Shown here one piece after another: positions 1-64,000 of a DNA stretch of 64,000 nt (position 1 is its first letter; every line of letters begins with the position of its first letter). Location of the stretch: contig NC_081811.1 of assembly GCF_030704535.1 (NCBI RefSeq), positions 4,691,001 to 4,755,000 of the forward strand, in the 5' to 3' direction. Source of the stretch: Vitis vinifera. Lineage: Eukaryota > Streptophyta > Magnoliopsida > Vitales > Vitaceae. The translations under genes and the position numbers were made by a program. Below the pieces are notes generated by a model. That model saw only the letters and a program-made list of their open reading frames with translations. It made no database searches and was not told where the DNA came from.

Positions 1-925
1 ATTTCTAGTCAGAACTTTCTCCGGATCCAGGTAATTAAATGCACTTATATGAAATAGATTAGCAATCCAAACAAGCTCCCATTGAAACTGATCAGAGATC
101 AAGATATAGGAGTGAATTGTATCAGATTGATCTCAATTTTTACATTACTAAGGAAAAGAAAATTTGAACCAGGACAATACATTGAAGCCTGAGCAGCTCA
201 AAATGGATGATGCAATAAAGATAACTTTGATACCCTGATTGATATCGCTCAAAGACTTCTAGAGAAGCCTTTTCATTCCCTAGCTTGGTGATTAATTGGT
301 CAACAATTACCAATGACTACCAACCGGGATGCTCTCATGAGATAATGAGCTAACAGGAAAGGTGATTTATTGCAAAAAGCATTTGTAGCCTTTCTAACAT
401 TTGAAAACAATTCTTTTGATAAAAATTTCAAGAGTCAAAAATATTAAAAGTGTTTCCGGTAGGGTTATTTGATTAAAAAGTAATTGAAAACTCAATTTTC
501 AAAATTTAACCCTTCATCCTTTTTTGACCTCATTTTAACAAAAATATTCATATTGTTTTCTTGTAAGAAACATTTATATAAAAAATAAGTTACTCTTCAA
601 ACAAAAGTATAAGAGGGGATAAATTTACAAATATGGGATTATGTCATCCCTTTTAACCAATTATTTCTTTCTTATAATCACCATCAAATTGATTTTTACA
701 ATTAGTTTACGAGTCATGGTTCACTTTGCTGCATCTTCATCTCATCACCATTTTTACTACATATTGGTTGTGATTTCTCTCTTGCAACTTTGCTACAATA
801 CTCTCCAGTGAAAAGAAGAGGAGGGTAGTTCTTCGTCCTATGTCTTTGGCTTTTTAATGTATTCAACCATTTATTTTATTTTTCTCCTTTTTCTTTACAA
901 GCTTTGTATTTTGTTTTACCAATAA
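1..925 (+). pseudogene. Patatin-like phospholipase copy 0, 3' remnant
   Basis: The first 30 bases match the end of exon 5 of the intact copies, up to their CAG/GTAATT donor. A relic of exon 6 runs 173-341 and a relic of exon 7 runs about 788-925. The copy is dead. Exon 6 has lost one base near 212 relative to copy A. The donor after exon 6 reads AT instead of GT at 342-343. The acceptor before exon 7 reads CAA instead of CAG, and exon 7 has a further shift that replaces the hydrophobic tail. The upstream part of the gene lies outside the window, so only the visible part is judged. It is the oldest-looking member of the array by its load of changes. Confidence 0.85.
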
Positions 926-1434
926 GAAGAGAAAAAAACACTTTGAATTTGATGTATGGGAATATGGTTATTGTTGGTCCTATGAGAAATAATGGATGTG
1001 AATTCTATGTCTTAATGAATAATTCTCTTTCGAATGGAGTTATTCTTCACGGTAGTACCCTAAATCTTGACATCATTTATTCAATATAAAATATGTATTA
1101 TAACATGGGGGGTAAGGGTGGCAATTCGTGACAATGGTTGTATTTATGTTGTGTCAAAGATTATATATATGCCAAATAAGTCATTTCAAACATTGTACAG
1201 ATAATAATTACATTAAAAATATAAACTCATATACTTCATAATTATTAAACAGGTAGTATGTCATATAGTTCATGTAACTAATTTAATAATCAAGTTGATT
1301 TAAGTTTTATAATGTTTGTATGGTTAATGTTCCAACATATATGTTTATGATTTAATTGATTTATTTATTTAAAATAAGTAAAATATGATTAAATATTTTA
1401 AAATTATAATTAGGTTAATCCACGTGATTATTAA
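926..1434. other. 3' flank of patatin copy 0
   Basis: No gene seen. This A/T-rich flank is shared with the 3' flanks of copies A (about 10.32-10.66 kb), B (about 17.03-17.35 kb) and E (about 38.42-38.77 kb). It seems to include a decayed dispersed repeat that begins near a GGTGGCAATT motif. The match to the other flanks stops near 1434, where the upstream region of copy A begins. That marks a duplication joint. Confidence 0.5.
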
Positions 1435-2440
1435 AATGAAGATGAAAATTTTAATTTTTCCCCTCTTCCCTTGTTACCTTCCTATTATTTTTTCCCTCTT
1501 TGTGTGTCCTGTTAATTAAGTTATGAAAAATAGTTTTTATAAACACGTACAAAAAATTTATTCATGAAACATAGAAACCAATAAAAAAAACTAAGACTTT
1601 ATTTGGAAAGTATTTTTGAAAATAATTTTGAAAAATAATTTTGGAAAATAAGACCCTCAATTATTGTTTAGAAAAGCTTTTTGTTTTTAAAAATAAAAAA
1701 GTAGAAAAATATGTTTGACAATCAAAGGATAAAAAACAATATGTTTGTTCTTAAAAACATAAAACATAGTGTTTTTGGACAATATATTTTAATTATTTTC
1801 TTAAGGGTGTTTAAAAAATAATTATATAAATATAGAGAATGATTGAAAATAAAACATTACATTAAAATCGTGCTTAATAAATATTTGAAAACACAGAAAA
1901 TCAATTAAAGACATTCTAAGTTCTTAAATAAAATTTTGTTTTTGAAAGCATTAGAGAATTGTTTTTAATACCGTCAACCAACTCTAACTTTTCAGACATC
2001 CTCCAAGCTATTATTCAAAATAATAAAGAAACTTAAAGATTTGTTTACTAAATGTTTTCAAAAAAAAAAAAAAAATCTTGTTGAGAAAAAACAAAAGGAA
2101 AACATGTTTGGTATCTAAAAAACAAAAAACAATTTTTTTTTTTAAAAAAAGGGAAACATGTGTTTTTTAAAACATATTTTAATTGTTTTTCACTTGATTT
2201 CCAATAGCTGCTTACAAAATAATGACACGAATACCATGAATAATTTAAAATAAAGTACTCTATGAAAATTTATTTTTAAAAAATATTTGGAAACATAGAA
2301 AAGAAGTTGAAAACATTACAAGTTGCCAAAACATTTTTGTTATGAAAACAACATTGGTTGTGAAAAATTGATGTTTTTTTTGTAATAGTTTTCGAAAACG
2401 TTCCAACAGATGGGGAGGTGTCTGCACTGAATAGATAGTG
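1435..2440. repeat. Shared upstream region of patatin A
   Basis: This roughly 1-kb A/T-rich block recurs upstream of copy C (about 22.13-23.15 kb) and copy E (about 33.72-34.73 kb). All three contain the same run of TTTGGAAAGTATTTTTGAAAA-like and poly-A/T stretches. All three end in the same GAAAACGTTCCAACAGATGG segment, near 2394, 23119 and 34703. Similar A/T-rich runs also occur at about 57.95-58.33 kb and 60.0-60.55 kb, so part of the block is a dispersed repeat. No coding potential seen. Confidence 0.6.
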
Positions 2441-2786
2441 GAGATGTTTAATCCCCACGCAAGGGAGCAGGTGCCACTTGCCAGAAGGTTCATCCCTCAA
2501 GTGAAGGCAGAAAAGGGAAACCAGAAGTGGGAAATGCAGCATCAGCATCATTCTTCATTGTCCTTTGCTTGTTTAGGTGAAAATGCCAAAATTGGTGTTG
2601 TACTCAATACTCCCATTCCTCAAATTGGAGAGAAGTGATTCCCTCAAGTGTGGAAAAGACGTTTGGATTCATTTCCACAGCATTAGGAAATACAAAAGGT
2701 AGCTAGAATCAAAGTCAAAGAAAATCTCTTGCTTGCTACAGGTATAAAACTGGATGCCAAAGAATAAATCAACCTGCAGGCTGCTC

Positions 2787-2794
2787 TATATATA
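2787..2794 (+). promoter_or_regulatory. TATA box of patatin A
   Basis: TATATATA lies 92 bases before the ATG at 2886. The same octamer lies at exactly the same distance in copy C (23844-23851) and copy E (35375-35382). It is lost in the exon-1 fragment D. Confidence 0.65.
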
Positions 2795-2885
2795 GAGACA
2801 ACCAGCCAACCTCCTTCCTCACTCCTGCATACATACTCTTTGAACCACCATTTGCATACTTAAAAGGATTCCATAACTATCACTA

Positions 2886-5517
2886 ATGGCTTCAACACAG
2901 GGATCGTCGCCTACGACCAACAGGAAAGTAATCACCATACTTAGCATTGATGGAGGAGGGTTCCGAGGCATTATCCCTGCAGTCATCCTATCCGCCCTTG
3001 AGGCCGAACTTCAGGTTTTCTCTTACCATATCCTTTTGTCATTTCACATTCTTATTTTTTTCAAAATTGTAGTGCTGAAAATTACCATCAGCTACTGGCA
3101 GAAGGCGTACTTGCTAAAGCCAAAAGGGGTATATACATATACATGCATGATTTGATTGGCAGGATATGATATGTCACCGGTCTCTTATCTCTTATCTCTT
3201 ATCGCATCCCGTATTGTATGTAACACACCAAAAAGATTAGTAATGGTGCATATCTTGGAGAGTTGAGGTGAATTGACAAGGGAAAAAACAATTTTGTGAT
3301 TTTTGTTATATGCTGTTGCAAACAGAGACTTGATGGCCCTGATGCCAGGATTGCAGATTACTTTGATCTCATTGCGGGCACAAGCACAGGGTCAATTGTT
3401 ACAGCCTTTCTTACAACCCCATATCCACTTCCTAGTGCTTCAAATGGATCCACAACAAATCGTCCTTGCGAAGCAAAAGATATCCAGCAGTTCTACATTG
3501 AGCATGGCCCGGAAATATTTGCAAAGGAAGAAGACCCTGTTCAAACCAGGTACATTGAGACTGTGTGAATGGGAGAGAAAAAAGCAAGAAGAGCGTAATA
3601 TTTTAATCCAAATTAATTTCCTTGTGGTTGACAGTAAATCAGAAAGCTTCCTCGATGGGTTGAAACATTTGATTGTTCAAGGGGTGGAGAAGGTGCTGGA
3701 ATACAAATATCGTCCATCCCGTCTTAGTGAGAAAGTGGATGAACAGCTTGGGAAAATTCGGTTGGCTGACACACTAACCAATGTTCTTGTTCCTGCTTAT
3801 GATATTCAACACCTAAAACTAGTCACCTTCTCTTCTCACCAGGTCATCAATTTTTTTACATGATCAAGCATTAGTATTCATTCTTCTCATATTTGTATTT
3901 TCCATAGCATAAGACTCTGGGCCTATAATGCCGGCTTTAAAAGCCTTCTACATGATCAGCTCATGCAAACATGACGTCTTAGTTGTGTCCTATAGGTTTC
4001 CATAGCATAAGACTACAGGCTTATAATGTTGGCTTTAAAATCCATCCTCGTATAGGCATAACATTCTCATCATGTTTCATAGGATTGCAAGACCAAGCTG
4101 ACAAACATGGGGTTGTGGATCGACTTTGATATCATTTGTAATAACTGCCTTTCAATCATATAGATATTGTGTCTTTTAGGCCAAGGGGTCTTATGGCTTT
4201 AAACACATTTATATAATTGAAAGGAGCTTGTGTATATATATAATATTATAATTTTTTTTTCCTTATCTGATATGGGACATGACATATGATGCATGTTGCA
4301 TTTATGGTTGCAGGCAAGAAAGGCAGACTCATCAGTAAAATTGAGAGATGTAGTTATGAGCTCAGCTGCAGCTCCAGTTTTTTTCCCATCTCATAATTTC
4401 GAAGCCGATGGCAGAATGTACAACCTTGTGGATGGTGGAGTCGCAGCCAACAATCCTGTAAATCCTCTTCATACACAGGCCTTTAAGGGATCATATTTTC
4501 AAGATTTGTTGCCATTTGTATACACGATTCATTCATCATACTTGATGAAGCTGTCCCCTCTGTGCAGACATTGCTTGCAATACAAGAAGCAGACCATATA
4601 TTTGGAAACCGAGATTATAATTATCTGATTCTTTCCCTGGGCACTTGCTCTGAAGAAGAACACCAGAACTTCATTGATTTAACGGGTCCACTTCCTTGGA
4701 TGATAGACCTTAAGAGAGGAACACCACCATTGGCCAACGTGCTGTTCAAGACATCAGCCGACATGGTAGATGCATACACATTATTTGTCCTTGGAGTTGG
4801 AGGCCGGATTTCTAGTCAGAACTTTCTCCGGATCCAGGTAATTAAATGCACTTACATGAAATAGTTGAGCAATCCAAACAAGTTCCCATTAAAACTGATC
4901 AAAGATCAAAGATATAGGAGTGAATATTATCAGATTGATCTCAATTTTTACATTACTAAGGAAAAGAAAATTTGAACCAGGACAATACATTGAAGCCTGA
5001 GCAGCTCACAATGGATGATGCAAGTAAAAAAAACTTCGAAAGCCTGATTGATATCGCTCAAAGACTTCTAGAGAAGCCTGTTTCTTTCCCTAGCTTGGTG
5101 ATTGGTCTGCAACCAATGACTACCAACAGAAAAGCTCTCATGAGGTAATGAGCTAACAGGAATGGTGATTTAGAGCAAACAGTGTTTCTAGCTTTTCTAA
5201 CATTTGAAAACAATTCTTTTGATAAAAATTTTCAAATGTTAGAAAGGTTAGAAGTATTTCCTATAATCACCATCAAATCAATTCTTATAATTGGTTTACG
5301 AGTCATTGTTCACCTTGCTGCCATCCTCATATCATCCCCCATTTTTACTAGATAATGATTATTATTTCTCCCTTGCAGCTTTGCTAGATTATTGTCTGAA
5401 GAAAAGAAGAGGAGGGGTGGTTCTTTGTTCCACGTCTCTGGCTTCTTAATGTGTTCAATTATTTCTTCTCTTTTTCTCCTTTTTCTTTACAAGCTTTATA
5501 TGGTGTTTTACCAATAA
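2886..5517 (+). CDS. Patatin-like phospholipase A, 7 exons, intact
   Basis: Exons joined by eye: 2886-3014, 3326-3549, 3635-3842, 4314-4457, 4568-4837, 4981-5144 and 5379-5517, all with GT/AG borders. They give 425 codons in one frame. The family is acyl hydrolases with a Ser-Asp dyad that release fatty acids from membrane lipids, often in stress or defence. The oxyanion loop is DGGGFRG (residues 22-28), the nucleophile motif is GTSTG with Ser63, and the partner Asp227 is in DGG. There is no signal peptide, so the start is probably cytosolic, unlike vacuolar potato patatin. Oddities: Phe26 replaces the Val of copies C and E in the oxyanion loop. The last exon adds a basic stretch followed by about 20 hydrophobic residues (402-424), which looks like a C-terminal membrane anchor. 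TATA and start spacing match copies C and E. Best-preserved relative: copy E. Confidence 0.85.
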
Positions 5518-5600
5518 ATAAAAAAAGAAAAATTCTTTGAATTTGATGTCTGGGAATATGGTTATTGCTTGTCCCTATTAGAAATAAGGAATGTACATTC

Positions 5601-5849
5601 TGTTAAAATCTGGAGAAAAATAAGGAACTAAAACTTGCAGAAAATATTAGAGTATTGAGTTGGAGAAAGGCACACAATATTTCACCAATGAGAATGCCTA
5701 TTTATAGGCTTACAACCAAACTGAAAATGCTAAAAACTCTCAACTGCTATGACTACTTCTACTAACAGAAAAACTGAAAATTATGGAGCATAACAGAGAC
5801 TGAGTCTAACTAAGACATTTTCAAAGGCAAACTCTCATGAATTCTAACA
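5601..5849 (-). repeat. Copia LTR (3' LTR in element sense)
   Basis: This 249-bp direct repeat matches 9943-10191 except at three positions. It is preceded by the target duplication CATTC and followed by a purine-rich tract (on the minus strand) typical of second-strand priming. Confidence 0.95.
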
Positions 5850-8800
5850 CTCCTCCTTGAGATTTGCCTTGGACATACCAAGCTTCAACCTTAGGAACTC
5901 CAGCCTTGATTTAGGAAGTCCTTTAGTCATTATGTCAGCAAGTTGCTCATCAGTTGAGCAATAATGCAACTTAACAAGTGAATTCTTTTCAGCTTCCCTT
6001 ATGGAGTGGAATTTTACATTTATGTGCTTGGTTCTGCCATGTTGGACAGGATTTTGAGTAATGGAAATGGCTGACTTATTGTCACAGTAAAGCTTAGTTG
6101 GTGAGCTTTGTTCCTGGCCTAAATCAACAAGCAATTTTCTCAACCATATTGCTTGATTTGCAGCAGCTGCTAAGGAGATATACTCAACTTCTGTAGTTGA
6201 TTGTGCCACTACTTCTTGCTTTCTTGAATTCCAGCATATGACACCTAAACCGATTGTAAATACATAACCTGAAGTGCTCTTCATATCATCAACACTTCCT
6301 GCCCAATCACTATCAGCATAACCATCTAGCTTAACTCCTCCTGTCTTTAAATACCAAATGCCAAGATTTGTTGTACCTTTAACATACTTTAGCACCTTCT
6401 TTGCAACTCCCATGTGAACATTTCTAGGTGAACTCAAGAACCTTGAAAGCAAACTAGCTGGAAACATCAAGTCAGGTCTAGTTACTGTCAAGTATAGTAG
6501 GCTGCCCACCAAGCTTCTATATGTAGAGGGTTTCTCAAGTTTCTCACCATCATTCTTTGAAATTTTCTCATTTTGTGCTAGCGGAGTTGCTACTTCTTTG
6601 CATGATTCTAGCTTGAATTTCTTGAGAATATCCATAGCATATTTTCTTTGTGAAATGAAGATACCCCAACTGCATTGGTATATTTCCATTCCAAGGAATT
6701 AGTTCATGATGCCAAGGTCAGACATCTCAAATACATCCTGCATTTCCATTTTGAAATCAGCTAGCAATTTTACATTGCTTCCAGTCACTAGCATGTCATC
6801 AACATAAAGTGATACTACCAGTTGCAAACCATCATCATTTTGTTTCAAATACAACGTAGCTTCATTTTCACTCCTCCTAAATCCAAGTTGGATCAGATGA
6901 GAATCAATTCTGCTATACCAGGCCCTTGGTGCTTGCTTCAAACCATAGAGAGCCTTATGTAGCTTGTACACTTTATGTTCATGGCCAATAACCTCAAAGC
7001 CTTTTGGTTGTTGAACATAAATTTCTTCAAGAAGTATACCATTTAGAAAAGCTGACTTGACATCTAAATGGTACACTTTCCATCCCATTTTACCAGCAAG
7101 TGCAAGTAGTAGCCTTATAGTGTCATGTCTGGCTACTGGTGCAAATGTATCACCATAGTCCACTCCAGCAATTTGAGCAAAACCCTTCACAACCAATCTA
7201 GCCTTATGCCTGAAGATTGAACCATCTGAATTAAATTTGGTTCTGAAAACCCATTTTACACCAATTGCATTCTTAGCTTCAGGTAGTTCTGTCAACTTCC
7301 AGGTTCCATTTCTTTCAATAGCATCAATTTCAGCTTTCATGGCCTCAATCCATTATAGAAATCTTGCAGCTTCCGTGTAACATGTAGGCTCAGCATGTAC
7401 AAGATTGCACCTCTCATACACATCAGATAATGGCCTCATCTTAAGCACGGGTGTGTCTGAAGTTGCTTCAACATCAAGTGGACCTTCAATGATTGTACTT
7501 TCTATTGCTGGTTCAAGAATAGATGGAGTGGTTTGATCACATTTATGAACTTTCTTCAAGTCCCAATTCCAGTAGGAGTTTTCATCAAAGTGCATATCTC
7601 TACTTATCACGATTTTCGTTATACTCAAGCTATAAATTCTGTAACCTTTTGATTCAGCTGCATACCCAACAAAAACACCTTTCTCAGCTCTTTCATCAAG
7701 CTTCCCTCTCTTGACAGATGGCACATGAAGATAACAAAATGAGCCAAAAACTTTCAGGTGCTTGACAGAAGGTTTTACACCAGACCATGCCTCTATTGGT
7801 GTTTTGCTCTAAACAAACTTAGTTGGTAGTCTGTTAAGCAAATATACTGAGGTGTTGACTGCTTCAGCCCATAGAAGTTTTGGTAGCTTCTTCTCGAATA
7901 GCATGCACCTTGCCATTTCCATCATGGTTATGTTCTTCCTCTCAGAGACTCCATTCTGCTGTGGTGAGTATGGAGCTGTTAGCTGGTGTACAATTCCAGC
8001 TTCTTGACAAAAGACATTGAACTCTTTTGAGATATACTCACCTCCATTATCAGTTTTGAGCACCTTACCGTTCTGGCCACTTTGAGTTTCAACCATTTTC
8101 TTGAAGCTTTTGAACACAGAGAACACTTGTGACTTGGTTTTTAGAAAATAAACCCAAGTCATTCTACTGAGATCATCAATAAATAATGCAAAATACACAT
8201 TATTGCTCAATGAGGTTGTGCTCATTGGTCCACAAATATCTGAATGAATTAATTCTAGCTTGTGAGTAGCTCTCTTGGACATATTTTGAGGGAATGGTTG
8301 TCGTTGTTGCTTCCCTAGCTCACAACTTTCACAAGTTTGAGCATTAACTGAGATTTCAGGCATGTCTTCAACCATACCAGCTTCTTGCATTAACCTCAGT
8401 GACTTCAAGTTGAAATGACCATATCTTTTGTGCCAAACAACACTCTCATCAATCTTAGCACTAAAGACATGACCTTCAACTAAATCAAGCTTCAAATAAA
8501 AGCTATTTCCATTCATTTTAATTTTTGCTATCTCTTTTCCGTGTACATTAGTGATCAAACAAAAATTTTCTTTGAAAGAGACTGCATATCCATTTCTTAG
8601 CATTTGTGCAACACTAAGAAGATTCTGATCTAAATCTGGAATGTAAAGAACATTAGTGACAATTTTTGTACCTCTCTTGGTGCTGATAGAAATTGTCCCT
8701 TTTCCTTTGGCCTGCACAACTTCACCATTTCCCAACTTGACCTTTGGTTGAACTGATCTATCAATGGAGGTAAATATTGACAAATATTTGGTCATGTGAC

Positions 8801-9942
8801 TCGTGCAGCCACTGTCAATGAGCCAAGTATTCAGTTCATGAGAACTGAGTGCTTGTGATGCCATAAATAAATGCTCATCATCATTTTTGTCTTCTTCAGT
8901 CACACTTGCATTTTGTTCTAGTTGTTGTTGAGATTGTTTTTTCTTGGCTCTGCAATACTTCTCACTGTGGCCAAGTTTATTGCAGAAATTACAATTAAAG
9001 AGAGGTTTACCTTTGTGCCAACAATCTTTCTCAGCATGGTTGGTTCTTCTACAATGAGAGCAAGACGAAAATTTTCCTTTTCTTGAAGACCCTTCACCTT
9101 TCCTTTTGTTGTTCTTGAAGAACTTCTTTCTTTGCAAGTTTCTAGAATTCTTTCCCTTGTGATTTGCTTGAAAAGCACCTTCAGTAGCTTCATCACCTCT
9201 CATTAAGACCCTTTGCTCCTGTGCATGAAGCTTGCTGGTTAACTTTACAATTGTGAGAGTTCGCAAGTCACAAGACTCTTCAATTGCAGAAATCTTGGCT
9301 TCAAACTTTTGAGGCACTGAAACCACAATCTTTTCTACCACCTTTTGATTTGTAAATGCCTCACCAAGAAGCCGCATTTGGTTTACAACATCCATTAACC
9401 TTCCAGAATAATCTTTGACAGATTCGTCGTCTTTCATCTTCATCAACTCAAACTCTCTCTTCAATGTGAGGAGTCTAACAGTTTTGACTCTTTCACTGCC
9501 CTCAAATTCACCTTGGAGCTTGTCCCATACCAGTTTAGGTGTTTCCAAGTTCATGATTTTGGTGAAGATGTGGTCTGCAAGTCCTGAATGTAGGCAGGTG
9601 ATGGCTTTGTCTTTCTTAAGTTTTTCTTCCTCATATGCTTTCATCTGAGCAACTGTAGGATTTGCTCCCAATGGTGGTGGATCAGCTTCAGACATCACAA
9701 CATTCCACAAACCTTGAGACCTTAAATAAAACCTCATCTTGACAGCCCAAATGTGATAGTGTTCACTATTAAACACTGGAATTATAGAGGAAGTATTGCT
9801 AGAAGGAGACATGTTTGCACCACAGTTGCTTAAAAAAAAAAAAGATCACTCAACCTCACTAGTGTTTGCACTCAACCTCACTGTGTTTAATACTAAAAAA
9901 AAATTTGCCTCACAGCCCGTAGGAATAATGCTTTGATACCAC

Positions 9943-10191
9943 TGTTAAAATCTGGAGAAAAATAAGGAACTAAAACTTGCAGAAAATATTAGAGTATTGA
10001 GTTGGAGAAAGGCACACAATATTTCACCAATGAGAATGCCTATTTATAGGCTTACAACCAAACTGAAAATGCTAAAAACTCTCAGCTGCTATGACTACTT
10101 CTACTAATAGAAAAACTGAAAATTATGGAGCAAAACAGAGACTGAGTCTAACTAAGACATTTTCAAAGGCAAACTCTCATGAATTCTAACA
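9943..10191 (-). repeat. Copia LTR (5' LTR in element sense)
   Basis: This 249-bp repeat is the partner of 5601-5849. The primer-binding site lies immediately inside it, and the second CATTC target duplication follows at 10192-10196. Confidence 0.95.
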
Positions 10192-10196
10192 CATTC

Positions 10197-10956
10197 CATG
10201 TCTTAATGAATAATTCTCTTTCAGATGGAGCTATTTATCAAAAGAAAAAAATCTCTTTTAGATGGAGCTAGTTTTTGCAACAACACTATAAATCTTGACA
10301 TCATGTATTCAATATAAAAGATGTATTATAACATGGAGTAAGGATGACAATTTGTGTTAGTGGTCATATTTATGTCATGTCAAAGCTTAGACAGATGTTA
10401 AATAAGTCATTTCAAGCACAACACGAATAATTATTATATTAAAAATATAAACTCATATATTCTATATAATTATTAAACAGATAACATTTTAGTAACTCAT
10501 TTAATAACCAAATTAATTTAAATTTCATGAATCTATATGATTAGTGTTCAAATTAGATATGCTTATAATTCAATTGATTTATTTATTTAAATCAAATTTA
10601 AAATGAGTAAAATATGGTTAAATAGTTTAAAATTGTAATTAGATTAATCAATATGATTATTAGAGGGACTAATTCCATCAAATTTCGTATTATGTGGGTT
10701 GATCCAAAAGTTACCTATTATTTCTTATATAGATTATGTGGGCATTCGAAATTTGATCCCAATATGACTACACTCATCCTAAACCCACAAAAAATGCATT
10801 GGGTTCTAATTAAGGCTGCTGCAGTTGCTTATTCGGATGGTCTGTATAGAAAAGCCCATGCTGCTCAGGATAGGCTGATCCTTCTAAAGTATTTCACATC
10901 AGGACAGGATGATGCGCAGCTCCAATGCAGTAGGCAAGTGCAGGAGCCATTTTTGG
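10197..10956. other. 3' flank of patatin A and PPR upstream region
   Basis: No gene seen. This sequence continues the flank that the Copia element interrupts. It matches 38297-39054 near copy E and, more loosely, 16.9-17.7 kb near copy B. The stretch just before the PPR start, about 10815-10950, is the best conserved part. It recurs at 17.56-17.70, 26.40-26.66 and 38.91-39.05 kb, so it probably holds the PPR promoter and leader. Confidence 0.5.
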
Positions 10957-12407
10957 ATGATCCAAACCCCTGCAACCTTACGAAGAGGACTCAAAAAATC
11001 CTATAAACCCCCCAACATCCAGGATGCCAAAAATCTTGCTATTGCTCCCCTAAATCTAGGCCACCCTGTTTTATCCTTACTATCAAAATGCCAAACCATG
11101 GCCCATTTCAATCAAATACATTGCCTAATGATCACCACTGGCATGTCCCGTGATGCTTTTCCGGCTAGCAGATTACTTATAGCTAGTTCATTCTCTTTGA
11201 GTCCTCCAAACATTCACCTGGCTTATGTTGTATTTTCGCAAATGCAAAGCCCTGATGTATACTCATACAACATTATGATTAAGGCCTTTTCACAAACTTC
11301 ACATCCACTTGATTCCCTCCACTTTTACCACAAGCTGCTCCACCAAGGCCTATACCCCAATGAGTACACTTTCTGTTTTGTGCTCACTTCATGTGCCCAA
11401 GCCTTGGCTCTCCAAGAGGGCAAACAAATACAAGCCCAGTTAATCAAACACCTGTCTTTGGGCACTGTCTATGCTAGCACCTCTCTTGTTCGCTTGTATG
11501 GCAAATGTGGTGACATCCGTAGGGTAGAGCTTTACAAGCATTCGGGGAAATGTCTCACAGAACCGAGGTCTCATGGGGCGCAGTAATTGATGCTTATATT
11601 GATCAAGGTTTTTTGACGGATGCATTGCAATTGTATGCAAAGATGAGGAGTTTGGGACATTCAGCAAGCAATGCAATCTTGGTGGGGGCATTTGGTGCTT
11701 GTGCTAAGCTGCAGGACTTGGCACTGGGGAGGATTATTCCTGGGCAAGTTGAGGCCATGGGGCTACAACTCAATGTGACCCTTGGAACAAGTCTGGTTGA
11801 CATGTACTCAAAATGTGGAGCTATCGAAATGGCCATGGAGGTATTCTCTAGGATGCCTGTGAAAAGTGTTGCATCATGGAATTGCATGATCAACGGTCTG
11901 GCAATGAATGGTGGGGGAAGCGCAGCAATTGGCTTGTTTAAGGAGATGCAGGCGTCTGGTTTGGGACCCAACAGTGCAACCTTTGTGGGTGTCCTGCATG
12001 CATGCAGTCATGGAGGGCTAGTGAATGAAGCACTCGAATTCTTTTCGTGTATGAGTGAGTTGTACGGGATTGAAACTAATGTTAAGCATTATGGGTGCAT
12101 GGTTGATCTCTATGGCCGAGCTGGGAAGCTTGAGAAGGCCGTGGATGTCATCAGAACGATGCCCATGAAACCGGATATTGTAATATGGGGAGCATTGTTA
12201 GGTGGGTGCAAGGAGCATGGCAACGCAAAGCTTGGGGAGCTGGTAGGAGCACAGATTATGAAGCTACAACCACATAAGGTTTCCGGGTGCTCGAGTCTTT
12301 CGGATATGTATGCGATGGATGGGCGATTGGAGGACGTGATCAGTGTAAGGAGGATGATGCTGGACATGTATGTTGGGAGGGAACCTGGATGTAGCACCTT
12401 GACTTAA
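10957..12407 (+). pseudogene. PPR gene A, frameshifted
   Basis: This is a copy of the intact PPR gene at 39055-40500, about 98% alike by eye. It encodes the same PLS-type PPR array with a C-terminal E-like motif. Relative to the intact copy it carries five extra bases near 11525 (GGGTAGAGC against GGGC), right after the GDIRR stretch. These shift the frame, and translation ends at 11586. The downstream part stays open in another frame to 12407. No intron can remove the five bases. A His-to-Pro change also follows in the second half. I judge it a recent pseudogene, or possibly a gene with a short N-terminal product. Confidence 0.85.
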
Positions 12408-13197
12408 TTTTTAGTTATCTGGAGATAATAAATCCTTGGCAGAATTACTTACCAATCCCTCTCTTGAGAGAATTCCAAGAAAAACTGCAGCACAAATAGG
12501 AATAGGGAAATGGTCTCAGGTTTTAAAACACCTGCCAACCAAAAGTAGTTTTAATTCTGAAACATGGTTGAGAGGTACCGGAAATTTGTAACTTGAAATT
12601 TTCTGGGAAATAGTGGCTTCAATTCTCATAGACTGTATTTACATCAGAGATGCCATAAGTTCGGTTCATATTAGCCTGCAAATCCAACCTAGCAAACAAA
12701 AAACTACTTCAACTCCTCCAAGCCTAGAATCCAACTCCCCTGCCCGGGGCATCTTAAGAGGATACAGTACTGTCATCATATTTGTAGGGACTCTGTACAA
12801 CAAATTAGTTTATCATACTGAAGGCAAGAATTGACATTTTTCTTTTCCTATTTTTGACTTCATGCCCCCCTGGACCCATAGATCAGATTACAGCTGATAT
12901 GGAAATTCATGGATCTGGCTTTCAATTCTGATTCCCAGAGCTCAAAACTTGCTTTCAAGTCAAGCCCAACATACAGGTGTTGGCTGGACATAAAGGTACC
13001 CCTGAGGAAAGATAAAAGAAAAAGGAAGAAGATGCTTTAATCTATTGAATACTCAGACGTCAGCAGAAAGGAGTAAGTTAAAGACTGTAAATTCTAGCTT
13101 CAGAAATACACATGATTTTGATGAATAAAAAATGACAATTTGCCAATCATGAGCAGTTTTTGTCAGGCAACATTAATTTCACCTTGACCTCAATTTA
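12408..13197. other. Spacer between PPR A and the SWC4 fragment
   Basis: No gene seen. It matches 40501-41311, the spacer between the intact PPR gene and the end of SWC4, and would hold the two convergent 3' untranslated regions. Confidence 0.6.
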
Positions 13198-14900
13198 TCA
13201 ATCTGAAGCCTTTAATTTTCTGGGTCTTTTAGACTGAGCCGGTGATGGTGGAGCAGGTGCCTTGAGAACCAGGACTACAAATAAAAACAATATTACAATT
13301 CAGGCAAGAGGGTGAAACAAGGAAGACATATAAAAATGATTAAAGGTAAACAAAACAGAAAAAAACTGATACTTACCTTGCGTTTCTGGTCCCTTTTGCC
13401 AACTCTTTCACCTAAAATCCAATCATATTATTAAATAGTTGCAGAAAAGTTCATTGATTTTATCTAAAAATAAAAACCTATAAAAAGGAAAAATACTATG
13501 CTATATAAAGAAAACTCAAAAACACCCATTATCACATAATATATCACCTCCAAAACTTATGGAGTCAGGAATAAATGTCCGATCCTGTTCCCCAGTGCGG
13601 TGGGATCGCTGTCAATAGTTTCATAGACCAAATCAAACCAAAATTTTAGATTCAAAAGATGCAGACATATATATTTGCAATAAACTCATTCTTTGAATGA
13701 CAAACTAGCATGTGTAGCTCCATAATTAGAAGGGAAAAAATCAGTACACTCACCTTAGGTGTGCCTGGTGTTTCAGCATATGAACCATCACGATGCGAAG
13801 AACCTTCTGCTTCCTTGTATTGCAACTGATCATCAAACACATAGAGGTTAAACATCTACACTATCTATTCAGTGCAGAACCCTGTGTGTCCCACTCTTAC
13901 AAATCATACGAAGCATTCCCTTAAGACCTTTTTCTTTAATAATAGAAACAGATTATAGCTATACTTCCATTGTCTCTGTTGAATATGACTATGGCATATG
14001 AATGTCATGTCCTAATAAACCTCTTTTAAGACCTGTTATTTTAACTGCTAAACCTATTGCTGATAAATCACAATTCTCATGCCTCTCCTTCCTAACCAAT
14101 TATATACTCCAGGTTCCAATATTGAATTTGGAAAGAAGGGATCCTGAGGAGAAATGAAAGCAATTGAATGAACATTATTAATTCCAATTTTTGAAACCGA
14201 TAGGACCTGTAAATGGAAAAGGATTTCAAATCATGTGGTAGCCTCTTATGAAAGTGCTGAATTCCATATAGAAAAGGCTGAATCTGATTTAAAATTCATT
14301 AAAATAGAAGATAAGATACAATTTCTGGTTTTTTGAAATCATCCTTATTATTCTCTGTTCTTTGCAACTTGTTATGTGTTTCTTCCCTTATTCCATCATT
14401 ATTACCATTGTTCTTCTCTTGGTCCACCTTTATCATCATTGGTCACTTGGATTAAGATTTTTAGATTTTTTACATATTTGAAATCTCCATAAAATCAAAT
14501 GAGCTTGATGATCCTTTTTCTTTTCAGGTTTAGAATATTTTCTCTCTTATAAACCTCTAAACCTAGATGCATATGTGATTTGTTAATTTTTAAATATTTA
14601 ACTAGATTCTTATTTAGATAAGAAAGGAAGATAGTTCCATGGAAATGTATTATATCTTTTTTATTTTTTTAATGAGTCAAATTATTCTTTAAGTAGTTTA
14701 GGTTTATTTGATTTTGCAGGATTTGAACCTTTTGTGGTGAATCAGTCATCCATTATTTATAAATCTAGGATAATAAATAAATTCATACATTGCATTTAAA
14801 ATAATACATTTTTTCTTATGATTTTAGAAGTTCTACAATGGTGTGTGTGTGTGCGTATACACACAAAAATCGGTTTCTTTTCCATTGCGTACACACACAA
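13198..14900 (-). pseudogene. SWC4 3'-end fragment (last four exons)
   Basis: This duplicates the last four coding exons of the SWC4 gene at 41312-48988: 13825-13754, 13584-13548, 13411-13377 and 13260-13198. Exon lengths (72, 37, 35 and 63 nt) are identical to the parent and splice sites are kept. One Val-to-Ala change is seen in the first of them. Upstream it continues into the parental intron 12 and stops near 14900, where the sequence switches to patatin exon 2. With no promoter or first 12 exons it cannot make SWC4. It could still end a chimeric transcript or make antisense RNA under PPR A. Confidence 0.9.
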
Positions 14901-14910
14901 TGGAAATATA
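14895..14910. other. Duplication joint, SWC4 intron to patatin exon 2
   Basis: Left of here the sequence follows SWC4 intron 12 (parent near 42.99-43.01 kb). Right of here it follows patatin exon 2 (as at about 36100). GGAAAT is present in both parents at the switch, so the joint has about six bases of microhomology. A short ACACAC-rich filler at about 14887-14899 is not in either parent at that point. Confidence 0.7.
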
Positions 14911-16846
14911 TGCTAAGAAAGAAGACCCTGTTGAAACAAGGTACACTGGAACTGTGTGAAAGGGAGAGAAAAAGCAAGAAGAGCGGAAGATCTTACTCCA
15001 AATTAATTTCATTGTGGCTAACAGCAAATCAGATAGCTTGCTCGCTCGGTTGACAGAATTGATTGTTTCCGGGGCGGAGATGGTGTTGAACTTTCTCCTA
15101 AACTACAGATATGGTCCTTCCCGTCTTAGTGAGAAAGTGGATGAACAGCTGGGGGAAATTCGGTTGGTTGACACACTATCTAATATTCTTGTCCCTGCTT
15201 TTGATATTCAACACCTTAAACTAGTCGCCTTCTCTTCTCACCAGGTCATCAATTTTTTACATGATCAAACATTAGTATTCATTCTTCTCATATTTGTATT
15301 TTTCATAGCATAAGACTTCGAGCCTATAATGTTGGTTTTAAAATCCACCATCGTGCAAACATAATGTCCTGGTTATGTTTCAAAGGATTGCAAGGTCAAA
15401 TAAACAAAGACAAGGTTGGTGATCAACTTTAATATCATTTGTAATAACTCTTGTTCCCAATCGTGTGGATATTGTTCTTTCTAGGCCAAAGGGTCTCACA
15501 GCTTCAAAACACATCAAGATGATTAAGAGGAGCTCATATATAGATATAGCGTTAAGAACTTTCTTCCTTTCCATTGTGGGAGGATATCACATATGATGCA
15601 GGTAATTGCATTTATGGTTGCAGGTAAGAAAGGCAAACTCATCAATAAAATTGAGAGATGTAGTTATGAGCTCAGCTGCAGCTCCAGTTTATTTCCCATC
15701 GCATAATTTCAAAGCTGATGGCAGACTGTACAACCTTGTGGATGGTGGACTTGCAGCCTACAATCCTGTAAATCTTTTTCATGCACAGGCCTTTATGGGA
15801 TCATATTTTAAAGATTTGTTGCCATTTGTATGCACAATTCATTCATTATGCTTGATGAAGCTATCCCTTCTGCGCAGACATTGCTTGCAATACAAGAAGC
15901 AGCCCACATATTTGGAAACCGAGATTATAATAACTGTCTGGTTGTCTCCCTTGGTACTTGCTCTGAAGAAGAAGAACATCACAACTTCATTAATTTAAAG
16001 GGTCAACTTCCTTGGATAATAGACCTGAAAAGAGGAACATCACCTTTAGCCAACGCGCGGCTTAAGACCAGCTGACATGCTAGATGCATACACATTATTT
16101 GTCCTTGGAGTTGGAGGCTGGATTTCTAGTCAGAAATTTCTCGGAATCTAGGTAATTAAATGCACTTACATAAAATACTGAGCAATCCAAACAAGTTCCC
16201 ATCAAAACTGAAAGATCAAGATATAGGAGCGAATTCTATCAGATTGATCTCAATGTTTACATTACTAAGGAAAAGAAAATTTGAACAAAGACAATACATT
16301 GAAGCCTGAGCAGCTCAAAATGTATGATGCAAGTAAGGAAAACTTCAATAGCAAGATTGATACCGCTCAAAGACTTCTAGAGAAGCTTGTTTCACTCCCA
16401 AGCTCGGTGATTGGTCTGCAGCCAATGAATACCAACCAAGATGCTCTCATGAGGTAATGAGCTAATAAGAAAGGTGATTGAAAGCTTGTATAGTAATGAT
16501 TTTAAAAAGCGTTTCTAATTTTTTTTAATATTTAAAAATATTTCTTTGAATAAAAATTTTCTTAATTGTTCAAAATTTTTCCTAAAATCATTATTAAATA
16601 AATTCTTACAATTTGATATCAATGGATATTTATGAGTCATTATTCACTTTGCTACCATTCTCACATTATCAGCCATTTTAACTAGATATTGGTTGTGATT
16701 TCTCCCTTCAGCTTTGGTGGAGTCCTATGGATGAAAAGAAGAGGGGTACGTCTCCATCCTATGTCTTTGACTTCTTAATGTATTCAATCATTTGTTCTTT
16801 TTTTCTCCTTTTTCTTTACAAGCTTTATATTGTGTTTTACCAGTAA
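14902..16846 (+). pseudogene. Patatin-like copy B, 5'-truncated
   Basis: Only the last part of exon 2 (to 14940) and exons 3-7 are present: 15025-15244, 15624-15767, 15878-16151 and decayed exons 6 and 7. Exons 3 and 4 remain open and keep the catalytic DGG of the Ser-Asp dyad. The exon with the GTSTG nucleophile is missing. Exon 5 has lost one base near 16070, giving a stop where the intact copies read TSADMV. The last codon of exon 5, CAG elsewhere, is TAG. The acceptor of exon 6 is altered, and the hydrophobic tail frame in exon 7 is lost. It has no start or promoter of its own and is a clear pseudogene. Confidence 0.9.
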
Positions 16847-17708
16847 AAGAAGGAAAAAAAAACACTTAGAATTTGACGTTTGAGGATATGGCTATTGCTA
16901 GTTCTCAACCATGAGAAATAATGGATGTACATTACACATCTTAATGAATAATTGTCTTTCGGATAGAGCTATTCTTCACAATAGCACTGCAAATCTTGAC
17001 ATCATGTATTCGGGATAAAAGATGTATTATGACATGGGATATGGGTGGCAATTTGTGTTGATAGTTGTATTAATGTCTTGTCAAAACTTAGACATATACC
17101 AAATAAGTCATTTCCAATATGACATAAATAATAATTACATTAAAAATATAAATTTACATACTATATAATTATTAAACAGATAATATATCGTATAACCCAT
17201 TTAATTCATTTACTAATCGGGTTGACTTAAATTTTATACAAGTCTATATGACTAATGTTTCAACCACATATGTTTATGATTTAATTGATTTATTTATTTA
17301 AAACAAATTTAAAATGAGTAAAATATGGTTACATAGTTTAAATTTGTAATAAATGGATTGATTTTATCAAATTCATGTTATGTAAGTTAATTGAAAAGTG
17401 ATTTATTTATTAAATAGATTATGTGGGTCAATCAAAATTTGACCCAAATATGATCACACTTAATCTAAATCCATATAAAACATGTTGGGTTTTACAACGA
17501 ATTATATCAAACTTTATCACCCTTAACAGGTGACCACCTGACCCTAAATAAATGAATGTAACTAAGGCCATTGCAGTTGCTAATTCAGATGGTATATATG
17601 GAAAAGCCCATGCTGCTCAGGATAGGCTGATCCTTCTAAACTATTTCACATCAGGACAAGATGATGCACAGCTCCAATGCAATAGACAAGTGCAGAAGCC
17701 ATTTTTGG
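16847..17708. other. 3' flank of patatin B and PPR B upstream
   Basis: No gene seen. It matches, with more changes, the flanks at 10.2-10.95 kb and 38.28-39.05 kb. Confidence 0.5.
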
Positions 17709-18257
17709 ATGATCCAAACCCCTGCAACCTTAGGAAAAGGACTCAAAAAATCCTATAAATCCCCCAACGTCCAGGATGCCAAAAATCTTGCTATTGCTGC
17801 CCTAAATCTAGACTACCCTGTTTTGTTCCTACTATCAAAATGCCAAACCATGGCCCATTTCAACTAAATAAATTGCCTAATGATCATCACTGGCATGTCC
17901 AGTGATGCTTTTCTGGCTAGCAGATTACTTATAGCTAGTTCATTCTCTTTGAGTCCTCCAAACATTCACTTGGCATATGTTGTATTTTCATAAATACAAA
18001 GCCCTGATGTGTACTTATACAACATTATGATTAAGGCCTTTTCACAAAGTTCACATCCACATGATTCCCTCCACTTTTACCACAAGCTGCTCCACCAAGG
18101 CCTATACCCTAATGAGTACACTTTCTGTTTTGTGCTCACTTCATGTGCCCAAGCCTCGTCTTTCCAAGAGGGCAAACAAATACATGCCCAATTCATCAAA
18201 CACCTATCTTTGGGCAGTGTCTATGCTAGTACCTCTCTTGTTTGCATGTATGGCAAC
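17709..18257 (+). pseudogene. PPR gene B, truncated
   Basis: The start corresponds to the Met of the MIQTPATL start in the intact PPR gene. The copy carries at least two nonsense changes, both Gln codons turned to TAA, near 17863 and 17991. It stops matching near 18257, inside the repeat that reads SLYGKCG in the intact gene, where a piece of an unrelated gene begins. About two thirds of the PPR array and the E-like end are missing. Confidence 0.9.
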
Positions 18258-19487
18258 ACAAAATAGCAAGTGATGGTCCAAGTGACTAACCCCTGCATAC
18301 AACATAAATTATCAAGTTTCCTTAGAAGAATAATGCAATGTTTTCACATATATTGCTGAAGCACCTGCCCAAAGATATTGATGTTTGCTTAGAGATAGTA
18401 CCAAAGGTGAAATAACCTGAATATGCACATTAGAAAGATCAATCAACACCTGTAGTGTTCAAGTGACCATTCTCACATTGAGCGTAATGAATATGCCCTT
18501 ACTTCATAATGGGAATCTCAGCCAGTGGGCACCCAAGGCCTACAATGAAGGCTAGGGCAAACCCCTGCCTGGTCCTATCCAGAAAAAACCATATAAACTC
18601 AGCCACTGAAAATAATATGTAGGCCTCAATGTTGTCTGCCACTCCAAGCTTTGTACATTTCAGCTAAATAGCATCAGTGCTCTCGTTTAAACCAGTATAC
18701 AGATGTTAGAAATCAAATACAATCTTGCTTATAAAATTGGAAAAGAAAAAGGAAATTAAGCCAATTTCTCAGCATCTGAAGTGAGTTGTTTTTTAAGTGA
18801 ATTTGTCTCCTGATTCCTGGTTGAGATGATTGAGAAACAGAACCAGAACTCACATCAGTGAAAAAGCTGTTTTCTCTAGGCTTCCCTCTGGAGCCCTGGA
18901 AGAGAACTTCTCATTCAGGAAGAGTTGCAGCAACCTAACAGTATAATGTAACAATCCAAGCAAGGGAGGAACCTACCAACATCAACAACCGAATGGAAAT
19001 TAAAAAAATAAATAAAATTGCTCAACCACACTGTGTAGTCCTTTAAAAGAAGCTGCACCTAACATTTCTCTTAAGAAAAATCAGTGAACAACAGTAACAA
19101 GCATCATTCATGAAGCTGATGAGCAGGTTCCAAGAAATTCAATTTATCCAAATATTTATGTGAATCGGACTGATGTTGATGGACCCATTTTGGTATACCA
19201 CAAGATTTACCCTTGAATGAATTCCATCAATGAGGGTACCCAAGAAGAAACCTGAACCAAAGAGTGAGAGAGATGGTTGGCTAGGCCTCTGTGAGACTAG
19301 TTTTGCTCTGTTTTCCCAGAGTGCAATAAGGTCCAGAATCTAAATATTTGAAATTGGATTTCCTATGCTTTTTCTGGCTACAAGGAGATCTAAACATAGA
19401 TTGTTTAGAATTGTAAAGGTTTGGGGAATTGGGGGGAAAGCTGCTAGAGGAGCACAAAGCAGTGAGGCTTTGCTTGTTTCCCCTCAC
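18258..19487 (-). pseudogene. INSIG-like membrane protein gene, fragment
   Basis: Exon-like pieces of one gene are visible on the minus strand. A block at about 19487-19300 is Ser/Lys-rich and resembles a plastid transit peptide. A block at about 19310-19155 reads GSGFFLGTLIDGIHSRVNLV and onward. A 161-nt exon at 18663-18503 has clean borders (TTTAG, GTAAGG) and two hydrophobic spans; it includes [15 protein letters not shown] and [11 protein letters not shown] further piece from 18292 reads LVTWTITCYF and is cut by the joint with PPR B. The D-R-(T/S)-R-x-G-F pattern after hydrophobic residues recalls INSIG (sterol regulator) family proteins, some of which are found in plants; this is a recall-based guess. 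The first two blocks are in different frames with no obvious intron, and the gene lacks its 3' end, so it is a pseudogene. Confidence 0.5.
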
Positions 19488-22400
19488 ATTTGGAAGTTCA
19501 AACTATTTCATATTCTTGGGAATAATTTGGGTTGAAGACTCTGTCGATTCAGTTCATCAATGGATGGTGAAGTTATATAGATATATGTAAAAAGACCCAT
19601 CAATTCTGAACGACAGAAATGGATAAGAATGAGTGACAGTGGCCTTTCTACAGTGATGATTGAAGCAAAATAACAAACTGATGTGTGAAAGGGATGTGGC
19701 CAGTACATGGCCCAGTTTCAGAGTTCAGCGTGAACTCAGAAACATTTGGTCTTTCGCGGGGTCTTTCTACAATAGTAATGTTATTTTGAAAAAAAAAAAA
19801 AAAACCCATACCATAAAAAAATAATTTTAAAATTATAAACATTTTTGGATTTCAATGTAAAAGTTGTTAGAAAAACTTGAAACAATCCTTAAAAATAATT
19901 ACCTTTGATCTTTACATGTGGATGTATGAATGTAGAAGTAAGGGGTAAAAATTCTTTTATTTTACTTTGGTTTCACAAGTGCAAAACTCTTTACAAACTC
20001 ACATGCATGCCCTTCTAATCTTGTGTTAGAAAATTAGAATTCTTGAGAGAGACAGAAGGAAAAATCGGAAGACTATCTTCCAATAATGAAAAGTGTAGAA
20101 ATTATGATGCATTTTCATCCTTTTATTGGTATGATAATAAATCATAGTTTTTTTTTTTCATTTTTTGTAATTTTACAATTCATTACAATACTTTAACTTG
20201 TAAAGTAAATGCCTATAATAAATTTATTTATATGTAGTGAACTCTTTGTATTTCAATAAATTAATTGTCTCTTTTCATTAATCTAATGTGAGGACATCTA
20301 ACATGGGACCTTGTGGGATCTTTACATCTCTAATAGGTTTATTCCAAATAAACTTGTCAATTGCGATTTTATTTAAAAAAAAATTGCAATTTCATCCAAA
20401 GAGTAAGAGACATATTAGTAAGTTCCCTACTTATATATTAATTCTTCCATTAACTAACATTCTTTACAAGTTTTTGAGTTGGACCAAGATGATTGTCATT
20501 AAACTCGTAAGTGTATCACCTTTTATAATTAGACCTTTTAGAAAAAACAATTTAGAAAAATTTAACATAAGATATATTATATGAATATAAAAGCTTTAAA
20601 AAATTTCTTTCTAAATTGATTGGCTAGTATTTTAATCCAATTTATCGATGACATAATCTTGAATATTCTCTCCTACTATAGGAGTAATGGATCCCTTATA
20701 AGATATTCACTAGTTTTCATATATCATTTATAAAACCTACCATGTCTGTATATAGTCCTCTATTAGATATTAACGAGTGATGATATCAAAGTTATACAAA
20801 GTCAAATACAAAACTTAGTGACATCCTTAAGTCCAAAGATTTTATGTAACATTAGATAGAACAAACAATAAGAGGTTCAATAGTTGTCTTGTAAGGGTCC
20901 AATTTTGTGTTTATCACATTATAATCACCCGTGAAGTTTATTAAGAGTCTCTCAACTCTAGTGAATGAGATCCACCACTTTATCACATATAGTAGTACAA
21001 CTCATGACAACTTGTAATAAGCATGTTGTCCATGACAAACTTAGAAGCTGTGAACATATTTTAAGATTATAAGGAAATTAGAAATCATATCTCATTGTTC
21101 ATAATCTCTATTATCAAGATGATTTTTATACAATATAATTTAAGGATAAATATCATCAATTATGATATATATATAATTTGCAACCATGAAATGCATGAAA
21201 ATATTATCGTCTTTTGGTTTTAAAGGGTATACAATTCTTTCAAAAGTGAATTGATCTTTTCAAAAATAAAAAGTGAATTTGTCTTTAATGCAAAAATAAA
21301 ATAAATGATAAAAAAATTTGTATTTTTTTATTTATTATTTAAACAACTATTTTTTTTAATCATTTTTTTAAAAAAAAAATTTCCCCATTTCGTAGTATTC
21401 ATCTGGTCTAACTAGCGAAAACAATACTAGCTAGAGTTCTTAGTGCTCTCATTTTAAATAGAATATATTAAATTGATAACTTGTAGTCATATATGAGATT
21501 TGATTAAATTAAATAAATCGACTCTCATCCTTTAATCATCTAGAGTTAATTATAATGGGAGAATTTATAGTCCCTATGATCTAAAGTAAATTCAATTACA
21601 CATAAAATATCAAATATCTATAAATAAAAAAAATCATTACCTTAATCTCTATAGATACAAAAATAATTGGTCTATCAATGATAGTAAAAAACGACTAAAA
21701 TATGAAAAATTTGTACACACCACAAGTCTTATATTGACTAGCACTTATAAATATTTTTCATATTTCATGCTCTTTAGTATATCATCTTAAAACCACATTG
21801 ATGTTTGACAATTCAAGTCTTCGACTTCTTACCTTTCTTTTTTGAATGGGTTCAATATTCTTTAATGGAAATATTGATTTTGAGTGCTTTTATATCAATG
21901 ATGCAAGTTCATTATCCCTCCAAATGACAATTATTTTGTGTTGCCTTTGCCTGTCCCTATTCTTTGAATTCACCTTCTTTGTATCTCCTTTCTTCATACA
22001 AAAGAAGATTGACTTCCATCTCTTGTTTGTAAAGGTATATCCTTACAAAATCTTTACTATCAAATAATATTGGTTCTTTTCAATATCATTGTTCTTCTTC
22101 TTGTTTGATTGGTCAAAAAAGCTAATAGAAGAAAAGGAAGGTGGAATTTTTAATTTTTCCTCACTTCCCTTTTTACCTATCTTATTCTTTTTTTTCCCCT
22201 TGAGTGTGCTATTAATTAAGTTACGAAAAATAGTTTTCTTTCTATAGACACACAAGAAATTTATTAAATTGAATAAAATGTTTTGAAACATGGAAACCAA
22301 TAAAGAAACTAAGACTTTATTTGGAAAGTATTTTTGAAAAATAAGACTCACAACTGTTTTTTAGAAAAGTTTCTTGTTTTTAAAAATAAAAAAATAGGAA

Positions 22401-23297
22401 AACATATTTAACAATCAAAAGATAGAAAACAAGACATTTGTTTTTAAAAACATGAAACATAGTATTTTTTGACAATATATTTTAATTATTTTCAGTTGTT
22501 TTAACCTAGTTTCTAAAGAGTGTTTAAAAAAAATAATTATATAAATATAGAGAATGATTGAAAATAAAACACTCTATAAAAATTATATTTAAAATATATT
22601 TGAAAACATAGAAAATCAATTACAAACATTCTAAGTTCTTAAATAGAATTTTGTTTTAGAAAACATTGGAGAATTGCTTCTGAAACGGTCAACTAGCTCT
22701 AACTTTTCAGATTTCCTCCAAGCCATTATTTGAAACAATAAAGAAACCTAAGACTTGTTTACTAAATGTTTTCAAAAACAATTTTCTATTATTGAGAAAA
22801 AGAAAAAAAGAAAATATGTTTGATAACTAAAAAAAAAAAAACCAAAATTATTTTCCTTTTTTTTAAATAGTAAACATGGGTGTTTTTGAAAATATATTTT
22901 AATTGATTTTCACTTATTTCCAATAGTTGTTTAAAAAATAATGACACAAATACTAGGAATAATTTAAAATAAAGTACTACATGAAAATTTACTTTTAAAA
23001 AAATATTTAGAAACATAAAAAACAAGTTGAAAAGATTACATGTTGCGAAAAGATTTTTGTTCTCAAAAACAATATTAATTGTTGTAAAAAATTGATGTCT
23101 TTTTTATGATAGTTTTTGAAAACGTTCCAACAGATGGGGAGGTGTCTGCACTGAATAGATAGTGCAAATGTTTAACCCCCATGTGCTTGATGATCAATTG
23201 CCACACAAGGAAGCAGGTGCCACTTGCCAGAAGGTCCATCCTCAATTGAAGCAAAAAAAGGGCCAGAAACCAGAAGTGGGAAATGTATGCACCATCA
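19401..23297. repeat. 3.9-kb flank, first copy
   Basis: This is nearly the same sequence as 30890-34879 (about 97% by eye). The left break falls inside the first exon of the INSIG-like fragment; the right side runs on into patatin C as the other copy runs into E. It is A/T-rich, with poly-T tracts near 20150 and 21330-21380, and shows no convincing gene. The last kilobase is also shared with 1435-2440. The middle, about 20.7-21.1 kb, resembles decayed LTR-type repeat sequence, but I cannot classify it. Confidence 0.85.
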
Positions 23298-23496
23298 ATT
23301 TTTTTTTTATAGGTAAATAAGAGCATGTATTAGAAAAGCCAAGATGAAAATAGTACACATGAAGTATACACTAAATGCCCAAAAAACTAGGCATCATAAA
23401 GACAAACGAGCCAATCTTTTACTTAACAAATAACCAATTTACAAAATCAATTATAAACAAAGTGTGATCCTCTATATACATCCTAACCCAATTCAT

Positions 23497-23532
<36 letters not shown>

Positions 23533-23670
23533 ATGGCTTGGTCAACCCATTCGACATCGTTGAATTAGGCATAAAGGAGCAGCCTCCACGCCTTCGCGCT
23601 TCTTTTACCCACAAAAACGTCATTCTATCCAAGCAAGTTCCCCTCACGGTGGAATGCAAAACCCCTTGTA
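23298..23670 (-). mobile_element. 5'-truncated LINE-like insert upstream of patatin C
   Basis: A poly-T run at 23298-23308 (poly-A on the minus strand) follows TGTATGCACCATCA, which matches the 14-bp target repeat seen intact upstream of copy E. The body reads like the 3' end of a plant LINE. It contains an (AT)n run and about 125 bp that copy E lacks. The far target repeat has been deleted here. Right border approximate. Confidence 0.55.
23502..23531. repeat. (AT)n microsatellite
   Basis: Fifteen AT dinucleotides in a row, inside the LINE-like insert. Confidence 0.95.
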
Positions 23671-23843
23671 TAAGGTGTTGTATGGGGAGAAGTGATTCCC
23701 TCAAGTGTGGAAAACATGTTTGGATTCGTTTCCACAGCATTAGGAAATACAAAAGGTAGCTAGAATCAAAGTTAGAGAAAATCTCCTTCCTTGCTGCAGT
23801 ATAAAACTGCATGCCAAAGAATAAATCAACCTTCAGAATGCTC

Positions 23844-23851
23844 TATATATA
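23844..23851 (+). promoter_or_regulatory. TATA box of patatin C
   Basis: TATATATA, 92 bases before the ATG at 23944, the same spacing as in copies A and E. Confidence 0.6.
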
Positions 23852-23943
23852 GGGAGAACCAACCAACCTCCTTCCTCACTCCTGCATACATAGTCTTATG
23901 AACCACCATTTGTATAATTAAAAAGATACCATAATTATCACTA

Positions 23944-26057
23944 ATGGCTTCAACACAGGGATCGTCGCCTAGGACTAACGGGAAAGTAATCACCATACTT
24001 AGCATTGATGGAGGAGGGGTCCGAGGCATTATCCCTGCGGTCATCCTATACTCCCTTGAGGCCGAACTTCAGGTTTTCTCTTACCATATCCTTTTGTCAT
24101 TTCACATTTTTATTTTTTTCAAAATTGTAGTGCTGCAGATTACCATCAGGTCCTGGCAGATGAAGTACTTGCTAAAGCCAAAAGGGGCATATGCACAAAC
24201 ATGCATGATTTGATTCGCGGGATATGATATGATATGCCACCCGTCTCTTATCTCTTATCTCTTATCTCTTATTGCATCCCATATTATATTCAACATACCA
24301 AACATAGTAGTAATGGTCCATATCTTGGACATGCAGCTTAGGTGAATTGATTCATTAAACCGATAGGGTGAATTGAAAAGGAAAATACAATTTTATGACT
24401 TTGTTATATGCTGTTGCAAACAGAGAATTGATGGCCCTAATGCCAGGATTGCGGATTACTTTGATGTCATTGCTGGAACAAGCACAGGGTCAATTGTTAC
24501 AGCCTTGCTTACAACCCCATATACCCCTCCTAATCCTCCTGCAAATGCATCCAAAACAAATCCTCCTCCAAATGCATCCATAACAAATCGTCCCCGCGAA
24601 GCAAAAGAGATCCCAGAGTTCTACAAGAAGCATGGCCCGGCAATCTTTCAAAAGAGAAAAGCCCCTCACAACAGGTACAGTAAAATTGTATGAAAGGAAG
24701 AGAAAAAGCAAGAAGGGATCAGTAAGATATTAATCCAAATTTCCTTGTGGTTAACAGCAACTCAGGTAGTTCGTTGATGGCTGTCATAGGATTCTTTAAA
24801 GATCAGCTGAAGGACAAGTTGGAATCTTTCCTAAACATTAGATATGATAATTCCACTCTTCAGCCACAGTGGATGAAGAGGTGGGGACAATTCGGTTGGC
24901 TGACACACTAACTGATGTTCTTATCCCTGCTTATGATATTGAACACCGTAAACTAGTCACCTTCTCTTCTCACCAGGTCATCTCTTGTTTCAATCTTTTA
25001 CATGATTCTCCATATCATAACACCTCTGGGCCTATAATCCATGTTGCTTTTATGGTTGCAGGAAAGGAATAAGGTGCCAAAGTCATCATTACCATTGAGA
25101 CAGGCAGTTTTGGGCTCAGCTGCAGCTCCAACTTATTTCCCACGTCATCATTTCCAAGCTGATGGCAAAATTTACAACCTTGTGGATGGTGGAATGGCAG
25201 CCAACAATCCTGTAAATCATCTTCATACAAAGGCCTTTATGGAATCTTTTTTTGCAAGATTTGTTGCCGTTTGTATACACAACTCATTCTTCATATTCTT
25301 TGTACTTGATGAAGTTGCCTCTTCTGTGCAGACATTGCTTGCGATTCGTGAAGCAATCAATATATTTGGGAGCCGAGATGATAATAGGTACCTGGTTATC
25401 TCCCTTGGTACTGGCGCTGAAGGAGATCATCATGACTTTGTCAATTTAGGCAGTCCGATTGATTGGATATTAGACCTTAAGAGAGGTATTCCGCCATTGG
25501 TCAGCCTGCTGTTTGAGACATCAGCTGACATGGTAGATACATACACATCAATTTTCCTTGGAGGTGGCCAGAATTCTCGTCATCAGTTTCTCCGAATCCA
25601 GGTAAATGCACTTCAATATAGATATATTTAGAGATTATTGCTGACCAATCCAAACCTGCTCCCATGTACACTACTAAAGGACAGAAAAATTGAACCAGGA
25701 CTATACATTGAATCCTAAGCAGCTCAAAATGGATAAAGCAACTGAAGATAACTTCAATAACCTTATTAATATCGCTAAGCAACTTCTAGAAAAGCCTGTT
25801 TCTTTCCCTAGCTCGTGGATTGGTCTAGAGCCAACGACTACCAACAGAGACGCTCTGGGGAGGTAAGAGCTAACAGGAAATTAATGTGGTTTACAATTGG
25901 ATGCCTACGGATGTTTAGACTCATTATGCACTTTGCTTCCATCCTCATATCTTCATCCATTTTTACTGGATGCTGGTTGTGATTCCTCTCCTGCAGATTT
26001 GCTAACGACCTGTCCAAGATAAGGGGTGATGCTGCTAAAAAACTGTCAAGAAGATAA
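23944..26057 (+). pseudogene. Patatin-like copy C, one frameshift
   Basis: Exons: 23944-24072, 24424-24674, 24758-24976, 25062-25211, 25332-25601, 25699-25862 and 25997-26057. TATA, ATG, DGGGVRG loop, GTSTG nucleophile and DGG are all present, and the SLGTG motif is nearer the family norm than the SLGTC of A and E. Exon 3 is 219 nt where the phase needs 3n+1; a base is missing near 24860 (CTTCAGCCACAGTGG), so translation in frame ends at 24911-24913. Exon 2 is 27 nt longer because a NPP/NAS-like segment is repeated. The last exon ends KLSRR-stop at 26057, before the hydrophobic tail of A and E, although a matching tail reads open in the same frame after the stop. The frameshift could be an assembly error; otherwise it is a recent pseudogene. 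It is the most diverged of the near-complete copies. Confidence 0.75.
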
Positions 26058-26404
26058 GTGGTGATTCTACTAAAAAACTCTGATGAAAAGAAGACAAGTG
26101 GGAGCTTTTCGTCCTATGGCACTGGCTTCTTAATATATTCAATCATTCCTCTTCTATTTCTCCTTTATCTTTATAAGCAATATGTTATGTTTCACCATTA
26201 AAAGGAGGAAAAAAACTCTTTGAATTTGATGTATGGGGATACAGTTATTGCTAGTCCCTGTGAAAAATAATGGATGTACAATCCAAATCTTAATAAATAA
26301 AGCTATTTCAGATGAGTTATTCTTCACAGCAGCACTTTAAGACATCATGTATTCGGTATAAAAGATGTATTATGACATGGGCCACATGACCATTAAATAA
26401 ATGG

Positions 26405-26680
26405 ATCTAATTAAGGCTGTTGCAGTTGCTTTGTTCAGATGGTCTACATATAAAATGTTATCCGTGATAGCTGATGCTTCTAAATTAATAGTTTGTTTGG
26501 CAATGCTTTTAAAAAGCACTTCTAAAATAATAAAAAATAATTTTAAAAAAAGATAAAGTGTATGGTAAAATTTAGAAAATTCGTGACTTTTAAATGCACT
26601 CTGATTCACATAAGCAGAGGATCATGTGCAGCTCCAATGCTTGGCAAATGCGCAAGCTATTTTTATGGGATGATCCAAAC
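26405..26680 (+). pseudogene. PPR gene C, leader and N-terminal stub (left part)
   Basis: The conserved PPR leader (AATTAAGGCTGTTGCAGTTG and following) and the first codons, up to GATGATCCAAAC, can be recognised. An A/T-rich insert is present at about 26.48-26.60 kb. The stub is interrupted at 26680 by a LINE and resumes at 30363 for about 50 bases (CCCCTGC...AAAG). It then joins the upstream region of patatin D. No functional protein is possible. Confidence 0.75.
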
Positions 26681-29600
26681 GATAGGGATAAAAGAAGGAT
26701 CATCAAATCTATAGTCAAGGCTCAAAAAGAGGATTTGGTTTGTCTTTAGGAAACCAAAATCCAAAGTCTATCGTGTAGTTTGGTTCGGTCGTTGGGGGTG
26801 GGCAAGTTCCTGGAGTGGGGCGCTCTTAATTCTTAGGGTATGGCAGGGAGTGTTAGTCTTTTGGGATAGTAGGGTTTTAGAGCTAACTGGAATGGAAATT
26901 GGTGATTTTTCAGTTTCCTATTGGTTTAAGAATGTGGAGGATGGTTTCTGTTGGATTTTTACTGTTGGGAGGCTTAGAGAAGATTTTTGGGAGGAGTTGG
27001 GGACTATCAGGGGTTTGTGGCAAGATCCGTGGTGCATTGGAGGAGATTTTAATGTTATTAGATTTTTGAGAAAAATGAACAGTCTTTCAAGATTGTCTTC
27101 AGTAATGAGAAGATTCTCAGAAGTCATTGAGGATATGGAATTACAGGATCTCCCTTTGCAAGGGGGTGTCTTTCACGTGGAGGGGTGGTTTGAATAATCA
27201 ATTATAGTCAAGGTTGGATAGATTTCTAGTTTTCGAGGATTGGGAGTGCTATTTCAATGAGGCAGTTCAAAGTCTTCTCCCTAGACTTTTTTATGACCAC
27301 TGTCCAATCTTGTTGGACGGTGGAGGAGCAAGGAAGGGTATTTTCCCCTTCAGGTTCTAGAATATGTGATTGAAGGAAGACAATTTTAAGGATTTGTTGA
27401 GGAGTTGGTGGATGGGTTTCCAATTCAGAGGGTCTTTCAGTTTCACTATGTCTGAAAAACTTAAAGCGCTTAAGGCTAGCTTGAAGATTTGGAACAGAGA
27501 AGTGTTTGGAAATATCACTGCTAGAAAAGAATCAACTTTAAAGTAGATGGTGTTTTGGGATTCAGTAGAAGGGGACAAGGTGTTGTCTGCAGAAGAGCAA
27601 AATCTCATAAAGCAGGCTTTGGGGGAGTATAAGAAGTGGGTGATAATAGAACAAACCTCTTGGAAGCAAAAGTCTAGAGAGTTATGGATGAGGGAGGGAG
27701 ACAAAAATACTGGGTTTTTTTTTCACAAAATGACCAATGCTCATAAGAGGGTCAACTCGTTGGTGAAGATTAAGATAAATGGGTCTTGGGTAACAGAAGA
27801 GCGTGACATAAAAAATGGTGTGGTTCAGGTTTTCCATTCTTTTTTGTCAAAAATAGAGGAGTGGAGGCCTAGATGCAATGGGCTACAGGTTGGGCTCTGT
27901 GAAGGGGAAGATACAGCAATGCTAGAGGCTCCCTTCTCTGAGGAAGAGGTTTTTGGTGCTCTCTCATACCTCAATGGAGATAAAGCTCCTAGTCCTAATG
28001 GTTTCTCAATGGCATTTTTGGCAATTCAATTGGAGTTTTCTAAAGGAGGAAGTTATGGGGTTCTTTAAGGATTTTCATGATCGGGGCATATTCGTCAAGA
28101 ACATTAATGCTTCTTTTTTGGTTTTAATTCCTAAGAAAGGGGGAGCTGAAGATCTCAAGGACTTTAAGCCTATAAGCTTGGTGGGCAGTCTTTACAAGTT
28201 GTTAGCAAAGGTGCTAGCTAATAAGCTTAAAAATGTGATGGGTAAGATAGTATCCAAGTCCTAAAATGCATTTGTGGAGGGAAGACAAATCCTAGATGCC
28301 TTATTGATTGCAAATGAGGCGATTGATTAGATGCAGAAAAACGGGGGTGGTGGCATTCTTTGTAAGTTGGATATTGAGAAGGCGTACGACAATGTAAATT
28401 GGAGTTTTCTTTTTTTATTGTTGGAAATGATGGGTTTTGGAGCTAAGTGGATTAGTTGGATCCAGTGGTGTATTGGTATTTTCAGTTTCTCCATTCTTAT
28501 TAATGGAACCCCCTCCAGTTTCTTTCAAAGTTCTCGGGGTTTGAGACAAGAGGATCCTTTATCCCCTTACATTTTGTGATTGTCATGGAGGCTCTCAGTT
28601 GCTTGTTGAAGAGAGCGAGGGAGGGAGGGTTTTTTCTGAGGTGGCAACTTAGTGGTAGAGGAAGTACGGGAATGGAGATCACTCATTTGCTATTCGTAGA
28701 TGACACTTTAGTATTCTATGAGCCTTCTCTTGATCAGGTGTCTTACATAGGTTGGCTTCTTATGTGGTTTGAAGTCATGTTGAGGTTGAAGGTGAATTTG
28801 GATAAAAGTGAGATAATCTCGGTGGGAAGAGTGGAGAATGTAGAGGATTTGACTCTTAAGTTTGGTTGCAAGGTTAGCACACTCCCGTCTTCTTACTTCG
28901 GTTTTCCTTTGGGTGCTCGTTTCAAAGAGGTGGCAGTTTGGGACGGGGTTGAGGAAATGATGAGGAAGAGACTTTCCTTTTGGAAAATGCAGTATATCTC
29001 CAAATGAGGCAAACTGACTTTGATCTGGAGCACTCTATTCAGTATGCTTATCTACTGTATGTCCCTATTTTATATGCCAAGGAATATGAGTTTGAGATTG
29101 GAGCGGATCCAAAGGGATTTTCTTTAGGTTGGTGGGGCCTTGGAAATGAAGCCCCATTTAGTGGATTGGTCTATTGTTTGCTTAAATAAACGAAAGAGTG
29201 GTTTGGGTGTGAGGAATTTGGCGTTGCTGGATAAGGCCCTCTTATGTAAGTGGAGTTGGCGTTTTGTGATGGAGAGGGAAGCTTTGTGGAGGCAAGTTAT
29301 TTGTGTGAAGTATGAGGAAGAAGAAGGTGGATGGAGGTCCTGTGTTGTGAGAGGTAGTTTTGGGGTTGGTTTGTAGAAAACGATTAAGAGAGTTTGGGAT
29401 GTGATATGCGACAATATGGTTTATTCTGTGGGGAATGGTAGGAGGGTTAGATTTTGGAAAGACAAGTGGTGTGGAGACGATCTTTTGTGTATTTCTTTTC
29501 CCTTTTTATTCGCTATATCCTTGGCTAAGGAGGCTTGGGTGGAGAATGTGTGGAGCCATTTTGGAGGGGAAGTGTGGGCTCTTAGGTCCTTTAGGCAGCT

Positions 29601-30362
29601 TAATGATTGAGAAGTATTCGATGTGGAGCGTTTTCTCTTAAGGCTGCAAGGAATGAGGGTTTATAGTGATGTGGAAGATCAAGTAGTTTGGACAAAGGCA
29701 AATGACGAAAGATTTTCTGTTAAGTCTCTATATAAGGCTTTGGAATCGGAAAGAATAAGGGATTTTCCTATAAGAGTTATTTGGAACACTTTGGTGCCTT
29801 CGAGGGTGAGTTTTTTTGTTTGGGAGGCTACGTGGAAAAATATCTTAACCTTGGATCGTATTTAGAGGAGAGAGTTCTCTTTAGCTAATAGATGTTATTT
29901 GTGTCTGTTAGAGGAAGAGTTTATTGATCACATCCTCTTGCATTGTGTGCTGGCAAGAAGTTTATGAAACTTACTTTTTTCCTTTTTTGGGGTTTCGTGA
30001 GTGCTCCCCTATTTAGTTGGAGAGGCGTTATTGGGTGGCTTGGGCCTTGTGTGGGAAATGAGAGGGAAAGTGTGGTTTTCAACTCCCTTGTGTCTTTTTT
30101 TAATTGTTTGGAAAGAAATAAATAATAGGGCTTTTGAAAATGAGGGGCATTCGATTCAAGGGTGTAAAACGTTTTTCCTTTGTAATCTTTGGGCGTGGGC
30201 TAAGGGGTTTTTTTACAGCCCCCCTTCCTTTGTAGATTGGTTAGGCCTTAGTTAAGGGGTTCTTTTTTCTCTCTCTTGTATACTACCTGTATACTTTGGG
30301 GTGCGTCGTTGATGTGCCTTTTTCTTTTAATATATTGCTTTTTATTCATAAAAAAAAAAAAA
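26681..30362 (+). mobile_element. L1-type LINE, 5'-truncated, with poly-A tail
   Basis: This 3682-bp insert is flanked by the 13-bp target duplication GGATGATCCAAAC (26668-26680 and 30363-30375) and ends in a run of A. It begins just inside ORF2 of a plant L1-type element; ORF1 is absent. In order, the sequence shows an endonuclease domain (GGDFN near 27047 and SRLDRFLV near 27210), reverse transcriptase ([11 protein letters not shown] near 28370 and FVDD near 28697) and a C-terminal Cys-His motif of CX2CX8HX4C type near 29900. At least eight stop codons and a few shifts break ORF2, the first a TAG at 26747 in the conserved QETK motif. The element is dead. It inserted in the PPR C stub, in the same direction as the gene. 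Confidence 0.93.
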
Positions 30363-30410
30363 GGATGATCCAAACCCCTGCTACCTTAAAGAAAGGACTT
30401 GGAAAATACC
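30363..30410 (+). pseudogene. PPR gene C stub (right part)
   Basis: This continues the N-terminal stub after the LINE; it repeats the target site and then reads CCCCTGCTACCTTAAAGAAA, against CCCCTGCAACCTTACGAAGA in the intact gene. The match fades near 30410. Confidence 0.6.
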
Positions 30411-30663
30411 AAAATGGTGTACTCAAAACAAAAGTTAACATGTGCTCCCACATTGAGGAAAGCGATTCCCCTCAGGAATGAGGTGTGAAAAACATGTATA
30501 CAAAAGGTAGAATCAAGGCTAGAGAGAAGAACCATACTGCGTTGGCCAAACGCCACCATATCTCTTCCTTGCTACAGTTTAGTTTTAACTGCCAAAGAAC
30601 AAATCAACCTCCACACTACTTTAAGTATGAAGACAACAAGCCAACCTCCTCCACTCCCACATA

Positions 30664-30792
30664 ATGGCGTCACCACAGGAAGCGAGGCCTAGGACAAATG
30701 GGAAACTAACTACCATACTTAGCATTGATGGAAGAGGGGTCCGAAGCATTGTCCCTAGAGTCATCTTATCCGCCCTTGAGGCCCAACTTCAA
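30664..30792 (+). pseudogene. Patatin-like copy D, exon 1 only
   Basis: This is a 129-nt exon 1 with the same start and donor position as the other copies. The oxyanion loop is ruined (DGRGVRS in place of DGGGVRG). The last base of the exon is A instead of G, and the TATA box is lost. The match to patatin intron 1 ends within about 100 bases, at the joint near 30890 with the second copy of the 3.9-kb flank. Exons 2-7 are absent. Confidence 0.9.
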
Positions 30793-30889
30793 GTTTTCTC
30801 TCGCCATAGCATTTTCCTTTTCACATTGAGAGTAATGCTAGTTTTTTCCCTCTACCATTTAGAAAGAAAATTTAAATGGCATGCCAAAA

Positions 30890-32639
30890 TTGTTTAGAAT
30901 TGTAAAGGTTTGGGGAATTGGGGGGAAAACTGCTAGAGGAGCACAAAGCAGTGAGGCTTTGCTTGTTTCCCCTCACATTTGGAAGTTCAAACTATTTCAT
31001 ATTCTTGGGAATAATTTGGGTTGAAGACTCTGTCGATTCAGTTCATCAATGGATGGTGAAGTTAAATAGATATATGAAAAAAGACCCATCAATTCTGAAC
31101 GACAGAAATGGATAAGAATGAGTGACTGTGGCCTTTCTACAGTGATGATTGAAGCAAAATAACAAACTGATGTGTGAAAGGGATGTGGCCAGTACATGGC
31201 CCAGTTTCAGAGTTCAGCATGAACTCAGAACCATTTGGTCTTTCGCGGGGCCTTTCTACAATAGTAATGTTATTTTGAAAAGAAAAAAAAACCCATACCA
31301 TAAAAAAATAATTTTAAAATTATCGACATTTTTGGATTTCAATGTAAAAGTTGTTAGAAAAACTTGAAACAAATCCTTAAAAATAATTACCTTTGATCTT
31401 TACATGTGGATGTATGAATGTAGAAGTAAGGGTTAAAAATTCTTTTATCTTACTTTGGTTTCACAAGTGCAAAACTCTTTACAAACTCACATGCATGCCC
31501 TTCTAATCTTGTGTTAGAAAATTAGAATTCTTGAGAGAGACAGAAGGAAAAATCGGAAGACTATCTTCCAACAATGAAAAGTGTAGAAATTATGATGCAT
31601 TTTCATCCTTTTATTGGTATAATAATAAATCATAGTGTTTTTTTTTTCAATTTTTGTAATTTTACAATTCATTACAATATTTTAACTTGCAAAGTGAATG
31701 CCTATAATAAATTTATTTATATGTAGTGAACTCTTTGTATTTCAATAAATTAATTGTCTCTTTTCAATAATCTAAGGTGAGGACATCTAACACGGGCCTT
31801 GTGGGATCTTTACATCTCTAATAGGTTTATTCCAAATAAACTTGTCAATTGCAATTTTATTTAAAAAAAAATTGCAGTTTCATCCAAAGAGTAAGAGACA
31901 TATTAGTAAGTTCCCTACTTATATATTAATTCTTCCATTAACTAACATTCTTTACAAGTTTTTGAGTTGGACCAAGACGATTGTCATTAAACTCGTAAGT
32001 ACATCACCTTTTATAATTAGACCTTTTAGAAAAAACAATTTAGAAAAACTTAATATAAGATATATTATATGAATATAAAAGCTTAAAAAAATTTCTTTCT
32101 AAATTGATTGACTAGTATTTTAATCCAATTTATCGATGACACAATCTTGAATATTCTCTCCTACTATAGGAGTAATGGATCCCTTATAAGATATTCACTA
32201 GTTTTCATATATCATTTATAAAACCTACCATGTCTGTATACGACTCTCTATTAGACATTAACGATTGATAATATCAAAGTTATACAAAACTTAGTGACAT
32301 CCTTAAGTCCAAAGATTTTATGTAACATTAGATAGAACAAACAATAAGAGGTTCGACAATTGTCTTGTAGAGGTCCAATTCTGTGTAAATCACATTATAA
32401 TCATCTGTGAAGTTTATTAAGAGTCTCTCAACTCTAGTGAATGAGATCCATCACTTTATCACATATAGTAGTACAACTCATGACAACTTTTAATAAGCAT
32501 GTTGTCCATGACAAACCTAGAAAGTTGTGAAAATATTTTAAGACTATAAGGAAATTTGAAATCATATCTCATTGTTCATAATCTCTATTATCAAGTTGAT
32601 TTTTATACAATATAATTTAAGGATAAATATCATCAATTA

Positions 32640-32678
<39 letters not shown>

Positions 32679-34879
32679 AACCTTGAAATGCATGAAAATA
32701 TTGTTGTCTTTTGGCTTTAAAGGGTTTACAATTCTTTCAAAAGTGAATTGATCTTTTCAATAAACAAGGTCGATATACAAAAAAAATGAATAAGTTTAGT
32801 ATAAAAGCTATTAAAGTGAAAAGTGAACTTGTTTTTAAAAAGATTAATTTAATATGAAAAATGAACTCATCCTTTCAAAAAATAAAGTTAACATAAAAAG
32901 TGAATTTGTCTTTAATCCAAAAACAAAATAAATGATAAAAAAAGTTGTATTTTTTTATTTATTTTTTAAACAACTATTTTTTAATAATATTTTTTTAAAA
33001 CAATATTTAAAAAAAAATCCCCTTTCACAATATTCATATGGTTTGACTAGTGAAAACAATACTAGCTAGAGTTCTTAGTGCTCTCATTTTAAAAAGAATA
33101 TATTAAATTGATAACTTGTAGTCATATACGAGATTTGATTAAATTAAATAAATCGACTATCATCTTTTAATCATCTAGAGTTAATTACAATGGGAGAATT
33201 TATAAAGTCCCCATGATCTAAAGTAAATTCAATTACACATAAAATATCAAATATCTATAAAAAAAATCATTACCTTAATCTCTATAGATACAAAAAGCAT
33301 TGGTCTATCAATAATAGTAAAAAGCTACTAAAATATGAAAAATTTGTACACACTACAAGTCTTATATTGACTAGCACTTATAAATATTTTTCATATCTCA
33401 TTCTCTTTAGTATATTATCTTAACACCACATTGATGTTTGACAATTCAAGTCTTCGACTTCTTACCTTTCTTTTTTGAATGGGTTCAAGATTCTTTAATG
33501 GAAATATTGATTTAGAGTGCTTTTGTATCAATGAGACAAGATTATTTGAATTCACCTTCTTTATATCTCCTTTCTTCATACAAAAGAAGATCAACTTCCA
33601 TATCTCGTTTGTAATTGTATATCCTTACAAAATCTTGACCACCAAATAATATTGGTTCTTTTCAATATCATTGTTCTTCTTGTTGTTTGATTGGTTAGAA
33701 AGTTAATAGAAGAAAATGAAGATGAAATTTTTAATTTTTCCTCACTTCCCTTTTTACCTATCTTATTCTTTTTTTTTTTCCCCTCATTGTGTGTTCAATT
33801 AATTAAGTTATGAAAAACAGTTTCCTTTCTATAAACGTACACAAGAAATTTATTAAATCGAATAAAATGTTTTGAAACATGGAAACCAATAAAGAAATTA
33901 AGACTTTATTTGGAAAGTATTTTTGAAAAATAAGACCCACAACTATTTTTTAGAAAAGTTTTTTGTTTTGTTTTTTTTTTTAAAAAAAAAGGAAAACATA
34001 TTTAGCAATCAAAAGATAGAAAATAAGACATTTGTTTTTAAAAACATAAAACATAGTATTTTTTGACAATATATTTTAATTATTTTTAATTGTTTTAACA
34101 TATTTTCTAAAAGGTGTTTAAAAAAATAATTATACAAATATAGAAAATGATCAAAAATAAAATACTACATAAAAAATATATTTAAAAAATATTTGAAAAC
34201 ATAGAAAATCAATTACAAACATTCTAAGTTCTTAAATAGAATTTTGTTTTAGAGAACATTGGAGAATTGTTTCTAAAACAATCAACTAGCTCTAACTTTT
34301 AAGATTTCCTCCAAGGTATTATTTGAAACACTAAAGAAACTTAAGGCTTGTTTACTAAATGTTTTCAAAAATAATTTTCTATTGTTGAGAAAAAGAAAAA
34401 AGAAAACATGTTTAATAACTTTATAAAAAAAAATCCTTTTTTGTTTAAACAGTAAACATAGGTGTTTTTGAAAACATATGTTATTTGATTTTCACTTGAT
34501 TTCCAACAGTTGTTTAAAAAATAATGACACAAATTCTAGGAATAATTTAAAATAAAGTACTACATGAAAATTTACTTTTAAAAAATATTTAGAAACATAA
34601 AAAACAAGTTGAAAAGATTACATGTTGCAAAAAGATTTTTGTTCTCGAAAACAATATTAATTGTTGTAAAAAATTGATGTATTTTTTATGATAGTTTTTG
34701 AAAACGTTCCAACAGATGGGGAGGTGTCTGCATTGAATAGATAGTGCAGATGTTTAACCCCCATGTGCTTGATGATCAATTGCCACACAAGGAAGCAAGT
34801 GCCACTTGCCAGAAGGTTCATCCCTCAATTGAAGCAGAAAAGGGCCGGAAACCAGAAGTGGGAAATGTATGCAGCATCA
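30890..34879. repeat. 3.9-kb flank, second copy
   Basis: Partner of 19401-23297. The left border cuts the first exon of the INSIG-like gene, leaving only about 87 bases of it (30890-30976, minus strand). It has some extra segments absent from the first copy, near 32770-32880. No gene seen. Confidence 0.85.
32642..32675. repeat. (AT)n microsatellite
   Basis: About seventeen TA dinucleotides. The corresponding site in the first copy (near 21165) has only four to five, so the array expanded after duplication. Confidence 0.9.
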
Positions 34880-35148
34880 ATATTTTTTTGATAGGTAAAT
34901 AAGAGCATGTATTAGAAAAGCCAAGATGAAAATAGTACACATTAAGTATACACTAAATACCTAAAAAACTAGGCATCATAAAGACAAACAACCAACCTTT
35001 TACTTAACAAATAACTAATTTACAAAATCAATTATAGACAAAGTGTGATCCTCTATATGCATCCTAACCCAATTCATAAAATTATACAATATACGGTGGA
35101 ATGCAAAACCCATTGTACACCGAAGAGGGAGAAGAATCCCCCTCAGGG
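34880..35148 (-). mobile_element. LINE-like insert with 14-bp target duplication
   Basis: The insert is 269 bp and is flanked by TGTATGCAGCATCA at 34866-34879 and 35149-35162. A T-rich run sits at its left edge, which is a poly-A tail on the minus strand. Copy A has a single, uninterrupted version of the target region near 2535. The insert lies about 330 bp before the start codon of patatin E. Confidence 0.75.
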
Positions 35149-35374
35149 TGTATGCAGCATCATTCTTCATTGTCCTTTGCTTGTTAAGGTGAAAATGCCA
35201 ACAAGGTGTTGTATGGGGAGAAGTGATTCCCTCAAGTGTGGAAAACATGTTTGGATTCATTTCCACAGCATTAGGAAATACAAAAGGTAGCTAGAATCAA
35301 AGTTAAAGAAAATATCTTGCTTGCTACAGGCATAAAACTGGAAGCCAAAGAATAAATCAACCTGCAGGCTGCTC

Positions 35375-35382
35375 TATATATA
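35375..35382 (+). promoter_or_regulatory. TATA box of patatin E
   Basis: TATATATA, 92 bases before the ATG at 35474. Confidence 0.65.
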
Positions 35383-35473
35383 GAGACAACCAGCCAACCT
35401 CCTTCCTCACTCCTGCATACATACTTTTTGAACCACCATTTGCATACTTAAAAGGATTCCATAATTATCACTA

Positions 35474-38214
35474 ATGGCTTCAACACAGGGATCGTCGCCT
35501 AGGACCAACAGGAAAGTAATCACCATACTTAGCATTGATGGAGGAGGGGTCCGAGGCATTATCCCTGCAGTCATCCTATCCGCCCTTGAGGCCGAACTTC
35601 AGGTTTTCTCTTACCATATCCTTTTGTCATTTCACATTCTTATTTTTTTCAAAATTGTAGTGCTGAAAGTACTGGCAGAAGGTGTACTTGCTAAAGCCAA
35701 AAGGGGTATATACATATACATGCATGATTTGATTGGCAGGATATGATATGTCACCGGTCTCTTATCTCTTATCGCTTATCGCTTATCGCATCCCGTATTA
35801 TATGTAACACACCAAAAAGACTAGTAATGGTGCATATCTTGGAGAGTTGAGGTGAATTGACAAGGGAAAAAACAATTTTGTGATTTTTGTTATATGTTGT
35901 TGCAAACAGAGGCTTGATGGCCCTGATGCCAGGATTGCAGATTACTTTGATCTCATTGCGGGCACAAGCACAGGGTCAATTGTTACAACCTTTCTTACAA
36001 CCCCATATCCACTTCCTAATGCTTCAAATGGATCCACAACAAATCGTCCTCGCGAAGCAAAAGATATCCAGAAGTTCTACATTGAGCATGGCCCGGAAAT
36101 ATTTGCTAAGAAAGAAGACCCTGCTCAAACCAGGTACACTGAGACTGTGTGAATGGGAGAGAAAAAAGCAAGAAGAGCGTAATATTTTAATCCAAATTAA
36201 TTTCCTCGTGGTTGACAGTAAATCAGAAAGCTTCCTCGATGGGTTGAAACATTTGATTGTTCAAGGGGTGGAGAAGGTGCTGGAATACAAATATCGTCCA
36301 TCCAGTCTTAGTGAGAAAGTGGATGAACAGCTTGGGAAAATTCGGTTGGCTGACACACTAACCAATATTCTTGTCCCTGCTTATGATATTCAACACCTAA
36401 AACTAGTCACCTTCTCTTCTCACCAGGTCATCAATTTTTTTACATGATCAAGCATTAGTATTCATTCTTCTCATATTTGTATTTTCCATAGCATAGGACT
36501 CTGGGCCTATAATGCCGGCTTTAAAAGCCTTCTACATGATCACCTCATGCAAACATGAGGTCTTAGTCGGGTCCTATAGGTTTCCATAGCATAAGACTAC
36601 AGGCTTATAATGTTGGCTTTAAAATCCATCCTCATATAGGCATAACATTCTCATCATGTTTCATAGGATTGTGAGACCAAGCTGGCAAACATGGAGTTGT
36701 AATGACTGTCTTTGATAAGGCAGAATCCTCTCCTGATTGATCCTTTCCTTGATCTTAGATTGTTTGTTACTATGTATATTTATCTTTTCCTAGTTTGTAG
36801 GATCTTCCAACTGTATATACACTCTATATAATGAGAAACAATCACCTCAATAATTGTTGAGGATTTCAGCCATATTTTACACGGGTTCTCCAACCTTTAT
36901 AGTCTTCCAATCATATAGATATTGTGCATATATATATAATATTACAATTTTTTTTTCCTTACCTGATATGGGACATGACATGATGCATGTTGCATTTATG
37001 GTTGCAGGCAAGAAAGACAGACTCATCAGTAAAATTGAGAGATGTAGTTATGAGCTCAGCAGCAGCTCCAGTTTATTTCCCATCTCACAATTTCAAAGCC
37101 GATGGCAGAATGTACAACCTTGTGGATGGTGGAGTCGCAGCAAACAATCCTGTAAATCCTCTTCATACACAGGCCTTTAAGGGGTCATATTTTCAAGATT
37201 TGTTGCCATTTGTATACACGATTCATTCATCATACTTGATGAAGCTGTCCCCTCTGTGCAGACATTGCTTGCAATACAAGAAGCAGCCCATATATTTGGA
37301 AACCGAGATTATAATTATCTGATTCTCTCCCTTGGCACTTGCTCTGAAGAAGAAGAACACCAGAACTTCATTCATTTAACGGGTCCACTTCCTTGGATGA
37401 TAGACCTTAAGAGGGTAACACCACCATTGGCCAACGTGCTGTTCAAGACATCAGCCGACATGGTAGATGCATACACATTATTTGTCCTTGGAGTTGGAGG
37501 CCGGATTTCTAGTCAGAACTTTCTCCGGATCCAGGTAATTAAATGCACTTACATGAAATAGTTGAGCAATCCAAACAAGTTCCCATTAAAACTGATCAAA
37601 GATCAAAGATATAGGAGTGAATATTATCAGATTGATCTCAATTTTTACATTACTAAGGAAAAGAAAATTTGAACCAGGACAATACATTGAAGCCTGAGCA
37701 GCTCACAATGGATGATGCAAGTCAAGAAAACTTTGATAGCCTGATTGATATCGGTCAAAGACTTCTAGAGAAGCCTGTTTCTTTCCCTAGCTCGGTGATT
37801 GGTCTGCAACCAGTGACTACCAACCGAGATGCTCTCATGAGGTAATGAGCTAACAGGAATGGTGATTTAGAGCAAAAACCGATTCTAGCCTTTCTAACAT
37901 TTGAAAACAATTTTTTTGATAAAAATTTTCAAATATTAAAAAGGTTAGAAGTATTTCCTATAATCACTATCAAATCAATTCTTACAATTGGTTTACGAGT
38001 CATTGTTCACCTTGCTGCCATCCTCATATCATCCCCCATTTTTACTAGATATTGATTGTTATTTCTCCCTTGCAGCTTTGCTAGAATACTGTCTGAAGAA
38101 AAGAAGAGGAGGGGTAGTTCTTCGTCCCATGTCTCTGGCTTCTTAATGCTTTCAATCATTTCTTCTCTTTTTCTCCTTCTTCTTTACAAGCTTTATATGG
38201 TGTTTTACCCATAA
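35474..38214 (+). CDS. Patatin-like phospholipase E, 7 exons, intact
   Basis: Exons: 35474-35602, 35910-36133, 36219-36426, 37008-37151, 37262-37534, 37678-37841 and 38076-38214, all with GT/AG borders. They form one frame of 426 codons plus stop. Key sites are the DGGGVRG loop (22-28), GTSTG with Ser63, and Asp227 in DGG; these define a patatin-type lipid acyl hydrolase. No N-terminal signal is seen. Residues about 403-425 form a hydrophobic tail after a Glu/Lys/Arg-rich stretch, as in copy A, which suggests anchoring by the C-terminus. The protein has one Glu more than copy A in exon 5 and the ordinary Val in the oxyanion loop, so it is the best candidate for an active enzyme. Intron 3 carries a solo LTR (36713-36901). 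The upstream region carries a LINE-like insert. PPR E follows in the same direction. Confidence 0.9.
36713..36901. mobile_element. Solo LTR in intron 3 of patatin E
   Basis: A 189-bp insert is flanked by GTCTT at 36708-36712 and 36902-36906. The matching place in copy A (near 4140-4150) has no insert. It begins TGATAAGG and ends CCTTTATA, imperfect inverted ends like those of Copia LTRs, and holds a TATATAA-type core near 36815-36835. No internal region or second LTR is present. Orientation is uncertain. Confidence 0.7.
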
Positions 38215-39054
38215 GAAAGAGAGAAAAATTCTTTGAATTTGATGTCTGGGAATATGGTTATTGCTTGTCCCTATTAGAAATAAAGGATGTACATTCCATG
38301 TCTTAATGAATAATTCTCTTTCGGATGCAGCTATTTATCAAAAGAAAAAATCTCTTTTAGATGGAGCTAGTTTTCACAACAACATTATAAATCTTACAAT
38401 CATGTAATCAATATAAAAGATGTATTATAACATGGAGTAAGGATGACAATTTGTGTTAGTGGTCATATTTATTTATGTCATGTCAAAGCTTAGGCAAATG
38501 TTAAATAAGTCATTTCAAACACAACACGAATAATAATTATATTAAAAATATAAATTCATATATTCTATATAATTATGAAACAGATAACATGTTTAGTGAC
38601 TCATTTAATAACCAAATTGATTTAAATTTCATGAATCTATATGATTAGTGTTCAAACCAGCTATGTTTATGATTCAATTGATTTATTTATTTAAATCAAA
38701 TTTAAAATGAGTAAAATATGGTTAAATAGTTTAAAATTGCAATTAGATTAATCAATATGATTATTAGATGGCTTGATTCCATCAAATTTCGTATTATGTG
38801 GGTTGATCCAAAAGCTACCTATTATTTCTTATATAGATTATGTGGCATTCGAAATTTGATCCAAATATGATTACACTCATCCTAAACCCACAAAAAATGT
38901 ATTGGGTTCTAATTAAGGCTACTGCAGTTGCTTATTCAGATGGTCTGTATAGAAAAGCCCATGCTGCTCAGGATAGGCTGATCCTTCTAAACTACATCAG
39001 GACAGGATGATGCACAGCTCCAATGCAGTAGGCAAGTGCAGGAGCCATTTTTGG
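38215..39054. other. 3' flank of patatin E and PPR leader
   Basis: No gene seen. It contains the unoccupied Copia target (CATTC once, 38292-38296). The last 150 bases are the conserved PPR leader. Confidence 0.6.
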
Positions 39055-40500
39055 ATGATCCAAACCCCTGCAACCTTACGAAGAGGACTCAAAAAATCCT
39101 ATAAACCCCCCAACATCCAGGATGCCAAAAATCTTGCTATTGCTCCCCTAAATCTAGACCACCCTGTTTTATCCTTACTATCAAAATGCCAAACCATGGC
39201 CCATTTCAATCAAATACATTGCCTAATGATCACCACTGGCATGTCCCGTGATGCTTTTCCGGCTAGCAGATTACTTATAGCTAGTTCATTCTCTTTGAGT
39301 CCTCCAAACATTCACCTGGCTTATGTTGTATTTTCGCAAATGCAAAGCCCTGATGTATACTCATACAACATTATGATTAAGGCCTTTTCACAAACTTCAC
39401 ATCCACTTGATTCCCTCCACTTTTACCACAAGCTGCTCCACCAAGGCCTATATCCCAATGAGTACACTTTCTGTTTTGTGCTCACTTCATGTGCCCAAGC
39501 CTTGGCTCTCCAAGAGGGAAAACAAATACAAGCCCAATTAATCAAACACCTCTCTTTGGGCAGTGTCTATGCTAGTACCTCTCTTGTTAGCTTGTATGGC
39601 AAATGTGGTGACATCCGTAGGGCTTTACAAGCATTCGAGGAAATGCCTCACAGAACTGAGGTCTCATGGGGCGCAGTAATTGATGCTTATATTGATCAAG
39701 GTTTTTTGACGAATGCATTGCAATTGTATGCAAAGATGAGGAGTTTGGGACATTCAGCAAGCAATGCAATCTTGGTGGGGGCATTTGGTGCTTGTGCTAA
39801 GCTGCAGGACTTGGCACTGGGGAGGATTATTCATGGGCAAGTTGAGGCCATGGGGCTACAACTCAATGTGACCCTTGGAACAAGTCTGGTTGACATGTAC
39901 TCAAAATGTGGAGCTATCGAAATGGCCATGGAGGCATTCTCTAGGATGCCTGTGAAAAGTGTTGCATCATGGAATTGCATGATCAACAGTCTGGCAATGA
40001 ATGATGGCGGAAGCGCAGCAATTGGCTTGTTTAAGGAGATGCAGGCGTCTGGTTTGGGACCCAACAGTGCAACCTTTCTGGGTGTCCTGCATGCATGCAG
40101 TCATGGAGGGCTAGTGAATGAAGCACTCGAATACTTTTCGTGTATGAGAGAGTTGTACGGGATTGAAACTAATGTTAAGCATTATGGGTGCATGGTTGAT
40201 CTCTATGGCCGAGCTGGGAAGCTTGAGAAGGCCGTGGATGTCATCAGAACGATGCCCATGAAACCGGATATTGTAATCTGGGGAGCATTGTTAGGTGGGT
40301 GCAAGAAGCATGGCAACGCAAAGCTTGGGGAGCTGGTAGGAGCACAGATTATGAAGCTGCAACCACACAAGGTTTCCGGGTGCTCAAGTCTTTCAGATAT
40401 GTATGCGATGGATGGGCGATGGGAGGACGTGATCAGTGTAAGGAGGATGATGCTGGACATGGATGTTGGGAGGGAACCTGGATGTAGCACCTTGACTTGA
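39055..40500 (+). CDS. PLS-type PPR protein, E-like C-terminus, intact
   Basis: This is an intronless gene of 481 codons. I prefer the Met at 39055 (MIQTPATLRRGLKKSYK), whose basic, Ser/Thr/Lys-containing start suits organelle import. An in-frame Met pair 48 bases upstream would give 497 codons. The protein shows successive PPR motifs of the PLS class: SYNIMIKAF, VSWGAVIDAYIDQG, TSLVDMYSKCG, SWNCMINSLA, LGVLHACSHGG and GCMVDLYGRAGK. It ends in a degenerate E motif (DMYAMDGRWEDV, EPGCSTLT). Proteins of this class bind organellar RNA one base per repeat and usually take part in C-to-U editing. No DYW domain is present, so a deaminase partner would be needed. It is the only undamaged one of four copies here. 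It converges with SWC4, 811 bp away. Confidence 0.9.
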   Translation: MIQTPATLRRGLKKSYKPPNIQDAKNLAIAPLNLDHPVLSLLSKCQTMAHFNQIHCLMITTGMSRDAFPASRLLIASSFSLSPPNIHLAYVVFSQMQSPDVYSYNIMIKAFSQTSHPLDSLHFYHKLLHQGLYPNEYTFCFVLTSCAQALALQEGKQIQAQLIKHLSLGSVYASTSLVSLYGKCGDIRRALQAFEEMPHRTEVSWGAVIDAYIDQGFLTNALQLYAKMRSLGHSASNAILVGAFGACAKLQDLALGRIIHGQVEAMGLQLNVTLGTSLVDMYSKCGAIEMAMEAFSRMPVKSVASWNCMINSLAMNDGGSAAIGLFKEMQASGLGPNSATFLGVLHACSHGGLVNEALEYFSCMRELYGIETNVKHYGCMVDLYGRAGKLEKAVDVIRTMPMKPDIVIWGALLGGCKKHGNAKLGELVGAQIMKLQPHKVSGCSSLSDMYAMDGRWEDVISVRRMMLDMDVGREPGCSTLT

Positions 40501-41311
40501 TTTTTAGTTATCTGGAGATAATAAATCCTTGGCAGAATTACTTACCAATCCCTCTCTTGAGAGAATTCCAAGAATAACTGCAGCACAAATAGGAATAGGG
40601 AAATGGTCTCAGGTTTTAAAACACCTGCCAACCAAAAGTAGTTTTAATTCTGAAACATGGTTGAGAGGTACCGGAAATTTGTAACTTGAAATTTTCTGGG
40701 AAATAGTGGCTTCAATTCTCATAGACTGTATTTACATCAGAGATGCCATAAGTTCGGTTCATATTAGCCTGCAAATCCAACCTAGCAAACAAAAAACTAC
40801 TTCAACTCCTCCAAGCCTAGAATCCAACTCCCCTGCCCGGGGCATCTTAAGAGGGATACAGTACTGTCATCATATTTGTAGGGACTCTGTACAACAAATT
40901 AGTTTATCACACTGAAGGCAAGAATTGACATTTTTCTTTTCCTATTTTTGACTTCATGCCCCCCTGCACCCATAGATCAGATTACAGCTGATATGGAAAT
41001 TCATGGATCTGGCTTTCAATTCTGATTCCCAGAGCTCAAAACTTGCTTTCAAGTCAAGCCCAACATACAGGTGTTGGCTGGACATAAAGGTACCCCTGAG
41101 GAAAGATAAAAGAAAAAGGAAGAAGATGCTTTAATCTATTGAATACTCAGACGTCAGCAGAAAGGAGTAAGTTAAAGACTGTAAATTGTAGCCCACATTT
41201 TTGAGTTAGAACTTCAGAAATACACATGATTTTGATGAATAAAAAATGACAATTTGCCAATCATGAGCAGTTTTTGTCAGGCAACATTAATTTCACCTTG
41301 ACCTCAATTTA
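40501..41311. other. Spacer between convergent PPR E and SWC4
   Basis: This would hold the 3' untranslated regions of both genes. An AATAAA lies at 40519-40524 on the PPR side. It is duplicated at 12408-13197. Confidence 0.6.
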
Positions 41312-44300
41312 TCAATCTGAAGCCTTTAATTTTCTGGGTCTTTTAGACTGAGCCGGTGATGGTGGAGCAGGTGCCTTGAGAACCAGGATTACAAGTAAAA
41401 ACAATATTACATTTCAGACAAGAGGGGGAAACAAGGAAGACGTATAAAAATGATTGAAGGTAAACAAAACAGAAAAAAACTGATACTTACCTTGCGTTTC
41501 TGGTCCCTTTTGCCAACTCTTTCACCTAAAATCCAATCATATTATTAAATAGTTGCAGAAAAGTTCATTGATTTTATCTAAAAATAAAAACCTATAAAAA
41601 GGAAAAATACTATGCTATATAGAGAAAACTCAAAAACACCCATTATCACATAATATATTACCTCCAAAACTTATGGAGTCAGGAATAAATGTCCGATCCT
41701 GTTCCCCAGTGCGGTGGGATCGCTGTCAATAGTTTCATAGACCAAATCAAACCAAAATTTTAGATTCAAAAGATGCAGACATATATTTGCAATAAACTCA
41801 TTCTTTGAATGACAAACTAGCACGCGTAGCTCCATAATTAGAAGGGAAAAAATCAGTACACTCACCTTAGGTGTGCCTGGTGTTTCAACATATGAACCAT
41901 CACGATGCGAAGAACCTTCTGCTTCCTTGTATTGCAACTGATAATCAAACACATAGAGGTTAAACATCTACACTATCTATTCAGTGCAGAACCCTGTGTC
42001 CCACTCTTACAAATCATACGAAGCATTCCCTTAAGACCTTTTTCTTTAATAATAGAAACAGATTATAGCTATACTTCCATTGTCTCTGTTGAATATGACT
42101 ATGGCATATGAATGTCATGTCCTAATAAACCTCTTTTAAGACCTGTTATTTTAACTGCTAAACCTATTGCTGATAAATCACAATTCTCATGCCTCTCCTT
42201 CCTAACCAATTATATACTCCAGGTTCCAATATTGAATTTGGAAAGAAGGGATCCTGAGGAGAAATGAAAGCAATTGAATGAACATTATTAATTCCAATTT
42301 TTGAAACCGATAGGACCTGTAAATGGAAAAGGATTTCAAATCATGTGGTAGCCTCTTATGAAAGTGCTGAATTCCTTATAGAAAAGGCTGAATCTGATTT
42401 AAAATTCATTAAAATAGAAGATAAGATACAATTTCTGGTTTTTTGAAATCATCCTTACTATTCTCTGTTCTTTGCAACTTGTTATGTGTTTCTTCCCTTA
42501 TTCCATCATTATTACCATTGTTCTTCTCTTGGTCCACCTTTATCATCATTGGTCACTTGGATTAAGATTTTTAGATTTTTTACATATTTGAAATCTCCAT
42601 AAAATCAAATGAGTTTGATGATCCTTTTTCTTTTCAGGTTTAGAATATTTTCTCTCATATAAACCTCTAAACCTAGATGCATATGTGATTTGTTAATTTT
42701 TAAATATTTAACTAGATTCTTATTTAGATAAGAAAGGAAGATAGTTCCATGGAAATGTATTATATCTTTTTAATTTTTTTATGAGTCAAATTATTCTTTA
42801 AGTAGTTTAGGTTTATTTGATTTTGCAGGATTTGAACCTTTTGTGGTGAATCAGTCATCCATTATTTATAAATCTAGGACAATAAATAAATTCATACATT
42901 GTATTTAAAATAATACATTTTTTCTTATGATTTAAGAAGTTCTACAATGGTGTGTGTGTGCGTATACACATACACAAATCGGTTTCTTTTCCATTACTAA
43001 ACCAAATAATGGAAATGAATTGACTTTATATCATTTCCCTCTATTTCAAACAGGACAAAGGAACTGAATTTCAATTCCATTAATTTCATTTCTGTTAATC
43101 GAGTAATTTCTCTTGAAGAACTTGGTTCCCAACAGAGTGTAAAAGCCTGCTCAAATATTAAGAATTCATAAAATTGTAAGCTATGAACCATGGAGTAGTT
43201 TTAATTAGCTCTCAAAGTTGTCTTGAATGCATGTTTCCTGTATATCCCTTTTTCTGCAAATATCTGAAATTCCCTTGGCATATGTGGTTGAAAACGAGGT
43301 TTGTTAGGAGGGAGAAAGGCAATAGGTTCAGTAGTGTTGACCCCAGACATAGGAATGACAGACCATAACCTGGAAAAGTTAGTTTGTCCAGGAAGTTTAA
43401 TCGTGTTGTAACAAGATTGGAGTAAGTTTAGCCCTTAATTCAACATCAGAATCATCAACCAAGAGCTGGAGATATAGTAACAAAGTTTAACAACAAAACC
43501 CAGAAGGAACCAGTTGGTTGACCAGTACCATCATAACTAGTGGGAAAAAAGTTTTTTTTTTTTTTTCTCAAAAAGAGTTAATAAAAGAATCTTGATGATG
43601 TCACATCACCCCCAACAGCTACTACTACCTGGCAGTAGGATTAACAAGAACTGCATCTGAACATCACAACAACAATAAGTTGCAATATATTTGTGGACAG
43701 TTGACATGTTTACATGCAAACACTTATCAATATGCCAGTATTAATCAAAGTACAGGGACTTTATGGCCAAACAAGTAAAAAACTGAATGAAGATGAACAC
43801 AGAAGAGACAAGAAAATGACACACTTACTCTAATTTTTTGGAATGTCAGGATATTATAGTACACAAAGTGAAAATTACAGAAATGTTGAAAAGTTTGCCC
43901 AGAATTCTGGAAAATTAAAACTTGCACAACATTTTTTATTATTTTAAATAAGAAACCATCAAACATGGAAAGATGATTTAGCAATGAGCAAAGACATCAC
44001 ATTCAAAGATTGATATAAATCAAATACAATTAAACAAAAATAAATATTAAAAACAACTTGAAGCTAAGGGATACCTGTTTCTGAAGGTTTAGTAGAGTCA
44101 ATATTTCTTTTCTCAATTCCAGATGCTCTGCACAAACAGATTTTGTTGGTACCTTCGGTTTTAAATTAACCTGGGAACAGAAAAGGCATTATTTGTCTAC
44201 CATTTTAAAGAAATTAATTCGAGAAAATGAGTATGCTAATAGGATTTATTGCTCATGAAGTGAAATGATTATTTAGCAAATAAAGAAGCATCTAAATGCA

Positions 44301-47300
44301 AACAATAAATATGCTGAAAATCAATAATCTAAGGGTCTGGTTAAGCATAAGTTGAGAATTAAGATGGATGTGCCTCGTGAACCAAGTGGACAGAAAAGAT
44401 GACTTTTCAGAATTTAGTGGGAATCCAAGAGAAGTGAAAGATAAACAAAATGAAATTTCATCCATATTCAACTGTGACAGAAAGTTTTATTGAAAAAAAA
44501 AATATCATTAAAGGTTACAAGGAAAAAAAATACCAAGCAAGGGGAACAAATAAAGTGCCAGGAAGCTAAAGCAACATTCATAGAAAAACTATCCAATGAT
44601 AATTAAAAAAAAAAAAAAAATTTAATGCTGGAGATGATTTCATTGTCTACATGTTACAGATATCACTCGCAATATGACATGGAAAATAATATCTCCACTT
44701 TATAGTTAAGGAGCAAATACAAACCCCAAGATCCTGTAGAGTTTGCTCAACCCGCTTGATAGTCCTAAGTCCAGCAGATGAGCTTGCAGCTTGCACCATT
44801 TGCTCAAGTGCATACGTTCTCAAGTATACCCGCATCTGAGAACATTCCCAGTCAGTTAGGCAGCTAAAAATTCTTGATGATTTTTACTGTCTTGAAATGG
44901 CAACATTATTAAATAGGAAGAGCCAGGAATTAATGTCTTAGTATGAAATATTAAGATATAGAAATATTAGGAGATCCACTTTACAAGAAGCAAACAATTC
45001 CTCTAACAACCTTTTTCAGATAAGGCAACATCCAAATTAGAACTAATCCTTGTGGACCAAAAGAAAGGGGAAAAAAGGCACAACTGCAAATGAAATTATT
45101 GAAAGGAAGAAAAAAGAAACAATCAAACTACAATTTAAGCTGGCCGTAAGGCCATATTAAAAAAGAATAAAGAAAAAAGAAAAAAAAGGAGAAATCATAA
45201 TTTGAAAATAATTATAAAACATACCCCACGTAGTGAATTTAGAGTGGATATATCATCAGCTGTAGATGTTGGAGGTGCAACAGTTGTAGGGGGAATCTGA
45301 ACATTGGAAGAAGGTGACACAGTCTCAACAGGAATAATATTCTTTTCGTTACTTTCAGGGCTGACATTTGATGCGACAGGCATATCAGACTCTTCAGCAC
45401 CCTGAAAAAGAAGAGTATAAAGAACATAAGATATAGTGCCTATAAAACTCAGACACACAAATCGTCATTCTGAAATTAAAACAAGAAAATTTCATTCCCA
45501 CAGCAAGAGTTTAATTCTTTTCAGAGCACAGCAGGAATACAACCACACACACACCACAAACTAAAATTAAACAGTGAAAAAATAAAATCTTAAAAAGAGA
45601 ACTGCCATAGGCAGCTTAATTAAGTTCCTAGCACATACTTGGCAGAGTTCTGAAAGACTGCCCACATGTTAATTTCAGACTCACAAATCCATTAAGGCTC
45701 ATATTTTAGGCCCTTCCTATAAGTCCAGAGAGAGCCTCAACAACCTGCTTTCTACCTCACATAAATAAAACTTAAAATGCAAACTCAGTTTGACAAGGGC
45801 GCCTTTAAGTGTAACACTACTCAAACAGAATATTTTCATTCAAGGATTGCAATAAGATCTGTAACCACTAGTGTTGGGTCAAAGATATTTAATACAAAGC
45901 TCACTTCATTCAGATTGTCCAACTGACCAAATTGTACATCTGTTTAAGACTAGTGACTGCAACCCTCCAATCAGTGAACCATTACTAGCCATTCCCAATA
46001 TTTCTACTAACCTTAGAGATATAACTAATCAAAAGATTGGAATATTATGATCCATAATATAGCTACACAGAAACTGCCAAATGCAGATAGCAACAGTGAT
46101 AGATAGAGGAAGGAAGTGCCCTGGTGAAGTTTTAAATGATAGAAATGGGGAAGAAGGAAGGGAGTAAGGTTGATTAGAGAAGCATATTAGAAAGCAAAAT
46201 GAGAACATTACATCAAGTGTATAGGAAGTAATCATAAGTAATGTGTATGTGTCATCAACAAGGGAGTATTTAAAATCTAGAATAAAAATTGTCTTAAATT
46301 TCACCTCCACAAGTGAGAATATAATAGTAAACTTGTAACCTAGTAGAACTGTAAAGACTGATTACTATAGCTAGCCTAATAATGGGTTGATTATAATCTT
46401 ACAATCAACTAGTTAACTAATTTTAACAATTGCTCTCATATTTTTGGGTTCAAAGCTGATGCCCTTAAATCATGAAACAAGGATTAGCCAATGTCACATG
46501 TAATTTTAATAAGCGCATATCCCCTTTAAGCTTTTGCTAAAGTCACCAATTACTAAAATCAAGAATAGTTGCATATACAGTCCTACACCCTTACCCTTGC
46601 AGCAATGCGTGCTTCAGTAATTCTTTTGGCTTCAGCAAGAACCTGAAAAGGGAATAATACATAAAGGAAAAAATAAGAAATCAAATATGTTTCATTTTAG
46701 AAGTGTAAATGCAGATCACAGAATTCAGCCTTTTAGAAACTATTAAATGAAATTTAAACCTCAGCATCTTTTCGCTCTTGCTGCTTTGTCTGGGAAAGGA
46801 TCATGGATAATGCACGCTTGCGTTCAACCTCTTGTGAAACATTATATGGTTCCTATATAAGAAGAAAAGCTTAAAACCAACAAGAAAAAGAATGATTTGA
46901 AATAACAGACCTCTAATTTAGTTATCCAAATATGACAAATTAAAAGAAAATCATACATATAAAGAACATAGAATCTGTAGCCTAAAAAATTTAATATTCA
47001 TTTAGAAATTCCATTCATAATGTCAAAGTACCTTTACAAGGGGGTGCCCAGAAACATCGCCTGAAGATGGAGCTCTAGCAACCAAAATAGCTCGGGATAC
47101 TATGCCAGAAAGTGTCATAATTGTTAATATATCACAAATTTCTCAAGATCACGTCCTAAAATGTCCCAAAAGCAGTATACAAGTGATTGACTTGAGCATA
47201 AAACCAAAATGTAAAATGAACACATGACATTGGAGCAAGAAATTGGAAATACACAATAATCAAACAAAGGGATAGACCTGTACCACTATAATAGCGATTC

Positions 47301-48988
47301 TTCAAATCCTCCACAGTTCGAGATGATGGAAACCTGTCAGCTATTACAATGAAGCGGAGATCAAATCGTTCGCACAACTCAAATAACTGATCTGTCTCTT
47401 CCCTGGTCCACGTCTAACAAAGAGAAAGCATAAGTTAGAGAAATTTAAGTTGATCCATGAAATACTGACACAGAGGTATCACAACATATGCATTCACTGA
47501 TGTACAAAAATTAAGCCAATCTAACAATTCATAAGAAGCATGTTTCAGCATACAAGTTCTGGATCTTCAATTTTCTTTCTTATTAATAATGAACAAGAAA
47601 TAAAATCTGAATAAACTTTTACATCAGATCTGAAATCAAATCTTGCAAATTAAGTGCAATGAAATTATAAAGTAGCAATCTTGAGTTGATACCTACAGGA
47701 TCAGTCAAATACTTCTCATACTCCTCATCTGTGTATTTGACAACATTGACAGACTGCACCAAGTCAAATAAAAGTCAAATATTCAATGTCACTGGAGAGA
47801 TGTCTTTGTGGCACAGCATGTATGAAGATAGGAGCATACTTCTGTATACCTTGTTATACTTAGCAAAAGAGTAGTCACCAGTTGGCGGAACACCATTTAC
47901 AACTCTGACCTGCAAAGTATAAAAAACAGAAGGTTCCTTCAAATCTCCAGGTATGTACTTAAACAATTTTTCAAAATGTTGCAGAAACATACCCAGTGAT
48001 AAAGCTGCAAATTATCAGTCCGAGCAGAACTTGTAAAAGGAAGCCACTGCCAAGTAACCTGAAGAATGTTCAAATTATTAGAAACCATACCCTAATGGTA
48101 ATCTGAAGAAGATAGAAATGATGAAAAACATTAACATAGCATAGCTAATTGAAAAATCTAAGATGATCAACTCACACATTCAGGTAAGGTCAACTAGCAA
48201 TAACTGATTATGCCCACTGTTTTTTAACTATTTATTCACTTTACTGAACTCACACATTCCTTCATATCATTTTTTGCAGAATTTAGTTTCTAACCTGCCA
48301 CTGATCTAATCTAACATCTCCAAAAGATTATAAGCAATGCCTTTTAGCTGACTAGCACACAGGAGTGAATTTTAAATACAGAATCAGCCAAAATGACACT
48401 AAAAACAGGTGGAAAGCACTTTCATCTTAAAAATAATGAGAAATAAAAAATGAATAAAAAGGGAAGCACTTTCATTAATTTCGCTTCTGAAAAAGTCAAA
48501 AACTATTTTCGTTTCCACTAGAGAGCCATGATAGACATGAACTTCAACAGCACCAAAGTTAACAAATCAACGATTCTGGACGACTTCCACTACATCTAAA
48601 CCCTGAATTCACCTGAAATCCAAGTGATTCTCCAAACCAACTCAGCTAATAGATGAACCATGGCCAAAACCTTTACCAATGGAAAAAAACTGACCTTTTC
48701 GTCCGATTGAGGCCGCCGTTTCAGCTGAGAGACGTCCACTGCAGGCATTAGGGGCGCCAAACCCCCTGTAAGCGCATAAACCTACAATATAAAGAACCAA
48801 AAAAACGCAACATTGTAAAAATTCAACCAAGGCTAAACAAACAGGAACAAAATATGCATACATAGAGAGCATACCTCTCGCGAAATGCCATCCGGTTTTC
48901 TCTGAGAATCCTTCTGAGGTCTTGATTTCTTCTCTTGAGGTGCAGTAAGTGGAGTTTTGGGCAAGCCGAGAATGTCCTTCGCGTCCAT
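41312..48988 (-). CDS. SWC4: SWR1-complex subunit 4 / DMAP1 homologue, 16 exons
   Basis: Coding exons (high to low): 48988-48875, 48781-48695, 48058-47993, 47909-47850, 47753-47697, 47413-47284, 47099-47032, 46852-46760, 46642-46595, 45401-45225, 44835-44725, 44170-44075, 41937-41866, 41698-41662, 41525-41491 and 41374-41312. All have GT/AG borders and they join in one frame of about 437 codons, the usual plant SWC4 length. The start [13 protein letters not shown] is typical. A SANT/Myb-like domain begins [16 protein letters not shown] (about residues 130-171). The C-terminal DMAP1 region includes [11 protein letters not shown], and the end is basic ([11 protein letters not shown]). In plants SWC4 is shared by the SWR1 and NuA4 complexes and acts in the nucleus in H2A.Z loading and H4 acetylation. 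Intron 12 is 2.1 kb; its proximal half, with the last four exons, was copied to 13.2-14.9 kb. Confidence 0.96.
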
Positions 48989-50989
48989 TGTAAAGATTTC
49001 GGAGAACCAGGGGTTTTCGGGGGTAATTAGATAGGATTTTGGGATCAACAATCAAGTTCCATCGCACAATTCACAAATTTCCCAATAAAAAAACTAGGGT
49101 TTCTACGCTCTGATTTCGATTCCGAACTAGCGAATTGAAAAATTCAGATTTCTTTGGCATCGATTCTTCATGAAGACGAATTGGGGATTAGGGCTTTTTC
49201 GAGCGCGAAAGTTTAGAGCAGTACCATTCGGATCCGAGTACTTAGTGTCACCCGCGGGTGAAATAACTGCAATGCTTCTGTCAAACATCTCGGATGGACT
49301 ACAATTACCTTTTGATGCAGTATTTTACAGTTACAACGGGTTTTTCCCCTAATCTGTATGTGATTAATACTAATCTCTCCTTAATTTATTCATGTTATTA
49401 TTAACAAGTCTACTTCAATAAAAATAAATAAGGACATTAATTAACAAGTCTACTTTGAAATAAGAACAACTGTAGTTTAATTTCATCATAGATAATAAGG
49501 ACTAAGAGATGTTTAGTATGTGAAAATTGGTAGTTTTACTAAAAGAATATAGATAATTAACCATTAAATATTTTTTTTTGATGGATTTATTTGAGATATT
49601 TAATAACGAATGTTTAATATTCAAGTAAATTAAAAAATAAATGTAAAATTATTTTTTATAGAGTCTGGTAAAATTTAATACTTATTATTTAATGATTTAA
49701 ATTAACTTTAAATCAGATTATACTTTAATTTGTTGACTTAAAACTTATTAATTAATTATTATTTTTAAGTATCTAAATTATTTAATAAAATTAATTTAAA
49801 ATTTATTTTAAAATATCAAATTTACATATTTATTATCATAGATTATAAGTAAGGTAAAGAAAATCAATTAATAATGAAGACTATAGAGTAATGAAGTAGA
49901 TCGTGAAAGTAAAAATGTAAAATAAATATATGAGTTTAATAATAAATTAATTACTTTTACTTATTACTTTAGGTTATTTTTTATTTTAAATCATATTATT
50001 AAGTTATTTTATTAAATATACTTAATTTATTTAATGACTTAAATTAAGTTATTAAGTCATTTTAAGTTATTTGGTTGATTTATTAAACATATACTTGTAA
50101 TATAACTTTGGATAAGATCCTCTATCATGATTTCAAACACTCCGAGTTCACAAAAATATTCTTATACCTTCTATACAAATATGGATTATGAAACATCATT
50201 ATATAATATAAACTATCGGTAGAGTTTTGTATAAGGAGATTATTTCTACAATTTTTCATATATTGTTTATGTTTTTTTATATATATAATTTTGGTTACAT
50301 TTTTATAATATAATTATATTGTTATTTATATTTTAATTTTTATGGTAAATTAAATGCTATGAAATTATGTCCTTTAGGTGTGATTTAAATACATTTATAT
50401 ATAAAAAAAACCATTTAAAAATTTGAAGTATTAAAAAAAGTTTATATCTCAAATTTTAAAGTTGACATTATTTTTACTCAGACTCAATTATAATCTATTT
50501 AAACTTTTGTGTGTGCTTCCACTTATAATACTCATCCAAAAAAATTAGTGACGAAAATAATTATTCAAAGAAAAACTCTAATTCAACTCTCCAAAAAACA
50601 ATTTTTGAAAATAATTTTTTAATTTTTTAATTTTATTTTTAATTATATAATTTAAAAAATAATAATTATGAGAAATAAATTAAAAAAATAAAAGATATTT
50701 TTTGAAAATATTTTTCTTATTTAGAAGAAACATAGAATTGTTTTAAAAGAAAATTCCTAACCAGACCTAGAATTTCCAAAAAACACGGCAACGCCTTTTC
50801 ACTTGAAAAGCGCTCTAGCCTCTAGGCTCTAGCATATTCTCACAGTGTACCGGACAGAGTTGACCGGGCCATCCAGTGGCCCATCTAAGTTGCTTTTCTG
50901 ACATGGTGGGCCCTGGGCCTGTTCGTGACAGGCCCACCTTGACAGCCCACTGCCTAACCCAACTTTCCCTACATAAACCCAACACCCCC
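48989..50989. other. Spacer between SWC4 and TAS3 (head to head)
   Basis: The first 100-250 bases would be the SWC4 5' untranslated region and promoter. From 49.35 to 50.76 kb the DNA is extremely A/T-rich and no gene is seen. From 50.78 to 50.95 kb it turns G/C-rich, with several GGCCCA/TGGGCC motifs of the TCP-bound site-II type and a CATAAA near 50975. This looks like the TAS3 promoter. Confidence 0.5.
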
Positions 50990-51197
50990 TCCTCACTTCC
51001 CTCTCTGAGAAAAGCCATTAAGTGAAAGCCTCTAAAAAGGTATGCCAAAAGAGAAAAAAAAAATCTCTCTTTCTCTCGTAATCTTTCCCTTCCACAATCC
51101 CACAATTCTCACACTATGAGTCCTGAATTATGGTTTTCTGATCATATATATAAGTATACTTACCAGGGTTTTTCTTCAATTTTCTTTTTCAGGTACT

Positions 51198-51284
51198 ATG
51201 AGTGATGCTGCCATCTATGAAAACCCTATGGTCGACAACTACTCAAGGGAAAGAAAAAGTGCTCATGGATGGAGCCATGGTTGA
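51198..51284 (+). CDS. Upstream short ORF in TAS3 leader
   Basis: A 28-codon frame, MSDAAIYENPMVDN and onward to a TGA at 51282. It starts 6 bases after the putative intron acceptor and overlaps the next short ORF in another frame. Coding use is uncertain; it may only tune which start the ribosome reaches. Confidence 0.3.
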   Translation: MSDAAIYENPMVDNYSRERKSAHGWSHG

Positions 51285-51339
51285 GATTCAGATCAGAATG
51301 GGAAGTTTTTTGGCATTACTAGTGATAAGGTGGCATTAA
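51217..51339 (+). CDS. Short ORF ending at the 5' miR390 site
   Basis: A 40-codon frame from the ATG at 51217, or 24 codons from the in-frame ATG at 51265, reads up to TAA at 51337-51339, exactly three bases before the 5' miR390 site. A short ORF stopping just before this site is a reported feature of plant TAS3 RNAs. Ribosomes halt there against the AGO7-miR390-SGS3 complex, which helps siRNA production. The peptide (ending LALLVIRWH) has no known role. What matters is probably the stop position. This assignment rests on the position and on the known feature of the family. Confidence 0.6.
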   Translation: MKTLWSTTTQGKEKVLMDGAMVEIQIRMGSFLALLVIRWH

Positions 51340-51342
51340 TTT

Positions 51343-51363
51343 GGCGCTATCCTACCTGAGCTT
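51343..51363 (+). promoter_or_regulatory. 5' miR390 site, non-cleavable type
   Basis: Begins GGCGCTATCC and ends CCTGAGCTT, the exact complement of miR390 except for two central bases (TA in place of CT, opposite miRNA positions 10-11). Central mismatches at the 5' site, which block slicing but allow AGO7 binding, are the norm for TAS3. Confidence 0.95.
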
Positions 51364-51430
51364 ATTAAATTAAGTGTTATGTTGTTATCCCTTTCCCGGT
51401 TGTGTTTCCTTTTGTTCGGGTCATTACTTC

Positions 51431-51472
51431 TTCTTGACCTTGTAAGACCTTTTCTTGACCTTGTAAGACCCC
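51431..51472 (+). ncRNA. Tandem tasiR-ARF pair
   Basis: TTCTTGACCTTGTAAGACC starts at 51431 and again at 51452, so two 21-nt units abut exactly. The first ends TT, the second CC. These equal the D8 and D7 siRNAs of other TAS3 genes, which target ARF2, ARF3 and ARF4 transcripts. Confidence 0.96.
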
Positions 51473-51588
51473 GGGCAAAATCCGCTATCCTTATTATATC
51501 AGTCGAGAAGGACTTCCTATTAGACACTACTGATAAAGAGTTCAATAATCAATACTTGATGTCCCCAACCTACTCGTCATCTCCTTCA

Positions 51589-51609
51589 TTGCCTATCCCT
51601 CCTGAGCTG
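51589..51609 (+). promoter_or_regulatory. 3' miR390 site, cleavable
   Basis: Contains CTATCCCTCCTGAGCT, 16 bases fully complementary to miR390 and spanning the slicing point. Mismatches lie at the four 5'-most positions and at the last base. Expected cut between 51599 and 51600. Confidence 0.94.
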
Positions 51610-51900
51610 TTTGAATTACACTACCAACTTGAAAAAACCCTTTCTAAGTTCTCATGGAAGGACTGCAACTCTTATTTGATTAGGGTCTTAAACATCTTAT
51701 GCCTATAGCTTTTTTTTTTTTTGGGTTCTCATGCAGGCCAAGAAAGTTGTTTCTTTCTCGTTATGTAATTTTTTTTTTCTTTGTAGTGGAAGCTTTTATC
51801 TATGATCGAATCATATCTTCATACACTGTGTTATTGGTCTAATCTTTTTGCTTTTTTTTTTTTTTAACTTTTCGTTTTCCTTTCCGAGCTTATCACATTC

Positions 51901-54900
51901 ATGAGGTGGTAAGAACTTCACTGTACTTACTGTCTTCTTTTTTTTCCTGTGAGTATTTGTCTCAGAGCATGTGCTGCAATTTCATGTGGCAGTGGGTCTT
52001 TTTCACAAACCCACCAGCTATTGTCCCATTAATTCTTTCTTTTCAGTCTTTTTTTTGGCCTTCTCGATGGACTACACTTGGTCATGGCATATCTTCAGAG
52101 TTCAGACCACTGAACGTACCACTACTGCATATTCCTAAAGACATGAGGAAAGGGCCAGCTGATGAGCTCACCCATCTCTTTTAGTACTGTAAATGAGACA
52201 AATTCCCATGCTTGATTACCAAAACGCATCACCCATGGTTTACTTTTAAGTAATTAAAAAACAAAACTAAAGGGTATATTCACAAATTTTTTATATGGGT
52301 TTGAAAGAAAAAGCCCCAGCAGAAACCATTAGGGAAAGAACCAAAATTTTTATGGTAAGGGAAAATAATATACAACAAAATTATTAAAATGTCAATAGTG
52401 CAGTATGATTGAATTACAGACCAAGTCACACTTCTGAAAGGGATGGAACAAAAACTGGCGGGCTTGCAAATCATTCTTTGTGGTTTTTTTCTACTTTTCC
52501 TTCTGATAATCTCAACATTACCCAATTTAGACCCCCTTGTCTGCTGCAAGAATCTCATGTTAGTCCTGAAAAGATTCACCCACGTGGTGGGCCATTTTCT
52601 TTTCCCCTGAGAAAACAACTTGTTTGATATAGTTTTTATCCTTGTAGCCCTGTTGAATATTACCAAGGGACACCTGCAAGAATCTCAAAAAAGATGCCTG
52701 GTTTTTCAGAGATGCCCATTGTTTCCTTTAGGCTTTAGCATTAGAGGAGGTGATGACCTTCCATTTATTCTTTGGAGGCTTACTTTCCAAGAAATAATCT
52801 GGCAGTCCCATGTCTCAATCATCTCATACAACACACACCCTGTTGGTGTGTTACAGTCACAATGATATACATGGAGTCATTCAGATGTGCAGTAGAGACC
52901 ATCTTTTCTAAGATTCTTTGGGTTTTGGCATTTCTTCTACCACATCTACCAAATAGAACTCAAACAACTATATAATCTTTCAAGGGAAAAAAAGCTATAA
53001 AGGATTTAGGTTATGATTAAGGCGCCCATGAAGTCCTCACACCCATCAATTTTCTTTACAAGAAATGATGGTGAGGCTGAGAAGTGATTACAAAGGTAAA
53101 AAAAGAAGGAAAGATTAAGACATGATTCAAATTCAAGTCCTCTTTTTAGCTTGATGCCACTAGGGTTTGTCTCCATACGTAGGTGGCTACCTCCCCCACA
53201 CCATCTTCTCAGACACTCATGACAAGGCACTCAATTATGGTGCGTCCTTCATCTTCCGGCCACTATATGAGCCATGGGGTTTGATGGACTTTTTCCAAGT
53301 GTAAGGCACATGAAAGAGGTCATCTTTTCAAAAGCCATTTCCACCTTTTGGGTAACATACGAACATGGGGGTGAGCCATTTGACTATATGCGCAAGGAAG
53401 AGATAAAAAAATGTGTCTCCCGGGGTTGGATTTTTTGTCTTGAAAAGGGAGAAAATGACACTCCCATAACACTTCCAATCATCTCCCCTATACCCTAAAT
53501 ATTGGATCTAACCCCACTCAATGCCCCTCTTGATGTAGCGGGGTGCCGGGTACCCCACCTACTGTTTGGAGCAATATGTGTCGAAAGGAGGTCCCCTTTT
53601 CCCATTTTCGGATGGTCGACACGTCCATTGATTACCACCAATTATTTCTTTCCTTTTTTTTTTTTTTTTTTCAAACCATACGTAATTCTAATCGCTTTCA
53701 TTTTCGTAGGAAGATTTGTTTTGCACTGGTTTAATTCGAGGAATCCAAAGTTGAGCTATTCCAATTCAGTAGGTGAGAGTGTAAGTAGGGTCCCACGTGG
53801 GTGGGGACCGTGGGGTTGCATTAAACCAGTTTAGTCAGAGGAATCCTAGGTCCAGTTATTCTAATTTCAAGCCATTACTGCCTGCTCAAATAATTCTCTT
53901 AAATTTTAACATTTTTTTTTTACCATCATGTTTGTAGGTATTCTATTCGATGTGAAGAGGTAATAATACTAAGTTACAAATTTACAATATATCGTGCTCT
54001 AGTGAACATACATATAGAGAAAAATTATAAGGGTATAAAAGTAATTTCACATTCCGATAATTAAATTTGTATGATGAAATCTATACCATTAGATGAAAGT
54101 GTAAATAAATATAATTCAAAAACAAAAATAGAAATAACATGAATAAATGAGACATTTATGGCGTCTTTTCATATAATCACTCATATTTTCTTTGATTCCA
54201 TATTATAATGGTAGGCATCATCCATGATGTAATCACGAGCGTAGCATGGTGAATGCATCTGATTGTAAAAGCCAGGGTGGAGGGAGGGAACACTATAGTC
54301 CACCCTCACCTGGCCAAATGAATTTATGCCTCAATGGGCCCACTGAGTACAATTGGGCCCTGTATTAGGCATACAGATGGATTAGACCAGGCCTGACAGG
54401 CCACAAGGACCTTTGGCCCTACTTTTTAATGCTAGAGGGTCGACAGAGACGAAAAATGTCTATTAGAAAGAAGTGAAAATGGAAATCGGATCTATAAGAA
54501 AAGTGGGTGGTTTGTGTCTTCATTTTAGTTTGGCTCGGCTCGCTCTGTTGTGGGTCTTGAGCATACTCAGCTTATATCTAATGGGCCCACCCAACAAAAT
54601 CCACTTTGTAACCTATTTGGGCCATGTTTTGGCTAGTGCTGTGATGGGCTAGCTCGAGTGTGGCCCACAGATCTGGCTTCAGGCCTTTGTGGCCCTATCC
54701 AGCTTTTCCTATCCAAACATAAGGGGCCGTTTGGAAGTGATTTCGATGATGAAAGTGCTTTTAGCTTGTAACACTTTTTATTAGTAGTATTTTTATCATA
54801 CATCTTGTATAATACAATCCACAAAAAGTGATTTGATAATGTTTTTGATGATATATTATATGACAAAAAATTAATTTTGAAAAGAAATACCAATCAAGTA

Positions 54901-55844
54901 TTTGTCTAAGAATTGCTTCTAAGTTATTTCCCAAATTTTAAAAGTGATTAATCAAATTTTGTCAAATATTTAATTTTTAAAAAGTGTTTCTAATCTTTTC
55001 ACTATCATTTCCAACCAAATAGATCATAAAATTGGGAGTGGATGTGATTGTAAAGCCAAAATTTACCCTCTTACAATTTACTTCATAACAAAATTAATTA
55101 TAAACCAACAAATAAATTATTTGTTTAAAAATATAAGTACCAATTCTTATTAAGGCACAAATTGAAAATTATCTATTAAGAGTAGTCAAATATGATGTAT
55201 TAATTCTAACTATTAATTCTTATTAAGGCATAAACTAAGACTAGTCAAATACGATTTATTAATTTTCTCTAAATGTTAACTTTAATTAAGAAATAATAAT
55301 ATATAAATTATCGAAGTATGATATTTTTAATCCCTATAAGTTGGAACCATTCCAAAGTCCTTAGGCACAATTTAGAAAATAATTTTAGAAGACAATTTAA
55401 AAAGTAGAAATTAGAGATGAGCTTTTCAAGGGAGATTTAAAGTTTTTTGAAATTTTCAAAGAAGGCTTCAAATTATCTTCGAATATTCAAAGTTTTTAAA
55501 AAAAATCTTCAATTTTTTCAAAGTGTCTTCAAAATGACAATATCTTCAAAGCTTCAAAATTGAAATTTGCAAATTACTTCTTCCATGATCAAGTTGGTCA
55601 AACCCTTGTTTGACATTGTTTAATTCAAGACCTAAGTCATATAAATGCTTAAGTTACATTAAGTCCCAAGTTTACCCAAAACCCAAGTTTGTCAAGGTTC
55701 AATTTTAATTCACATTGGGGCTTCAATTAAACAAAAACCTAGGTGACAATAAGGTCTAAGTCATACAAGGCTCAAGTTAAGCCAAGACTCATATCACATT
55801 AAGTTAAATCCAAGTTAACCTCTCATGACATCAAATCTTTTACA
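51901..55844. other. Gene-poor region downstream of TAS3
   Basis: No convincing gene. Short open frames at 51.9-53.8 kb lack recognisable domains or splice context. Runs of T occur near 51708-51722, 51850, 53653-53671 and 53911. A stretch beginning GGGGCCGTTTGGAAGTG near 54723 and running to about 55030 looks like a short, decayed transposon-type repeat. The part at about 55.55-55.82 kb has loosely repeated CAAGTT/AAGTC motifs. Confidence 0.4.
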
Positions 55845-57215
55845 TGTTGGGAAGTGTTTCAAATTTTTAATCAAAATAAATTTCTTTGTTGTAGAAGGAA
55901 TACTATATAAAAAATTCCCTAAGTTTATATGTGCTTATAATTAGATCGAATGAAAAAAGTTAGTAGAAGTATCTCTATAAATATTCTATTTCATAAGGTA
56001 AAAAAAAATTATGAAAGAGATGTGGACTGATGAAGACTATACGTGATGGTGAGGAAGAGAGCAAGAGATACCCGATAGAGTAAGATCACTCACTATGATG
56101 TAAATATGAGATAGAATAAGAGACATTCGATGGAGCAAAAGGGCTCATGGTTTAGGATAGAGATATAAAGAGTGGAGAAATGTGAGATATTTCGAGACTC
56201 AATAATCATATTTGTTTTTATGCTCTATAATATTTTTTTTATCATATAGTGGAATATTATTTCTCACACATGAAAGTAGATATGGTTGATTGAACTGTGC
56301 TAATAACTATTGTACCTTTGCGTATGAATTGTTTTATTTTATGCTCTTCTATTAATATATTTAAATTAAAACTTCTGCTGACCTAGCAAGTAATATTAGA
56401 GCTTCAAGTGGTACAACAGGTGTTATTAAAGCTTTTGTTGGCCGAATGAGTGGTATCAAAACTTTGGTTAAAAATGTTTGAAAGAACCTTGATTGAAAAT
56501 GTCTAAACAAGCCTTGTTTGAAGATTTTAGGAAGAAAAAAAAAAAAAGAATAGAACATAAAAGAGGATTGCAGAAAAGAACTTTTGTTAATGTGAAGTTA
56601 ATTATCCTCTTATCAGAATGTAATAATATAAAAAATAAGAGAATTGTGATGCATGACGAAACCATGGTGCAAGAAGGCATGAAGGAAACAACGGTATAAA
56701 AGGAGAGCAACATGTACAAGGAAACCATATATCATGGAGAGATGGAAGATTGAGTTAATGAAATTTGATTTATAGGGGAAATTATTGAGAAGTATTTCAA
56801 ATTTCTAATTAGAATAAATTTCCTTTTGTAGAAGAACTACTATATAAAATATTTTTTAAGTTTATAAGTTGTTGTTATTAATTTTCTTATTGAATAAGGA
56901 AATTTACTAAGAATATCTCTATGCATATTCTAAATTATGAGGAGGAAAAGTTATGAGAGAGATATGAGTTTATGAAGACTGGATATTGGTGAGGAAGTGT
57001 ACAAGACACTTAGACCAAAAGGCGTATGGTTTAAGATATGAATACAAGGAGTAAAGAAATGTAAGGTATTTTGAAACCTAATAATAGCATCTGTTTATAT
57101 TATTTGTAATATTTTTTTATTGTATATTAGAATGTTATCATTCATTTATAAGTATAGATGTCGTTGGTCGAACCACATTAAAACATTTTGTATCTTTGTG
57201 TATGATTTGTCATTA
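55845..57215 (+). mobile_element. Short non-coding LTR element (TRIM-like), decayed
   Basis: Two long direct repeats, about 55845-56335 and 56783-57215, enclose about 450 bp without coding capacity. The left repeat starts TGTTGGGAAG and the right TATTGAGAAG; both go on with the same order of motifs (TTTGTTGTAGAAG-like, ACTATATAAAA, TTATGAAAGAGAT-like, GTACCTTTG-like). A purine run AGGGGAAA (56774-56781) lies just before the right repeat. Primer-site-like TGGTATCAAA occurs in the inner part at 56451, with two weaker forms before it. The repeats are quite diverged, so the element is old. No target duplication was found, and the ends are approximate. Length and lack of genes suggest a TRIM or similar non-autonomous Copia-type relic. 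Confidence 0.6.
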
Positions 57216-59170
57216 CAAAAAAAAAAAAAAAAAAAAACCAATTTTCTTTTCTTTTTATCTTATCTTATCAATATCTTAATAAAAATGTAACTTTTTGTCT
57301 TATCAATTTTTAACTTTATTACAATATTCAAATATAATTTTTCACACAAAAATAAAATCAAATTAATTTTTGCAAATTTTGAATAACTTTTTTCTTAAAA
57401 ACAATCCAAACTACATCACTTTCACATGATTTGGACAAGACATGAATGTATTATACATTAACAAATATTCCATTAAGAAAAAACCAAATATAACTTAAAT
57501 AGTTTTGATTCTTATTGAACATGAATTGTTACTCAAAAATGAAACTAAAAACATAAAAATCACTTAATTTGGATATAATTAAACAGTTTAAATACATAAG
57601 CTTTATTGATATTTAAGTCGAATTCAATTCTATTTAGATTTCAAACAAAAAAAAAAAGGAAAAATTAATACTACCTAAGATTTGAGTCAAGTTCTAGGTA
57701 GGTTTGATGAGAAATTTAAAAAATAAAATAAAATAAATTGTCCTTTCAAAGTAATTGTTTTAAAGACTATTTGAAAAAAATGAAGTATGAAAAAAGTTTT
57801 ATTATCTAAAATTTTAAAAATTAATTTTTAATAATACAAGTTAAATTTACATTTTTAATATAAGAGTTATTATATTTTTAAACACATGATATAAAGTATA
57901 CATAAACTAAAATTAAGATAAAATTTTGAAATAATTTTAAAATATTTTAGGGTTTATTTGATAACCATTTTTAAAAACGGTCTTTTATTCTTAAAAAAAA
58001 ATGTGTTTGACAATAAAAAATTGTTTTCTATTTTCTATTCTTAAGAACAGAAAACACTATTTCTATTTTTAAGAACAAGAGGTATAATATTTTTAAAGAA
58101 CATCTTTTAGTTGTTTTCATTTTTTTTAATAATTATTTAAAAAAATAATTATACAAATATATATAATTATTAAAAATAAAATAATAGATATAAAAATTAT
58201 TTTAAAAATATTTAAAAAAAGTTAAAAAATGTTTCTAAACAGACTTTTATTTTATAAAATATTAAAGAATAATTTTTAAAAACTATTATTGAAAACTGTG
58301 TTTCAAAAAAGGTTACTAAACATAACATTACTTTTTTCAATATTTCTTATTAATTAATCAAGCAAAGAAATTCCTATCCCTTTCTACTTGTACCCATTTT
58401 TAGTATTTCTTAATATTCAAACAATCACATGATTGTCATGGATTACTTTTGAATGCTGATTGTAACAACTAATAAATTTTTTATGTGAGTCAACAATCAC
58501 ACTAAGTGGATGATTGATAACTTCACAAAAATAAGGTTGAAAGATAATGACAAGACGTGTAAGTTATGAGGGGAGAAGAACAAGTCTTAGGGGCCAAACA
58601 TATACTTGTAATTAGTGTGTACTCTTGAGTGATTCCGATGATCATGTGCTCAATCTGGAATTCTCAGGAGGGGTCTAGAGTTTTCTACATAACCAGCTCA
58701 GAGCTTGAACACTGAACCAATTTTTGTGCTTCAAATACAATAACCATCCAAAATGCAAACACCCAAAAGGAAAGAACGTACGTTTAAATTTTTTTGAATG
58801 GTCATGCTTGAATTGTCCTCTCCGAAGATGTACACTACCTGTTTGTCGTTTTGCCATTCGCAACAAAATTATTTGTATCATTTCAAAAGAGCTTTGTCTC
58901 TTCTTTGCAAGGTCTATTGATCTATTTGGTACATTGGGCCGGACCCAATCTACTCACAATCATGCATCAAAGACCGGCAGTATGGTTGGCAAGTGGCTTT
59001 TGAGTCCCACATGTATATCCTACGTTGGATTGAGAAAAAGATTCCCCACACGGAATATAAAGAGAGTTTCTCTTAATCATATAGACGTGGTTTGAACTAC
59101 AAGAACTTATTCAATCTAAAATGATTGATATCAATATAAAAGAAAACAGGTCATTATAAATTATATTAAA
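57216..59170. other. A/T-rich spacer with dispersed repeats
   Basis: No gene seen. The stretch at 57.95-58.33 kb has the same run of TTTGATAACCATTTTTAAAAA-like and AAGAACAGAAAAC-like motifs as the upstream blocks of the patatin genes. From about 58.9 kb, a CCCACAT motif followed by a GAGAGTTTCTC stretch recalls plant LTR sequence. Confidence 0.4.
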
Positions 59171-59174
59171 ACTT

Positions 59175-59550
59175 AGGCACTTTAAAGTCATAAAGGTTCG
59201 TTGGACTCAAAGCTGACAATACCCTTATTCATCATGCTTGAACCAAAGCAAAAGTCATGATATAATGAAGGGTTCTAAAGTTGTAAAAGTATATTAGATA
59301 AAAAGGCAATGATATATGTATCCATTGAGCTTGAATCGAAGTGAAAGTTATGGAATAATGGAAGACTAAAAACTCATTGGGTTCAGAGTCGATAATATTC
59401 GTATTCATAATGCTTGATTCAAAGCAAAAGTGATGCTATGATGGAGGGCTTTAGAGCCGTGAGGGTTCATTGGTTTCAAGGCCGACAATATCTATATTCA
59501 CTGTGGTTGGACTGGAGTGGAAGTCCTGGTATAATGGAGGGTACCATCAT
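59175..59550. repeat. Four-unit degenerate tandem repeat, ~90 bp
   Basis: The motif 'GACAAT, TATTCAT, GCTTGA, AAAGT, ATAATGGAGGG' returns four times, with anchors near 59215, 59305, 59391 and 59484 (spacings about 90, 86 and 93). Together with the CCCACAT motif upstream and the CCTTTACCCATATTTAAAGG stretch near 59610, this looks like part of an old LTR with internal repeats. Units differ by 20-30% by eye. Confidence 0.6.
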
Positions 59551-59559
59551 GGATAATGG

Positions 59560-62500
59560 ATTCTCATCGTCACATTTGAATGACTTCACTGGAGGTAGTG
59601 GCATTGGCCTTTACCCATATTTAAAGGTGAACCACGCATTCTATGAAAAAAGTCTACCACTAGGAAGATTACATATTTTACGATTTGCTATTTTTCTGAT
59701 TCAATTTTCATCTACTGTTATCACTTTTGGATGGAGAAAGGTTGGTACGATCGTTGACCGTCTTTTGTGCAGGATTACACACTCAAGCTATGACACTAGG
59801 CAAGTCCACTTAGTGAGCTATGGGAGGATTCATCCTTCCAACACATTCTTTTTAACTTTTCAAAAGTCAATCCAATTTTCTATCTCCTTTTCCCTTTAAT
59901 AACAATCCTAATCTCAATGCAAACTACAATACTAGTTTATAATAATAAAGCATTTTTAAAGCATTCAAATAGAACGTGAAAATAAATAAATGAGACTAGA
60001 AATGGATTTTGGATTTATTTGAGAATATTTTAAAAAATAATTCCCAAAAATTTTTTAAATAGTTTTTAGAAATAAAATTTTGCATTTGAGTTTACTCACA
60101 ACATCTTATATAAAAACAATTGAAAACATCTCAAATTTGTTTAAAAAACAATCTATTTTTTAAAACAAATTTCTAGAAACTTATTTTCTACTAAAAATTT
60201 GTCAAATATATTTTTTTTCTTCTAAATTATGAAACCTATTTTCAAGAACAAGTTTCAAACAAAATCTTTAGTCTTATTTAGTAATTGTTTTTTAAAATAG
60301 TTTTGAAAAGCAGTTTTTGAAAATAATTCTTATTTTTAATATTTTTAAAAATAATTTTTATATTTAGTATTTTATTTTTAATCATTCTACATAAAAAAAA
60401 ATAACTGAAAACATCTAAAATTTGTTTAAGAGAAAGTAACCTATTTTTTAAAACATATTTTCAATTGCATGTTAGAAATTTGTCAAATACAATTTTTCTT
60501 ATAAAAACCATAAGATTGTTTTGAATATCAATTTTCAAAATGCTTTTGTTTTCTTCTTTTATATGGTATTGTGATTCACTTTCTTCCTCATTCCTATTCA
60601 TACAGGAGTATGAGAATTCACTCCTAACCATAAATTAACAAAATTATAAGACATTTTTAATCAAAATTCAACGATGACCAAGTAATGGGGTGCAATTATT
60701 TGAGTCATTTGAGCTTAAAATCATGTAAGGACATATAATAGACAAAAAAAAAAGTCTTAATTATGTAAGATTAGTTTTTGAATTTGGTGGTCCACAACTT
60801 ATTTTCAGCTTTTGGCCTTGATTAAGTAATGGAAGGCCACCCCATGTGTGGGTCTCATTCAAGTTGGTTAAAGGACACAAACATGAACACAACTACATAT
60901 TTTTATATGTTTTCAGTAGAACTAACTTTGTTGTTGTCCGCTTGTGGATGTCTTTACCTTGTCCATTCTCATTCTTCTTTTTTTAGGGCTAATTTACTCT
61001 TTTGTGACTTAAATAATTTCATTCTTAACTACCTTCTAGTTTAAAATAATACCACCTAAAATATTTTAAAATTTTTTAGACGGCACAAAAAGTCTTAAAT
61101 AATTCCATGAAATTCGACTAAAGGGTCCATAAATTTTTTTTTTTAAAAATGGGTTATTAGTTTAAACCTTTCGATGAATTTGAATGGAGTAAATGGAATG
61201 ATGATGTATTATGATCTAACTTAATGAGAGTTATTATAATTATATGTTTTTTTTACTTAATTCTAAATATAATTTAAAATTGAATCGTGTTTAATAATAT
61301 TAAGTATTAAGTTATTTATTTTTTTTAATATTTTATTTCTATTAAGTATTAAAAAGTAAAGAAATATCAATATGTCATTTTTAATATTCAGAAAAAATTA
61401 AAATATTTAACTTTTTTGATTAAATTACAAAATTTAAGAAATAAATAATAAGTTAATAAAAAGTGAAAAAATAAATATCACCTTAGACCCATTTGAAATT
61501 AATTCTAGCTAAAATGTTTTTATTTATAATTTTTTTATTAGAAAAACACTTATAGGGTATTACTTAATATTTAGATATAAAATAACAAAAAGTGTTTTGA
61601 TATTATTTTTCATGACATATTATACAACACAAAATGACTTTAAAAAAATCTCATCAATCGATTTTTTTCAAAATCAATTCAACTTATTCTTCAAATTTTT
61701 AGATGTTATTTTTAAGATTTTGTTAAGCATCTAATTTTTATAAGGAAAAAAAACGTTTTCAAATATTAAAAAGCACTTTTAACCGATTTCAAAATCATAT
61801 GTTCCAATTATTATTATTACTACACTTGTAATGAACTTCAATAATTATTGTTCTAAGTTCTTCTTCTTCTCTCAACATCAATCCCCCTAAAATGGAAATG
61901 AAAAGGTTGTGCTCAGTCAAAATTACACTATTCAATGAGGCATGAACATGGGATGGTTTAGATTTTTCCCATCGAGAAACCACTATTTCCCCACCAACTT
62001 TACTATGATTGCATTTTCATTTTTGAAAAAGAAAAAAAAAAAAAGCACTTAAATTGGTTATATTATATAAAGTAGTCACAGAAAATTAAATATATGACAG
62101 TGTGATTGGAGTAATGATATGGAACATAAAATAAAACAGTTCCATCTACTAACCAAACAGACCATTACTTTAGGTTTTCTTTGCTATTATCCACACAATC
62201 TTTACTATCATTATCATCGTCATCAACATCATTTTCACTTCAAATCAATAATTGCACCCACTTCCAAAGCTTGGACTGCACAAAATTACAAACAGTCTTG
62301 ATTCTTCAGTCCTAGGAGCCAATGGGATTCTTATTTATGACCTATATATGCACTCTTTTTTTTTTTTCATTTCTTTGTAGTAAATAATAAGATTACAATT
62401 TAATTAAAAAAAAATTCACAACTCATTAGTGGGGTTTTTTTTTTCTATACCAATAGTGTATTTTTTAAAAAAAAAAATCATAATATAAAAAATAATTATG

Positions 62501-63928
62501 AAATTACGACACTTTTCAATTTTGAGTAGAATTCATTTTTTAAAAAAATGATTTCAGTTCAATGCAAAAAGAGAGAGGTGAATTTAGTACAAAACATGAA
62601 TTCGTCTTTTGAAAAAATGAGTTTAATATAACAAGTGAATTTGTCTTTTAAAAAGACGAGTTTAGTGCAAAAATAAAAGAAGTAATGAAAAATATCGTAT
62701 TTTTGTATTTGATTTATTAGTAATTGTACTTTAATAATATTTAAAAAAACATTTAAAAAAAAAATCTCTCATTAGAGGTTATGGTGGACCATACTTGTTG
62801 TTTCACAAGGACCCCAAGAGCTCAATTAATCTCATATTTTGAAAAATAAAAAATTATTGTACCAACCATTGCATGTAGTGAAGTGGTTACCATCAATACT
62901 TTAAAGAACATGGATATATTAATAAAATTTCTTATTTTAATGCATTTATTTAATATGTTGCTGGTGGCAAGGCCCATTGTTTTCCCATAAAAAATGCCCT
63001 TAAGTCACTATTAAATAGTATTTGAGAGTCAAAATTATTCTTCAGCCTCTAATTGTAATTTTTTTTTATTTATTTTAAAAATATTTTAGGATAATTTTTA
63101 ATATATTGTTTTTCATTCATGCTCTTTTTTCATATAAAGATTTCAAAATTGTCAATCACTCCATGATTCTAAAGCTTAATTAAATTGTTGATGGACTCCC
63201 AAGCTTGTAAATTGTGCCAAGTGGAGTTCAAGGAAGATTAGAGAACCCACCTCACTTTTCCTATTATTTTTTTTTTTATTATTTTCACAAAAATTAATAT
63301 GGAAATTCCACATGGGTGTGTGAATTTCTTTAGTATTATTTTCTTTGTTTGGTCTGCATGTTTTGCTGCACAAGGCCGGCCTTGAGTCTTGAAGAAAGAG
63401 AAGTGTTCAAAGGATGCACGGCAAAGCCCTAAAATTTAGGGTCCAACAAGCATTTTCTAAGTGTTGGTTATGTAAATGACCAACTACAACCTTCACAAAA
63501 AAGAAGTCTCACTTTCACATGATGAATTCTACTTTGTTTATTATTAAAATTTAAAGTATCTTAATTTGATGGAGGACAATTATAAGTCTTTTAAGATGTG
63601 GGTAAGGCAAAAACTTACCCTTCACAAAGTTATTGAGATGGGTTTGCTCTCTAAAAGAGGTGTCTTTAGACCTATGATATGTTATGTTTGCCATAAAAAG
63701 AGGCTAAATAAAACCTTAAAAAGACCTTAAAACATCATACCAAACAGAACCTTGAATAGACTGATCATCATTAGCAGTAATTCTCGTGCATGTAACAACT
63801 ATGAACATCTTGAAAAAATAGCCCACTTTCTGATTTTGAGAGAAGAAAATGAGGATTGAGAAGGGGGAAGTAAATGACTTTTTGAGCAACAGAAGCTATT
63901 ACTTTCATTCATTGATTCGAAAACTAGA
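59560..63928. other. Gene-poor A/T-rich region
   Basis: No convincing gene. An open frame at 59414-59899 runs through the tandem repeat and is not gene-like. The block at 60.0-60.55 kb repeats the TTTAAAAAACAATC/TTTTAAAACAAATTT style of the dispersed repeats. The 62.4-62.8 kb stretch contains GAATTTGTCTTTTAAAAAGACGAG-type units, which also occur near 32.87 and 21.25 kb. Confidence 0.4.
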
Positions 63929-64000
63929 TTACTCCAATGTCTTGGTCAACTCTCCCTTGCCCCCATCATTATCAACCACTTTGATTCCATTTTCTACGAA
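63929..64000 (-). CDS. Possible 3' end of a gene at the right edge
   Basis: Twenty-three codons are open from the window edge to a TAA at 63929-63931 on the minus strand, reading FVENGIKVVDNDGGKGELTK and ending TLE. The composition is protein-like, and the following sequence would suit a 3' untranslated region. It is too short to identify, and chance remains possible. Confidence 0.25.
   Translation of the reverse strand, partial: FVENGIKVVDNDGGKGELTKTLE

Follow-up and report, generated by a model that had tools for sequence, protein, structure and literature searches.

TAS3 genes have been found in many land plants, according to the available text of PMC4457045. In grapevine the copy named vviTAS3 has been described, and there one of the two TAS3 miR390 sites is non-cleavable, 14 of 79 siRNA positions (18%) lie in the miR390 register, a share that becomes 40% once rare reads are removed, and a siRNA with a 5'-U, 5'D2(-) or ca-siRM147, is reported to cut the transcript it derives from (PMC3742267). 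The portion available of a 2025 study shows the use of two NCBI grapevine TAS3 loci, LOC100244732 and LOC104879803 (PMC12038946), and a review, in its accessible part, states that VvTAS3 siRNAs target Plasmopara viticola transcripts, with the TAS3 copy unspecified (PMC11999821). In Arabidopsis, Ribo-seq shows ribosome coverage of TAS transcripts bounded by the miRNA site, and the same paper, in the text available, cites work by which that site has to lie close to an upstream stop codon (PMC5207768). The primary phase of Arabidopsis TAS3a is given as register 2 in the accessible part of PMC12127299. How does a further grapevine locus compare with these systems?

The stretch of DNA analysed here, the window, is 64 kb long (C7:4691001-4755000, in a genome of 495.6 Mb and 21 contigs), and element positions are given in its own numbering. 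Both strands were searched for the miR390 complement (at most seven mismatches) and for tasiR-ARF (at most six). Four TAS3 elements are present, all on the plus strand: a miR390 site, two tasiR-ARF units and a second miR390 site. This is the arrangement and canonical order that the first-pass annotation had claimed. Elsewhere in the window, neither strand carries a match to the miR390 complement or to tasiR-ARF with fewer than five mismatches. The elements and the features that accompany them are as follows.

50907-50961, plus strand: candidate promoter-proximal block common to the C5 paralog (local alignment score 31, reached by 1 of 500 dinucleotide shuffles)
51040-51192, plus strand: predicted leader intron (GT...AG), with GTATGC at 51040 and CAG ending at 51192
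51198-51284, plus strand: 28-codon overlapping ORF, opening at the first AUG of predicted exon 2
51205-51339, plus strand: 44-codon ORF, candidate ribosome-loading ORF, its stop ending 3 nt before the 5' miR390 site
51343-51363, plus strand: 5' miR390 site, 2 differences from the perfect complement, predicted to be bound and uncleaved
51364-51599, plus strand: predicted siRNA-producing region between the two miR390 sites, register counted from the predicted cut
51431-51451, plus strand: tasiR-ARF unit 1 (5'D8(+) class), 0 differences from the canonical 21-mer
51452-51472, plus strand: tasiR-ARF unit 2 (5'D7(+) class), 2 differences from the canonical 21-mer, both at the 3' end
51589-51609, plus strand: 3' miR390 site, 5 differences, at miR390 nt 1 and nts 18-21

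The locus is almost certainly a TAS3 gene of the long type with two tasiR-ARF units, a paralog of the already studied copy on C5, and one that would work by the family mechanism. It appears canonical in every feature tested, and the same sequence features identify three TAS3 loci in the genome, this one included (long on C5, long on C7, short on C11). The TAS3 interpretation proposed at first pass is therefore supported: all the TAS3 sequence features tested are present, and the same genome holds MIR390 and ARF genes with target sites. A TAS3 gene of this kind is ordinary for a flowering plant. An Rfam scan of the window gave no match at gathering scores, which says little because, to our knowledge, Rfam has no TAS3 family; a tRNA scan of the window found no tRNA. 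The gene family is already known, and the window copy has probably been catalogued in grapevine, probably as either LOC100244732 or LOC104879803. The available text of the grapevine TAS3 literature covered here (PMC3742267, PMC6404619, PMC12038946, PMC11999821 and PMC5388765) gives no second TAS3 position on the chromosome of the window.

The two miR390 sites differ in their pairing. At the 5' site, miR390 nt 10 is mismatched, nt 11 forms a G:U and the remaining positions are paired; a central mismatch is the known pattern of a miR390 site that is bound but not cut. At the 3' site nts 2-17 are paired, and pairing alone predicts cleavage between 51599 and 51600, the same place at which the cut had been put in the first-pass annotation. 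Counted from there, the tasiR-ARF units end at 148 and 127 nt (127 = 6x21+1), each 1 modulo 21. The pair thus represents units 8 and 7 with a displacement of 1 nt, within 1 nt of the exact 21-nt register and not in it. Register 2 of Arabidopsis TAS3a would be the same 1-nt shift.

Could such elements be chance matches? The 19-base core of tasiR-ARF has two exact matches in the window, and 100 dinucleotide shuffles average 0.01 match even at three or fewer mismatches. Genome-wide, with at most one mismatch, the core matches 11 times and the reversed pattern 0 times; four of these matches are in the C5 and C7 TAS3 loci, six are antisense to ARF sites and one is an orphan on C14. The orphan 19-mer (C14:29567667, one mismatch) was rejected as a TAS3, its best miR390-site match within the 3019-base locus L015 having 10 mismatches on its own strand and 9 on the other. 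The 16-base core of the miR390 site gives three window matches at three or fewer mismatches against 0.84 expected, and 7 of 100 shuffles reach three. Across the genome, at one mismatch or none, it does not stand out from its control (30 matches versus 28 for the reversed pattern, pooled over mismatch numbers). The miR390-core counts are thus unremarkable; what stands out is the exactness of both window matches. Among the genome matches listed, six are exact: two at the window locus, two at the C5 locus and two antisense in MIR390 loci.

Which copy is the published one? The four published grapevine ca-siRNA sequences, at three positions, are all perfect matches to C5 and have 8-11 mismatches to the TAS region of the window. 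With all four exact on C5, the genome is very probably that of Vitis vinifera and the published vviTAS3 (PMC3742267) is the C5 copy, located at C5:1555198-1555456, and the window copy is its paralog. Position 1 of the published siRNA numbering is base 4278 of the extracted C5 locus (L053:4278). The register arithmetic used here predicts on C5 a 5'D2(-) unit that is exactly the published ca-siRM147, and this serves as a check on the method. By BLAST, homology to the C5 TAS3 covers 51336-51471 at 76% and 51569-51617 at 84%, with inter-locus E-values that are unreliable in the AT-rich flanks, as the reversed C5 sequence scores 1.55e-5. Compared unit by unit without gaps, D8 has 21 of 21 bases in common with C5, D7 20 of 21 and D1 18 of 21; D2, in the same ungapped register, has 11 of 21 and D3-D6 have 3-8 of 21. 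A deletion in C5 (L053:4393/4394) falls downstream of the tasiR-ARF pair and before the 3' site, so the ancestral spacing is probably the 127 nt seen in the window copy. An origin of the C5 and C7 copies by genome triplication gained no support from three synteny probes (a patatin-like frame, a 162-aa frame at 59411 and an SWC4-like exon), all without a match on C5 or C14; these test synteny poorly, since the patatin-like frame comes from a clustered family and each of the other two matched nothing but itself.

Each of the three TAS3 loci found here has an ATG ORF whose stop lies a few nucleotides short of the 5' miR390 site. It has 68 codons and a 1-nt spacing in C11, and 36 codons (59 after the predicted splicing) and a 3-nt spacing in C5, as compared with 44 codons and 3 nt in the window. 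As a background rate, ORFs of 25 codons or more stop 1-3 nt upstream of 639 of the 62400 window positions (1.0%). The three loci do not amount to three independent tests, because they are related to one another and had been inspected before the 1-3 nt range was set. To use the 44-codon ORF, ribosomes would have to skip the first AUG of exon 2, since that AUG opens the 28-codon frame that ends at 51284. At the 3' splice site the C5 and C7 copies have TTCAGGT(G)ACTATGA in common, with an alignment score also attained by 22 of 500 shuffles. A possible conserved block downstream of the 3' site (51883-51922) was dropped, since 45 of 500 shuffles attain its score.

The first-pass annotation had placed the locus in an otherwise empty stretch. 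Within what was scanned the description is fair: of 13 open frames in 44.6-61 kb, 11 have no Pfam match and the other two belong to an SWC4/DMAP1-like gene. The scan covered a minority of frames, 108 of at least 50 aa being listed for 41-64 kb. The SWC4/DMAP1-like exons (47159-47774, minus strand) lie upstream of TAS3 and point away from it; the frame at 47159-47413 matches SANT_DAMP1_like at E 1.2e-18, and the second frame, at E 0.031, is below the Pfam cut-off. Farther off, patatin-like phospholipase frames are clustered at window 4293-37552 and extend leftward to C7:4684081, with 10 matched stretches on C7:4684081-4728552 including the query, one of them with internal stops. Two pentatricopeptide-repeat open frames (11523-12404 and 38977-40497) both end in an E motif, which in the first scores below the Pfam cut-off, and are possibly duplicates of each other. 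A Copia-type retrotransposon gag-integrase frame occupies 7812-9845 on the minus strand.

Two kinds of pathway partner, miR390 and ARF genes with target sites, are encoded in the same genome. Two MIR390 loci, on C8 (110.2 bits) and C6 (106 bits), score above the Rfam cut-off of 77, and both contain the exact mature miR390. The ARF target 21-mer has 10 matches in the genome at two or fewer mismatches, against 0 for the reversed pattern. Six are in four ARF genes (C6, C10, C17 and C7:2.64 Mb), in open frames reading VLQGQE, and PF06507 (ARF-domain) matches are found 0.4-1.7 kb upstream of all six on the same strand; four are antisense to TAS3 units, two on C5 and one each on C7 and C11. Pairing of unit D8 to the ARF sites on C6 and C10 involves one G:U, as does that of the window copy's D7 to the site at C7:2.64 Mb. 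Sites, units, register and target sites can thus be read directly in the DNA. By analogy with the TAS3 family, the window copy would be transcribed, miR390-AGO7 would bind the RNA at both sites and cut it at the 3' site only, and SGS3/RDR6 would convert the 5' fragment into double-stranded RNA. Dicing by DCL4 would then produce 21-nt siRNA units, two of which would silence ARF-family mRNAs.

Might the elements have outlived the function, the gene being a silent or decaying paralog that is untranscribed or uncut, with the C5 copy doing the work? The low similarity to C5 in D3-D6 and D2 would fit such a view, as would the origin of the published siRNAs, none of the four of which matches the window copy. 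However, drift would not be expected to keep both miR390 sites, D8 and D7, the central mismatch of the 5' site and the position of the ORF stop, all of which are intact. Moreover, the silence of PMC3742267 on the window copy says little, because that paper deals with one TAS3 locus and kept reads only if their map position was unique. Loss of function is accordingly a very unlikely reading.

Does the region instead encode a short protein? The 109-codon ORF at 51379-51708 would be the coding sequence, and no other of the 13 ATG ORFs of 20 aa or more listed for 50800-52100 is longer. Yet its open frame (51340-51705) has no Pfam match at E 0.01, the ORF runs across the tasiR-ARF units and the 3' miR390 site, and the blocks common to C5 are the sites and units themselves. 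We give almost no credence to a protein-coding gene here, and a TAS3 gene that would act through its siRNAs is the reading retained.

Given a working TAS3 gene in the window, do the two long copies have the same role? One idea is that they have the same ARF-silencing output and differ in feedback, the window copy being a TAS3 source free of the self-cleavage cascade of C5. The window unit that corresponds to ca-siRM147 begins with 5'-C, or with 5'-G or 5'-A in neighbouring registers, versus U in C5 (three registers tested), and no target with fewer than seven mismatches was found in 50981-52000 for any of the three 21-nt C5 ca-siRNAs. The antisense units D3-D5 of the window copy, in the register of the tasiR-ARF units, do start with U, so that other units might cleave the window transcript. 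We regard the idea of different feedback as speculative and rather unlikely.

Grapevine small-RNA studies should consider three TAS3 loci. Because D2-D6 have only 3-11 of 21 bases in common, reads that fall downstream of the tasiR-ARF pair and before the 3' site are attributable to one copy; D8 is identical in both long copies and D7 is one base apart. The locus also illustrates how sequence by itself can reveal a non-coding developmental regulator, in a place whose tested open frames match no protein family.

A comparison with other TAS3 loci, suggested at first pass, finds the same element order in the long C5 copy, and a single tasiR-ARF in the short copy on C11. The C5 gene, vviTAS3, resembles the window copy in having two miR390 sites with nearly the same pairing (its 5' site has one more G:U), a tandem tasiR-ARF pair that starts 60 nt past the 5' site (67 nt in the window) and an ORF stop 3 nt before that site in both. 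It differs in that its units end 147 and 126 nt from the cut, in exact register, and in its ca-siRNAs, as the window copy contains 0 of the 4 published sequences. The short TAS3 (L047, C11:11183800-11187300, minus strand) likewise has miR390 sites on either side of tasiR-ARF and an ORF stop before the 5' site, but with the one tasiR-ARF, site starts 172 nt apart and a tasiR-ARF end 104 nt from the cut (5x21 minus one). Arabidopsis thaliana TAS3a, likened here by description and not by sequence, is similar in its two-hit miR390 trigger; PMC12127299 and PMC5207768, in their available parts, add a small ORF bound by ribosomes outside the region that gives siRNAs and a primary phase at register 2.
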